From Mayamaea pseudoterrestris (Eukaryota > Bacillariophyta > Bacillariophyceae > Sellaphorales > Sellaphoraceae): a stretch of 64,000 bases of DNA. Location: positions 1,984,001-2,048,000 of the forward strand of contig BROI01000002.1 of NCBI GenBank assembly GCA_027923505.1. Direction: 5' to 3'. Of the stretch, positions 1 through 64,000 are shown in pieces (the first letter of the stretch is position 1; each line of letters begins with the position of its first letter). The translations under genes were made by a program, and so were the position numbers. Under the pieces are notes generated by a model. The model had not been told where the DNA came from. It saw only the letters and a list, made by a program, of their open reading frames with translations, and did no database searches.

Positions 1-779
1 TTACTGCGCTCGTCAATGGCAATGATCATGTTCCGCAAATTGATTGTCGTGTAGTGATAGGCGACTGAATCGAGGAAAGGAAATTGCATTTGCATGAGTG
101 TATCAGTGGGAATTCGGGATGGCATGAGTGATGATTAATCATCCAATACATAATATTTTCGTTTCAGTTACTTACGCCATTCGACAAGCCAGTGATTGTC
201 GTCCATAATGAGCATGCAGGCAGACGCCGATGAATTCGTCATGGGTTTAATGAGTTTTGGTTCTTCGTCGATATTGTCTCGCCGTTGTTGTATGTTTGCA
301 TGTCCATCGCTAACACTGAAACTATTTGCCAATGATCGAGACTCTCCTCTGAATAGCGCCTGCCGAGACGAAGAAACATCGGGAAAGAATCTGATGGTCG
401 ACTCGCTTGCAGCCCGATGATGCAGTTGAAGCGTGAGTCCAATCGAGAAGGCGACGGCAAATGCACCAATTGCTATTATGCAAATTATAAAACCATTTTT
501 CGAGCATCGATGAGTCGGTCTTCTTCTTAACAAGCTATATCGCATGATGCTGCAGTCAGATTGTTCTGTTACTTGGACAGGCGAGACCGGTAAAGGTAGT
601 TGTGGATCGACGATTTGCGTGTCGGTCGGTCGAGGTGCAAGCGTCAGTACCGTTACGACCTCATTGGCGAGAAATACTTCAGCACTAACAAAGCTAAACG
701 TTTTGTACTTTTCATATGCGCGAAACAAACGACAACAACGACTCTTTTTCACAACCTCCATGTCCTCCATAGCCTGCAC
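1..779 (-). CDS. Type II membrane glycosyltransferase-like protein (5' part, runs off window)
   Basis: Partial gene on the minus strand, read as exon 1 at 779-176, intron 175-65 (111 nt, GTAAGT donor, TTCAG acceptor) and exon 2 from 64 leftwards off the window. Splicing joins the codons so that the protein reads MDDNHWLVEW-LAYHYTTINL-RNMIIAIDE, the start pattern of GT-A-like glycosyltransferases (the Glyco_tranf_2_4/family 92 style 'ExxxLxEWxxYH' block). A single hydrophobic segment (about residues 95-120, FIICIIAIGAFAVAFSIGL) after basic residues (RRRPTHR) predicts a Golgi type II anchor with a lumenal catalytic domain. An internal Met at 545 (MRYSLLRRRP) would give a shorter, more typical cytosolic tail; 779 is used because the upstream 78 codons are open. 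Without the intron the frame ends two codons after EW. The family call rests on a short block. Confidence 0.62.
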
Positions 780-829
780 TCACAACTTTCGTTACTATAT
801 ATTCATAACGAGAAGCGAGGCAATAAAAC

Positions 830-2128
830 ATGCGAATAGCAAGAGCCAAACGAGCCAGAATGAATGGCTACTATTGGGCCTTGATTGGCATCTTTTTCTA
901 CCACTCGCTACACGTAATCTTGCTGCCAGAGTCGTCATTCGACGGCTGCAATCATGGCTTCGACCAACAGCCGTCATCATCCACTAGTATACTATCAAGT
1001 AATCCATTTTCATCTTTACTCGCAGGCAGTAATGCGGCGCAAATTGGTTCGCGCAAAACGCTCAGCGAGTTTCTGCCGCCAAACAATTCGCCAATGGCTC
1101 GTCGACCCGACTACAACTGCACACGATGGAATACGACCTACGTGTTTCCGCAAGCACCAAGTTTCATCAGTACGTATACGAGATGAATGAATGGATGTTA
1201 ATGAAGCTTGCATATGAATCTTACCTTCGTTCCACGCCTTACCATCCTCTTTCGCACCTTTTTCGCAGTCATTGGCACGCAAAAAGGTGGCACCTCTGCC
1301 TTATCGGCACTGCTCGACCAACATCCATGGATGGAATCGAGTCATTACTTTGAACCACACTTTTTTGACTTTAACGAAGTCATGCTGCACTACCGACAGC
1401 GTCTTCATGAAGAGGAAGCCGTTTGCAAAGTCCTTCGAACATATCTGCAGAAAAACTTTAACTTGAAGCGACTCAAAAAGTACCCCAATCTACTGGCCTT
1501 TGAAAAGACTCCGTCCTACGTACTGACACCTAATGCACCCGCTCGCATAAAGACGATTGTTCCCTGGGCCAAGATTATTGTCACGCTCCGCGATCCGGTC
1601 GATCGACTCTTGTCGCAACATAAAATGACAGTCATGCGCAAGTGGGAGAATCGAACCTTTGAGGAAACACTAGCCGAAGACATTAACGTCATGCGACATG
1701 AAGGCTACCATATTCCACTCGATGATCCGGTGAATGCCACCATGTTGGCGCCAATCAGACCGGGTGCACGAGTCTTGAGAAAGTACAAGACGGAGGGAAT
1801 GCTGTACCGAGGATGCTACGCACGGCAACTACTGCCGTGGCTGGAGCAGTACACGCTGGGGACGGAGCTATTGGTGATTCGATACGAGGAAATGAAGTCG
1901 GATCCAACCAAGGCTTTGAATCGCGTCTTGGATTTTGTCGGAGCACCGCGGTATGAGTTTCCGGCGGATGCCATTAACAAGAGTTACAGCCCAAAGAGCA
2001 AAACATGGATTGACTACTCGTTTGAAGTGTCGGACGAGACGAAAAACTACTTGAAACGATTCTACAAGCCGTATAACGATGAATTGGCGGCTCTGCTCGG
2101 GGATGAGTGGAAGAATGTGTGGGATTGA
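830..2128 (+). CDS. Golgi-type sulfotransferase, two exons
   Basis: Join 830-1169 and 1269-2128 gives 399 aa; the 99-nt intron has a GTACGT donor and TTCGCAG acceptor and splits an Ile codon in phase 1. The joined text reads APSFI-IIGTQKGGTSAL, restoring the 5'-phosphosulfate-binding loop of PAPS-dependent sulfotransferases at the junction. The 3'-phosphate-binding motif follows as TLRDPVDRLLSQHKM, then a C-terminal block with KSYSPKSKTW and YYLKRFY-like text (KNYLKRFYKPYNDEL), as in carbohydrate and heparan-type sulfotransferases. Residues 1-35 have a basic start and one hydrophobic stretch (YYWALIGIFFYHSLHVILL), so a type II Golgi protein is likely. The acceptor sugar cannot be read from sequence. 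It is divergent from the glycosyltransferase, 50 bp away, so the two may share a promoter and a glycan pathway (inference). Confidence 0.88.
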
Positions 2129-2492
2129 GACAATAACACATGTTGTCTACAGTAGTACAAGCTGTGTCATGCGGTCGCCAACATGACGTCGGCTGGACGA
2201 CCGACCCGACAGCCTCCAACGCTGGCAGCTGCTGCATTTGTGGCATGTGCCAGCCATTTTTCGTGTTAACTGTAAAGCATGATCTATTAATTTGTATATG
2301 TATTATAGAGCGAGTTGTCCTTCAAGCATGTTTAGCGACAAGAATGACCAAAGTTTGTACAGCAGCGTGTCGATGGTTCTCATCCAGGGGCATTGGCCCT
2401 ACAAATTGCTCTCGGTTCAGCTTAGAAAAGCGAGCAAGCAAAGCATCGCGCAAAGCTAGTTTTTCGTGCCCGCGGATTGGATTCTACAGGAA
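2129..2492. other. Convergent intergenic spacer
   Basis: Spacer between the 3' ends of the sulfotransferase (plus) and the histidine kinase (minus). Short overlapping ORFs here have no recognisable content. An AT-rich stretch near 2280-2310 could serve 3'-end formation. Nothing else seen. Confidence 0.5.
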
Positions 2493-5009
2493 TCAGACTT
2501 GATCATCTGCTGCCCCAATAGCGCGTATCCGTCTGCTAGCAAGGATGCGCCTCAAAGCTGTAGCAAGCTCTTTTGTTTCACACGGCAGCGGCTTCATCAT
2601 GAAGCAATCAGCGCCAGCATCCATGAATTGCGGAGCAATGTCATTTGCCGAAAGTCCGCAAATGACAGACTCGTTACCCTTGGCCCGCAATAAACGAGCA
2701 GTTTCAGTTCCGAGAAGTTGTTTTTGCGTACTCGCCATGTATTGGTCAAGGAAAATTAGATTAAATGGCTGATGTTTGTCAGTTTTGTCTTCAATCAATT
2801 GAATGGCCGCCTCTCCACTCGCTGCCTCGCAAACGATCCAGTCTGGTCGGCAGCGCCTGACAGAGCGCACAAAAAGTTTTCGCAAAATAAAATCGTCGTC
2901 AACAAACAGGACCGATACCACTGCTGGAAGTGAATCATCGGCTTCAGGCAGCGAGCAGGAATCAGAGGTATCCATGTCGTCAGTATCGGCTGTTATCTTG
3001 GTGTTTTTCACATCGACAAAATTTGTTTCCGTCATAGCACGGTGCAGCTCCCATGGTGTGTTGGAAGGGCCAGCTAAAGCAACGACAAAACGAGCTCCTG
3101 AAGAGTCAGCTATGCCACTATCATAAGTCTCGTCGAGATAGATTTCACCTTTCAGCAACTCGACTAAGTGCTTGCAGAGTGAAAGACCAATCCCTGTCCC
3201 TTGGCTTGAAGAATCCAGACTCGTCTGGAATTTGCTAAACAGATTCCCCCGTTTCTCGACTGGGATACCAGGACCAGAGTCTTCGACGCACAGATAAACT
3301 GCCTTATCATCCACATGAGCCTTTAATCGCACAAAACCCTTGACCACAAACTTGGTCGCATTCACGGCCAGGTTTAAAATGATTTGCTTTAGGCGCAACG
3401 GATCGGACATGATGACAAGATCGTCTGGACATTCAATAATGACATCAAAGACACAACCTCGATTGTAAAGCATCGAGGCAACTGGATTGAAAACGTCGTT
3501 GCGAATGTCAACATGCTTGGATTGTATCTTGATCTGATTACTCAGTGCACAATGAAAATCCAACATGGACCGTAATAAATCATTGATGTACTGTAGACTG
3601 TTGCCGATGACAATAACGTCTTCGCGAGTTGATTGTCGTGTTTCATCGCTCACTAACGGTTCTGCCTCATTAACAGCTATTGAAACGAACGAATTGGCCG
3701 AAATGGCGGCTGAAAGTGGGTTGCGGACTTCATGCGCAATGAAGTCATTAAGATCCCTTTCCGCCTGTGCTGCTCTCTTAGCGCTGTCAAGCAAAATTGC
3801 AGCTTTCTCTGCTCTTGCCTTTGACCTTGAAAATATCCACATGGCAGCACAAGTACTTGCCAGAATAATCATAAAGGCTCCAAAGATGGCGAGAAAATAA
3901 TCCGGCTTATATGTGCCAACGTATGCGACAGCAACAATTGTCCATTGCCGGGCCGCCAGGTCAAGAGCTTTATCTTTTCTTTGAATAATTGGCATGGCTG
4001 GCAGTGACGAATAGTTGACCTCTTTTGGGAATGTGAGCTGCTGTTGTATTCCCAACGTTGCCCCGCCCAGGAATGCCGGCTCGCCTTCAGCTTCAACAAC
4101 TGACTTGGTTGAATCGTAAACGTAAATGACTGTTTCATCATCCATCGCAAACTCCTGATAGGCTTTCTGTAGCAACGACATGAACCGAATCACAAGAACA
4201 GCAACATTCTTTTCGTAGCCCCCGACGCCGTCGTGCAAGCCGGGTTGAGCCATTGTGAGGCAGTACTCATACGGCTCATTGGGGTCCGTTGGTGGCGGAA
4301 GAAGCTTCAATCGTTCTGTAACTGCTAATGCCCCCGTCTCCAAGGATTCGTTGACACACTTGCTGTATTGCGATGTGTTCATGTCAAAATCTACAGCTTC
4401 CAAATTCCAAGGGTAGTTTTTATCCAACGGTTCCACAAAATGAGCGACAAAGTGAGATTCGTTTCGATTCGAATCGACCGGAATGACTCCAAGTTGAAGC
4501 TCTCCCGTCGAGTGATTGAGATTGTATCCAGTAAAGCCTTTATAGGGAAAATTTGGGTAATGCTTTGCCAAGTACGTCCGAGTTTGGTTCTCATACTTCG
4601 CTCGTTGGGCAGAGCCTACGACATGCACCGCGCAGGACACAGCTTCAAAGTCAAGCCCTGTCCAAGTAATGTACTCGTAAACTTCTCGAAACTCTTCAAA
4701 AGACATCCTATCAAGATGACAGGCTTGATGCAGCCAAAGGCCGCTTACTTTGTATTCTCCTAGAGCTGCATCAAACTTTAAAAAGGCCTCGTCGGCGATC
4801 TCGTTGAAACGCGTTGTCTGCTGAACCTTTTCGTCTGGAATACGGAGCGAAAGAATAATCGCTCCCACGCCCAAGCCAACCAAGACAATCAGCCAAGATA
4901 TGACGGCTGGAGCCTCCATGTCGCAAAAAAATCTCGAGGCGCAAAAGCTTCGACAAGCTTTTCTTCGTTGATTGCTGCCATTGCCTGTTGATGCGGGTTG
5001 CGTCGGCAT
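2493..5009 (-). CDS. CHASE-domain hybrid histidine kinase with receiver
   Basis: 838 aa, no intron needed. Order: TM1 at about residues 33-54; an extracytosolic CHASE-like sensor at about 60-360, with the diagnostic HFVEPLDKNYPWNLEAVDFD stretch followed by an ETGALAVTERLKL helix; TM2 at about 370-395; HisKA with H-box FIAHEVRNPLSAA (phospho-acceptor His426); HATPase with N-box ILNLAVNATKF, G1 DSGPGIP and G2 GTGIGLSLC; and a C-terminal receiver with acidic pair VDDD, phospho-acceptor Asp755 in IFLDQYM and the conserved Lys in MKPL. All catalytic motifs are intact. CHASE sensors bind small extracellular ligands, cytokinins in plants; the ligand here is unknown. A later Met at 4919 (MEAPAVISW) sits nearer TM1 and is an alternative start. 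A separate phosphotransfer partner would be expected elsewhere. Confidence 0.9.
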   Translation of the reverse strand: MPTQPASTGNGSNQRRKACRSFCASRFFCDMEAPAVISWLIVLVGLGVGAIILSLRIPDEKVQQTTRFNEIADEAFLKFDAALGEYKVSGLWLHQACHLDRMSFEEFREVYEYITWTGLDFEAVSCAVHVVGSAQRAKYENQTRTYLAKHYPNFPYKGFTGYNLNHSTGELQLGVIPVDSNRNESHFVAHFVEPLDKNYPWNLEAVDFDMNTSQYSKCVNESLETGALAVTERLKLLPPPTDPNEPYEYCLTMAQPGLHDGVGGYEKNVAVLVIRFMSLLQKAYQEFAMDDETVIYVYDSTKSVVEAEGEPAFLGGATLGIQQQLTFPKEVNYSSLPAMPIIQRKDKALDLAARQWTIVAVAYVGTYKPDYFLAIFGAFMIILASTCAAMWIFSRSKARAEKAAILLDSAKRAAQAERDLNDFIAHEVRNPLSAAISANSFVSIAVNEAEPLVSDETRQSTREDVIVIGNSLQYINDLLRSMLDFHCALSNQIKIQSKHVDIRNDVFNPVASMLYNRGCVFDVIIECPDDLVIMSDPLRLKQIILNLAVNATKFVVKGFVRLKAHVDDKAVYLCVEDSGPGIPVEKRGNLFSKFQTSLDSSSQGTGIGLSLCKHLVELLKGEIYLDETYDSGIADSSGARFVVALAGPSNTPWELHRAMTETNFVDVKNTKITADTDDMDTSDSCSLPEADDSLPAVVSVLFVDDDFILRKLFVRSVRRCRPDWIVCEAASGEAAIQLIEDKTDKHQPFNLIFLDQYMASTQKQLLGTETARLLRAKGNESVICGLSANDIAPQFMDAGADCFMMKPLPCETKELATALRRILASRRIRAIGAADDQV

Positions 5010-5844
5010 CGCAATGGGGTGTGGAAGGTCTTTAAAAGGAGTTAAGTTCTCTCAAAGCAGACAGTACACAGCTCTATCTCTTGAACAAGGGTCTCCTGAT
5101 GGAACGATTAGTTTGCCATGGTGAAACCAAGAGCAAGTGGTATCTGGATGGATTGATGGATATTTGACCACCCTGCTCGACTCCGAAATTCTGTGGCCGA
5201 TGTTTCCATTGAAAAGCGGGAAAACGTCAAGAAGGCCCAATGAATGACCAAAACCAGCCAATCGCTAATTCGCCGAGGCACTCCAAGATAAGTCATTCAA
5301 TGAAAACCTCAAGTGTCGTCGTGAAAAGCTGAGCGGCGCCCATCAAGGAGATAAGATAGTGCTTATTGGCGCTGCACGCTCGCAAATGAAATTTTGGCGC
5401 CAGCCTTGTCTGCATCGCGGTTCACCATGCGTCCAGCCGACGGTTGGCGAGGTTGGGGGTCTTGTAGAGCATCGGACTTCCGAGCCGACTTTGCTAATCG
5501 TCGCTTGTTCTTTCTTTAATTGAAAATCAAAATAGGAACGAGTCTGTCGCTTGCTTGCCATCACAAACGACGCCGATACAGACGATAGCAACAAAAATTT
5601 CGCCAAGCTCATTCTCGCGCACCTCGACGGAGACTTCCGCGCTCGCGCCTGGAACGACAGTGAGAGGGACGGAACCTTCCGGACCGGTCGCCCATCCTCG
5701 TCACGCTGCCTGATTTATTCGCTAGTAGTTTAGTGGGTTGGCGATCATCACGAAGTGAGCGTGTTGCGAGGCTAGTAGTGGAGCTGAGTTAGTGAGCGGA
5801 GAAGAGCCTGTCCTCATTCGTGATCCTATATACTAAAAATCACC
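5010..5844. promoter_or_regulatory. Divergent promoter region, histidine kinase / coiled-coil gene
   Basis: 835 bp between two divergent starts. ORFs inside are short and unlike known proteins. The plus-strand gene has a good start context (CACCATGATG at 5841). No repeat or clear motif was recognised; the region presumably holds both promoters and 5' UTRs. Confidence 0.45.
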
Positions 5845-8800
5845 ATGATGCAGCAGCAACGCAGTCAACACTCAGTTTCCAATGCGGAACTATACGCGCA
5901 GCAGCAGCAAGCCAGCAATAAGCAGGTCAGTTTTCGAAAGTCGCCGCCCGGACAGCCAGCAGCCCGACGTTCCCAGTCCAGCATGCGAGCGCTCGCAAAT
6001 ACGCCGCGTCACTATCCATTGTCAATGATGAATCATCCGCGAGCGCAATCTACAGGAAGAGCAGCATCGGAACCAGGCAATTCAGCATCATTTACACTGG
6101 ATTACGATGATCCGGAGGAAATTACCAAAGCAATCTTGAGGCTCCGCGAGCAACGAGAGCGCGATGCGGCAGAGCGGAGTGCCTCTCGATCCATGCATCG
6201 AAGCAGCAGCTCTAGCCGACAGCCATCTAGCAGAGAACAATCGTCGTCGTCGCAGCAGCAGCAGCGACCGCCCGTCTTGGAGCCAAAGCAGTCGGTTCCG
6301 TCCAATGCCATGCGACAGCAGCAGTTGCATCAACTCCAGCACGCCATGGCGCTGCAAAAGTCGCACTCGCAGGGAAGCAGCTCGACGAATAGTCACAATC
6401 ATCCGACGGGAATGGCAGCGGAGCGTCAAGGTTATGCAGCTGACCGACAGAATTATGCAACTGCCAATACTGCGCAAAAGTATCGCGCGCCGTCTCCATC
6501 GGTAGCGCAGCGGCAAGGGCCAAGTGGAGCAGTCACAAGTAATGCAGGGCAGCAACTTGCAATTAACAAGACGCTCTCGCAGCAGTCGTCTGGATCATCG
6601 GAGCAATACCAGAGCCGAGTAGCTAGTCAGCCGCCTGGCAATCATCTCAGCGGCGTTTACCGATCAAGATTCAACAATCAGCAAGCACAGCAAACGAATC
6701 ATCGAGCCAGCCCCAGTCCACAAATTCGACAGCAGCAACAGCCACCGGCGTCGCGCATGGTTGATCCAAACGGAGACGAAGTTGTAGGGGCAAATACAAA
6801 CAAGCGAATCGATGGACTGATGGAGGAATTGGAGGAGCTACGATTTTTTCATGAGCTCGACACTGACAATCAACCGCAGCAGCAGCAGCATCAGCAATTA
6901 ACCAAAGTTCTCGGCGCCATGCGACCAGCAACGCCTTCAAGCAATGGCAATGCAAGTGTTCCGCGCGTTCCTTTAATGATTGGCGTTCCTAGTGACGGCA
7001 TGAATGGAAACGGCAGCAGCAGCAATAACAAGCTACCTCCGCCACCGATCAACTTTATGGATCCGCGTGAAATAAGCAAATTGGATCGACATACACTGGA
7101 ACTGGAGTCTCAAAAGATGGTGCGCTCCGTTCAGCTGCTTACTAGTGAAAAGCTGGCACTGGAGGCTGAAATGGAAGTTTTGGCGACGGACCAAACGCAC
7201 AACAAGAAGCGCATCCAGCAACTGGAGCAGACTTTGACTCAAGTTAAGCAGCAGCTAGCGCTCGCCAAGAAGGAAGTGGAGGCGCTTCGCATCACCACGG
7301 TGCGGCAGTATGAAAGCAAGCTCAGCGAAAATGTTGAAAAGCTGCAGCAGACGCAAAAGCAAGTGGACGGCCTCAAGGATGAGCGCGATTCGCTTCGACT
7401 TGATTTGGAGAAGCGCAATACGCAGTTGAACGAACTAAAGCATCGGTCCAAATCGGAGTTGCAGGAGGAAAAAGAGGCGGCGCAGGCGCGAGAGGCCGTC
7501 TTGGAGTTGCAGCTTGCCGAAGTTATCAATACCGTCGAGGAGCTTAAGTTGAAAATTAAGCGAAAGGACGATGAGGTGGAGGAGCTGCGACTGCAGGTGC
7601 AAAATGCGCGGGAGGTACTTGTTATTGCCAAGAAGCAGCACGAGTCTGCTCACCAGGCCGAGCTGCAGGCGCTACAGGAACAAGTAGCCGCGGCAGAGTC
7701 AAAGTATCAGCGAGCGATTGACGAGCGAGAACAGGTGCAGCGGCATTTGGAATCGCAAGAAAAACAGCTCGAAAGCGTTCGCCAGCAAGCTGAAGAGCAA
7801 GCGACTCTAATTTCCAAAATGACGGAACGACTCGATGACATCCATGAAGAATATCGTCAAAAGTTTGGTGAGCTGAAGGAGACGTATGAAGCCAAAGAGA
7901 AGCGACGTCTGAACGAAATGGTTGTTAGTCAGTCCAAGCAAGTCGAAGAATACGAGCGAAGGCTGCTCTCAATGCAGCAGCAACTAACTATGGCAACGGA
8001 CCGGCACCACACTGAAATACGTCAAAAGGACGTCGATATTGAGACCAAGCTAGAGCGCGAGCGTAGAAAGGTTCGGGAGCAGATGGAAGACGAACATCGG
8101 CGGGCGACGGAGCGATTGGGATTTGACCTAGAGGCGACAAAGAGAGATTACGAGGACGCCGAAACGGAGCGTCAACGCCTACGTGAAGCACTTGCTGCCC
8201 CCAACAAGGAGCATATGGAGGCGCAAAGGTCATGGGAAGAAAAGGACGTCCGACAGCAGCAAGAGATTTGCCGTCTCCGTCAACAGATGGAGCGATTGAC
8301 CAGCGAATCGTCTGATAAGGAGTCGAGAATACTGGAATTGACAATCAAGATGGCCGATCGTACCAAGAAACACGAAGAGCGAATTAATGACATGGAGAAT
8401 CAGCACGCGACGAGCCTTTTAGCAAGGGATGAGGTAATTGCCGAACAGAAACGAAAGCTGCGCGGATCCGACTTGGCTATCAAAAGTGAGCTTTCTCGAC
8501 AGGAGACTGAGTTCAGAGATTCAAAAAGCCTCCTGGAGACGCGCATCGCGGAGCTGGAGACTGAATTGGAGCATGCTACAACTTCCCTTGAACTATCTAA
8601 ACGAAGTCTTCAAAGCGCTGAGCTGACAAGTTACGAACTTGCATCTCTTACTGCCAAATTGGAACGACTCACATCGGAGCTGGATAGCGAGCGTACAACG
8701 CACGAAAGCACAGATGCTGCGTTACGAACTGAAATCCTTGCTTTGGAGAGCAAACTGGGATCGAGCGAGTCCAAGCTCAAAGCGAAGCTTGCTGTCATTG

Positions 8801-11790
8801 ACGACTTGGAAGCGACCATGAGAAAGCACTCTGAGTCCCATGCCTGTCTCTTGCGCGACACCCAGAAGCAGTTTGAATCCTTGCAGCAGAACTTTGACGA
8901 AAACCAAGAGCAGTTAGTAGACGCGCGTTCTAAGGTTGAAGCCCAGGCATTGGAACTCGCAGATCTTAGCAGGCAAAGGCGCGAGTTAGATTTTAAGGCA
9001 GAGAGCGCAGACTTAGCCGCCAGTGAGCTTTCGACCAAGGTGCGAGTGCTAGAGCAGTCGCTAGAAGTGCAGATGCGCATCTATGATGAGTTCAGAATCA
9101 AAAGTGACAAAAATATGGAGAGCGTGCAAAGCTCTTTTGCCGTTGAAAAACTTGCATTGGAGTCGAGAATTGCGGAACTTGAATCATGTGAAAAAATTCT
9201 TCGCCAGGAGAATGACGAGTTGCAAGAATCTTGCGATGTCATTGAAGCCAACATCCACAAATTACGCACCGTTAATGAAGGATTGGAGGCCAAAGCTGAA
9301 CAATTGGCGAAAGCACTAGAGGATATTGCTGACCTGAGAAAGATGTTGACAACCAAGGATGATGAGATCATCCAGTCAGGCTTGGACTTGTCCAACGTCA
9401 GACATAAGCTTGACATTGCGCTGCAGACTATTGAAGAATACGAGAGCAAAATTGATCAAACAAATCATGTGACCGTCGACCTTCAAAAACAAGCGCAGCA
9501 GGCCAGTCAAGTATCGGACCGCTATGCTAGTACCGCGAAAGAGCTTCAATCGAGAATCGAGTCGGAACAGAATGAAAAGAGGCTTCTCCATGATGAATTA
9601 CAAGTCATGAAAAAGAAACTCAAAGAAAAGGAAAAGGAGCTCGAGGAAATGTCCGAGCTTGCGATGGAGACGACTCAAGCCATAGCGTCTCGTGATTCGC
9701 TCAGCGAGCAGGTCGACCAATTGAAGTCGCAGCTCGAGGCGAAGACACTGCGAATCATTGAGCTTGAGCAAGCGAACGAGCGGAGTATTTTCCAGTCGAA
9801 AAAAATAGAAGAGGTTCATGTGCTGAAGGCGACAGAGATTAAGACCCTCGAAGACCGTATTATCGAGCTGGAAGTACTGGCTAGCACTCGCAAGAAGCAG
9901 CTTGACAAGATTGAAACTGAACTAGACGAGAGGTCAATGCAATTGGCTCAGTTGCAGCAAAAGCATTCAGAGCGGGATATCGCACACAAGGAAGCGGTCT
10001 CTGAACTTTGTAACTCTAAAGCGGCGGCTGAAGCGCAAATACGAGCACGTGACGCGGAACTGGTTATGCATGTTGAGCAAATTGAAAGATTGGAGAGAAG
10101 TTTGCTTGAAATCCGAGAAAAAGAAGCGCAGGCAACGACGCTTAATGAAGAACTCAGAGCCAAGCTTCGTCATGCCGAGTCCGATATTAGGGAAAAGGTA
10201 CAGCGGCTCAATGATCTTGCAGTTAGCGATGGCTTATCGTCGCAGCTACAAACAGAGGTACAGCAACTCACTAGGACCAAATCAGCGCTGGAGGCGAAGA
10301 TCCGTCGGCTTAAAGAAGAGCAAGACGAGCGCGAGGAGCATGTCCGACAAGCTGCTGAGCGCTCGTCAAACCAGATCTTGGAGCTTCAAATGCAGGTTGA
10401 AGACCTCACTGCTGCGAAGACGTCGTTGCGTTCAAAACTAACGGAAGCCGAGAAAGAGCTTGAAAAGACGGTTGACTCTCTTCGCTCCGCTACTAGCTTG
10501 CACTCCGCGGACATGGCCAGTCTCAATCTACGCCTGGCTGAGCAGCTAGATGCAAAGAACCAGCTTGCGGCAAAAGTGGACGACTTAGAATCAAAACTGA
10601 CTTTGTCAAAAGAGATGTCTCAGCTGGCAATTGAAAAGGAGAAGATGATTGAGAACTTGCAAGTGCAGGTGGACGAGGCAGCGAAGGATAATCGATCCTT
10701 GAAGCTCCGGATCGGGGATGTAGAAACGGAACTTGATCGCAAGGAAAAGCAAATAAAGGAAGTTGTGAATCGGTATAGCCAAGAGGTGGCAGTCCTGAGC
10801 GACAAGCTCGAAGATCAAACGAAAGAATGCAGGAATTTGCAAAAAGAACTCGACCATTTCAAGAGCAAAACTGAGTCTGCGTCTGATGCGTCAAATGAGA
10901 GTAAAACGCTCAGGGACCGTATTGCATCTATGGAGAAGGCGATAGATGTTGAACGAGCACTCACGCGTGATGCAGAAAAGGCAAAAAAGCGAGTTGAGAA
11001 GGAACTCGCCACCACCGAGAGCAGCAAGCATGATCTTCAAGAACGATTTGAAAAGGTCAGCAGCGAGCGCAACGAAGTCATTGCTGCCCTGGAGGAAGTC
11101 ATTCATGAAGTGCAAAGCCGCGAGGATGAAATCGACACACTTGCTGATGCTTTGAGAAGGCGCGAGGAGGAACTAGAGCATGCCAGAATGTTCACAAGCA
11201 AGGCGCTTTCATCAGCACAAGAGATTAAGGCAAAGTATAAGGACAGGAGCGCTAGCTCGGATAATGGCCGTCATGCTGAGCTTGAGGATCAGGTGGCATC
11301 TCTGACCGCTGCTCTTGGCCAGATGAAAAAGAACAACTACAGTCTGCAGCGAAAACTTGCGCGGCTGGAAGAAGAACTGACGCAGAAGGAAGGCGAGTAT
11401 TCAGAGCTCAAAGTCCGCATGGGTAGCTCAACCAAATCGCAAACAGGGGATGAAGCTGATCGATATGTAGCAAAAAGCCACCCTGGAGAACCTCCAGCAT
11501 GTACCATTATCGAGAGTGCATCAACTGCAGCCTCCACCATGAGCGGTGGAACTCAAGCCCTTGACTCTCCCTCACGATCACTCGCATTCACGGAATCCAT
11601 GTCTGATGTTGGAGCGGATCCTTGGGGAATGCAACCTTTTAGTAATAGCAGCTCCGATTCAAGTGATAACAGCACATCCTTTGCTGGTGTCCGCGCGGAA
11701 CTTGGTGAGAAGAAGTCAACGGAACGGAATGCTTTGCGCAAGTATGTTCGCAACCGCTACATGAATGCCAAGTCTGTCTCAAATTCGTAG
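5845..11790 (+). CDS. Giant coiled-coil protein (1,981 aa), function unknown
   Basis: Single open frame of 1,981 codons. Residues 1 to about 400 are low-complexity and rich in Gln, Ser, Pro and Arg, with several Gln runs. From about residue 408 (ISKLDRHTLELESQKM) to about 1860 the sequence is nearly continuous heptad-type coiled coil, rich in E, K, L, Q and R with few prolines. The last 120 residues are Ser-rich and end in a basic stretch (KYVRNRYMNAK). No motor, GRIP, PACT or kinase motif was seen, so golgin, centrosomal or cytoskeletal scaffold roles all remain possible. The start is ATG at 5845 in CACCATG context. Numerous ORFs on the other strand across this gene are by-products of its biased codon composition. 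Confidence 0.88.
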   Translation: MMQQQRSQHSVSNAELYAQQQQASNKQVSFRKSPPGQPAARRSQSSMRALANTPRHYPLSMMNHPRAQSTGRAASEPGNSASFTLDYDDPEEITKAILRLREQRERDAAERSASRSMHRSSSSSRQPSSREQSSSSQQQQRPPVLEPKQSVPSNAMRQQQLHQLQHAMALQKSHSQGSSSTNSHNHPTGMAAERQGYAADRQNYATANTAQKYRAPSPSVAQRQGPSGAVTSNAGQQLAINKTLSQQSSGSSEQYQSRVASQPPGNHLSGVYRSRFNNQQAQQTNHRASPSPQIRQQQQPPASRMVDPNGDEVVGANTNKRIDGLMEELEELRFFHELDTDNQPQQQQHQQLTKVLGAMRPATPSSNGNASVPRVPLMIGVPSDGMNGNGSSSNNKLPPPPINFMDPREISKLDRHTLELESQKMVRSVQLLTSEKLALEAEMEVLATDQTHNKKRIQQLEQTLTQVKQQLALAKKEVEALRITTVRQYESKLSENVEKLQQTQKQVDGLKDERDSLRLDLEKRNTQLNELKHRSKSELQEEKEAAQAREAVLELQLAEVINTVEELKLKIKRKDDEVEELRLQVQNAREVLVIAKKQHESAHQAELQALQEQVAAAESKYQRAIDEREQVQRHLESQEKQLESVRQQAEEQATLISKMTERLDDIHEEYRQKFGELKETYEAKEKRRLNEMVVSQSKQVEEYERRLLSMQQQLTMATDRHHTEIRQKDVDIETKLERERRKVREQMEDEHRRATERLGFDLEATKRDYEDAETERQRLREALAAPNKEHMEAQRSWEEKDVRQQQEICRLRQQMERLTSESSDKESRILELTIKMADRTKKHEERINDMENQHATSLLARDEVIAEQKRKLRGSDLAIKSELSRQETEFRDSKSLLETRIAELETELEHATTSLELSKRSLQSAELTSYELASLTAKLERLTSELDSERTTHESTDAALRTEILALESKLGSSESKLKAKLAVIDDLEATMRKHSESHACLLRDTQKQFESLQQNFDENQEQLVDARSKVEAQALELADLSRQRRELDFKAESADLAASELSTKVRVLEQSLEVQMRIYDEFRIKSDKNMESVQSSFAVEKLALESRIAELESCEKILRQENDELQESCDVIEANIHKLRTVNEGLEAKAEQLAKALEDIADLRKMLTTKDDEIIQSGLDLSNVRHKLDIALQTIEEYESKIDQTNHVTVDLQKQAQQASQVSDRYASTAKELQSRIESEQNEKRLLHDELQVMKKKLKEKEKELEEMSELAMETTQAIASRDSLSEQVDQLKSQLEAKTLRIIELEQANERSIFQSKKIEEVHVLKATEIKTLEDRIIELEVLASTRKKQLDKIETELDERSMQLAQLQQKHSERDIAHKEAVSELCNSKAAAEAQIRARDAELVMHVEQIERLERSLLEIREKEAQATTLNEELRAKLRHAESDIREKVQRLNDLAVSDGLSSQLQTEVQQLTRTKSALEAKIRRLKEEQDEREEHVRQAAERSSNQILELQMQVEDLTAAKTSLRSKLTEAEKELEKTVDSLRSATSLHSADMASLNLRLAEQLDAKNQLAAKVDDLESKLTLSKEMSQLAIEKEKMIENLQVQVDEAAKDNRSLKLRIGDVETELDRKEKQIKEVVNRYSQEVAVLSDKLEDQTKECRNLQKELDHFKSKTESASDASNESKTLRDRIASMEKAIDVERALTRDAEKAKKRVEKELATTESSKHDLQERFEKVSSERNEVIAALEEVIHEVQSREDEIDTLADALRRREEELEHARMFTSKALSSAQEIKAKYKDRSASSDNGRHAELEDQVASLTAALGQMKKNNYSLQRKLARLEEELTQKEGEYSELKVRMGSSTKSQTGDEADRYVAKSHPGEPPACTIIESASTAASTMSGGTQALDSPSRSLAFTESMSDVGADPWGMQPFSNSSSDSSDNSTSFAGVRAELGEKKSTERNALRKYVRNRYMNAKSVSNS

Positions 11791-12123
11791 CTAATACAAT
11801 GCACAATAAGTAGACAGCGCAAGGCTGATATATAAACGATAGTTTAGGGGGTTACTTGTTTTATTCACGAAGTCTAAAACGATTAGTTGACGGACTAAGT
11901 TGTCAAGGTAAATCGGCGCTGCTGAGTCGCCATTTGAGCTGGCCTAATTGGAATGGACAGAAACGTCTCGGTAGGCAAAGCTAGACGATACCCTTATTCC
12001 GCCCCTGCTTGAGTCGTTTGGGCGATGTACGCTCGACAGCAGTCCCAGTTTACGTTGACAACTCACTCTCTCAGCTAATTGTTTTAGACTCAGTGAACCA
12101 ATTCATCATCAAGTATGCATTGC
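11791..12123. other. Convergent intergenic spacer
   Basis: 333 bp between the coiled-coil gene (plus) and the polyproline gene (minus). No coding potential, repeats or RNA features recognised. Confidence 0.5.
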
Positions 12124-13254
12124 TCATCCCGTCTGCATTCGATCAAAGTCAGACGCAGCAGTCCTGGCAGATGACGCATAAATCTGCTGCTGTAGCGCCC
12201 AAATCGATTGCCTCGCATCGTTTGGCGCACAAGCTGGAACCATCCTCGCCCTATCCGCATCATACGGCGCATCCAATCCCAAGCATACAGGCGGCGGCGA
12301 CCCCGTCGGTCGATTCTGCTCATCCCGCCAAACAAGGCAGTCATAGCAACGGGCAGCCGCTCCATGCTCGGCCAATGTCTTTTTAGTATACCAAACGACA
12401 AAAGTCCCATCGTCCTCTTCACTCATGGTGATACTATAGTAGCGAGCATCGCCAAATCGACCCGACGGAAACACTTCACCCGTCAATGGGCATACAAAGA
12501 CCGACGTCCACTTTAATTCGTGCGGTGGTCCGTGGTTGTGCCAAGTCACGTAAAAGTCCTGCGAAATCACCTTGCGACGCGGCGCACGGCCGTAGAGAGC
12601 GTGCAACGCGCCCTTTGGCGCAAATCCTGGAGTCGATGGGTTTGACATGTTTGCAGGAGGAGGCGGCGGTGGAGGCGGTGGCATTTTGCCAAACTGTGGT
12701 GGCATGGGCGGCGGCGGTGGAGGAGGAGGTGGCGGCGGAGGAGCTTGCCGGGGTGGCGGCGGAGGCGGAGGCGGAGGCATGAACGAAAAGCCTTTCGCTG
12801 CACTTGCTGCTGGATTCGTAAAGCCCTTGAACGGCGGTGACATTGGAGGTTCACTAAAGTGTGGCGCCGTATTAAAAGCACTCGCAGCACCTGTAGACTT
12901 GCTAAACATAGACGAGGCATCGCTCGACGCAGCAGTCGTCATGCTAGCAGTCGTTCTCGTCTCGTTGGAAATGTAGGTTGCCGCTTCGTCGTCTTCGTCA
13001 TCCATGAACGCATCTTCTTCATACTGACGCTTCTTGAGCAGCGACTGGGACTGAGGAGAGAACTGCGGCTCTTGCTGTGGCGAAAGTGTCTTTGGATGCT
13101 GCTCTTGCGTCGGGGTCGGGGATTGAACATTGGCCGGCTCGACACCTTTCACGTCGCTGCTCTTCTTTCCACGTAGCCAGAATGGAAGAGTATCTTCATC
13201 CGTAAGATGTTGCTTACTCTTCCAGTCTCTGGAATAATCAAAGCCTTGGCTCAT
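12124..13254 (-). CDS. Polyproline protein with a dsRBD-like C-terminal domain
   Basis: Start chosen at ATG 13254 (MSQGFDYSRDWKSKQ); the open frame extends 35 codons upstream, but that part overlaps the shared upstream region and a palindrome. 376 aa. Residues about 20-150 are acidic and Ser-rich (FMDDEDDEAA). Residues about 158-205 hold three runs of 8-12 prolines separated by Met, Gln or Arg, a profilin- or SH3/WW-binding type track. The C-terminal 140 residues form a compact domain with W-H-N-H-G, KWTSVFVCPLTGEVFPSG and WYTKKTLAEHGAAARCYDCL. The KKxxAxxxAAxxxLD-like helix recalls a degenerate double-stranded-RNA-binding fold, but this is only a resemblance. A cytoskeletal or RNA-binding adaptor is possible; function unknown. 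Confidence 0.75.
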   Translation of the reverse strand: MSQGFDYSRDWKSKQHLTDEDTLPFWLRGKKSSDVKGVEPANVQSPTPTQEQHPKTLSPQQEPQFSPQSQSLLKKRQYEEDAFMDDEDDEAATYISNETRTTASMTTAASSDASSMFSKSTGAASAFNTAPHFSEPPMSPPFKGFTNPAASAAKGFSFMPPPPPPPPPRQAPPPPPPPPPPPPMPPQFGKMPPPPPPPPPANMSNPSTPGFAPKGALHALYGRAPRRKVISQDFYVTWHNHGPPHELKWTSVFVCPLTGEVFPSGRFGDARYYSITMSEEDDGTFVVWYTKKTLAEHGAAARCYDCLVWRDEQNRPTGSPPPVCLGLDAPYDADRARMVPACAPNDARQSIWALQQQIYASSARTAASDFDRMQTG

Positions 13255-13342
13255 CGTGGCAAATGTTGTTCTTTGGTGGAGTCGTAGAAAGAGTTTGGCT
13301 ACTAGCTGAGAATTCCCACAAATAGCTTTGCAAGGCGACGTT

Positions 13343-13382
13343 GAATACGATATATACAATACGTAACGTATATATCGTATTC
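13343..13382. promoter_or_regulatory. 40-bp near-perfect palindrome between divergent genes
   Basis: Two 15-nt arms (GAATACGATATATAC and its exact reverse complement) flank a 10-nt spacer with a central TACGTA. It lies 88 bp upstream of the polyproline-protein start and about 265 bp upstream of the first small paralog, so it sits in their shared upstream region. It could be a dimeric transcription-factor site or a hairpin; it is too A/T-rich and far from a gene end for an obvious terminator. Confidence 0.75.
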
Positions 13383-13646
13383 ACCAACCTCACAAAGATG
13401 ACTTTGCAGGAATTCTCCGCCGAGAAGCGTGATTTGGAAAAAGTGATGGCCCATCATGGTCGCGCGCTTCGTTCCGGTTTTCGTGTAGTTGTGAGTACCG
13501 GTAGGACCTGTGATTGGAATCGCCAAAAATGCGACGAAAAACGGACATCCACGCTGAAGGAGTTGCGACGCCTTTGTTCGACGGGCAGTCGTCCTTCATA
13601 CTTGCGCCACTGCTCCTGCTGTACATTTGCATTCTATATACACAAC

Positions 13647-14390
13647 ATGGTCATTCGTAGCGATCTAAAAGTGGAGCTAGTTGATGCGGAATCCAAGAAA
13701 CCCTTCAAAGAACATGAGAAGGACGGCAACATTTACGTAGAAGTCGAGCCAGACATGGACTACTTCATTGCCATTCGTCGGGTAAGCACGCAAATACCCT
13801 CGACAATCGTTACATATATGATTGTTGATGGTACGTGTCTTGGATACGAACAGTGGCATTTACCAAACACGCCACATCAAGTTCATCGAGGATTTTGGAG
13901 CCGCGTTAATGGACAAGGACAGGACATTGCGCTACAATTTACCAAGCCCCGGCCAAGTAATCCAGGTACGGGATACGAAGGAATCACTGGAAAAGTGGAA
14001 GTTCGTTTGTTTGAAGGCATCCCAGAAGGCATACTGCTCGACTATGATTTCATTGATAGTGTCGACCCAGATCCGACCTTGGAGGGAGAGAGGGCAAATA
14101 TTAGCGAAAAGAAGTTTTTGTTATCAGAAAAAGGATATTTTACAAGCATGAGCGAGTTTACTGGTGCTAAGACAGTGTCAGATGCATATTCTCCGGGAAA
14201 GTTTATTGACTCGATAACGCTACATTATTGCACGGCGGTCGGCTTGATTGAGGTTGGTGTTCTCCCAAAGCCGCAGCCATGGGATTATCATCGTATGAAG
14301 TTTCCCGTTCGTGCCGGTCAGCAAACTGCTTTGCACAAGCCGATGAAGCATCCGCGCTTGGAGAAGTTGATTGAAGTGGTTGATCTGTGA
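13647..14390 (+). CDS. Small paralog family, copy 1 (C-terminal tail truncated)
   Basis: 247 aa from ATG 13647 (MVIRSDLKVELVDAESKK), the start that aligns with the three other copies. Family pattern: PFKEHEKDGxxYVEVEPDxxYFIAIRR at the N-terminus, a central GxWSRxxGxxxxxALxFxKP block, KKFLLxxxG, then ITLxYCxAxGLxxxGVLPKP. The layout recalls the beta-rich DUF7918-type fold, a tentative link. A perfect 7-bp tandem duplication (TGATCTG, 14381-14387 and 14388-14394) places a stop right after EVVDL. Without it the frame would continue through TDEAEPERFTW to a stop at 14428-14430, matching the DLTDE tail of the other copies. So this copy has lost its conserved C-terminal motif. Function unknown. Confidence 0.78.
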   Translation: MVIRSDLKVELVDAESKKPFKEHEKDGNIYVEVEPDMDYFIAIRRVSTQIPSTIVTYMIVDGTCLGYEQWHLPNTPHQVHRGFWSRVNGQGQDIALQFTKPRPSNPGTGYEGITGKVEVRLFEGIPEGILLDYDFIDSVDPDPTLEGERANISEKKFLLSEKGYFTSMSEFTGAKTVSDAYSPGKFIDSITLHYCTAVGLIEVGVLPKPQPWDYHRMKFPVRAGQQTALHKPMKHPRLEKLIEVVDL

Positions 14391-14430
14391 TCTGACGGAC
14401 GAGGCAGAACCTGAACGATTCACGTGGTAG

Positions 14431-14946
14431 GACGAGAGGTGTTATAGCGTCGTTTTTTACGTAGCAGTTTTAGCTCTGTGTCGACGAACAAGAACATATT
14501 TGATGGATACACTTTAACTATTGTTTACGCCTGGTAATTTTAACGCGGATGAGTGTGCGAGCGTTTGTATCGAAGGCAGCCGAAAAATTGCGTTGCGACA
14601 GTGTGGCAGAACCAAGCTTAACTTAAAAGGGAATAGCGGTGCGGTCTATTCTCATCGTCCGACGGAACTGTAACAGCATGTGGATTGCGGTCCAACGCAA
14701 AGACAAGCGTGGTGAATCCCATGAGGAACTCTAGTAGTCAATGAAAGTTGTCTCGGTCCCATGGGATTGGTGACGGGACTGGGATTTATCCTTTGTGTTC
14801 TCGTACACGCTGTCGACGGTAGCTTGGTCATTTGTTGAGATTTCTTCATTTGCGAGCAGCATCACATTGAGCAGGCGACCAGGTCGCGGAAATTCTGAAA
14901 GTGACTGCGATTAAGAACACCCATTGTGCGAGCAAACATCAGTATC
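14431..14946. other. Intergenic spacer between paralog copies 1 and 2
   Basis: About 515 bp with only short ORFs and no repeat recognised; presumably the 3' UTR of copy 1 and promoter of copy 2. Confidence 0.45.
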
Positions 14947-15708
14947 ATGGTCGTCCGCAGCGGCTTCCAGGTGGACCTAGTCGACGCTGAAACAAAGAAA
15001 CCCTTCAAGGAGCATGAAAAAGACGGCAAAGTTTATGTTGAAGTCGAACCAGATACGGATTACTTTATCGCAATCCGCCGGATCACCCAGGAAGGATTTC
15101 CAAAAATTTTGAGTTTGTATAGCGTTGATGGCAAGAAGCTTGATTATCACCAACCACACGACGAAATCGATGCCGAAACATTTTACCAAGGAATTTGGAG
15201 TCGCATCGACGGGAAAGATCAGATCAAAGCCTTGCGCTTCGCCAAGCCAAGTCCGGCCGAAGCTGGAAAGGGTTACGAAGGCAACACCGGATTTGTTGAA
15301 ATCAAGCTGTATGAAGCCATTTTTGAGGGCGTCGAGCCAGTTATCGATCACATATCCAGCGTGGAACTGCATCCATCTGTGGATGCTGCTCGTGCTTCCA
15401 GCAAGAAGAAATTCCTTCTCACTAAAGCTGGAACCTCGACTATCTTTGATGACACGAAAAGTGATACCATGAGCTGGTACAGTAAGGGAAAAGAATTTGA
15501 CCGTATATCTTTCAACTACTGTTCGGCTCTTGGATTGATTTTAGCTGGTGTGCTTCCGAAACCCGACCTTTGGACCTGGCAGCGCATGAAGCATCCGGCT
15601 CCATCGGGACAGCTTACGGCTCCGTTCAAGAAGATGCGACACAAAGACAAAGTCATTGAAGTTGTTGATCTGACTGATGAAGATGCGCTTCCTATCTTTA
15701 CCTGGTGA
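14947..15708 (+). CDS. Small paralog family, copy 2 (intact)
   Basis: 253 aa from ATG 14947 (MVVRSGFQVDLVDAETKK); the frame upstream opens only with a non-ATG codon. All family blocks are present: EHEKDGKVYVEVEPDTDYFI, GIWSRIDGKDQIKALRFAKP, GYEGNTGFVEIKLYEA, KKKFLLTKAG, FNYCSALGLILAGVLPKP. The C-terminus is KVIEVVDLTDEDALPIF, a strong match to the SUMO-interacting motif form (hydrophobic)2-D-L-T-acidic. No signal peptide or membrane segment, so a soluble nuclear or cytosolic protein is likely. Tandem with copies 1 and 3 on the same strand, which points to local duplication. Function unknown. Confidence 0.85.
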   Translation: MVVRSGFQVDLVDAETKKPFKEHEKDGKVYVEVEPDTDYFIAIRRITQEGFPKILSLYSVDGKKLDYHQPHDEIDAETFYQGIWSRIDGKDQIKALRFAKPSPAEAGKGYEGNTGFVEIKLYEAIFEGVEPVIDHISSVELHPSVDAARASSKKKFLLTKAGTSTIFDDTKSDTMSWYSKGKEFDRISFNYCSALGLILAGVLPKPDLWTWQRMKHPAPSGQLTAPFKKMRHKDKVIEVVDLTDEDALPIFTW

Positions 15709-15982
15709 TGACCCTTTCGGTATACGTCAAATTCTCGCACGGGCCTTGCAATTATAACTATGTAATGAAGAAAATGATGGTATGGTACTTGTATCACCGT
15801 TATGCACTGTATACGATAGGTACCAGCATTTTTTTGGCGATGTATGTTGTATTCCCTGGCTTACTGTCGCAACGAAAACTACTGCGACAAAGGTGTCTCG
15901 CCAAGCGCGCCATGCCAATAAAATCATTGGATCACCAGTAAATTGCAACACTTCACCTTTCAAGCTCCTCGCTGTTATCATC

Positions 15983-16739
15983 ATGGTCATCCGTAGCGGC
16001 TTTGAAGTGCAGCTTGTTCATGCCGATTCCAAGCTCCCATTCAAGGAGCATGAAAAGGATGGCAAGATATATGTCGAGGTGGAGCCAGACGCCGAGTATT
16101 TCATTGCCATTCGTCGCCTCAACAACACGGGGCCACCTGCGATTGTTTCTCAATACTCTATTGACGGCAAGAGACTAAATTACTCTCGGGCCCTTTCAGA
16201 AAAGGCTGAATTTACGTATGATGGTATTTATAGTCAAATGAACGGCAAAAGCTCTACCGTTACGGTTCGCCAAGCCTCGACTAGCTGCGAACGGAAATGG
16301 GTATGAGGGAGGCATGGGCAACGTGAAGATTAATCTTACTGAAGGAATTTATAAAGGAGATATACCATGCGTGGATACTACCTCTTCGTTTGAGTCAAGT
16401 TACTCAGCAACGGGAAACATAAGCACGTGCAAAAAGAAATTCCTTCTTAGTGAACCTGGCCACTCTACGCGAAAGACGCCGGTTGCCCATGTTTCTAGAC
16501 ACTTCATTCCAGGTCGCGATATTGAAACCATCACGCTGAACTACTGCTCGGCTGTCGGATTAACGGATGTTGGCGTCATCCCCAAGCTTTCATTGTGGGC
16601 CGGCCAGCGCATGGTTCGACCGGCTCCTGCCGGACAACTCTGCGCTCCATCTTCAATGGTGAGCGATCCGGCCGATGCGACCAAAGAAATTGAACTCTTC
16701 GATTTGACTGATGAGAGTGTTCTTACAATGAAAAAGTAG
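15983..16739 (+). pseudogene. Small paralog family, copy 3 (frameshifted)
   Basis: Starts at ATG 15983 (MVIRSGFEVQLVHADSKL) and matches the family through QMNGKSST. It then leaves frame: the expected LRFAKP block is found in the next frame from about 16260, and that frame runs on through GYEGGMGNVKINL, KKKFLLSEPG, TLNYCSAVGLTDVGVIPK and the tail EIELFDLTDE to the stop at 16737-16739. The difference fits one extra base at about 16257-16262. There is no room for an intron, so this is either a recent pseudogene or a sequence error. Because the downstream part is well conserved, loss would be recent. Confidence 0.75.
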
Positions 16740-16900
16740 GAGTAACTTTATCATTCGCTTGTTGCGATGCAAGCGATTCAGAATTCAGTGCCTTTTATCA
16801 CTAAAAATGGCGAGGCAAATACATCTAGGCAAAATGTATGTAATTCGTAAATCCATTTTATCAAACGACTTTAATCGTAGTCACTACCTACTCGACGGGA

Positions 16901-19065
16901 TCAACGCAATCCAAGCTTCTCGCGAAACGCGACATTGTCAACGTTGGCTTCAATCCATCGTCGCAGGGGTAGCGCCGAAGGGACGAGCTTCATCGTCTTG
17001 GCGATCGAATGACGCTGCTTGACCGCATCAGTATGTGCCATGTAGGCAAACATTTGACCCAAGTCCTTCATATACGTGTCACGCGGTTCCAAGTAGCTGG
17101 TGACATCCTCGGTCTCGAGTCGCATGGGTGAGTCGTGAGTTTCATCGGTTTCGCCTTGCATAAAGACTTCATTGATCATGTCCTTTACTTCACTGATCGT
17201 GACAAAGTCAGTCACCAAACCTATCTCATGGCCTGCATAGACTTGATAGCTGTCAAAGACATTGGCCACGGCGGGGCCCAAGTCGTCAATGCTCATGCAC
17301 ATGACCTTGGTGTCATTTTTGAGCGGCAGCGTGAGAACATACTTGTCCCCTCCATCGTCGCTAGTGCGCTTCTCAATGCGATCAAAGAACAGCTCAGAGT
17401 AGCAAGGCATGAGAATGTAAGTGACACTGAGCTTTTTCGTCCGAGCATACGCAGCCGCACGTGCCTTGGCATCCAGCTGCGCGACCGAAGGCGACGCCAT
17501 TCCCAAACCAAAGACGCGATTCATTTCCTCCACCGATTCAAACGTCGAAAAGACCAAATGCTTGACCGTTTGGGAAGCCTCGCAGGCATCAATCACGTTT
17601 CGTGCGTGTCGCTCCTCCGTTTCCATGTCGCCGCCAGCCTCTTCGTAGAAATCAGTCACTAAAAAGGCGCCTTCCGTTCCATTGACGGCAGCTAGACAAG
17701 ACTCCATGTTGTCAAAGTCGGCAAACACTATCTCAATCCGACTCGGATCCAGCGCCACGAGTTGCTTCGCAGCTGCTCCATTCACATGGCGCGTCGTTGC
17801 TCGAATCTTATATCGCTTGCGCGAGTCATTGAGCAATCCCTTGACAACAGATCGTCCTTCTGGACTTGTTGCTCCAAAGACTGTAACGGAATGAATATCG
17901 GGCGAATCCAACGTCAAACCGACGCGTTGAAAGGCAGTCGCATCCGAGTGTGTCAAGAGCCAATCCTTGAACGTTTGTGGTTTTCGCGGAAAGGCAGCAG
18001 CATACGTACCTTCCAGGTCGTGGCGAAGCGCGCGTGGATCTCCAAGAAAGGTAAACATTTGCGCCATGGCTGGTGCCTGCGGAAAGGGCAAAGCCGAAAC
18101 TTCTTCTGGTGACAGTGGATTGTAGACCACATCCTTTCCGTACAAGTCACTGAACTCCAAGGCAACCGCGTCCATGCTAATGCGTTCGCTCGCGAGGCGA
18201 AGGTTGACGCCTTCGTATTCGTCTGGTTTGGCAAAAATGTTGGCTGACATGCAATAGAGGTGGACGCGGACGCGAGCAACATGAGAGATGAGCGACGCTT
18301 TAAACACTTGTAGGAATCACCCATTTCCATTCACTTACGAACAATATACGCCAGATCCGAAGCTCCCATCATGTCAATTGAATTCGTCCCGTCTCCAAAG
18401 CATGCATTCAGCTGCCACTGCGTCTTGGATTCATCCGGCAATGGCGCAAAGAATCCCAAGAATGCCGAGTAGAAGAATGGCATGGTCAGCAGAGTCAGTT
18501 TGAGGTTTGAAATGTTCTTTAAATATTCCATTCCGTATTCCCCGCCTCGTCCCTTGGACGTATAGTGAGGTACAATGGATCCATCATCCAGCGGATCAAT
18601 CCACAAGTCGCCCGTCGCTTCCAAAATCTCGCGGTTCAACTTTTGCACATTGTCGCGCGTACTCATGACAACATGACGCGCAATACCATCCTGCTCATAG
18701 GCTTGCTTGAGTAAGTGAAAGAATTCAACAATCACTTGGTATTCGGCAGCGGCAGCGTCGGAACATCCGCTCGTTTGCCCAACTTCGGAAGGAAGCTCCG
18801 TCGTTGTCACAAAGAATATGCAGGTCGCCTTGGTTGTTAACAAAGCCTGCAATACGTCGTCGGGATTTTGAACGTCTCCCGTGTATAGCGTGGCGCCGAG
18901 CGCGTCGGTGAGGTAGGCGTCGTGCGTTTCGCGCGTGAATCCAAAGGTTGTCACGTTGCTGTCCGTCATGCCTTCGACGACGGCGCGGCCTTGCTCGCCG
19001 GATGCGCCAAAGACGAGGCAGACTGGAGGCGACTTTGATAATGCTGTAGAAGTTGAAGTGTTCAT
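16901..19065 (-). CDS. Double NmrA-like NAD(P)-binding protein, two exons
   Basis: Join 19065-18339 and 18243-16901 (minus strand) gives 689 aa; the 95-nt intron has a GTAAGT donor and TGTCAG acceptor in phase 1, turning two apparent genes into one (ASDLAYIV-PNIFAKPDEY). The first Rossmann domain starts VCLVFGASGEQGRAVVEG with a full GxxGxxG. A second one begins at about residue 360, VTVFGATSPEGRSVVKG, where the middle Gly is Ser. Both continue with NmrA-type blocks (TRETHDAY / TTRHVNGA; HVVMSTRDNV / HLVFSTFESV). NmrA-like proteins are atypical short-chain dehydrogenase relatives that often sense the NAD(P) redox state rather than catalyse. The active-site YxxxK is not obvious. Internal duplication or fusion is the likely origin; the target is unknown. 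Confidence 0.85.
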
Positions 19066-19504
19066 GGTTATATTCTTGTCTTTGCTGTATAATGAAGCTT
19101 GTCAAGTTGCTTGTCGTTCGCGTTGTGTTGTGTGAAGGCATGAATGATGAAGGCTCTCGTGCGAACCACTCCTCTGTGATCGATGATCTTTGAAAACCGT
19201 CGTCGGTGCGGTTGAAAGCGATCCATAGGGATTCGGAGAAGGATTCGGCTTCGCATCAAGATTCTTTGCGTTTTCAGCTACTGAATGACCACCAACTTGC
19301 AGTCAAACATGGTTGGCATCAACCATGGGCTCCACGCTATACGTATGGTGGACTTACAAAATGCATTATAGACCCTTTTATGTAGCTGTACTCGTACAAC
19401 TAACGTCCCTGTCTGCTTGTAGACGCTGGAAAGAGCTCCATGCTTTGACAAACATCCCTGTGTTGGTACAGAATGGGTTGTAAATCATTCATTAGACAGC
19501 CCAG
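19066..19504. other. Intergenic region between NmrA-like gene and satellite array
   Basis: About 440 bp holding the presumed promoter of the NmrA-like gene and then unique sequence grading into diverged satellite text after 19505. A partial repeat of GGTTGGCATCAACC-like text near 19310 was noted. No coding potential. Confidence 0.45.
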
Positions 19505-22500
19505 CAATGCATACCATCTTAAAGCGCAGCCTAGAAAATGATGTTGGCCCCATTCTTGTGAGATTTTGGTGCATACATGGCTTGATGCATAGGCACTTGA
19601 ATGTCAAGGCATCTGCAGGTTGCGACTGGTGAGAAGTCTACTGAGACACATTGCAGTCTACTGAGACACCAGCCAGTCAACTCATCTTGTAGCGCACCTG
19701 AAATAAGGAATGTTAGCACCATTCTTGTATGATTTGAGCATACCGGTACACATGGCTCAAGGTATGGGCATTTGAAAGGCATGGCAGCTGCAGGCTGAGA
19801 CTGGTGACTTGCTAGCAACAATCACATTGCAGTCCTGGAGACACTAGGCAGTCAACCTTTCTTGTACAGCACCTGAATTAAGCATGTTAGCACCATTCTG
19901 GCTTGATTTGGGTGAACACATGGCTCTAAGTGTGGGCGTTTCGGCATCCGCGGGCTGAGACTGGTGACAAGTTGTCACCAAATACATTGCCATCCCCTGA
20001 GACACCAGCCAAGCCTACAATCTTGTAGCGCAGCCTGAATAATGATGTTGGCACCATTCTGGTGTATTTTGGGCACCTACAGGGCTTGCTGTAGGGGCGT
20101 TTGAATGTCACGGCATCTGCGGGCTGAGACTGGTGACAAGTTGTCACCAATCACATTGCAGTCTGCTGAGACACCAGCCAAGCCTACCATCTTGTAGCGC
20201 AGCCTGAATAATGATGTTGGCACCATTCTGGTGTATTTTAGGCACCTACATGGCTTGCTGTGGGGGTGTTTGAAAGTCACGGCATCTGCAGGCTGAGACT
20301 GGTGACAAGTTGTCACCAAATACATTGCCATCCCCTGAGACACCAGCCAAGCCTACCATCTTGTAGCGCTGCCTGAATAATGATGTTGGCACCATTCTGG
20401 TGTATTTTGGGGACCTACAGGGCTTGCTGTAGGGGCGTTTGAATGTCACGGCATCTGCGGGCTGAGACTGGTGACAAGTTGTCACCAATCACATTGCCAT
20501 CTCCTGAGACACCAGCCAAGCCTACCATCTTGTAGCGCAGCCGAAATAATGATGTTGGCACCATTCTGGTGTATTTTGGGCACCTACAGGGCTTGCTGTA
20601 GGGGCGTTTGAATGTCACGGCATCTGCGGGCTGAGACTGGTGACAAGTTGTCACCAAATACATTGCCACCCCCTGAGACACCAGCCAAGCCTACCATCTT
20701 GTAGCGCAGTCTAAATTAGGATGTTGGCACCATTCTGGTGTATTTTGGGCTCCTACAGGGCTTGCTGTAGGGGCGTTTGAATGTCACGGCATCTGCGGGC
20801 TGAGACTGGTGACAAGTTGTCACCAATCACATTGCAGTCTGCTGAGACACCAGCCAAGCCTACCATCTTGTAGCACAGCCTGAATAATGATGTTGGCACC
20901 ATTCTGGTGTATTTTAGGCACCTACATGGCTTGCTGTGGGGGTGTTTGAAAGTCACGGCATCTGCAGGCTGAGACTGGTGACAAGTTGTCACCAAATACA
21001 TTGCCATCCCCTGAGACACCAGCCAAGCCTACCATCTTGTAGCGCAGCCTGAATAACGATGTTGGCACCATTCTGGTGTATTTTGGGCACCTACAGGGCT
21101 TGCTGCAGGGGCATCTGAATGTCACAACATCTGTGGGCTGAGACTGGTGACAAGATGTCACCAAATACATTGCCATCCCTTGAGACACCAGCCAAGCCCA
21201 CCATCTTGTAGCGCAGCCTGAATAATGATGTTGGCACCATTCTGGTGTATTTTAGGCACCTACATGGATTGCGGCGGGGGCGTTTGAAAGTCACGGCATC
21301 TGCGGGCTGAGACTGGTGACAAGTTGTCACCATATACATTGTCATCCCCTGAAACACTAGCCTAGCCTACCATCTTGTAGCGCAGCCGGAAATAGGATGT
21401 TGGCACCATTCTGGTGTATTTTGGGCTCCTACAGGGCTTGCTGTAGGGGCTTTGAAATGTCACGGCATCTGCGGGCTGAGACTGGTGACAAGTTGTCACC
21501 AAATACATTGCCATCCCCTGAGACACCAGCCAAGCCTACCATCTTGTAGCGCTGCCTGAATAATGATGTTGGCACCATTCTGGCGTATTTTGAGGACCTA
21601 CAGGGCTTGCTGTAGGGGCGTTTGAATGTCACGGCATCTGCGGGCTGAGACTGGTGACAAGTTGTCACCAATCACATTAAAGTCTGCTGAGACACCAGCC
21701 AAGCCTACCATCTTGTAGCGCAGCCTGAGGCACCTACATGGATTGCGGTGGGGGCGTTTGAATGTCACAGCATCTGCGGGCTGAGACTGGTGACAAGTTG
21801 TCACCAAATACATTGTCATCCCCTGAAACACTAGCCTAGCCTACCATCTTGTAGCGCAGATGAATAATGATGTTGGCACCATTCTGGTGTATTTTGGGCT
21901 CCTACAGGGCTTGCTGTAGGGGCTTTGAAATGTCACGGCATCTGCGGGCTGAGACTGGTGACAAGTTGTCACCAAATACATTGCCATCCCCTAAGACACC
22001 AGCCAAGCCTACCATCTTGTAGCGCTGCCTGAATAATGATGTTGGCACCATTCTGGTGTATTTTGGGGACCTACAGGGCTTGCTGTAGGGGCGTTTGAAT
22101 GTCACGGCATCTGCGGGCTGAGACTGGTGACAAGTTGTCACCAATCTCATTGCAGTCTGCTGAGACACCAGCCAAGCCTACCATCTTGTAGCGCAGCCTG
22201 AATAACGATGTTGTCACCATTCTGGTGTATTTTAGGCACCTACATGGATTGCGGTGGGGGCGTTTGAATGTCACGGCATCTGCGGGCTGAGACTGGTGAC
22301 AAGTTGTCACCAAATACATTGTCATCCCCTGAAACACTAGCCTAGCCTACCATCTTGTAGCGCAGCCTGAATTAGGATGTTGGCACCATTCTGGTGTATT
22401 TTGGGCACCTACAGGGCTTGCTGTAGGGGCGTTTGAATGTCACGGCATCTGCGGGCTGAGACTGGTGACAAGTTGTCACCAAATACATTGCCATCCCCTG

Positions 22501-23580
22501 AGACACCAGCCAAGCCTACCATCTTGTAGCTCAGCCTGAATAATGATGTTGGCACCATTCTGGTGTATTTTGGGGACCTACAGGGCTTGCTGTAGGGGCA
22601 TTTGAATGTCACGGCATCTGCGGGCTGAGACTGGTGACAAGTTGTCACCCATCACATTGCAGTCTGCTGAGACACCAGCCAAGCCTACCATCTTGTAGCG
22701 CAGCCTGAATAATGATGTTGGCACCATTCTGGTGTATTTTAGGCACCTACATGGCTTGCTGTGGGGGTGTTTGAAAGTCACGGCATCTGCAGGCTGAGAC
22801 TGGTGACAAGTTGTCACCAAATACATTGCCACCCCCTGAGACACCAGCCAAGCCTACCATCTTGTAGCGCAGTCTAAATTAGGATGTTGGCACCATTCTG
22901 GTGTATTTTGGGCTCCTACAGGGCTTGCTGTAGGGGCGTTTGAATGTCACGGCATCTGCGGGCTGAGACTGGTGACAAGTTGTCACCAATCACATTGCCA
23001 TCTCCTGAGACACCAGCCAACGCCACCATCTTGTAGCGCAGCTGAAATAATGATGTTGGCACCATTCTGGTGTATTTTGGGCACTTACAGGGCTTGCTGT
23101 AGGGGCGTTTGAATGTCACGGCATCTGCGGGCTGAGACTGGTGACAAGTAGTCACCAAATACATTGCCATCCCCTGAGACACCAGCCAAGCCTACCATCT
23201 TGTAGCGCAGCCTGAATAAGGATGTTGGCACCATTCTGGTGTATTTTGGGCTCCTACAGGGCTTGCTGTAGGGGCATTTGAATGCACGGCATCTGCGGGC
23301 TGAGACTGGTGACAAGTTGTCACCAAATACATTGCCATCCCCTGAGACACCAGCCAAGCCTACCATCTTGTAGCGCAGCCTGAATAATGACGTTGGCACC
23401 ATTCTGGTGTATTTTGGGCACCTACAGGGCTTGCTGTAGGGGCGTTTGAATGTCACGGCATCTGCGGGTTGAGACTGGTGACAAGTTGTCACCAAATACA
23501 TTGCCATCCCCTGAGACACCAGCCAAGCTAATACCCTTGTAGCGCAGCCTGCAAAATATTGTTAGGCATCTGCGGGTGGC
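19505..23580 (-). repeat. 169-bp tandem satellite array, left block (about 24 monomers)
   Basis: Head-to-tail array with a strict 169-bp period; landmark texts such as GGTGACAAGTTGTCACC and GCTGAGACTGGTGACA recur every 169 bp. Monomers at the left edge (19505-19900) are strongly diverged and the interior is more uniform. One monomer near 21727 lacks 34 bp. A marked variant (TGTGGGGGTG) recurs at 20261, 20937 (676 bp later, 4 x 169) and 22762 (11 x 169 minus the 34-bp deletion), showing higher-order structure. Orientation is opposite to the right-hand array of the same family. The 80-88 aa ORFs inside simply read 1.6 monomers; since 169 is 1 mod 3, the frame changes every unit, so they are not genes. 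Confidence 0.97.
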
Positions 23581-23930
23581 ATTTCAAATTACAAAAGAAT
23601 GGTGCCAAAATCATATTTAGGCTGCGCTACAAGATGGTATGTATGTCTGGTGTCTATGTAGACTGCAATGTGACTGGACAGATGCCTTGACATTCAGTAT
23701 CCTATAGATCAAGCCATGTAAACACTTAAAACACATAATAAGGGTGACAACATCATAATCCGGGCTGCGCTACAAGATGGTGCGCCTGGTTGGTGTCTCA
23801 ATAGACTGCAGTGTGCCTGGTGACAACTTTTCGCCAGTCTCTACACATCATGGTCGCTATATGAACATTTTGAATGGTTAGACACCTGCTGGCTGAGACT
23901 GGTGTGAAGGTGATGTTCCATGCTATGTAA
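23581..23930. repeat. Diverged satellite fragments with an orientation switch
   Basis: At about 23580-23600 the satellite text flips: GGCATCTGCGGG still reads in the left-array direction, while GGCTGCGCTACAAGATGGT at about 23625 and again at about 23765 reads in the opposite (right-array) direction. A fragment near 23885 (GGCTGAGACTGGTG) is back in the left-array direction. These are strongly diverged monomers marking an inversion junction and the edge of the array. From about 23930 to the ATG13 stop only unique sequence is seen. Confidence 0.8.
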
Positions 23931-24062
23931 GCAATGTTAAATTTACGACCATTGAAAGAGACTTTTCCATTTACATTCCCGCATAAGAATGCCAAAGTCC
24001 TTCTGTTAAAAACATGTATAGTTTACGCGTATGTGGTTCATACGTAACGTTTACTCCTGATG

Positions 24063-24693
24063 CTAACTTCGCATCGAAATGGGAGTCGAAGACGAAACGC
24101 TGCCAGCTGGACTCGTCTTTTCGCGCGCCGACAAATGCAACGACTCTCCAAAGGTTCGAAAAGCAGCCAGCTGGTCCGCCAAACTATCCGCCAAATCGCC
24201 AGGCTTAGGTTGGGTTGTGCTTTCGAATAGTTGGAGGCGATTGGTAGATTTGAGTTGGTGCGCAAAGGATGCCACGCTAGCAGATTCGTCCAAATTGGCA
24301 TGGTGCGGGTGGCTGGCATGGCCACCAGAAGTTGATCCTCCCGACTTGTTGTGAGTGTAGTTGCTAGACGTTGCATCAACGGCAAAAGGCATGTCTTCCG
24401 ATAGATAATCTTCCGTTTGCGGCGCCAATGCCGTCGAAAAGAGCATGCTGTGTGCGCTAGCACCACCAAGGCGAAAATCGAGTGGTAATAAAGAGTTAGC
24501 ATTTGCTCCAAGTGAGAGTGATGCCATCATGGATCCCTGCACGTGACGATGCGTTTGAAATGGACTCGAATGTAGAAGATCTAAAGAGGTAATAGGCGGA
24601 ACGACTTTCTCGTAGTCATATTTATCGCCCGTCAGGGTCTTTGCATGCTTTTGCTCCGGAGTTCTTGACACTGTTTGACCATCAGCATGAGTA

Positions 24694-24726
<33 letters not shown>

Positions 24727-25374
24727 AGAAACGCCACTGGCCGCGGCTGAAAGGGTGGCGTGCTCATGAGATTGCGCGGAGGCATGAGAAACGGCGGGGA
24801 CGCCGTGCCTCCTAAAAAAGCTTCACCAGGTGGCGTCGACGCTAGTGGAGTCGCTCCTGATAGCCAAGGACTATGACGATGCTGGGGACTAGCCGAAATG
24901 GGACGCATCCCACTTGACGTTGCCTCAGCAGCAGAGACGTCGGAAGGTGATCGCTCAAACGTCGTCGGTTTCGTCTGCGAGGGATGAATCGCTTGCCATG
25001 GTATATGGTTATTGTAGGCATATCCGTATTCGCCTTGCTTGGACGTAGGGCCAGCTGCAGTAGTGGTAGTCGCATTTGTCGGTGTATTCGCAGCCTTGCT
25101 TGCTTGCTCGATCAAATGAGGAGGCATTTGATGCAAAGCTGCTCGTCGCATTTCGTTTTGCTCCCTTCCTTCATCGTTCATCATCATCATGAGCGAAAGT
25201 CCACTCAAAACTCGTTCGGGAGGATTCACTGGAACTGTCTGCGATGAGACGGGCGAAGAAGATGCATGCGCACCAAGCACCGTGTGGCGGCGCTGAAGCA
25301 ATGCGCGTTGCTGGTCTTGTTGATGCTGTTGCGGCTGTCCCTGTTCCTGCACAGGGTAACTTTGCCGGTGTACT

Positions 25375-25409
<35 letters not shown>

Positions 25410-26357
25410 GTTACTCGCAACTTGATGATGACGGGACGGATCAAAGGTCGTCCCAAATCGAGACGGCGGATAGTTGGCCATGCCTCCATACTCTGGCGCC
25501 GACTGCGGCACCATATGCTTCTTGCTCGCAGTTTCATCCTCCAGATTGGTCGTATTGCGGCGCTGCAACTCTCGATGCTTTCTCTCGTCCACTCGTTGAT
25601 GAATTGGAATGGACGCAGTCGCTTGACGAAACGAAACAACATTCGCAGTGGATCTGGTAGGTAGGAGGGCATCCACCGTTCGCTGTGGTGCGTGGTAAAC
25701 CCTCCAATTCAATTCTCCATAGGGCGTCACGACACTGCTCGACGGCTCCTGCATCCGAAAACCTTGCGTCTGCACCAAGTCGGAAACATCATCCAACGCA
25801 TCGCTCACCATGTAGAGTGAGAAACCCAGCGACGCCGCTTGACTGCGTTGCGAAAAGACTTGCGATGGCAGCAAGCACGTGCTGCAGCAAAGCGTCCGCA
25901 ACCAAATAACGATACGCTTGCATACCAGTCGCAGCTGCGCAATTGGATCCTGCGTCACTGTTCCTTCCCGCGTCAAGAAGCGGTCCATGCCGCAGACGGA
26001 ATACTCCAAACACCAGCGCTCCAGTAGTTCGCGGCGCTGAGAATCGTGGGGATAGTAAACATCCAATCGCAGCGGAACATGCAAGGCGCCGCCGCCAGCC
26101 TTGGTAGTTTGTAGTATGTTGCGGACTCCGGATAGTTCTGGTAGCTGCAGATTGAATCGACTCGTTGTATTGTTTGCAGTATTATTGTTCGTTTCAATCG
26201 AGGGACATCGAGAGGTCACAATGATTTCGCATGCCTTGGCAATGGCTTCAAAGACAACTTGATCGCATTTTGTTCGCGGTCCGTTATCGGATCGGTACTG
26301 CTGCTGTTGCTGCATATGATTGTTATGATTCGTTTGATGTTGAGGGTACGAGTACAT
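24063..26357 (-). CDS. ATG13: Autophagy-related protein 13 homolog (HORMA domain)
   Basis: 764 aa, one open frame. The N-terminal 230 residues carry the ATG13 HORMA pattern: CDQVVFEAIAKACEIIVTSR, then RLDVYYPHDSQRRELLERW, LRLVCKRIVIWLRTLCCSTC-LLPS and PYGELNWRVYH. ATG13 is the regulatory partner of the ATG1/ULK kinase and starts autophagosome formation in the cytosol. The remaining 530 residues are Ser/Pro/Gln-rich and disordered, as usual for ATG13, with two poly-Gln tracts and short conserved-looking blocks (SPFQTH, SPHQRHSPW). Start ATG 26357 is the first in frame and close to the HORMA domain. Divergent from the gag-like gene over a 415-bp spacer containing a minisatellite. The call rests on HORMA motifs only, since ATG13 evolves fast. 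Confidence 0.82.
24697..24727. repeat. CTG/CAG trinucleotide tract in ATG13
   Basis: About ten CTG units on the plus strand, read as a poly-Gln run in the disordered tail of ATG13. A second tract of similar length lies at about 25375-25403 in the same gene. Both are likely length-polymorphic. Confidence 0.85.
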
Positions 26358-26470
26358 GGCTTTGCCGCTGTTGGAGTGACGGTTGATTCGTCGATCGTCA
26401 TGGTGACTCTCACGAATTCTGATCGCGGGGAATCAAAAGTCAAGCGATTTTGAAAAGACAAAACAGTTAT

Positions 26471-26720
26471 CACTGGCACCCGTTTCATACTATAGCCTCA
26501 TGTCGTAGTTTTCACTGGCACCCGTTTTATACTATTGCCTTTTAACGGAGTTTTCACTGGCACTCGTTTCGTAATATTGCTTAATGACGTAGCTTTCACT
26601 GGCACTCGTTTCATACTTAAGCGTGATGACGTAGTTTTCACTGGCACCCGTTTCATACTATTGCCTGATGACGTGGCCTTACCTAGCACTCGTTTCCATA
26701 ATCCGTTACGGCTCATCATA
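26471..26720. repeat. 42-bp minisatellite (6 copies) in a divergent promoter
   Basis: Copies start at 26471, 26513, 26555, 26597, 26639 and about 26681, exactly 42 bp apart, each beginning CACTGGCACYCGTTTCATAC or a close variant. Copies 4-6 include TGACGT, a bZIP-type core. The array lies between the ATG13 start (26357, minus) and the gag-like gene start (26773, plus). Because 42 is a multiple of 3, both strands have open frames with a 14-residue repeat (for example KRVPVKTTSS on the minus strand), but neither has a typical start or any flanking domain, so a regulatory or neutral role is more likely than coding. Confidence 0.9.
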
Positions 26721-26772
26721 AACTCTCGCTGGTGCCATTCTTGTGATCATACAGTATCGGCTTGCAGCCACC

Positions 26773-28086
26773 ATGGCCGACATCATGTCTTTCCTCGACT
26801 TGATGCCTTACAAGCATTTAACGCCCATTGTTGATCTTACCTATCGCAGCTACCGTCTTTTACTTGAGCAAGTTTACGCCAACGCTAGAGCAGTTCCAGC
26901 GCCACGCCATGGGGGCGGATTATACGGCCATTTGTGCATTGCCATGTCACCCGAAGACTATGCGATGATGGAAGGTTCAGAGCCGTATGGTATGCCAATG
27001 CATCCGCCAGACTTGAATTTTCCTGTAGACGCGGACGATGAAGCCATTGCCGCTTTGATTGAAGAGGATGATCAAAAGATTGCCGACTGGAATCTTTATC
27101 ACTGCGTCTACAACCACCTGCTCAAACAAATTCACGAAGCCGTTCCATCATGTTACTTTTCCAGCTTAACGCCGCTCGAGTTTGAATCAAGTTCACCATA
27201 TCAACTCCTACAGGAGCTCAAGCAGGATGATGACTTCGAACTTCCAGGTGACGTTCCAGTTGACATCATTAAACGAGTCCGAACTACGTCGCTCTCTCTC
27301 TGTCGATACCTCCAAGAACAAGGCATTATACGTATTGTTCAAGACTACTATCAAGAATGTTTAGAAGAGGATGTTTTGCATCGGTTTGATGCCTTGCGTG
27401 AAGCCGTCATAAATGCCTCTCCTTGTCAAGGCGACTATCGCATGCGAGCCTTGATGGACGAGCTTGTTGGCTATCTGCATTATTACTCGGCGAATCAACG
27501 TTTCATGTCGAAAGCGATGACACTCTTTGCGTTCAAATTATGTGAAACCCTCCCGATCCCGATTCGGCAACGACTTTTCGCGTCGCTCTTTGGTATATTT
27601 CTGCAGGCGACGCGCGAGCATACGCATGCTCTGTGTATATACTTTGTCATGTTTCTGCAAGGCTGCCTCGTCATTTCAAATTCCGAGGATCAAACTGCTA
27701 TACGCTCCGATTGGGGTAGACTTTCTGTCGAGCAGCTTTTGAAATCTGATGCTGTGGAACTTATTCTGCAAATAATGGAAAATATGGATCTTTTTTACGA
27801 ACCTCTCAAGGAGCATAGTAGTGTGACAATGCAATTTGCGAGTGCGCTTTCAGCAAATTTGTTTTGTTCCATTTACCTGTATTTCCGCAATGACAATTCT
27901 TTGCACCCGCGGTGCGAAGTGTTATTTCCCGTGCTGGAGGACAAAATGCCGATTCTTCTTGGCCTGATAGGAATCGGTGCCGCTGACGTAGAAGTTGAGC
28001 TCGATAATGTTGTGGCGGACGACGAAGCAGTAAATGAAAACGAAGCTGGCGATGATGAGCCTGGTGGTGATGATATTGAGGCATGA
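26773..28086 (+). CDS. Protein with copia gag-like N-terminus and helical C-terminal part
   Basis: 437 aa from ATG 26773, in an ideal GCCACCATGG context; the Met ten codons upstream is weaker. Residues 1 to about 150 (PYKHLTPIV, QVYANARAVP, HGGGLYGHLCIAMSPEDY, LLKQIHEAVP) resemble, from memory, the gag-like protein of CoDi-type Ty1/copia retrotransposons of diatoms. The remaining 280 residues are alpha-helical, Leu-rich and without a recognised family, ending in a very acidic tail (DDEPGGDDIEA). The frame is open throughout, and no reverse transcriptase, integrase or long terminal repeats were seen nearby. It may be a domesticated fragment or a host protein with a convergent N-terminus. No zinc knuckle was seen. 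Function unknown. Confidence 0.7.
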   Translation: MADIMSFLDLMPYKHLTPIVDLTYRSYRLLLEQVYANARAVPAPRHGGGLYGHLCIAMSPEDYAMMEGSEPYGMPMHPPDLNFPVDADDEAIAALIEEDDQKIADWNLYHCVYNHLLKQIHEAVPSCYFSSLTPLEFESSSPYQLLQELKQDDDFELPGDVPVDIIKRVRTTSLSLCRYLQEQGIIRIVQDYYQECLEEDVLHRFDALREAVINASPCQGDYRMRALMDELVGYLHYYSANQRFMSKAMTLFAFKLCETLPIPIRQRLFASLFGIFLQATREHTHALCIYFVMFLQGCLVISNSEDQTAIRSDWGRLSVEQLLKSDAVELILQIMENMDLFYEPLKEHSSVTMQFASALSANLFCSIYLYFRNDNSLHPRCEVLFPVLEDKMPILLGLIGIGAADVEVELDNVVADDEAVNENEAGDDEPGGDDIEA

Positions 28087-28696
28087 GCTACTGATAGCAA
28101 GTAAATAACGATGCAAATAATGTCATGGTGTGTAAAACACTTGCTCCATTCTCCAGGATTAGCTAACTTAAGTGGAAAGGGTGAGTCATTCGACCCACCT
28201 ATAGAGTATAGCCCCTGCAACCACGAGGGAAAGTAGCATGTATAAGCCAAGCCACCTTTAAAACGAACTAAAGTAGCTTCTGGGAGGCAGCTGAGCAAAA
28301 AGACAACAAGAAACAAGGCATGCGCTCCGGATCACCTGGCAGGCTACCGGTCCTGCAACCCACCTGAAGAGTGTACCGGTAGCCCTTGCAACAGCTTGAG
28401 GGACAGTAGCATATACTAACGATCCAAGCAGCTACTAAAACCCGCCTGCGCACTGATTGGGGTTTCAGCTGCAAGTCAACAACGACTGAAAGGCAGGCAA
28501 ACAACCGGGTAAGCTACCCCGTCGATCTTTACAGTACCGCTAAGACAACTTTTGAAGACAACACCACTCCGACATCAACGGCAGGATCACTCACTTGCTT
28601 GCACCTCGTGGCCTCACAAAATGACCATTGGCCATCCTTGAAAGCAATCATTTGCTATACTCTCTCTCATCTTGCTCCTAGTCTCATATATTTACC
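28087..28696. other. Intergenic spacer with an imperfect direct duplication
   Basis: 610 bp upstream of the Tudor-SN gene. Two related segments, about 28195-28245 and 28361-28413, share CCCACCT, CCCTTGCAAC-like text, GAGGGA and GTAGCAT in the same order, some 165 bp apart, so an old tandem duplication is likely. No coding potential. Confidence 0.5.
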
Positions 28697-31600
28697 ATGT
28701 CTAACAACAACAACACTGTCCCCGTTCTCCTTCCTCCAAAGGGAACTGCCCGCGTCAAGAGCGTCATGAGTGGCGATACCGTCGTTTTGGTTGGATCCGG
28801 TCCGGCGGCTCCAAATGTCGTCTTTACTTTGGAAGGTGTTTCGTCGCCGCGGTGAGTTAAGGAACTATCACATGAGTTATGATTGCAAGAAGGGGATTGG
28901 AATGCTATTTAAAACGGTTTAAGCATATAATTATGCAAGTTGAGGTCTGACGATCCTTCGAGTGTGACATCACAAAGATCCATTCAAAATGGCCAATGTA
29001 TGACCTCTATAAGAGTCATCTTTTCTGACTCTTCAATTCAATTTTCCATCATTTTCAGTCTCGCGAGCAAGTCGACTCCAGCCGATGAACCTGGCGCCTT
29101 TGCCGCCCGCGAGTGGTTGCGTCAGCTAGTCGTTGGCAAGACGGTCTCCTTTGAGACGCGCAAGCAGGGCGCCAGCGCTGGTGACCGCGTGTACGGATGG
29201 CTCTTTTTGACGCCTGCTGCGAATGGAACCAACGGATCTAGCAGTAGTAGTAACATGCACTTGGCCGTCGAATGCGTTCGTCAAGGACAAGCCACGCCAA
29301 AGGCTGTCAAGTACAGTGACGAAGGCAAGACTAGTACGATTGACACGAGCAGTAGCGAAGCTGATCCAACCAACGACCAGGAAGGCTACGAGTCGCAACT
29401 GATCAAGGCCTACAATGAAGCCAAGGAGGCTAGTCGTGGGATTCATTCCAGCGCTCCGCTTGTTCGCACTATCAAGACTTCGGGCGACGACTACGCCATG
29501 CTTGCCTTGGTCGAAGCGGTTGAAAAGAGAGCGACCAATAAGCGCATCAAGTGTGTCATTGAGTATGTTTTTGATGGAAGCCGATTTCGCTGTCAAGTGA
29601 CGGATGACTCGTTGCCCGACTATCAGTATGCTACATTTACATTGTTGCTTGCTGGTGTTCTTTGTCCAAAGGTTGGAAATCCGCGCGCAACACCGCCAGC
29701 TCCGTCGGAAGCCTTTGCCGAGCAGGCGCGAGCCTTTAGTGACATGCGACTGCTGCAGCGAGAATTGGATATCGGACTGGTTGGTACTGACAAGAGTGGG
29801 TCGTCTGCTGTGGGAATGATTTACCATCCTGCTGGAAATATTGCCGTCGAGTTGCTCAAGAATGGGTTTGCCAAAATGACAGACTGGAGCGTGCGGCTCA
29901 TGCCAGTGGAGGAGGTTCCTGCCTTGCGAGGTATGTATATTCTGATTGCGTTGTCTTTGAATAAATGTTTCTAAATCATGTCACTTACAAGTTTGACTTG
30001 CTCTTTTTAGTTGCCGAAAACACTGCCAAGCGAACTCTTGTCGGCATTTGGCACTCCTACGCGCCTCCCGTTTTGACAAGCGCATCGCAAGTCCGTGGAA
30101 CCGTCGTTGAGATTATTAGCGGAGACTCCTTGCTCATTCTACCTACTGGAAAGGCATATACGTCGGAGGATGTACTCGTAAAGGTTTCGCTTGCATCTAT
30201 TCGCGCTCCTCGTCCAGGGAACGAACGAGCTGGTCGAGCTGACGAGCCATATGCTTTGGAGTGCAAGGAGCAGCTTCGAGCAATGACTATCGGTAAGGAA
30301 GTTTCCATTGAAATCCACTATGAGCGAGATATTCCTATCCAACCTGGCGTGAATGAAAAGCGTGCCTTTGGTACATTGACTAGTGGCAAGCATGAAGATG
30401 TTGGCGAGTTCCTCGTTAGTGAAGGGTTGGCTGTCACGCAACGTCATCGCGACGAGGATCCAAAGTCTGCCCGTTACGATGAGCTGCTTGCGGCCGAAGC
30501 TGTCGCCAAGGCTGCCAAAAAGGGTGTGCACAAGGAAGGAGAGTACAAGAGCAAGCCAATCAACGATCTAACTGACCCAAAGAAAGCCAAGACCTACTCT
30601 GGATCCTTAATGCGCGCTGGTACAGTAAAGGGTACCGTCGACTTTGTTTTCAATGGAGCTTTATTTAAGGTGTTCATTCCTTCTGAGAATTGCCACATTC
30701 GCTACTCGCCAAACATGGTCCGATGTCCGCAACCGTCTCCTTCGCCAGGCAGCAAACAACCAGGCCGACCTGGGGAGCCGTACGGAGATGAAGCCAAGTG
30801 TCATTCGCGTCTTCATTTGTTGCAGCGACAAGTTGAGATTGTATGCAGCGGCGTTACCAACAGCGGCATTATCACCGGAGCCATGTATGTGGGTAGCGGC
30901 AAGAGCCGTCGTGATTACACCATTGAACTGCTTGGAGCAGGTTTGGCGACTTTGGATGAGCGCAAGCTAGAGTATGGTGAGGTGCCACAAAACCTAATTG
31001 ACGCTCAAACGGCCGCAGAACAAGGCAAAGTAGGAGTATGGTCGTTGGACCGGCCAAAGGCAGAAAAGAAGCAAGTCGTTACTACCAACGAAAAGTCGAG
31101 CGAGACTGTCGTTACGATCAGACTGAGTGAGATCCGCAGCGGCAGCCACTTTTACTATCACGTTGCGAACGATGATGCCTCGCAAGTCATGGATGAAAGC
31201 ATGAAGCTATTCACCCAGACCAATGGAACCAGCGGAGCACCATGCGACGCCAAAATTGGAAAGGTTGTAGCAGCGCTTTTCGACGATGGCACCGGAAAGA
31301 GTTGGTACCGCGCCAAGATTATTGAGAAGAAGGCGCCATCAAAGGTGTCTGTCCTCTTTATTGATCATGGCAATGTCGCCACGGTTCCGATTGCGACTCA
31401 CCTTCGCCCACTTGACATGAGTCTCAGCGTCGAGCGCATACCAGCTGTTGCGCGAGAGGCGGTGCTAGCTCTTACTACAACGCGTTCGCTTGAAACGGAC
31501 GAGGGTATTGAAGCTGCTCGTTTTTTCCAAAGTCTTGCTTGGAACAAGGATTTGACTGCGATTCTTTTTGCGCCAGACGAAACTGGCAAGTTGGCTGTTG

Positions 31601-31833
31601 TCATTTCTGTTCCTGGGCAAGATGAGACGATCAATGCTCAAATGATTGCGGAGGGTTTGGCTCGCGTAGGCAAGAAGGATGCCTTTGAGGCGATTGCTTC
31701 TCGAATGGCCGACAAAACATCTCTGACCAGCTTGATGGAAGATTTGACGAAGGCTCAAACTGCTGCACGTCGTGCACGCACAGGCATGTGGCGTTACGGC
31801 GATGTCGGTGATGATGACCCAGCTGACATTTAA
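28697..31833 (+). CDS. SND1: Tudor staphylococcal nuclease (Tudor-SN / SND1), three exons
   Basis: Join 28697-28851, 29059-29930 and 30011-31833 gives 949 aa. Donors are GTGAGT and GTATGT; acceptors TTTTCAG and TTTTTAG; the first junction restores SSPR-LASKS, the second ALR-VAENTAKRTL. Five staphylococcal-nuclease folds are visible: SN1 about 15-175, SN2 about 195-345, SN3 from about 367 (VRGTVVEIISGDSLLIL), SN4 from about 547 and a partial SN5 at the C-terminus that wraps the Tudor domain (about 756-805; ALFDDGTGKSWYRAKI, VLFIDHGNVATVP). Tudor-SN is a conserved RNA-binding protein of cytoplasmic RNP granules with roles in splicing, mRNA stability and structure-specific RNA cleavage. Length and order match the family. 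The first exon is short (52 codons), with the start at ATG 28697. Confidence 0.95.
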
Positions 31834-32094
31834 GCTTATAGAATTTAGAACTGCTAGTAATCGTTGGTGCAATGCTGTCATATTGTGATTATACAATCGT
31901 ACCAGTACCGGTGGTATATACAAGCAACTGAAGGCACGAAACGACAACTTACTTTGTAGATCCCGTGTCACATTCGGTGTCGGTACGACACGCAGATTTT
32001 TCGCTGCCGCTGCATGCGCGCGCACAAGATTTTGGCAGCTATCATTCATGACCCTTCCAACATTGAGCGTTGCTCGGCGTTCTCGTTATCAATC

Positions 32095-34835
32095 ATGGTT
32101 TTCTCTGGTTTCAAAAATGGCTTGAAAGGTTGGATGGGGAAATATATCTGGAACACGAAAGAGGCGGAAGATGCGGCGACGACGACGACGATCAGCAACG
32201 AGACTGACATGCCGTTTCCTGGTGCGGCGCCAAATCCGCTGTCTTCTTCACAATCACTTAAACAAAGCACGCCGCCGATCCAGCTTGAGAGAGGTAAAAT
32301 TGGGCGTAAGCGGTCTTCTCCTGCGTCTGATTCGTTGCCGTCTCGCCAATCAAAACGGAAACGCACATTGAAACGAGATGAAGAGATCTTTGAGTATCAA
32401 GATTGGCCGCCATCAAATATCAGTGCATCTGCTAGTAGCAGCGAAAATGCAATGGAAGGTGCGGCGACTGAGCTCCGTCAAGATGCCGTGGCAAGCTTGC
32501 GGCGCGTCAGCAAATCTAATGGAACGCTACAATGTGACAATGAATCTCCTGCGGCTCAACGATTCTTGTCCGCACATGCTCCTGATATCTCTACAAATTT
32601 TAATCCTTCGCAAACATGCGTCGGCGCTGCATCGCAACAAGAGACCATTGCTAGCGCGAATGAAAGCTATTGTGAGAACTTTTCAGAGTGGGACATGATT
32701 CTCGTTAATCGAGATGGAATATTTGATTCAGGCATCGCAGCCCTTTGTTTCAATAAGCAAGTTGATCACGCGACGGATCGTTTCAAGTGTTCAACACCGT
32801 TCTGGCAGCACGAGATTGTCAATCAAATTTTGACCGATCTTGGTCTCATGAACATGGCGTTTGTACGAGAGCAGAGTGATGGAACGTACAAGCGCCTCTC
32901 TAGGACGGAATCGTTCCAAATCATTCATAGTACACTGAGCGCTAGATTGACTGCAGAATTACCAAGCGCCGTAACTTGCGACGACAGTCAATGGAGTTTC
33001 GAGTCAGTGGAAGTTGACCCATCAATTGGTCCAGATCTTCGACAAATCCCGCCCTGCCGTCGAGGCGCTTCAATTGGCTCTGATGAAAGCGTTCAAGTTG
33101 CCGAGGAAAATAGCATGCCGCTTGACGAGGCACGTTTGCGTTTTGGATTGGCGGGTGTATCAGTAACGGATGCGGGTCAGTCGCTGCCTTCTCCGATTGC
33201 CAAGCAATCTGGTCCTGAAGGTGCTGCAAACCGGCAAGCAGCAGCAACGCATGTAATCGTCCAGCAAAAAAATCCAGAGCGCAACCACTTTCGAGATAAT
33301 TTGGCCGAAAGCAGTTTAAATGCCAAAGCTTGCGCCTCAGTATTGGAAGTTGAACCAACAACAGCTTCTTTTGTAAAGACGAAATGTAAGCCTAGCACCA
33401 GCAATGTCTTGATCGGACGTGGCGGGAAAATCATGAAAGACCGATTTGCTGGAGCAAGATTTTGTCGCATTGTGGCCCTGTGCTATGGCGAATACGCGAG
33501 AGCTACGTCAGAGCAGCATAAGGACTCTATTGTAGCGGTAGCCGCTACTGATCTCCGAGATCGCAAAATTACCTTTTTGCGATTGGAGCATGACGCATCT
33601 TGGAAACTTGTTACGCCATATGAGATGAACAATGTTTTACACAAGGAGTTTTCATTAACTGAACGAAATAATCAGGACGCCGAAAATTCCAGCGCCTCCA
33701 ATAATCGCGGCGTCCATCGCACACTACCCAAGTTCATCAAACACAATATCACTTCCCTTTTGCGAAGTGAAATGTCTAATCCAAAAAACTTGGACGCTTT
33801 TAACAAGGAAACGATGTACGTTGCTGCTGTCGGAGCGTCTTTTCCTGCCAGAGATATACCTTGTGGTCCTGGTACTTTTAAAAATATCGGGAACGAGCGG
33901 TACACAAGAATGATAAATTACTGGGGCCCCAGATATTCATCTATGAAACAGCCTTTCCAGGGAAGACTAGTCGACAGCATTCTCCAAGAAATTCACACTC
34001 AGCGGCGGCGATTTGTGGAACGAGCGCAAGGAGGCTGGGTTGAGGCTGACGAACAAACAGGTGCCAAGAAGGTTGAACTGGCACTCCGTACCTGGCACAA
34101 ACGGCATCCAGAGGTGCCTCTAGTAAATTATGAAACTTTTGATTCGAGTGACGAGTTTAGCTTTGGACCAGAAATCGATCGCACTACGTCGTCTGATGAC
34201 GTGAGTGTTGCTGAATATGCTAGTGACGCTTCACATTCATCAGATCCGGTCGACGGTTCTAACATGTGCGCGTCACAAGCAATTGACGCTGCTGCTCCAC
34301 CAATTCAGCATGCACTGCTGCTGAACTACGGCGGTTTAAAGCGGCCATTATCTTCCCCGCTAGGGATTTCGCAGTGTCATCATATGAAGACTCTGGCGTG
34401 TACCGGATTTTACCAGAAGACCCGTTTTTCAATTCTGACGATACGCTCAACTCTATGGAGATGCAGCTGCTTTGGTTGGGCGAAGAAAGCATGTTTTGCT
34501 TAGGTGCTTTGGAGTTTGATTTCTGTTTCATATATTGGTATGCGACGGAGGACCTACGCGTCGCCATTCGCATGCTTCAGTGGGACACGATGACTGAAGC
34601 CGAGAAGATCAATTCAATCATTAGAAGCGCCTGGCAGGTCCGTCGCCGTTTTAAATCGGGTCGAGAAAACGTTCGAAAAATGCTCGTCCAGGGACGCCGA
34701 CGTCCCGTCATGGATTCAATCATTTCGCAAATTCGCATCGAGCGACGCATGGGCGTAAAGTCTATTCGGTATCCACCGGCAGTGTCTTTGCATGATTTGG
34801 ACCAGGAACACCAATGGGACGGAAAGCTTGACTAG
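32095..34835 (+). CDS. Multi-DUF6824 protein with conserved C-terminal domain (junction near 34.3 kb unresolved)
   Basis: Start at ATG 32095 (AATCATGG context); an upstream in-frame ATG at 32014 is weaker. Three DUF6824-like modules: a degenerate one at about residues 200-285 (DMILVNRDG), one at about 435-520 (SNVLIGRGGKIMKDRFAGARF) and one at about 595-675 (CGPGTFKNIGNERYTRMIN, RRFVERAQGGWVEAD, KVELALRTW). The C-terminal 115 residues (EMQLLWLGEESMF, WQVRRRFKSGRENVRKML) match the end of the protein at 38.3-42.4 kb, but lie in a different frame from the main ORF, which otherwise ends at 34503. Candidate introns are 34334-34416 (83 nt, weak GTTTAA donor) and 34266-34363 (98 nt, GTGCGC donor, pyrimidine-rich CTAG acceptor); a one-base frameshift is also possible. 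The DUF6824 role is unknown, possibly DNA binding. Confidence 0.72.
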
Positions 34836-35207
34836 GTCGTGCTGCAATGGCTCAGTGGAAAGTTTATCCTATGTCGCTTTGAAAGTCATGCTGCAACTGT
34901 GCATGTTGCGTGGTCGAGCACTGTACATACTGTACCAAACTACGCTAACATCGTACATATAATAAAGCGGACTGGTATACCCAATGTTATAAACAAATAA
35001 TTTTGCACCCAAACACTTCACTTGGACGCATCCAACGCTCCATAGCTGTGGAAATTTGTGCGCCCCACTAAACACTTATACATGCCTCTGAACTGTATTG
35101 ACCAAAACAGTGCCTGTTGTGGTGTGTATGAATACTTCGGCATATAAAACAGCAAAGCAGTATTAATGTGGTTTAGTTTCGTATTAGTACCAAGATGCCT
35201 AGGCTGC
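34836..35207. other. Convergent intergenic spacer
   Basis: 372 bp between the 3' ends of the DUF6824 gene and the J-protein gene, with AT-rich stretches and no coding potential or repeat seen. Confidence 0.5.
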
Positions 35208-36833
35208 CTAGTTAGTAGAATTGTTCTCGCCATTCCCAGCGCCTCCAGCACCTGCTGCTCGCATTTCGTCAAGATGCATCTGCTTGGCTTGCTTGATCAT
35301 TTCTTCGGCATCCGTCGCTGATACTTCCTGGCCCTGCGCTTTGGCCATGGTTGTCATTGTGGCTGCCGCCACTCGCGCCTTTATATTGTCCGCGTCAAAC
35401 TCTCCAGCCATACCAGCTGCGGCTTCGGCTCGTTTACCAGCTTCGTAAAATTGTCGACCAAATATGAGAACAGCTTCCGCCCGAAACCTTCGATCCGGTT
35501 TGCTCAGCGTATTGTCTGCCAGTAGCTTGTGAAAAACTTCCTTCAAAGTGTTTTGAATATCGCGCTTGTTGATAGCCCATGTAAACTCGAGTATAGCTGG
35601 AAGTGTTTCGTCCATGGTTTCCGCAATTGCATGAGCTGCTTCGGACTCATCCACATCCATGCCGTAGGCCTCTTGCTCCATCATGCGCTGCTGCACACTT
35701 TCCGCCTGTCGCATGGCCTTGTGTCCAGCCGACGCCACCTTGACCGTCGCTCCCAACAGTTTCCAGTTGCTTCCAATGGTTGATCCAGTCTGCCTGGCCC
35801 GAGACGCAATACCAGCTAGTCGCTCGCGCAAGTCACTGTCCGTTTCAAATGCCAAGTACTGCTCGGCACATACCATGAGCGTCCAGCCAATCGTTTTGCA
35901 GTACAGCGATCCGTACGCTCCCTTGGCAATCTTTTCCGCCTCCTCCACAACTGTCAATTCCCACTTATGAACATGGTCTTGAATCCAAGTCACCTTTTCC
36001 TGAGCCTCCAAGTATGGCTGTATGCGCTCGCGCAAGTTTAACGCGCACTTGACTTGTCGCTTGCGTTGCTTCAAACTATTAATTTCCTCCACCACCTTGA
36101 AGCGCTCCTGCATGATGCGTTGGCGCTCGACCTCATCTGGTATGGAGTCCAAATCCTCCATCATGTGACGCGTCGCCGCGTCATTAATTAAACTATCGCT
36201 GGCTTGCGCTATCCACAACTCACCAACGTACGGCTCCAGCAAGGCTGATCCAAACATGACATTGAAAAATATCATTGGATCGATTTCATGTTCCATCATT
36301 TCCTGCTCATTGCCATCCTTCTTGCCATGCTTGTCGTAATATTCGCGCGTCTGCGGATTGCTCAGCACTTGGTAGGCATGTCCCAGCTTTTGAAACTGCT
36401 CGTGCGCGGTGGAATCATTTGGATTGCGGTCAGGGTGACACTTTTTCGCCATTTTGTAGTAAGCCTTTTTGATTTCGGAGGCGTCGGCATTGGTTGACAC
36501 GGCGAGTAGTTCGTAGTACTCGCGGTCGGCAACGACTCGTTCGTCTTTCATCACTCCGTCCGTCGTTGCAAATGATGTAGTCGCAGCTGCATCATTGTTC
36601 TTGCCTTCACTGGCAGCTTCCTCGGCAGCCAATTTTTTCAGTTCCTCATCAATGTGATGCAAGTCTTGTTCCAGCAAGTAAAAGACCCATTCCTTGGTGA
36701 CAGGGTCTTGCACCTTGCCTGCCGCTCGCGCCTCCTTGGCGAGTCGCGCATCCTCGACGCGGCGATCAACGTTTGTTTTCACCGACGATACGAGCGAGCC
36801 AAGAGTCTGCTTCCAGGGATGTCCGGATAACAT
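35208..36833 (-). CDS. DnaJ/Hsp40 protein with DnaJ-X-type C-terminal domain
   Basis: 541 aa, one exon. An N-terminal helix (WVFYLLEQDLHHIDEELKKL) precedes a J-domain at about residues 102-165: YYELLAVSTNADASEIKKAY, KCHPDRNPND with the intact HPD triad that stimulates Hsp70 ATPase, and FQKLGHAYQVLSNP. There is no Gly/Phe region or zinc finger, so it is a class III (C) J-protein. The C-terminal 300 residues fit the DnaJ-X domain (IDPMIFFNVMFGSALLEPYVGELWIA is a typical entry; then FRAEAVLIFGRQFYEAGKR near the end). Such proteins in plants and yeast (Caj1/Djp1 type) are cytosolic and linked to membrane-protein or peroxisomal import. No signal peptide. Start is the first ATG in frame. Confidence 0.93.
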   Translation of the reverse strand: MLSGHPWKQTLGSLVSSVKTNVDRRVEDARLAKEARAAGKVQDPVTKEWVFYLLEQDLHHIDEELKKLAAEEAASEGKNNDAAATTSFATTDGVMKDERVVADREYYELLAVSTNADASEIKKAYYKMAKKCHPDRNPNDSTAHEQFQKLGHAYQVLSNPQTREYYDKHGKKDGNEQEMMEHEIDPMIFFNVMFGSALLEPYVGELWIAQASDSLINDAATRHMMEDLDSIPDEVERQRIMQERFKVVEEINSLKQRKRQVKCALNLRERIQPYLEAQEKVTWIQDHVHKWELTVVEEAEKIAKGAYGSLYCKTIGWTLMVCAEQYLAFETDSDLRERLAGIASRARQTGSTIGSNWKLLGATVKVASAGHKAMRQAESVQQRMMEQEAYGMDVDESEAAHAIAETMDETLPAILEFTWAINKRDIQNTLKEVFHKLLADNTLSKPDRRFRAEAVLIFGRQFYEAGKRAEAAAGMAGEFDADNIKARVAAATMTTMAKAQGQEVSATDAEEMIKQAKQMHLDEMRAAGAGGAGNGENNSTN

Positions 36834-38301
36834 TATGATAATGATGTTTTTTGTCGAAACTGCTTTTTCGGTTGCGTGTCCTCCGTCAAAATGACCAAGA
36901 TTGTTTCGTGTAATTGAAATGGAGGACAGATACAGTAAATTTTGATTGAATCGTTATTTGCTGTCCGGTTCAGTAAGTACTTGATGCTTCCTGGAGCGAC
37001 TACAAACCGTACCGTCAAGTACAGTAGAAGTCAAGGAGAATAATGAAAGCGGCGACTTTTGTGATGTGCAGATTCGTTGCAGGAGCGTGCGGTGCCATGG
37101 CGCGCCACGAACCGTGAATGACGTCATAAAATGTTTATTCATTCACGCTTAAAATAGAGTTACTCTCCCACTGGCAGAACTTGGAGACTACCGGTTGATG
37201 GGCTAAAGATGAATGCATTTCCTTTCTACATCATGAAACAATGTCTGTCAACTGCCAGCCATCAACTATTGGTACCTCTCTGGCATGTAAAGTGGGTCAT
37301 GGCAGCGTACTACTATGGACAAATCTGGGGCCACAAAATTCAGGCAGTCCTGGTGGCAGAACTTGGAAACTAAATGGGTTAAAGATGAATACATTGCACT
37401 TTCTACATCATAATCTAATGCCTGTCAACGGCCAGCTATATACAAGGTCGGCTGCCGCCGTTGGCACTGACCCAATCTGGAGTTGGATGGCAGGTTGGTC
37501 TATCAGTGGGCGGTTGCAATGGATAGGCAGTCTTGTTGTACTGTTCGCAAGACAGCGGTCGGGCAGCTATCCAACTATTGCCTGCATCAGCGTAGCTAAC
37601 AGCCTGTGCGGGACCTGTTCGCACGCGACTCTTCGTACAGTTCGCAAGAGACAGCGGTTGGGTAGCTATGTGACATAATATGTCGCATCGCAGTGAATTT
37701 CACCCCTGGACCCTCGAAATGCTCGGCTGGCTCAAATTGCAGTGGCCCGCTCATCGACTGCTCATCGACTGGCTCACAATCTGCCATGAAAATGCCTTTA
37801 CGCCTCATATTTCACCAATAAAAGAATGTTTTGATGGTAGCTATTAGTTTATCATATACAGTAGTACATAAAACAATGGTTGCAACAACTAGAGGGTGCG
37901 TTTTGCACCCCATCCTACGGCGTAAGTTTGTGTCGGTCATGGCGTTAAGTCCAAAACGTGTTCAGTACCGGGTCGAGGGTCTGCACTAGAGTAATGCAGT
38001 TACGCACACACGCACGCGTAAAACTTTTAACTCACTGAGCCCGTTCCGGGTCAGTGACTTTAAACTCACTGAGCCCGTTCCGGGTCAGTGATTTATACCT
38101 CTCTAGCCGTTGGAGTAGGTCGTGCCAATCTACAGAGTTACGTAAGTCGCACCGGTTATCGCTTGACTCGTACCGGTTATCTTTCGGTCCCATCGCTTCG
38201 ATACACGCAGCCAACAGCCACACCACAAAACTTTGTCCGCTGGACCATGGGAAAATGTTGACTGAAAGCCTGTCAAATTCTTACAAAAGAGTTCATGCAT
38301 C
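36834..38301. other. Repeat-rich intergenic region
   Basis: 1.47 kb without a convincing gene between the divergent J-protein and DUF6824 genes. Related blocks at 37173-37262 and 37356-37440 (both start GGCAGAACTTGGA and include CTAAAGATGAAT or TTAAAGATGAAT and CATCAT) are 183 bp apart. A second pair, near 37540 and 37635, shares GTTCGCAAGA and GACAGCGGT. TACCGGTTATC recurs at about 38151 and 38172. The ORF at 37241-37678 falls on these repeats and has no recognisable product. Possibly decayed mobile-element or satellite remnants. Confidence 0.55.
38029..38096. repeat. 34-bp tandem duplication with imperfect dyad
   Basis: Two copies, 34 bp apart, of CTCACTGAGCCCG followed by TTCCGGGTCAGTGA. 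Within each, CACTGAGCCCG and CGGGTCAGTG are near-complementary, giving a hairpin with one bulged base. It lies about 200-270 bp upstream of the DUF6824 gene start at 38302 and may be regulatory or part of the surrounding decayed repeats. Confidence 0.7.
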
Positions 38302-41300
38302 ATGCGGAGAAATGAAATACCAGTTAGTCACAATCAGTGGGATAAAAACAAGCGAGGCTATAGCGGAAATGGCCGAGCCGTAGCAACGGCTGAAATGGGG
38401 CGAAGGACTTCATCGTTACACAACAACGTGAACCACCGGCCCGCCAAGCTGGCAAGATACGAGTCGCAAATTTCTCGAGACGCTCATGGAGCTCCTACTG
38501 CTGCAGCAGCTCTGAATTTACGACAGCAGCAGCTGCAGCAGCAGCAACATCCATCTCGACCAATGGCGCCCGCAGCGCAAGCAGCAGCAACAGCAATAAA
38601 TCCACTCAACGGAATCACCAAGCCGGCGCCCACGATGCTTCGCAAGCGAGGTAGGGCAGCTGCTCTACTGAACCCAAGTGCTGCTCCTTTGCAAAAGCCT
38701 CCTCCTGCTCCTCGTGTACTCATGCCGCCAGACGTCAAGCCAGCACTGCCCATGCAGCGACACGCAAATCATTCTCCTTTTGTACGAGCAGCGCATGTGC
38801 ACCCTAATGAACGGAGAGACTCTTGGAATGGCAATAATGGACATAGAAATAGCACCAACCATGGACTAAGGGAAGGTTCAGGGCATGCTGCTGGTGGGAA
38901 TCGTCTGGAGCGTCGTGGGAGTCAAGAGCCAACTGCTTCATCGTCGAACCCGGCGGGCTCGAGTCATCTGCAACGTCCTCCGCAGCAACAAAAACATTGG
39001 CTGCAGTCAAATCTTGAGCGAAATAATGATACTTCTCGTCAACAATCTCATTTAAACTACAATTCGTATCAAACTAAACCGAACGGAGGGTCGTTACGCG
39101 GCCAAGAGGAGCGGTTGCATCTACAACGGGATTTTAACATGCCTCGGATTCCTAGACGAAACGACAATGGCAATGCGGTTGACCTTCAACGGAACCAACA
39201 TCAAAGAAGCTTGCAAGTAAAGAGAGAAGGTCATGATAGTCCCTCTCAAACGAAACCAAAGATGCAAGACTATATAAAGACACTGACGAGAAACACATCT
39301 GTCACGTCGACTGACGCGGATAGTCAATGGGGCGCTCCGCCGCGAAATGCACATGACACTGAGCAATTACCAGCTGCTGGTATCAATGCGCAAGACGTTC
39401 GAAACCGGCAAGGACAATTGCTTCCGAAATATTCCAGGGACAGTCGATGCATTCCGATGCGACCACCCTTTCGTCAGACTAGAGACTCTTCGCTCAATGT
39501 GGGACGTTTGGTGTCGGACGATCAGGCTTCTTCCCATGATGATTCTAATAACAGCAGTCCGATGCATGGTATAGAGCCCTTGCAGAATGATGAAATAGAG
39601 CTTCCGAAAGACTTGCTGACGATCAAGCCTCCATACAGCAAAAGTGACGATTTGCCACCAATCGCAAAGCGGCAGAAAAGAAACGAATCGGAGAGTGTAT
39701 CAGCGCGGCCGCCGCTGGATCAGGACAATGATGAGGCTGCTGATAGTACTGCAACATTGAAGAATCATGACTTGGCATGTAGTAGTGGAAATGCGTTAGT
39801 CGAACCATCCACTACAAGAGAACTGAGTAATGTTGGACGAAGGCACGCATCTCCACCTCGTAGACCACTTGTAGCTGCCATGGGTTCCTTGTCACCCGGC
39901 AATGTGCTTGCTCTACCTTCATCGGAACGCATGGACAAGTCATCCATTACTAAGTCTCGCTTACCCATGAAGCAGCAGCAGCAGCAGCAGCTTGTCAAGA
40001 CTAAGAGGAAATTACACAATCATCAACTGCCACAATTGCAGGAAATGGTGACTGATAATTTACGGGCAGATTGTTCGAATAAAGTTGCTAGTAGTCGTAC
40101 CAGCGACTGCAGTTCACATGGTGAGGACAATGCGCTTGGACAGACAAGTAGCAGGGGCGAATCATTAGAGTTAGGAGGGATCGTTGAACAGCATGGTTCG
40201 CCACACTCGACCACAGATGCCGACACCAGCGGCGTCAGTGATGATTTACTTGACGATTCGTACGATGCGACGGAGCAAGATGCAGCATCGTCACCGTTGA
40301 ATAAGAATCACATAATAATGACTGTGGATTCCAATCACGCGGCGAGGGATGGGAACACTGCCACCGCTCAGCTTCCCGAGGCGCAAGCAAAGGAATGGTG
40401 TAATGGAAGCAATGAAGAGCGAGACGATATTTCAAAGTTGAGCACGTCAAGTAATGCGAGAGCGAAGGAGCCACCGATAGCTTTAGTTGTTGAACGTGGC
40501 ATGGCGTCTGTCCGATCGAGTATTATTGTTGACGACAGTAGCGATTCGGATAGTGACATTGAATCGGCTGCGAATCAACGTCACAATCGCGATAAAGTTG
40601 CTGAAGACTTGACTGCGCTACATGCCGTCATTGAGTGCCATGACAATAGCAGCAGCCCACCAACAAGTCTGGAACGATTGGACGCGGGTAAGTTAAGCAG
40701 TGAGTGTCGATTATCCAACAATAATTCTGGTCTTGGCTTTGAAGATTCGCGCACAAGCAATGAAGAGAGAAATGTCGCGAATAGTTTGCAGGTCGTCGAC
40801 GATTCTCGAAGGCTTTCAAATGATGTTAATGCGGTGGCAATTGACAAGCAGACAGATGCTGAAGCTGCTGCTAGCACTACAGGGAACAACGAGCCCAAGT
40901 TGCCATCGAAACAACCTGATCGTGCTCCGATGAACTGCAGCGAAACTCCAAATGTCTTCGACGCGTTTGCAGCAAAGCCAGTTTCTCCGAGAAAGATTGA
41001 TGTGCTCGTTGGAGCTGACGGAGCCTTTTCAAATGAGAACGACCGCCATCCGCTTTTCGCTCTTATCGATGCGCAGCAAAGGAGGTACAACGAAGCGACA
41101 TCACCCGATGACAAGGAGTTTATTCTTGCTCAGGTTATTATTGATCTGGACGAATGTGGAACGAGGATTTTGGAGAAAGGAAATTGCGGATGGGTGCCAT
41201 TAGAATCTCCGCGAAAATTGGAGTTCTTACATAGTGCCTTCCGGAAAGGTGGTCGACAGCACGAACGGATTGATCCGGATAAGTGCGACATTCTGATTGA

Positions 41301-42408
41301 CGAAAATGATAGGAACTTAAACGAAAGCCAACGGCATCTACTCGCTGCGTCCGTATCGGCTCGGCAACTTGAATATAATTGCACTTTATTGAGTGAGCGG
41401 AAAAAGGCGATTGTCCTGGATGTAATAGAGGAATTAAGAGAATGCGGCTCACGATTTTTGGTGAAGGTAGATACTTATTGGACATTAGCGGATGCTGAAC
41501 GCATTGAAGCGTTCGTCCACAGCTGCTTTCGCGGAGATGACTCAGACTTGCATCAACATCATGATATTCTTTTGCAGAATGTGCAAAAACGAGCCAAGAA
41601 TATAATGAATGGCGAATTAGTAGTTGAACGTAGCGGTAACGCGATAAATAATGGAGCGGACAGTGTATTCTCCGACGATTCGAGCGGAATGAGCTCGTCT
41701 CTCCTTGGTGCTGGTAAGCACGGCGCTGGCTCTTCGCCGGATATGAGCGCAAGAAACTTTGCATGTGACAGCAGACGGTTTAAAAGCCAAGGCATCAGCC
41801 CACGCGGAATGATTGTCGTCGCTAAACGGCCACCTACTGGTATACAACACGCTTTACTGTCGGTGAATACGCAAAAGACTCAGCAATTCAAGTGTTCGGA
41901 AAGGGATCAAGGTCTTCCTGCGGCTAAGTGCGACAGATTGGACCATAAGGGCGTTGCGAGGACAGAAGAGGCCACTCGACTTTTTGACTTTCCTCATGAT
42001 CCTATTTTCGAAACGGATTGTATACTCAATCCTCTTGAAATGCAGCTGCTGTGGCTGGGCGAGGAGAGCATGTTTAGCATGGGCGAGGCGGAGTTTCAAT
42101 TTGACTTTATTTATGCCTATGCCACGAAAGCACTTCGTGTCGAGATCAGGAAACTGAACCTAGACTCATCGGAATCGGCAAAGATTTGCCAAATTATCAG
42201 GAGCGACTGGCAGGTCCGTCGCAGGTTTAAAGACGGACGAGTGCAAATTCGAAAAATGCTCAATCAGGGGTATAGGCGCCAAGCTACAGGTTCCGCCATC
42301 GCCCAAATCCGTGTTTCGAGACGCCTGGGTAAAAAGCTTACAGAGTTTCCGCCGATGGTTCATCGCCTGGCCAGTTGTCCGGACGTCGTTGCGACTTCGG
42401 TCACGTAA
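38302..42408 (+). CDS. Large multi-DUF6824-like protein (1,368 aa), paralog of the 32-kb gene
   Basis: Single open frame from ATG 38302. Residues 1 to about 900 are disordered, with Gln, Asn and Ser runs and Pro-rich patches (APTMLRKRGRAA). Two tandem degenerate DUF6824-like modules follow at about residues 908-990 (DVLVGADGAFSNENDRHPLF ... GCGWVP-like NCGWVPLESPRK) and 995-1075 (CDILIDENDRNLNESQRHLL ... SRFLVKVDTYWTLAD). The canonical GRGG core is lost in both. The C-terminus from about residue 1240 (LNPLEMQLLWLGEESMFSMG, WQVRRRFKDGRVQIRKMLNQ, IAQIRVSRRLGKK) is closely related to the end of the protein at 32-34.8 kb. No membrane or targeting signal, so a nuclear regulatory protein is a reasonable guess. 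Unlike its relative it needs no splice or frame change. Confidence 0.82.
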   Translation: MRRNEIPVSHNQWDKNKRGYSGNGRAVATAEMGRRTSSLHNNVNHRPAKLARYESQISRDAHGAPTAAAALNLRQQQLQQQQHPSRPMAPAAQAAATAINPLNGITKPAPTMLRKRGRAAALLNPSAAPLQKPPPAPRVLMPPDVKPALPMQRHANHSPFVRAAHVHPNERRDSWNGNNGHRNSTNHGLREGSGHAAGGNRLERRGSQEPTASSSNPAGSSHLQRPPQQQKHWLQSNLERNNDTSRQQSHLNYNSYQTKPNGGSLRGQEERLHLQRDFNMPRIPRRNDNGNAVDLQRNQHQRSLQVKREGHDSPSQTKPKMQDYIKTLTRNTSVTSTDADSQWGAPPRNAHDTEQLPAAGINAQDVRNRQGQLLPKYSRDSRCIPMRPPFRQTRDSSLNVGRLVSDDQASSHDDSNNSSPMHGIEPLQNDEIELPKDLLTIKPPYSKSDDLPPIAKRQKRNESESVSARPPLDQDNDEAADSTATLKNHDLACSSGNALVEPSTTRELSNVGRRHASPPRRPLVAAMGSLSPGNVLALPSSERMDKSSITKSRLPMKQQQQQQLVKTKRKLHNHQLPQLQEMVTDNLRADCSNKVASSRTSDCSSHGEDNALGQTSSRGESLELGGIVEQHGSPHSTTDADTSGVSDDLLDDSYDATEQDAASSPLNKNHIIMTVDSNHAARDGNTATAQLPEAQAKEWCNGSNEERDDISKLSTSSNARAKEPPIALVVERGMASVRSSIIVDDSSDSDSDIESAANQRHNRDKVAEDLTALHAVIECHDNSSSPPTSLERLDAGKLSSECRLSNNNSGLGFEDSRTSNEERNVANSLQVVDDSRRLSNDVNAVAIDKQTDAEAAASTTGNNEPKLPSKQPDRAPMNCSETPNVFDAFAAKPVSPRKIDVLVGADGAFSNENDRHPLFALIDAQQRRYNEATSPDDKEFILAQVIIDLDECGTRILEKGNCGWVPLESPRKLEFLHSAFRKGGRQHERIDPDKCDILIDENDRNLNESQRHLLAASVSARQLEYNCTLLSERKKAIVLDVIEELRECGSRFLVKVDTYWTLADAERIEAFVHSCFRGDDSDLHQHHDILLQNVQKRAKNIMNGELVVERSGNAINNGADSVFSDDSSGMSSSLLGAGKHGAGSSPDMSARNFACDSRRFKSQGISPRGMIVVAKRPPTGIQHALLSVNTQKTQQFKCSERDQGLPAAKCDRLDHKGVARTEEATRLFDFPHDPIFETDCILNPLEMQLLWLGEESMFSMGEAEFQFDFIYAYATKALRVEIRKLNLDSSESAKICQIIRSDWQVRRRFKDGRVQIRKMLNQGYRRQATGSAIAQIRVSRRLGKKLTEFPPMVHRLASCPDVVATSVT

Positions 42409-42536
42409 GATTTGCGTCGACTTCAGCAACTAATCCAGAGGTGCGGCTTGGACAGCGACACTACTAAACAACGATAGACTTCAAAACATGCAGGTAATCT
42501 ATTTGCGAGAATTGCTAGCTATGTCAGGACAAGAAG

Positions 42537-45500
42537 CTAACGCTGTTGAAGACGTTTCGCATTCTTAACACCTTTGTCCTTGCGAGTCACTAAACCCGCT
42601 GTCTTCGCCCCTCCAAAATTCCGCTTCTTTTCTGGCGCTTCCAATTCTTCAATATCTATAACTGGAGCAGCTTCGATACGGGTCGTTCCTTTCACATATC
42701 TCGACTCAATCTTCTCCTTCAGCTTGTTGCTGCGATCCATGTAGAATTTATAATCACCCTGGTATTTGACGAGATCTCTGTCCTCGATCGCAATAATTGT
42801 ATTCGCACACCTTGAAATGAAGTAACGATCGTGAGATACGATCATGACCGAGCCAGCAAAGTTCTGCAGCGCCTCTTCCAGCATTTGCTTGGCCGGAATC
42901 TAGAAAAAGAAAGCCAAATTTCACAGTGGGTGAGAACAAGCTTGAATGCCGAGATATACTCCACAGCTTAGGTTCACTATAAAAACACGTTTCTTCACAA
43001 ATTAAAGGCTCACATCTAAATGGTTCGTTGGCTGTAAAGTTCAACATGGGTAGTGTAAATTTTAGCACGGGTAAGACTGTGCTTCGCTAAACGTCAGACC
43101 ATATCGCTGCATATACATACCTCGTCCAATATTAAAAAGTTTGCTGGTCGAAGCATCATGCAGCAAAGCGACAAACGCGCCTTTTCTCCTCCGCTCAAGC
43201 TTCGGACCTTCTTTTCTGCAGCGTCACCTTTAAACAAAAATTGACCAAGCAATGCCCGCAGCTCGTTGTACGATTGTCCATTGCTGGCGCCCTGTATCGT
43301 TTCAAGCACGGTCTTGTCGAGATCAAGTGCATCCGCCTGATTCTGCTCAAAGTAGTTCATTACCACATTTTGGCCGACGATCTTTGCCATACCAGTGTCG
43401 GGTGACTCTGTCCCGACGAGCAATCGTAGAAGGGTACTTTTTCCGGAGCCTAATTGTTGCCAAATGTGCATGTTAGCTGACCGTCATTATATTCCAATCA
43501 GAGGCTGCAGCATAAACAAACTTACCGTTCGGCCCTACAACGGCAATACGATCGCCTTTTTCAATCAGAAGATCGACACTCTCGAACAGCCGATTCTGGG
43601 TTTGTTCGTTGCGGTACGCGTGCGACAAGCCAGCGATCTCAGCCACTTCCGGACTCAAGCGAGGAGCGTCTGGAAACCGAAATCGAAAAGGTTTGCCGGT
43701 GAAAGGTGGCTTTTGAACATATTCTTCACTAGCTTTGAACTTTTCCAGCTTGGCAATCCTTTGTTTAACGGCTTGTGGCTGCTTCACTTTGAAACGGCTT
43801 ATCCACTCTTTCTCTTCTTTGATCTTCTTCTCTTGTGCGGCGTACGCGGCGTTCCAAGCATCCATGCGAGCCTGCTTCAGCACGAGAAAGCGCGAATAAT
43901 TGCCATCGTACTCGGTGCAGATGCCGCCTTCAGCATCAACAATTTTAGTGCAAACCTGATCCAAAAACTCTCGATCGTGACTGACAATAACCATTGGTAT
44001 GTTCTGCTCTCTCAAAAACGCCTCGAGCCATTCGACAGAATTCAAATCCAAATGATTAGTTGGCTATAGATTATAGGAGGCGCGAGTCAGTAAACAGTTT
44101 TGGCATGCCAGTGATTTCCCCACCCTCCTATCGTACCTCGTCCAACAATAACACGTTTGGATCCTTCAGCAAGACTTTGCCCAGACCAATTCTCATCTTC
44201 CATCCACCCGAAAAGCTAGCAATCAAATCATCGCCCTCATCATCATTGAAACCCATGACATCCATTACTTTCTTTATGCGACTTTCGAGTGCGTAGACTT
44301 CCTTATTTTCGGCAAGATTCTGCAGCTCCTGCATGCGATCCAAAATCTGCTGCATGCGATCGACATCCTCGGGCGGCGAATTGCCTAATTCCGTCTCACA
44401 GTCTTTGAGCTCTTGCAAAATCTTATTCTCCTCCTCGAAAACTGACAAAAGCTCCTCGCGCAAGGTTCGCCCAGGCACTAGCTCGTCTACGAACTCCTGT
44501 CGAAGCATGGCGACACGCAAGTCACCACTGGACTTGACGACATCTCCCGTCGTCGGCTCCAACTCACCAGCGAGAATGCGAAGCTGTGTTGTCTTTCCAG
44601 CGCCTGTTAAGAAGATGTTTGTGAATACTCACTCGTCCTTGTGACTACCCCTTATAATATATATAACAACCTGTCTACACAAACTTACCATTTGCTCCCA
44701 CCAATCCAATGCGATCACCCGTCTGCACACCCCATGTGACATCCTTGAGCACCGCTTGGTTGCGAAACATGATACCCACATTTTCCAGTCGCAGCGACGT
44801 GTACCCGGGTTGCGAACTTTCCATGACGCGAATCCGCGGCGGCGGACGCTCCCGACGAATCTTGTCCTCCAGTGTCAATTGACCAGGTCTACTAACGGCG
44901 TACTCTCCCTCGCCGTCCATGTCGTCGTCGGAATACTCCAAATCGTCGAGTTGGTTGTCATTGTCGTCATCAGACTTGCCATTGACGCTCTCGGCAGATC
45001 CATTCAAATCAATCTGAGCATCACCGTCGCCATCATCACCATCACCATCTGCCACTTGCGGATTGTTGTTCTGCGCCTTTTTGGCCGCCTTGCGCTCCAT
45101 GCGCAGCGCCTCTTTTTCTTGCTTCTTTTTGAGCTCCTTGAGTTCCTTTTTCGATAGCACTGGCTCATCGGGATCAGTGTTGGAAGCAACATTGGCGTGG
45201 TATTCGTCGGCTTGCTGCTCCAGCAGTAGCATCTTTTCCATTTTGGAGAGCGGTCTGGGTGTCTCCGTTTCAGCATGAATGTTTATCTCTGCTTCTGCTA
45301 CTTCTGGCTTGCTCTTGACAACTGGTGCATCATCGACTGCATTTGCTTGTTGCTGCTGCTGTTGCTTGGCTTGTTGCTTCTTCTTCTTTTCAAGTTCCTT
45401 AAGCTCCTTCAACGACAATGGAGCATCCATCAAGGCTGTAGACTGTTCCAGCTTCTCCAAAGCATCAAGAGCGGCAGATGCTGCCTTGACTTTTTTCTTG

Positions 45501-45661
45501 GCGGCGTATAGTCTTGTTGTCGATGAAACGTGATGGGTCGTTGTCGAGTAAAATGTTGGTTTTACGATGGAGAAGGCTTTCGTCGATTCGGATAAAGCCA
45601 GCCAAAGTAGTGCGACTAGACAGGGTCGCTGTAATCTCCGTTTATTAATCAGCGTCCTCAT
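42537..45661 (-). CDS. Plastid-targeted ABC-F ATPase (ABCF5-like), six exons
   Basis: Minus-strand join: 45661-44689, 44603-44137, 44063-43526, 43449-43121, 43031-43014, 42899-42537 = 895 aa. Phases are consistent at all five introns (73-114 nt). Start chosen at ATG 45661 so that the signal peptide (RPCLVALLWLALSESTKA|FSIV) is N-terminal with Phe after cleavage; ATG 45778 would bury it. A charged, Lys/Gln-rich and acidic region follows. ABC1: GANG-AGKT, RQEFVDELVPGRT, FSGGWKMR, LLLDE-PTNHLD. ABC2: GPNG-SGKSTL, LSGGEKAR, LILDE-PTNHLD, SHDR. The C-terminal tail is basic. ABC-F proteins bind the ribosomal E site and relieve stalled or arrested translation; RQEFVDELVPGRT resembles plant plastid ABCF5. 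No transmembrane domains, as expected for ABC-F. Divergent from plastid EF-P. Confidence 0.93.
43014..43031 (-). other. 18-nt microexon encoding PTNHLD in the ABC-F gene
   Basis: Between the exon ending LILDE (43121) and the exon starting IPAKQ (42899), the invariant ABC-F motif would be missing unless an 18-nt exon is used. It lies at 43031-43014, reads exactly Pro-Thr-Asn-His-Leu-Asp, and is flanked by a TTACAG acceptor and a GTGAGC donor, phase 0 on both sides. Confidence 0.9.
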
Positions 45662-46039
45662 GCTTGCGCGGTCCAGTCGAGGTGATGGATTTAAATGCAA
45701 CGGCGCAAACTCGAACGGGTGAATGGTCATGGTGGACGAAAAAGCGAAAGAACTTGGCGCGCCGACGTGTTCCTTCACGACCCGGACGTAGATGAGTCAC
45801 TATGGGGTATAGTGTACTCATTTCACATCAATCAAGCGTTCGAAAACCTCTGATTACTATAGAACTTCAAGTAGTATGACGTCTTATCGAACGCCTTTGA
45901 GCACTGACGTCGGCTTGGAAATGGACTCGTGATTGCGCACCGTCCATCTCGTTTTCGACGGCCATGACGAAGAAAACGACGAGCCATCACTTCATACGAC
46001 AGATTCACAGTAGTTGCAGTCCATTTCACAATTGCCACC
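45662..46039. promoter_or_regulatory. Shared promoter region of plastid ABC-F and plastid EF-P genes
   Basis: 378 bp between two divergent starts (45661 minus, 46040 plus). EF-P starts in GCCACCATG context. The region has TGACGTC-like text near 45878 and 45905 (GTATGACGTC, CACTGACGTCGG), two copies of a bZIP/CRE-type core 27 bp apart. No ORF with recognisable content. Joint transcription of both plastid translation factors is inferred from layout only. Confidence 0.6.
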
Positions 46040-46821
46040 ATGTTTTGCAATCTGGCAATTCTCCTTCTAGCATTGACATGTAGCACCTCTAGTGCTTTTG
46101 TGCCTCGACCAGCACTCTCCTTTGCTCGATCAACTTCTTCATCACTGCAAGTCGCCATTGACACTAGCGACATTAAGAATGGCATGACGGTTCAAATTGA
46201 CGGTGAACCATACAAGGTCTTGTCGTTTAGCATTATGAAGCAAGCACGAGGGGCTGCCAAGACGACCATCAAGTTCAAGAATCTAATGAGAGGCAACACG
46301 ATCGAAAATACCTACCGAAGTGGAGAAAAGTTTGAAACGGCCATGATTGAAAAGAAGGATGTCATATTTTCGTATGAAGATGGAGTAAGTGTAATAATGA
46401 TTATGACTATGATTCTGAGAGAAGGGTTTTGCGTGATATAGTTAGGTTTCTCGCTTGCTAACATTATGCGTCATCATTTTCACTACAGCAAAACTTTTTC
46501 TTCATGGACTCGGCAAGCTTCGAGGAGGTCGCCGTCGATGTCAAGATTGTCGGCGACAAGGCCCAGTGGCTGACGGAAGGAGGTGCACTGACGCTGGTGG
46601 AGTTTAACGACAAGATTATTGAGGTGGTCACGCCGTCGCCATGTGTTTACACTATCACAGAGACGGAACCAAACGTCAAGGGTAACACGGCGCAGGGCTA
46701 CACCAAGCCGGCGACGCTGGACTGCGGTGCCACCATTAGCGTGCCGGGATATTTGGATGTTGGACAAAGGGTTCGCGTTGACACCGAAAAGGGTGTCTTT
46801 CAGGAGCGAGTGAATGAGTGA
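46040..46821 (+). CDS. efp: Plastid-targeted elongation factor P, two exons
   Basis: Join 46040-46384 and 46489-46821 = 225 aa; the 104-nt intron has a GTAAGT donor and CTACAG acceptor, phase 0 (SYEDG-QNFFFMDS). The leader MFCNLAILLLALTCSTSSA|FVPRP is a signal peptide ending in the plastid ASAFAP-type motif. Three EF-P domains follow: KOW-like N-terminal domain (IKNGMTVQIDGEPYKVL), the OB domain (FFFMDSASFEEVAVD) and the C-terminal OB domain with GNTAQGYTKPATLDCGA and SVPGYLDVGQRVRVDT. EF-P helps ribosomes past polyproline stalls by contacting the P-site tRNA. The loop that carries the modified Lys34 in E. coli reads MKQARGAAKTTIKFKNL here, so Arg occupies the tip. It is convergent with plastid enolase. 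Confidence 0.94.
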
Positions 46822-46932
46822 AGTAAGCATGGAAACAATCTGAATCTGCTCAATGCTACTTTCATGATTTGTGTCAATGATTAACGCTAATTATCCACGT
46901 ATAGCTATAATGTGTAGCAGCCTATTCTTTCT

Positions 46933-48792
46933 CTACGCCACAACCTTGGCATCTCCCATCCACGCAGTCTTTCTAAAGTTGATGCCAGCGTAGACCGTGT
47001 TGTCGGCTCCGAGTTCCTCCTCGATGCGCAAAAGCTGATTGTACTTGGCCAAGCGTTCCGATCGGCAGGGAGCGCCCGTCTTGATTTGACCCGTGCACAA
47101 ACCAACCGCCAAGTCGGCAATGTACGTGTCTTCGGTTTCACCCGAGCGATGCGACGTCATGACGCCCCACCCAGCCTCCTTGGCCATTTTGACAGCGGCA
47201 ATCGACTCCGAAATAGATCCAATCTGGTTCACTTTGAGCAACAAGCAGGTGCAAGCCTTTTCGTCAATGGCGCGAGAAATTTTTTCAATATTGGTCACGG
47301 TCAAGTCATCGCCAACCACTTGGAACTTTTCGCCGTAGTTCCCAGTGAACTTGGACCAGTTGGCCCAGTCATCCTCGTCAAACCTGCAAATCAAAGGAAT
47401 TGACGATTGAGTCAACAAAATTGTAATCATTCAAACATAGGCCAGGTACATGGTTTGTACTTACGGATCCTCAATCGTCACAATTGGAAAGTCGGCTGCC
47501 AAGGACTTGTACAGGTCACCAAGTTCTTGACCCGAAATGACATTGCCATCATGTTTGAAGTCAAGATCGTACCCATCCTCTCCCTTGACCTTGAACTCGC
47601 TGGCCGCAACATCGAGACCAATCGTGCACTTGCCGTCGTAGCCAGCTTTCTTGATGGCCTCCATGATGAGGTCGCAGCCTTCGCGAATGTCACATGGCGG
47701 TGCAAAACCACCTTCGTCACCAATCAAGGTTGCGTCGCCACCGAATTTGGCTGTGACAGAAACGAATTGACGAATGAGTCAACAAGAATGCAAGCATTCT
47801 AATATAGGCCATTAGCATGGTTTGTACTCACATTTGATAATCTTTCCGAGTGTGTGGTACACTTCACACCCAACTGAAAAAAGGACATATAGCAGTTGAG
47901 TTAAATTCAGTGTAAAGCAAAACCGCGCTTGGAACTGCTACTCACTCTGCATGGCTTCCGCAAACGTCTTGGCGCCAGTCGGAATGACGAAATACTCTTG
48001 AAAGGCCAACTTGTTGCCTGCGTGCGATCCTCCATTAATCACGTTAAAGCACGGAACTGGCATGGTGTAATGATCAAGCTTGTTTCCAGCCAAATCGGCG
48101 TAGTGCTTGTACAATGGCACATTCTTGGACGCCGCGCCAGCCTTGCTGACGGCCAAGGAGATTCCCAAAATGGCGTTTGCTCCAAGGTTCGCCTTGTTTT
48201 TGGTGCCATCCAGTTTAAGCATGACATCATCAATCTCCTGCTGCTTGACAGGATCCATACCCTTGACGGCAGGTCCCAATACATCATTGACATTCTTGAC
48301 CGCCGTCAGTACGCCCTTGCCAAGGTAGCGGTCACCTCCGTCGCGCAGCTCGACGGCTTCGTAGGCACCCGTCGATGCGCCCGATGGCACCGACGCCCGA
48401 AACAAGCCGTCCTCCGTCGTCACTTCGACCTCGACGGTGGGGTTGCCGCGAGAATCCAAAATTTCGCGGGCGTGGACCGATTGAACGGAAGCCATGAGTG
48501 AAGATGTTGTAAATGATGATGAGGAAGTGGAAGCTTTTCGGGGAGCAAAAGCGAGAGATGAGTCTGTCAAAGAGAGCGATTGATGGTGAGTTTATCAAAG
48601 AAGGGTTCGATTTTGCTCAAGACGACAAAATCGACGTCGAATCTCGAAATGTACGACGAAATTCAAGGATTTGGATCTTTCACCAACCGATCTTTCGATG
48701 TCGAATCTGAAGAAAATGGTCATCTACCTATTGATTTACGCACCAATGGAACTCAGTAATACGGCGAATAGCGTCGTCTTGAGAAGCATCAT
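46933..48792 (-). CDS. eno: Plastid-targeted enolase, five exons
   Basis: Minus-strand join: 48792-48744, 48563-47946, 47873-47832, 47750-47465, 47383-46933 = 481 aa with consistent phases. Exon 1 (49 nt) encodes [16 protein letters not shown], which splices to [12 protein letters not shown] and so creates a signal peptide with the plastid motif SLA|FAP; without it the frame has no upstream ATG and would begin at 48495 ([17 protein letters not shown]), giving a cytosolic form. Enolase signatures are complete: [32 protein letters not shown], the 42-nt exon [63 protein letters not shown]. It interconverts 2-phosphoglycerate and phosphoenolpyruvate; in plastids this links to PEP supply. Two introns resemble each other (listed separately). 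Confidence 0.94.
47384..47464 (-). other. Enolase intron 4, one of a pair of near-duplicate introns
   Basis: 81-nt intron, GTAAGT donor, TTGCAG acceptor. It aligns end to end, without gaps, with the 81-nt intron at 47751-47831 at about 63 of 81 positions. Shared blocks include TACAAACCATG, GGCCTAT and TTGTTGACTCA. Confidence 0.85.
47751..47831 (-). other. Enolase intron 3, the other member of the near-duplicate pair
   Basis: 81-nt intron, GTGAGT donor, GTCACAG acceptor, the same length as the intron at 47384-47464 and about 78% identical by hand alignment. The other two introns of the gene (47874-47945, 72 nt; 48564-48743, 180 nt) do not share the sequence. Confidence 0.85.
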
Positions 48793-48991
48793 GGTACTTG
48801 TTACGAAGGATCTTCAAGACTTGTCTGACGAATGAACGAGTCGATTTCGATTGATGCGCAGATGCGCGCAGGATCGCTGACGACTCGCATTGTGGCGCGC
48901 TGGCTTTGGCGTCGTAGCGGTTTTAAAGCTTGTTGCGGTGCGACATCGACATGCTGGACTCGATCCGTCACAAAAGCACATAAACTTCACC
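48793..48991. promoter_or_regulatory. Shared promoter region of enolase and purple acid phosphatase
   Basis: 199 bp between divergent starts at 48792 (minus) and 48992 (plus), the tightest divergent pair in the island. No motif is confidently named. The phosphatase starts in an ideal CACCATGGCC context. Confidence 0.5.
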
Positions 48992-50608
48992 ATGGCCGCC
49001 GAATCATCTGTCATTTCTAGCTCAAAAGCGCTACAAGTGCTAGCAACCACTTCAGTTGTCATCACCATTCTCTTCTTTTGCTATTCGTCGAGAATATATT
49101 ACGAAATCTCGCCAAATGATGGCCCTTCCTCCGCCTTTCCACCCCACCTCTATCATCAATCTTCGCCATTCGCATTAGAACGTGCATGTATACCCAAGCG
49201 GCTGCATTTAGCACAACGATCCAATTTAATGAAGAATGAAGATGACGATTCTTATAGCGTTAACATGACAATTTCCTTTCAATTGGACTTTGATGCCTGT
49301 CGAAACGTTGCTCCCATCGTCGTCTACGGTCGAGGAGTGTGGATTGACGGTACCATTCTTGTTCGCGCGGACGAGCGAAAGCAGTTCAACTACACGTCCG
49401 ACAAGAGCCAAGGCCTTTACAAAAGCGACTGGATTTATCATGTGGAGCTTCCTCATCTGCAGGCTGGTCGAGTCGCGTATTGGTATCAGATTCTTGTCAA
49501 GGAGCGAATAAACATAGAGACAGACGGGGCTACTTTGGAGCAGAGACGCCTTCGGAATCCATCACTGCCACAACAAAGAATTGCGAAATCGAATTGGTAT
49601 ACTTTTTTCACACCTCCATTGCCTCACATGCCAACGAAACTGGCGCTGGTCGGCGACCTTGGACAAACCATTAACTCGACCAAAACCATGCACCACATTT
49701 GGCGCGGCACGAGTGGTCCGGGCGTGCCAATCTCGCACGTGTTGATTGCCGGCGACATGTCGTATGCCGATACGGATCCGATACGCTGGAATTCGTGGTT
49801 TGATCTCATGGATCCGCTCCTTCGAAGCACGCCACTGCACGTTGCGGCAGGGAATCATGAAGTTGAATGCGACACGTCCAATCTGCAACCCTTTGTTCCC
49901 TACGAAAACTACTTTTACAATCCGAATCGCATTCAGGATGCTTACATTGAAGCAGTTACCAAGGAATACAAGGAAACTCTTTGGCGTCGATCCTGCGCCA
50001 CACCCTCCGAGTTTACCGGAACGTATGACTACGGCAATTCATTCTACTCCTACCAACACGGTTTGGCGCACATTATCGTGCTCAACTCGTACAGCAACAC
50101 ATCCAAGGGTTCCGTGCAGTACGATTGGTTGGAGCATGAGCTCCGTTTCAGCATTAACCGCAGTCTGACGCCGTGGGTGATTGTTCCCTTTCACTCGCCG
50201 CTTTACACAACGTTCGTGGGTCACGTCAACGAGAAGCAGTCGTTAAACATGAAACAGGCAATGGAACCGCTGTTATGTAAATACGGAGTCAACTTGGTGA
50301 TTTCCGGGCACGATCATGGTTACATGCGGACGCATTCCTTGACGCAAGACGGTCAAGTCGATCCGTCTGGAGAGTCTCCCGTCTATTTGACACTGGGAGC
50401 CGGCGGCAACCGGGAGCATCATGCACCTGGCTACCGAAACCAAGAGCAGGAGGAGTGGGTGGCAGTGCGGTCGCTGGTAGACTATGGGTACGGGAGTTTG
50501 CTGCTCCGCAACGCGACGCATGCATCATTCACGTGGGTACGAAACGGAGTGGACGCTGGCGGCGTACACGATCTAGTATGGCTTGAAAATAAGCATTACG
50601 TGCCATGA
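48992..50608 (+). CDS. Purple acid phosphatase (metallophosphoesterase)
   Basis: 538 aa from ATG 48992 (MAAESSVISSSKALQ); the upstream extension of the frame lacks an ATG in good context. An N-terminal hydrophobic segment (residues 13-35, ALQVLATTSVVITILFFCYS) acts as signal anchor. The Fe/Zn-binding motifs of purple acid phosphatases are all present and in order: LVGDLGQ at about 221, AGDMSYADTDPIRWNSWF at about 253, AGNHEVEC at about 286, VPFHSPLY at about 398 and SGHDHGYMRTH at about 438. A fibronectin-like N-terminal domain (SWTYHVELP-type text: SDWIYHVELPHLQAGRVAYW) precedes the catalytic part, as in plant-type high-molecular-weight PAPs. Secreted or surface PAPs release phosphate from organic esters and are commonly induced by phosphate limitation; the substrate here is unproven. 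Single exon. Confidence 0.93.
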   Translation: MAAESSVISSSKALQVLATTSVVITILFFCYSSRIYYEISPNDGPSSAFPPHLYHQSSPFALERACIPKRLHLAQRSNLMKNEDDDSYSVNMTISFQLDFDACRNVAPIVVYGRGVWIDGTILVRADERKQFNYTSDKSQGLYKSDWIYHVELPHLQAGRVAYWYQILVKERINIETDGATLEQRRLRNPSLPQQRIAKSNWYTFFTPPLPHMPTKLALVGDLGQTINSTKTMHHIWRGTSGPGVPISHVLIAGDMSYADTDPIRWNSWFDLMDPLLRSTPLHVAAGNHEVECDTSNLQPFVPYENYFYNPNRIQDAYIEAVTKEYKETLWRRSCATPSEFTGTYDYGNSFYSYQHGLAHIIVLNSYSNTSKGSVQYDWLEHELRFSINRSLTPWVIVPFHSPLYTTFVGHVNEKQSLNMKQAMEPLLCKYGVNLVISGHDHGYMRTHSLTQDGQVDPSGESPVYLTLGAGGNREHHAPGYRNQEQEEWVAVRSLVDYGYGSLLLRNATHASFTWVRNGVDAGGVHDLVWLENKHYVP

Positions 50609-50854
50609 AGCTGTTGAAGTGATATGTTGCATGTTTTAGGAACACGGACGCCGCTTGGGCAGTGGTATGTTTCGGTGCAACAGCAAGAAATGTCACTGCT
50701 GATGGCGGTCGGTGAGGTGTATTTACCAATCATTCAACCTACTTAATATATACTGAGTTGAAATAATCATTTGCAATCTTGAAACTACAATTTAGTCAAT
50801 CTTTATTACGTATCAATGTGCATTTCACTCGCGGGAGTTGTGGCGCATCCACTA

Positions 50855-51634
50855 TCAAGTAAACGCTTCGGACACGTCTTCATCCGTCAAGTCAATATAC
50901 TCAATCTCCTTATCCTTCTCGGGATGCTTCATCTTTTTGAACTGGGCTGTACAATCGCCGGGTGGAGCTGGGTGCTTCATGCGATGAAGCATCCACACTG
51001 GCGGCTTAGGAAGAACACCAACATGCACCAATCCAAGAGCCGTGCAGTAGTTCAGCGTAACTTTGTTGATAAATGCGCCGCGACCAAATGAGATGGTAAA
51101 ACCACTGTTGTTGTTGCTTTGACGACTGGTAATGACAGTTGAGCCTTGTTTGGAGCGTACAAACTTTTTCTTGAGTGCGTCTGTCACGGCGTCACTCGCA
51201 TGGTCAAGCGACGTTTGAAAAGATGTAGAATAGTCCGAACAGTTGGAGCCGGAGTTGTTTGTTAAAATCGCTTGATATAGCAACACCTCCACTTTACCCA
51301 ACTCAGTGTTGCGGCTACCTTTTGTAAAACGTGGGCGTGTGAATTGCAGCGCCGTCGTTTTGACCTCGCCATTGATTCGACTGGGTATGCCCGCATAAAT
51401 AATGGCTCCGTCGTAAAATAGATGACTTTGTACACGGCGAAGGCGTGTACCATCTACTACGCACTTGCTGATGATACAGAAGTCTCCTTCCCATCCAATG
51501 CGCCGAATGGCAATAAAGTAATCGGCGTCTGGCTCTGCTTCGACGTAGATCTTGCCGTTTTTTTCAAATTCCTTCACTGGCAACTTGGAGTCGGCGTAGA
51601 CAAGCTGCACTTCAACTCCGTGACGAACAACCAT
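50855..51634 (-). CDS. Small paralog family, copy 4 (intact, dispersed)
   Basis: 259 aa from ATG 51634 (MVVRHGVEVQLVYADSKL), chosen by alignment with the copies at 13.6-16.7 kb; the frame is open 27 codons further upstream. All family blocks are present: FEKNGKIYVEAEPDADYFIA, GIPSRINGEVKTTALQFTRP, KKKFVRSKQGS, KVTLNYCTALGLVHVGVLPK and RMKHPAPPGDCTAQF. It ends EIEYIDLTDEDVSEAFT, again a SUMO-interacting-motif-like tail. It lies about 35 kb from the other copies, on the opposite strand, next to satellite DNA as the others nearly are. Function unknown. Confidence 0.85.
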   Translation of the reverse strand: MVVRHGVEVQLVYADSKLPVKEFEKNGKIYVEAEPDADYFIAIRRIGWEGDFCIISKCVVDGTRLRRVQSHLFYDGAIIYAGIPSRINGEVKTTALQFTRPRFTKGSRNTELGKVEVLLYQAILTNNSGSNCSDYSTSFQTSLDHASDAVTDALKKKFVRSKQGSTVITSRQSNNNSGFTISFGRGAFINKVTLNYCTALGLVHVGVLPKPPVWMLHRMKHPAPPGDCTAQFKKMKHPEKDKEIEYIDLTDEDVSEAFT

Positions 51635-51789
51635 AGTGACGAGATAGAGTTGCGATTGTCGATGCAAACAAGACGAGGACTGCTTCGGTTCTTCGAAAAT
51701 GGTGCGGTCATTCATGGCGCGGGGAATTTCCGGTCACGAAGCAGAAAAAAAGAATTTGTTCTTTTCAATCATGTCTGCCCACCCATACG

Positions 51790-52850
51790 GTGAATGCTAG
51801 TACACGTGGGCTGGGAATGATTGTTATGCACCAATCTTACCGCATATGTGTCCCCAAGGATAGCCAGAGCAGAATTCATGGAACAAGAATATTGGGAGTA
51901 GTCGTTGAAGGCCTTACACTGTAGCACTGTGGAGCTAGTTACTGTGTGGACCTCTGCCCTCCTAAACAACTGATGTTACATGTGAGCCAGGAATGATTGT
52001 TATGCACCAATCTCACCGCATACAAGTTCCCAAGGAAGCCAGAACAGAATTCATGGAACAAGACTTTTGGGGGTAGTCCTTAAAGGCCACGCATGTTGCA
52101 CCATGGAGCTGGTTACTGTGTGGATCTTTGCCCTCCCAAACAACTGGTGCTACACGTGAGCTGGGAATGATTGTTATGCACCAATCTCACCCAATACGTG
52201 TCCCCAAAGATAGCCAGAACAAAATTCATGGAACAAGACTATTGGAGGTAGTCGTTGAAGGCCACACACTGTAGCACTATATAGCTGGTTACTGTGCGGA
52301 TTGTTGCCTCCCAAACAACTGATGCTACACGTGAGCTGGGAATGATTGTTATGCCCCAATCTCACCGCATATGGGTCCCCAAGGATAGCCAGAGCAGAAT
52401 TCATGGAACAAGACTATTGGGGGTAGTCCTTGAAGGCCACACACTGTAGCACCGTGTAGCTGGTTACTGTGCGGATCTTTGCCCTCCCAAACAACTGATG
52501 CTACACATGAGCTGGGAATGATTGTTATGCACCAATCTTACCGCATATGTGTCTCCAAGGATAGCAAGAGCAGAATTCATGGAACAAGAATATTGGGGGT
52601 AGTCGTTGAAGGCCTTACACTGTAGCACTGCAAAGCTAGTTACTGTGTGGACCTCTGCCCTCCTAAACAACTGATGTTACATGTGAGCCAGGAATGATTG
52701 TTATGCACCAATCTCACTGCATAGTTCCCAAGGAAGCCAGAACAGAATTCATGGAACAAGACTTTTGGGGGTAGTCCTTAAAGGCCATGCATGTTGCACC
52801 ATGGAGCTGGTTACTGTGTGGATCTTTGCCCTCCCAAACAACTGATGCTC
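51790..52850. repeat. About 175-bp tandem satellite, six copies
   Basis: The landmark CTGGGAATGATTGTTATG (or CCAGGAATGA) recurs at 51811, 51987, 52161, 52336, 52512 and 52688, spacing 174-176 bp. Copies 1 and 5 share private variants (GGCCTTACACTGTAGCACTG, CCTCTGCCCTCC), as do copies 2 and 6 (CATGTTGCACCATGGAGC), so the array has a four-copy higher-order unit of about 701 bp. Unrelated in sequence to the 169-bp family. Confidence 0.93.
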
Positions 52851-55025
52851 CAGCTTTCCCAATACTTGAGCTTGCCAGGATTGTTTGGTTTTCTAGGCCT
52901 CATTGATAGTTTGGCCCATGGTGGCTATGTTGGTAATTGATGGGGATGCCCAGCGGACCTGGTGGCGTGGTGTGGTGTGGCGACGTACGGGATACTTAGC
53001 TATGTGGAAGCTAGCATGTCTACTCCCAAAACTTGAAGGATTTGCATGTCCGCCAAGGTTGTAGAGGATGATTGACCTTACCAAAAGCTTTTTGAAAGGT
53101 GGGATAGCTTCACATGATGGGGATGGCCAAAGTTTTGCGGGTGCTGCCACTGCTGCTGTGTGACATACAGTCGCACAAAATACAGCGTATCTACTTCTGT
53201 TTTGCCATGAACACATGAGTTTCCCAGCACTGTATGAGTCATAGTAGCTCACGTATACCTTGTTGAAAGGTGGCATTGGCTAAAAGGACAATCAGAGCCA
53301 TAGTTTGATTGGTTAGCATTCATAGACTGCGCTGTTGGTCTATTTGGCCCATCACAGCTACTCCCACAGCTTTCCCAATACTTGAGCTTGCCATGTTTGT
53401 ATGGTTTTGTAGGCCTCATCGATAGTTTGGCCCATGGTGGCTATGTTGGTAAGTGGTGGGATGCCCGGCGGACCTGGTGGCGTGGTGTGGTGTGGCGACG
53501 TACGGGATACTTAGCTATGTGGAAGCTAGCATGTCTACTCCCAAAACTTGAAGGATTTGCATGTCCGCCAAGGTTGTAGAGGATGATTGGCCTTACCAAA
53601 AGCTTTTTGAAAGGTGGGAATGCTTCACATGATGGTGATGGCCAAAGTTCTGTGGATGCTGTCGCTGCTGCTGCGTGACATACAGTCACATGGAATACAG
53701 CGTATCTACTCCTGTTTTGCCAGGAACACATGAGTTGTCCAACATTGAATATGTCATAGTACCTCACGTTTATCTTGTCAAGAGGTGGAAATGGTTAAAA
53801 GGACAATCAGAGCCATAGTTTGATTGGTTTGGATTCATAGACTGCGCTGTTGTTCTCTTTGGCCCATCTACTCCCACAGCTTTCCCAAAACTTGAGCTTG
53901 CCAGGATTGTTTGGTTTTCTAGGCCTCATTGATGTTTTGGCCCATGGTGGCAATGTTTATTATTGATGGGATGCCCAGTGGTCCTGGTGGCGTGGTTTGG
54001 TGTGGCGACGTACGGGATACTTAGCTATGTGGAAGCTAGCATGTCTACTCCCAAAACTTGAAGGATTTGCATGACGGCCAAGGTTGTAGAGGATGATCGA
54101 CCATACAAAAAGCTTTTTGAAAGGTGGGAATGCTTCACATGATGGGGGTGGCCAAAGTTTTGCGGCTGCTCTTGCTGCTGCTGTGTGACATACAGTCGCA
54201 CAAAGTACAGCGTATCTACTCTTGTTTTGCCATGAACACATGAGTTGTCCAACATTGAATATGTCATAGTACCTCACGTTTATCTTGTCAAGAGGTGGAA
54301 ATGGTTAAAAGGACAATCAGAGCCATAGTTTGATTGGTTTGGATTCATAGACTGCGCTGTTGTTCTCTTTGGCCCATCTACTCCCACAGCTTTCCCAATA
54401 CTTGAGCTTGCCAGTTTTGTTTGGTTTTGTTGGCCTCATTGATAGTTTGGCCCATGGTGGCTATAATGATATTTGATGGGGATGCCCAGCTGACCTGGTG
54501 GCGTGGTGTGGTGTGGCGACGTACGGGATACTTAGCTATGTGGAAGCTTAGCATGTCTACTACCAAAACTTGAAGGATTTGCATGACCGCCAAGTTGTAG
54601 AGGATGATTGATCTTACCAAAAGCTTTTTGAAAGGTGGGAATGCTTCAAATGATGGAGATGGCCAAAGTTTTGCGGGTGCTGCCACTGCTGCTGTGACAT
54701 ACAATCACATGGAATGCAGCATATGTACTCCTGTTTTGCCAGGAACACATGAGTTGTCCAACATTGAATGTGTCATAGTAGCTCACGTTTACCTTGTCAA
54801 AAGGTGGAAATGGTTAAAAGGACAATCAGAGCCATAGTTTGATTGGTTTGGATTCATAGACTGCGCTCTTGTTCTCTTTGGCCCATCTACTCCCACAGCT
54901 TTCCCAATACTTGAGCTTGCCAGGTTTGTTTGGTTTTGTAGGCCTCATTAATAACATGGTCAATGGTAGCAATGATGGTAATTGATGGGGATGCCCAGCA
55001 CACCTGGTGGCATGGTGTGGTGTGG
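52851..55025. repeat. About 510-bp tandem satellite, 4.2 copies
   Basis: The landmark CAGCTTTCCCAATACTTGAG recurs at 52851, 53367, 53877 (one mismatch), 54387 and 54896, spacing 509-516 bp. Copies include GGCGACGTACGGGATACTTA and AAAAGGACAATCAGAGCCAT. The fifth copy breaks off at about 55025, where the 169-bp satellite begins. Short ORFs of 100-127 aa in each copy are repeated by-products with no recognised domain. Confidence 0.93.
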
Positions 55026-58000
55026 CTATAATATGGTAGGCATGGCGGGTGTCTCAGGGAATGGCAATGGTTTTGGTGACAACTTCTCACCAGTCTCATC
55101 CCGCAGATGCCATGACATTCAAACACCCCTACAGCAAGCCCTGTAGGTGCCCAAAGTACACCAGAATGGTGCCAACATCATTATTCAGTCTGCGCTACAA
55201 GATGGTAGGCTTGGCGGGTGTCTCAGGGGATGGCAATGTATTTGGTGACAACTTGTCACCAGTCTCAGCCCGCAGATGTAACGCCCCTACAGCAAAATCT
55301 GAAGGTGCCCAAAATACACCAGAATGGAGCCAACGTCATTATTCAGGCTGCACTACAAGATGGTAGGCTTGGCTGGTGTCTCAGGGGATGGCAATGTATT
55401 TGGTGACAACTTATCACCAGTCTCAGCCCGCAGATGCCGTGACATTCAAATGCCCCTACAGCAAGCCCTGTAGGTGCCCAAAATACACCAGAATGGTGCC
55501 AACATCATTATTCAGGCTGCGCTACAAGATGGTAGGCTTGGCTGGTGTCTCAGGGGATGGCAAGGTATTTGGTGACAACTTGTCACCAGTCTCAGCCTGC
55601 AGATGCCATGACATTCAAACGCCCCTACAGCAAGATCTGTAGGTGCCCAAAATACACCAGAATGGTGCCAACATCATTATTTAGGCTGCGCTACAAGATG
55701 ATAGGCTTGACTGGTGTCTCAGGGGATGGCAATGTATTTGGTGACAACTTGTCACCAGTCTCAGCCCGCAGATGCCGTGACATTCAAACGCCCCTACAGC
55801 AAGATCTGTAGGTGCCCAAAATACACCAGAATGGTGCCAACATCATTGTTCAGGATTCGCTACAAGATGGTAGGCTTGACTGGTGTCTCAGGGGATGGCA
55901 ATGTATTTGGTGACAACTTGTCACCAGTCTCAGCCCGCAGATGCCGTGACATTCAAACGCCCCTACAGCAAGCCCTGTAGGTGCCCAAAATACACCAGAA
56001 TGGTGCCAACATCATTATTCAGGCTGCGCTACAAGATGGTAGGCTTGGCTGGTGTCTCAGGGGATGGCAATGTATTTGGTGACAACTTGTCACCAGTCTC
56101 AGCCTGCAGATGCCGTGACATTCAAACGCCCCTACAGCAAGATCTGTAGGTGCCCAAAATACACCAGAATGGTGCCAACATCATTGTTCAGGATTCGCTA
56201 CAAGATGGTAGGCTTGGCTGGTGTCTCAGGGGATGGCAATGTATTTGGTGACAACTTGTCACCAGTCATTATTCAGGCTGCGCTACAAGATGGTAGGCTT
56301 GGCTGGTGTCTCAGGGGATGGCAATGTATTTCGTGACAACTTGTCACCAGTCTCAGCCCGCAGATGTTGTGACATTCAAACGCACCTACAGCAAAATCTG
56401 AAGGTGCCCAAAATACACCAGAATGGAGCCAACATCATTATTCAGTCTGCGCTACAAGATGGTAGGCTTGGCTGGTGTCTCAGGGGATGGCAATGTATTT
56501 GGTGACAACTTATCACCAGTCTCAGCCCGCAGATGCCGTGACATTCAAACGCCCCTACAGCAAGCCCTGTAGGTGCCCAAAATACACCAGAATGGTGCCA
56601 ACATCATTATTCAGGCTGCGCTACAAGATGGTAGGCTTGGCTGGTGTCTCAGGGGATGGCAATGTATTTCGTGACAACTTGTCACCAGTCTCAGCCCGCA
56701 GATGTTGTGACATTCAAACGCCCCTACAGCAAAATCTGAAGGTGCTCAAAATACACCAGAATGGAGCCAACATCATTATTCAGTCTGCGCTATAAGATGG
56801 TAGGCTTGGCTGGTGTCTCAGGGGATGGCAATGTATTTGGTGACAACTTATCACCAGTCTCAGCCCGCAGATGCCGTGACATTCAAACGCCCCTAAAGCA
56901 AGCCCTGTAGGTGCCCACAATAAACCAGAATGGGGCCAACATCATTGTTCAGGCTGCGCTACAAGATGGTAGGCTTGGCTGGTGTCTCAGGGGATGGCAA
57001 TGTATTTGGTGACAACTTGTCACCAGTCTCAGCCCGCAGATGCCGTGACATTCAAACGCCCCTACAGCAAGCCCTGTAGGTGCCCAAAATACACCTGAAT
57101 GCTGATAAAATCATTATTCAGGCTGCGCTACAAGATGGTAGGCTTGGCTGGTGTCTCAGGGGATGGCAATGTATTTGGTGACAACTTGTCACCAGTCTCA
57201 GCCCGCAGATGCCGTGACATTCAAACGCCCCTACAGCAAGCCCTGTAGGTGCCCAAAATACACCTGAATGCTGACAACGTCATTATTCTGTCTGCGCTAC
57301 AAGATGGTAGGCTTGGCTGGTGTCTCAGGGGATGGCAATGTATTTGGTGACAACTTGTCACCAGTCTCAGCCCGCAGATGCCATGACATTCAAACGCCCC
57401 TACAGCAAGCCCTGTAGGTGCCCAAAATACACGAGAATGGTGCCAACATCATTATTCAGGCTGCACTACAAGATGGTGGGCTTGGCTGGTGTCTCAGGGG
57501 ATGGCAATGTATTTGGTGACAACTTGTCACCAGTCTCAGCCCGCAGATGCCGTGACATTCAAACGCCCCTGCAGCAAGCCCTGTAGGTGCCCAAAATACA
57601 CCAGAATGGTACCAACATCATTGTTCAGGCTGCGCTACAAGATGGTAGGCTTGGCTGGTGTCTCAGGGGATGGCAATGTATTTGGTGACAACTTGTCACC
57701 AGTCTCAGCCCGCAGATGCCGTGACATTCAAACACACCTACAGCAAGCCCTGTAGGTGCCCAAAATACACCAGAATGGTGCCAACATCATTATTCAGGCT
57801 GCGCTACAAGATGGTAGGCTTGGCTGGTGTCTCAGGGGATGGCAAGGTATTTGGTGACAACTTGTCACCAGTCTCAGCCTGCAGATGTTGTGACATTCAA
57901 ACGCCCCTACAGCAAAATCTGAAGGTGCCCAAAATACACCAGAAATGGAGCCAACATCATTATTCAGGCTGCGCTACAAGATGGTAGGCTTGGCTGGTGT

Positions 58001-61000
58001 CTCAGGGGATGGCAATGTATTTGGTGACAACTTGTCACCAGTCTCAGCCCGCGGATGCCATGACATTCAAACGCCCCTACAGCAAGATCTGTAGGTGCCC
58101 AAAATACACCAGAATGGTGCCAACATCATTATGCAGACTGCGCTACAAGATGGTAGGCTTGGCTGGTGTCTCAGGGGATGGCAATGTATTTGATGACAAC
58201 TTGTCACCAGTCTCAGCCCGCAGATGCCGTGACATTCAAACGCCCCTACAGCAAGATCTGTAGGTGCCCAAAATACACCAGAATGGTGCCAACATCATTA
58301 TTCAGGCTGCGCTACAAGATGGTAGGCTTGGCGGGTGTCTCAGGGGATGGCAATGTATTTGGTGACAACTTGTCACCAGTCTCAGCCCGCAGATGCCATG
58401 ACATTCAAACACCCCTGCAGCAAGCCCTGTACATGCCCAAAATACACCAGAATGGTGCCAACATCATTGTTTAGGCTGCGCTACAAGATGGTAGGCTTGA
58501 CTGGTGTCTCAGGGGATGGCAATGTATTTGGTGACAACTTGTCACCAGTCTCAGCTTGCAGATGCCGTGACATTCAAACGCCCCTACAGCAAGCCCAGTA
58601 GGTGCCCAAAATACACATGAATCCTAACAACACCATTATTCAGGCTGCGCTACAAGATGGTAGGCTTGGCTGGTGTCTCAGGGGATGGGAATGTATTTGG
58701 TGACAACTTGTCACCAGTCTCAGCCTGCAGATGCCGTGACATTCAAATGCCCCTACAGCAAGCCCTGTAGGTGCCCAAAATACACCAGAATGGTGCCAAC
58801 ATATTACACAGGCTGCGCTACAAGATGGTAGGCTTGACTGTTGTCTCAGGGGATGGCAATGTATTTGGTGACAGCATGTCACCAGTCTCAGCCCGCAGAT
58901 GCCATGACATTCAAACGCCCCTACAGCAAGCCCTGTAGGTGCCCAAAATATACCAGAATGGTGCCTACATCATTATTCAGGCTGCGCTACAAGATAGTTG
59001 GCTTGGCTGGTGTCTCAAAGGATGGCAATGTATTTGGTGACAACTTGTCACCAGTCTCAGCCCGCAGATGCTGTGACATTCAAATGCCCCCTACAGCAAG
59101 CCCTGTAGGTGCCCAAAATACACCAGAATGGTGCCAACATCATTATTCAGGCTGCGCTACAAGATGGTAGGCTTGGCTGGTGTCTCAGGGGATGGCAATG
59201 TATTTGGTGACAACTTGTCACCAGTCTCAGCCCGCAGATGCCGTGACATTCAAATGCCCCTGCAGCAAGCCCTGTAGGTGCCCAAAATACTCCAGAATGG
59301 TACCAACATCATTATTCAGGCTGCGCTACAAGATGGTAGGCTTGGCTGGTGTCTCAGGGGATGGCAATGTATTTGGTGACAACTTGTCACCAGTCTCAGC
59401 CCGCAGATGCCGTGACATTCAAACGCCCCTACAGCAAGCCCTGTAGGTGCCCAAAATACACCAGAATGGTGCCAACATAAATATTCAGGCTGCGCTACAA
59501 GATGGTATGCTTGACTGGTGTCTCAGGGGATGGCAATGTATTTGGTGACAACTTGTCACCAGTCTCAGCCCGCAGATGCCGTGACATTCAAACGCCCCTA
59601 CAGCAAGCCCTGTAGGTGCCCAAAATATACCAGAATGGTGCCAACATCATTATTCAGGCTGCGCTGCAAGATGGTAGGCTTGGCTGGTGTCTCAGGGGAT
59701 GGCAATGTATTTGGTGACAACTTGTCACCAGTCTCAGCCCGCAGATGCCGTGACATTCAAACGCCCCTACAGCAAGCCCTGTAGGTGCCCAAAATATACC
59801 AGAATGGTGCCAACATCATTATTCAGGCTGAGCTACAAGATGGTAGGCTTGGCTGGTGTCTCGGGGGATGGCAATGTATTTGGTGACAACTTGTCACCAG
59901 TCTCAGCCCGCAGATGCCATGACATTCAAACGCCCCTACAGCAAGCCCTGTAGGTGCCCAAAATACACCAGAATGGTACCAACATCATTATTCAGGCTGC
60001 GCTACAAGATGGTAGGCTTGGCTGGTGTCTCAGGGGATGGCAATGTATTTGGTGACAACTTGTCACCAGTCTCAGCCCGCAGATGCCGTGACATTCAAAC
60101 GCCCCTACAGCAAGATCTGTAGGTGCCCAAAATACAACAGAATGGTGCCAACATCATTTTTTAGACTGCGCTACAAGATGGTAGGCTTGGCTGGTGTCTC
60201 AGGGGATGGCAATGTATTTGGTGACAACTTGTCACCAGTCTCAGCCCGCAGATGCCGTGACATTCAAACGCCCCTACAGCAAGCCCTGTAGGTGCCCAAA
60301 ATACACCAGAATGGTGCCAACATCATTATTCAGGCTGCGCTACAAGATGGTAGGCTTGGCTGGTGTCTCAGTGGATGGCAATGTATTTGGTGACAACTTG
60401 TCACCAGTCTCAGCCCACAGATGCCGTGACATTTAAACGCCCCTACAGCAAGATCTGTAGGTGCCCAAAATACACCAGAATATTGCCAACATCATTATTC
60501 AGGCTGCGCTACAAGATGGTAGTCTTGGCTGGTGTCTCAGGGGATGGCAATGTATTTGGTGACAACTTGTCACCAGACTCAGCCCGCAGATGCCGTGACA
60601 TTCAAACGCCCCTACAGCAAGCCCTGTAGGTGCCCAAAATACACCTGAATGCTGACAACGTCATTATTCTGTCTGCGCTACAAGATGGTAGGCTTGGCTG
60701 GTGTCTCAGGGGATGGCAATGTATTTGGTGACAACTTGTCACCAGTCTCAGCCCGCAGATGCCGTGACATTCAAACGCCCCTACAGCAAGATCTGTAGGT
60801 GCCCAAAATACAACAGAATGGTGCCAACATCATTTTTTAGACTGCGCTACAAGATGGTAGGCTTGGCTGGTGTCTCAGGGGATGGCAATGTATTTGGTGA
60901 CAACTTGTCACCAGTCTCAGCCCGCAGATGCCGTGACATTCAAACGCCCCTACAGCAAGCCCTGTAGGTGCCCAAAATACACCAGAATGGTGCCAACATC

Positions 61001-64000
61001 ATTATTCAGGCTGCGCTACAAGATGGTAGGCTTGGCTGGTGTCTCAGGGGATGGCAATGTATTTGGTGACAACTTGTCACCAGTCTCAGCCCACAGATGC
61101 CGTGACATTTAAACGCCCCTACAGCAAGATCTGTAGGTGCCCAAAATACACCAGAATGGTGCCAACATCATTATTCAGGCTGCGCTACAAGATGGTAGTC
61201 TTGGCTGGTGTCTCAGGGGATGGCAATGTATTTGGTGACAACTTGTCACCAGTCTCAGCCCGCAGATGCCGTGACATTCAAACGCCCCTACAGCAAGCCC
61301 TGTAGGTGCCCAAAATACACCAGAATGGTGCCAACATCATTATTCAGGCTGCGCTACAAGATGGTAGGCTTGGCTGGTGTCTCAGTGGATGGCAATGTAT
61401 TTGGTGACAACTTGTCACCAGTCTCAGCCCACAGATGCCGTGACATTTAAACGCCCCTACAGCAAGATCTGTAGGTGCCCAAAATACACCAGAATGGTGC
61501 CAACATCATTATTCAGGCTGCGATACAAGATGGTAGTCTTGGCTGGTGTCTCAGGGGATGGCAATGTATTTGGTGACAACTTGTCACCAGACTCAGCCCG
61601 CAGATGCCGTGACATTCAAACGCCCCTACAGCAAGCCCTGTAGGTGCCCAAAATACACCTGAATGCTGACAACGTCATTATTCTGTCTGCGCTACAAGAT
61701 GGTAGGCTTGGCTGGTGTCTCAGGGGATGGCAATGTATTTGGTGACAACTTGTCACCAGTCTCAGCCCGCAGATGCCGTGACATTCAAACGCCCCTACAG
61801 CAAGATCTGTAGGTGCCCAAAATACAACAGAATGGTGCCAACATCATTTTTTAGACTGCGCTACAAGATGGTAGGCTTGGCTGGTGTCTCAGGGGATGGC
61901 AATGTATTTGGTGACAACTTGTCACCAGTCTCAGCCCGCAGATGCCGTGACATTCAAATGCCCCTACAGCAAGCCCTGTAGGTGCCCAAAATACACCAGA
62001 ATGGTGCCAACATCATTATTCAGGCTGCGCTACAAGATGGTAGGCTTGGCTGGTGTCTCAGTGGATGGCAATGTATTTGGTGACAACTTGTCACCAGTCT
62101 CAGCCCACAGATGCCGTGACATTTAAACGCCCCTACAGCAAGATCTGTAGGTGCCCAAAATACACCAGAATGGTGCCAACATCATTATTCAGGCTGCGCT
62201 ACAAGATGGTAGTCTTGGCTGGTGTCTCAGGGGATGGCAATGTATTTGGTGACAACTTGTCACCAGACTCAGCCCGCAGATGCCGTGACATTCAAACGCC
62301 CCTACAGCAAGCCCTGTAGGTGCCCAAAATACACCTGAATGCTGACAACGTCATTATTCTGTCTGCGCTACAAGATGGTAGGCTTGGCTGGTGTCTCAGG
62401 GGATGGCAATGTATTTGGTGACATCTTGTCACCAGTCTCAGCCCGCAGATGCCATGACATTCAAATGCCCCTACAGCAAGCCCTGTAGGTGCCCAAAATA
62501 CACCAGAATGGTGCCAACATCATTATTCTGGCTGCGCTACAAGATGGTAGGCTTGGCTGGTGTCTCAGGGGATGGCAATGTATTTGGTGACAACTTGTCA
62601 CCAGTCTCAGCCCGCAGATGCCGTGACATTCAAATGCCCCTACAGCAAGATCTGTAGGTGCCCAAAATACACCAGAATGGTGCCAACATCATTATTCTGG
62701 CTGCGCTACAAGATGGTAGGCTTGGCTGGTGTCTCAGGGGATGGCAATGTATTTGGTGACAACTTGTCACCAGTCTCAGCCCGCAGATGCCGTGACATTC
62801 AAACGCCCCTACAGCAAAATCTGTAGGTGCCCAAAATACTCCAGAATGGTGCCAACATCATTATTCAGGCTGCGCTACAAGATGGTAGGCTTGGCTGGTG
62901 TCTCAGGGGATGGCAATGTATTTGGTGACAACTTGTCACCAGTCTCAGCCCGCAGATGCCATGACATTCAAACGCCCCTACAGCAAGCCCTGTAGGTGCC
63001 CAAAATACACCAGAATGGTACCAACATCATTATTCAAACTGCGCTACAAGATGGTAGGCTTGGCTGGTGTCTCAGGGGATGGCAATGTATTTGGTGACAA
63101 CTTGTCACCAGTCTCAGCCCGCAGATGCCGTGACATTCAAACGCCCCTACAGCAAGCCCTGTAAGTGCCCAAAATACACCAGAATGGTGCCAACATCATT
63201 ATTCAAGCTGCGCTACAAGATGGTAGGCTTGGCTGGTGTCTCAGGGGATGGCAATGTATTTGGTGACAACTTGTCACCAGTCTCAGCCCGCAGATGCCGC
63301 GACATTCAAACGCCCCTACAGCAAGCCCTGTAAGTGCCCAAAATACACCAGAATGGTGCCAACATCATTATTCAGGCTGCGCTACAAGATGGTAGTCTTG
63401 ACTGGTGTTTCAGGGGATTGCAATGTATTTGGTGACAACTTGTCACCAGGCTCAGCCCGCTGATGCTGTGACATTCAAACGCCCCTACAGCAAGCCCTGT
63501 AGGTGCCCTAAATACACCAGAATGGTGCCAACATCATTGTTCAGTTTACGCTACAAGTTGGTAGGCTTGGCTGGTGTCTCAGGGGATGGCAATGTATTTG
63601 GTGACAACTTGTCACCAGTCTCAGCCTGCAGATGCCGTGACATTCAAACGCCCCTACAGCAAGCCCTGTAGGTGCCCAAAATACACCAGAATGGTGCCAA
63701 CAACATTATTCAGGCTGCGCTACAAGATGGTAGGCTTGGCTGGTGTCTCAGGGGATGGCAATGTATTTGGTGACAACTTGTCACCAGTCTCAGCCCGCAG
63801 ATGCCATGACATTCAAATGCCCCTACAGCAAGCCCTGTAGGTGCCCAAAATACACCAGAATGGAGCCAACGTCATTATTCAGTCTGCGCTACAAGATGGT
63901 AGGCTTGGCTGGTGTCTCAGGGGATGGCAATGTATTTGGTGACAACTTGTCACCAGTCTCAGCCCGCAGATGCCGTGACATTCAAACGCCCCTACAGCAA
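55026..64000 (+). repeat. 169-bp tandem satellite array, right block (about 53 monomers, runs off window)
   Basis: Same family as 19505-23580 but in the opposite orientation. GGTGTCTCAGGGGATGGCAA recurs every 169 bp to the window end. Length variants include an 11-bp deletion near 55278, an 84-bp deletion near 56267 and a 1-bp insertion near 57943. Each monomer holds two dyads: GGTGACA-ACT-TGTCACC and CCTACAG-CAAGCC-CTGTAGG. The left edge monomers are more diverged than the interior. No gene, promoter or mobile-element ORF is embedded. ORFs of 80-109 aa inside are frame read-throughs of 1.6 monomers. Confidence 0.98.
60025..62390 (+). repeat. Higher-order repeat block (four-monomer, 676-bp unit) in the right array
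   Basis: Variant markers recur together: the CATCATTTTTTAGACTGCGC type, the CAGTGGATGG plus CATTTAAACG type, the GGTAGTCTTGG type and the GCTGACAACGTCATTATTCTG type. The last lies at 60651, 61665 and 62341: spacings 1,014 (6 x 169) and 676 (4 x 169). The block therefore reads as three copies of a four-monomer unit with one extra dimer in the middle copy, a sign of recent unequal exchange. Confidence 0.88.

What the first reader, a model, noticed from the sequence alone, without database searches (positions are those of the whole stretch)
42537..45661. Introns at exactly homologous positions in both ABC halves of one gene
In ABC1 an intron splits the last Gly codon of GANG after its first base; in ABC2 an intron splits the same Gly codon of GPNG in the same phase. 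A second pair sits, phase 0, directly between DE of Walker B and PTNHLD in both halves. The ABC-F tandem duplication predates eukaryotes, so inherited introns from a spliced single-domain ancestor are not expected. Either introns were gained in parallel at identical proto-splice sites (G|G and GAG|C), or intron-bearing segments were copied between the halves. The two Walker A introns also share their first ten bases (GTAAGTTTGT), but so short a match at a donor may be chance.
Basis: partly seen in the sequence, partly recalled or inferred. Interest (0 to 1): 0.82.

Follow-up and report, generated by a model that had tools for sequence, protein, structure and literature searches.

The report
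Introns crowd ATP-binding motifs of ABC-F genes
In this genome the introns of an ABC-F gene sit at matching places in its two ATPase halves because introns have repeatedly and independently ended up inside the same few conserved ATP-binding codons, here and in sister genes, which makes it an unusual natural experiment on where introns go.

Summary
In detail: introns 1 and 3 split the same Walker A glycine codon (phase 1); introns 2 and 4 lie between DE and PTNHLD (phase 0). The gene is a nuclear, cyanobacterial-type ABC-F. Each half groups with the same half of intron-free cyanobacterial orthologs, so the introns postdate the tandem duplication. Paired introns are no more alike than shuffled ones, so copying is not supported.

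The pairing belongs to a larger pattern. In 12 ABC-F genes here, 28 of 37 introns fall in Walker A or DEPTNHLD (7.2% of codons; 20.5 against 0.51 introns per kb). Exon-flank preference predicts 2-3. Three exact sites are each used in 4 of 24 halves, each needing four changes on the tree. Planted-intron controls show no bias towards motifs. Kinases and ABC transporters show a similar tendency; DEAD-box and EF-Tu-type samples show it weakly; AAA and Cpn60 do not.

Best reading: repeated independent gain at favoured motif sites, probably with reduced loss there; the balance between the two is open. No RNA evidence, no eukaryotic orthologs, species not identified.

The parts
42537..45661 (-). six-exon ABC-F gene, 895 aa, two ABC domains joined by the ABC_tran_Xtn linker
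   Evidence: Pfam PF00005 in two exons and PF12848 in one; cyanobacterial orthologs at 46-48% identity
44604..44688 (-). intron 1, Walker A of half 1, GAN|G phase 1
44064..44136 (-). intron 2, DE|PTNHLD of half 1, phase 0
43450..43525 (-). intron 3, Walker A of half 2, GPN|G phase 1
43032..43120 (-). intron 4, DE|PTNHLD of half 2, phase 0
43014..43031 (-). 18-nt microexon coding PTNHLD
   Evidence: the pattern search finds two such microexons in the genome
42900..43013 (-). intron 5, PTNHLD|IPAKQ phase 0, not in the finding

Best explanation
The paired introns are independent, parallel gains. A tandem ABC-F gene of cyanobacterial type entered the nucleus without introns. Introns were then inserted separately into each half, at a few favoured nucleotide positions inside the two conserved ATP-binding motifs (Walker A GxN|G phase 1, DE|PTNHLD phase 0, PTNHLD|x phase 0). 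The same happened in other halves of other ABC-F genes of this genome. Shown: positions, intron-free tandem bacterial orthologs, separate ancestry of the halves, unlike intron sequences, concentration in motifs, repeated origin of the same sites on the tree. Inferred: that such sites are preferred at insertion and also lost less often, because an imprecise deletion inside an invariant motif would destroy the ATPase. The balance between insertion preference and retention is not resolved.
For: 28 of 37 ABC-F introns in 455 of 6281 codons; flank-weighted expectation 2.87 (maximum 14 in 200,000 simulations) or 2.38 (maximum 11). Sites GxN|G.1, G|GK.1 and DE|P.0 each in four halves with four changes on the half tree, LD|x.0 in three with three. 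Halves of this gene belong with the matching cyanobacterial halves. Introns at identical sites are not more alike than others. Planted introns: 36 of 36 motif and 415 of 504 other positions recovered exactly, no false call inside motifs. Motif introns also in ABC transporters and kinases. Precedent for parallel gain after endosymbiotic transfer: PMC2834692 (passages).
Against: No RNA evidence and no eukaryotic ortholog. Flank preference inside the motifs does not fully explain the recurrence either (identical-site pairs 14 against 6.6 in Walker A, 168 of 5000 simulations as high; 10 against 4.1 in the D motif, 120 of 5000), so something beyond it may act. By bacterial-only conservation the two Walker A introns of this gene lie at percentiles 0.71 and 0.77 only.
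Confidence: 0.7

Rival explanations
1. Pure survivorship: introns were once spread evenly and were lost by imprecise genomic deletion everywhere except inside invariant motifs, where only an exact deletion is tolerated. The matching sites are chance survivors at proto-splice sites.
For: Introns sit in conserved stretches in several families; 11 full-length or nearly full-length Cpn60 hits are unbroken, so the genome has few introns in that family.
Against: Motif density of 20.5 per kb is about three times the 6-7 per kb of the most intron-rich lineages (PMC3174169, passages), so retention without preferential or sustained gain does not reach it. Identical sites recur more than flank weights predict.
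Confidence: 0.13
2. Copying: intron-bearing segments, or introns alone, were copied between halves or between paralogs, by gene conversion or by reverse splicing into a homologous exon junction, and have since diverged.
For: Exact recurrence at the same sites in several halves; the same PTNHLD microexon in two halves of different clades; a run of identical codons TTG GAC GAG CCA around introns 2 and 4.
Against: No similarity between introns of a pair or between introns at identical sites generally (4709 of 5000 label permutations as high or higher); halves are not each other's nearest relatives; different phases and sites elsewhere in the same motifs.
Confidence: 0.09
3. Selection for introns in catalytic motifs as a fail-safe or switch: an unspliced transcript then gives no active ATPase.
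For: Each of the five introns has an in-frame stop; introns lie in catalytic motifs of kinases and ABC proteins.
Against: No expression or retention data; a stop-bearing intron upstream of the motif would work as well.
Confidence: 0.06
4. Inheritance of both introns from a spliced single-domain ancestor that was later duplicated in tandem.
For: Only the positional identity.
Against: Bacterial orthologs are already tandem and read through without introns; the halves were separate before the eukaryotic gene.
Confidence: 0.02

Closest known systems
[quoted passage not shown] passages)
   Same: Intron-free organelle-derived genes gained introns at the identical site, at a proto-splice sequence.
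   Different: One site in two separate genes; here two pairs inside one gene, and many motif sites across a family.
Introns shared by separately acquired homologs (PMC9120149; passages)
   Same: Gives a baseline for parallel gain: 5.0% and 5.4% of LECA introns.
   Different: Here 4 of the 5 introns of one gene are paired between its halves.
Parallel intron gains in Daphnia populations (PMC4202315; passages)
   Same: Many independent gains at nearly the same place (43 of 90 newly gained introns).
   Different: Young introns in alleles of single loci; the passages seen name no protein-motif preference.
Introns gained in fused peridinin-chlorophyll protein genes of Symbiodinium (PMC4201569; passages)
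   Same: Phase-1 introns in glycine codons of an internally duplicated gene.
   Different: The passages seen report no matched pair in both repeats.
Endo et al. 2002, do introns favour or avoid conserved regions (recalled; seen only in the reference list of PMC1800838)
   Same: As I recall it, phase-1 introns prefer conserved regions, mainly through glycine codons.
   Different: Here phase-0 and phase-2 introns are in the motifs too, and flank weights do not account for the excess.

Membership tests
ABC-F ATPases | two ABC domains in tandem | tested here: met
   PF00005 in exon 2 and exon 4 pieces; both Walker A, signature and Walker B motifs in the spliced product
ABC-F ATPases | ABC_tran_Xtn linker between the domains | tested here: met
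   PF12848, 67.1 bits against a cut-off of 25.9
ABC-F ATPases | no transmembrane domain, action on the ribosome | not tested
   no predictor or assay run; sequence relatives in the PDB are EttA, YbiT, ABCF1, ARB1 and others
Spliceosomal introns | GT-AG borders and an intact frame after removal | tested here: met
   all five introns
Spliceosomal introns | removal from the transcript | not testable with these tools
   no RNA data held
Parallel intron gain | identical position and phase in homologous sequences whose common ancestor lacked the intron | tested here: met
   for positions; for intron-free tandem ancestors and separate halves
Parallel intron gain | unlike intron sequences | tested here: met
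Parallel intron gain | patchy presence in eukaryotic orthologs | not testable with these tools
   no eukaryotic relatives held; viral contigs gave none
Intron copying between halves | similar introns or a tract of identical synonymous codons | tested here: not met
   (15 of 32 identical codons against 11.0 expected; introns like shuffles)

The most novel reading that the evidence does not exclude
Spliceosomal introns in this lineage spread by targeting: they insert preferentially into conserved coding motifs shared among domains and paralogs (Walker A, LSGG, DEPTNHLD, perhaps HRDLKPEN), for example by reverse splicing into transcripts whose sequence matches the intron's original exon junction, a retrohoming-like process within gene families.
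Probability: 0.15. Interest if true: 0.88.

Novelty: new variant of a known kind. Interest (0 to 1): 0.62.

Why it matters
How introns choose their sites is an old open question. Here one genome offers 24 homologous domain halves in which introns repeatedly occupy the same invariant codons, about 40-fold denser than elsewhere in the same genes. Because the bacterial orthologs are already tandem and intron-free, inheritance is excluded for the pairing in this gene, so insertion targeting and protected retention can be tested against each other in sister species. The ten paper searches of the held library listed no title or abstract start that reports such motif concentration; I saw passages of eight of the papers, and most subscription journals are absent from that library.

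Tried and rejected
Copying between halves: not supported. Origin by tandem duplication of exon sequence, prompted by a GC-AG intron in L070 whose start repeats the exon GGCAAGT: no excess over all introns (intron start against downstream exon 1.86 against 2.13 shuffled; exon end against intron end 2.65 against 2.68). Proto-splice content as the full cause: rejected. Aligner bias: rejected (introns outside motifs are recovered less well, 443 of 504 nearly in place, which cannot make the excess). Relatives in viral contigs: 10 stretches matched a pattern, none confirmed. Structure prediction was not run.

Rows dropped or changed before counting. ABC-F: five aligner calls were set aside as artefacts or ambiguous (L070 at 1665, L077 at 2370, L079 at 1986, L082 at 1905, L072 at 3171) and one GC-AG intron in L070 was added by hand. 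With the five kept, 29 of 42 would be in motifs; without the added one, 27 of 36. L075, a partial copy of L074, was left out. One search uses a slightly wider D motif (29 motif introns). Kinases: 150 listed rows were parsed; 119 of 229 candidates had been scored and further matches were not listed. 30 junction loci were fetched; 23 of 36 introns called passed the splice-site filter, the near-copies L120 and L121 both among them. EF-Tu-type: L095 left out as a near-copy of L094. DEAD (35 of 95 candidates scored) and AAA (19 of 106) favour unbroken domains.

Against the wider claim: the one AAA intron has percentile 0.58; two Cpn60 genes look interrupted and, read by eye, neither break was placed in a motif; seven of the reliable introns outside ABC-F have percentiles of 0.04-0.39 (L122, L125, L129, L140, L150, L094, L099).

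Full report
The finding concerns a minus-strand gene at 45661-42537. Its spliced product is an 895-aa ABC-F protein: PF00005 in two exons, the ABC_tran_Xtn linker in the exon between, and 46-48% identity over query residues 1-536 to cyanobacterial orthologs. Fifteen bacterial stretches that I translated (14 cyanobacterial, one Lachnospiraceae) read through without a stop. The N-terminus (a signal-like stretch, then TKAF) looks like a complex-plastid presequence, but that is recalled knowledge and no predictor was run. On the other strand upstream lies an EF-P gene.

The four introns are as described, and a fifth follows PTNHLD in half 2. An alignment with a cyanobacterial protein alone and one with a leave-one-out family profile give the same five introns. 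Introns 4 and 5 leave an 18-nt exon coding exactly PTNHLD. A pattern search of the genome finds two such microexons: this one, and one in half 1 of a sister gene on contig C19.

Origin of the pairing. In a tree of 30 domain halves, half 1 of this gene joins half 1 of the cyanobacterial proteins (100/97) and half 2 joins their half 2 (96/94). The h1/h2 split is not perfect in that tree: half 1 of L079, a long branch, falls with the h2 rows, and the second halves of L072 and L076 fall beside the h1 rows. The cores of introns 1 and 3, and of 2 and 4, are no more alike than shuffled sequences (266 and 178 of 300 shuffles as good or better). Codons of residues shared by the halves near the motifs are identical in 15 of 32 cases against 11.0 expected; a short run TTG GAC GAG CCA is identical at the Walker B site. 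Copying is not supported, though old copying of a very short tract cannot be excluded.

The family. I mapped introns in 12 ABC-F loci of the genome, the window gene and 11 others. Of 37 accepted introns, 28 lie in Walker A or DEPTNHLD columns, which are 455 of 6281 codons. Placement weighted by the exon-flank preference of these introns expects 2.87 and reaches at most 14 in 200,000 simulations; trained on the nine introns outside motifs it expects 2.38 and reaches 11. Density is 20.5 per kb in motifs and 0.51 outside. Walker A carries 14 introns in 14 of 24 halves; the D motif carries 15 in 12 of 24. GxN|G phase 1, G|GK phase 1 and DE|P phase 0 are each used in four halves and LD|x phase 0 in three; the half tree needs four, four, four and three changes. 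GK|T phase 0 in two sister genes needs one change, so inheritance explains that one. Two of the 12 genes (L079, L082) have no accepted intron in the region.

Controls. Introns planted at random in nine of these coding sequences were recovered exactly in 36 of 36 motif and 415 of 504 other positions, with 43 false calls, none of them inside motifs. Introns at identical sites are not more alike than other introns.

The anomaly is the motif concentration, not the pairing. Identical-site pairs also exceed flank weights inside the motifs (14 against 6.6, 168 of 5000 simulations; 10 against 4.1, 120 of 5000).

Beyond ABC-F. In five ABC transporter loci chosen because their hits were split, nine of ten called introns fall in Walker A, the signature or Walker B to D-loop: LSGG first glycine (phase 1 in L154, L155, L156; phase 2 in L153), Walker A in L152 (border uncertain), LLLDE in L152, ATS in L154, and two around a 12-nt exon LDSE in L153; the tenth, in L154, is doubtful. 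In protein kinases, 14 of 27 contiguous exon breaks fall at profile positions 116-131 (HRDLKPEN and neighbours) and 8 at 148-168. Exact junctions include LK|PEN phase 0 and KP-E phase 1. Mean local-conservation percentile of introns: ABC-F 0.83 (n=37, P<1e-5), kinases 0.74 (n=23, P 2e-5), EF-Tu-type 0.735 (n=5, P 0.034), DEAD-box 0.71 (n=6, P 0.037), AAA 0.58 (n=1). For the window gene with bacterial conservation alone it is 0.84 (n=5, P 0.0027), the Walker A introns at 0.71 and 0.77. The tendency outside ABC proteins is moderate, the samples are small and partly selected by what the searches scored, and some kinase sites may be inherited among paralogs.

Interpretation. Parallel gain is established in print (PMC2834692, PMC9120149, PMC4202315; passages). 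[quoted passage not shown] its identity was not established here. Insertion preference and reduced loss can both contribute. The motif density is about three times that of intron-rich lineages (6-7 per kb, PMC3174169), which argues that retention alone is not enough, although sustained gain with almost no loss in motifs could reach it.

Limits: one genome, no RNA, no eukaryotic orthologs, gene models from homology only.

Noticed in passing
L153 (G000:C23:323900-324560): P-glycoprotein-like gene with a 12-nt exon LDSE at the D-loop, the same place as the PTNHLD microexons.
   Followed up: partly
L080 (G000:C16:73500-77000), offsets 2336-2356: A third ABC-F gene with a 20-nt exon around NHLD in half 2, with introns before and after it.
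   Followed up: partly
L070 (G000:C6:244000-248500, minus strand), offsets 1383-1455: A 72-nt GC-AG intron in Walker A with no stop in frame, so that unspliced RNA stays open; its start repeats the downstream exon GGCAAGT.
   Followed up: partly
L072 (G000:C22:540000-544800), offsets 3064-3260: Two donor-acceptor pairs separated by a single G (..CACAG|G|GTACGT..): either one intron with another donor or a nested two-step intron.
   Followed up: no
L133 (G000:C35:28310-28750): A kinase with an apparent 6-nt exon inside KPENL between two introns; the second donor is weak.
   Followed up: no
window 45968-46821: EF-P gene in divergent orientation beside the ABC-F gene; its intron, starting about 46385, splits YEDG|QNFFFMD. 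Both products are translation-related.
   Followed up: partly
L075 (G000:C15:259000-263000): Partial, apparently broken copy of the ABC-F gene in L074.
   Followed up: no
L094/L095 (C2, C12) and L120/L121 (C6): Near-identical gene copies; exon matches 189/203 and 323/331 (LepA-like), 109/113 and 114/122 (kinase), introns 87/96 and 66/81 with length differences.
   Followed up: partly
window 51734-64000: No stop-to-stop frame of 130 aa or more in about 12 kb; no run of N and ordinary GC.
   Followed up: no
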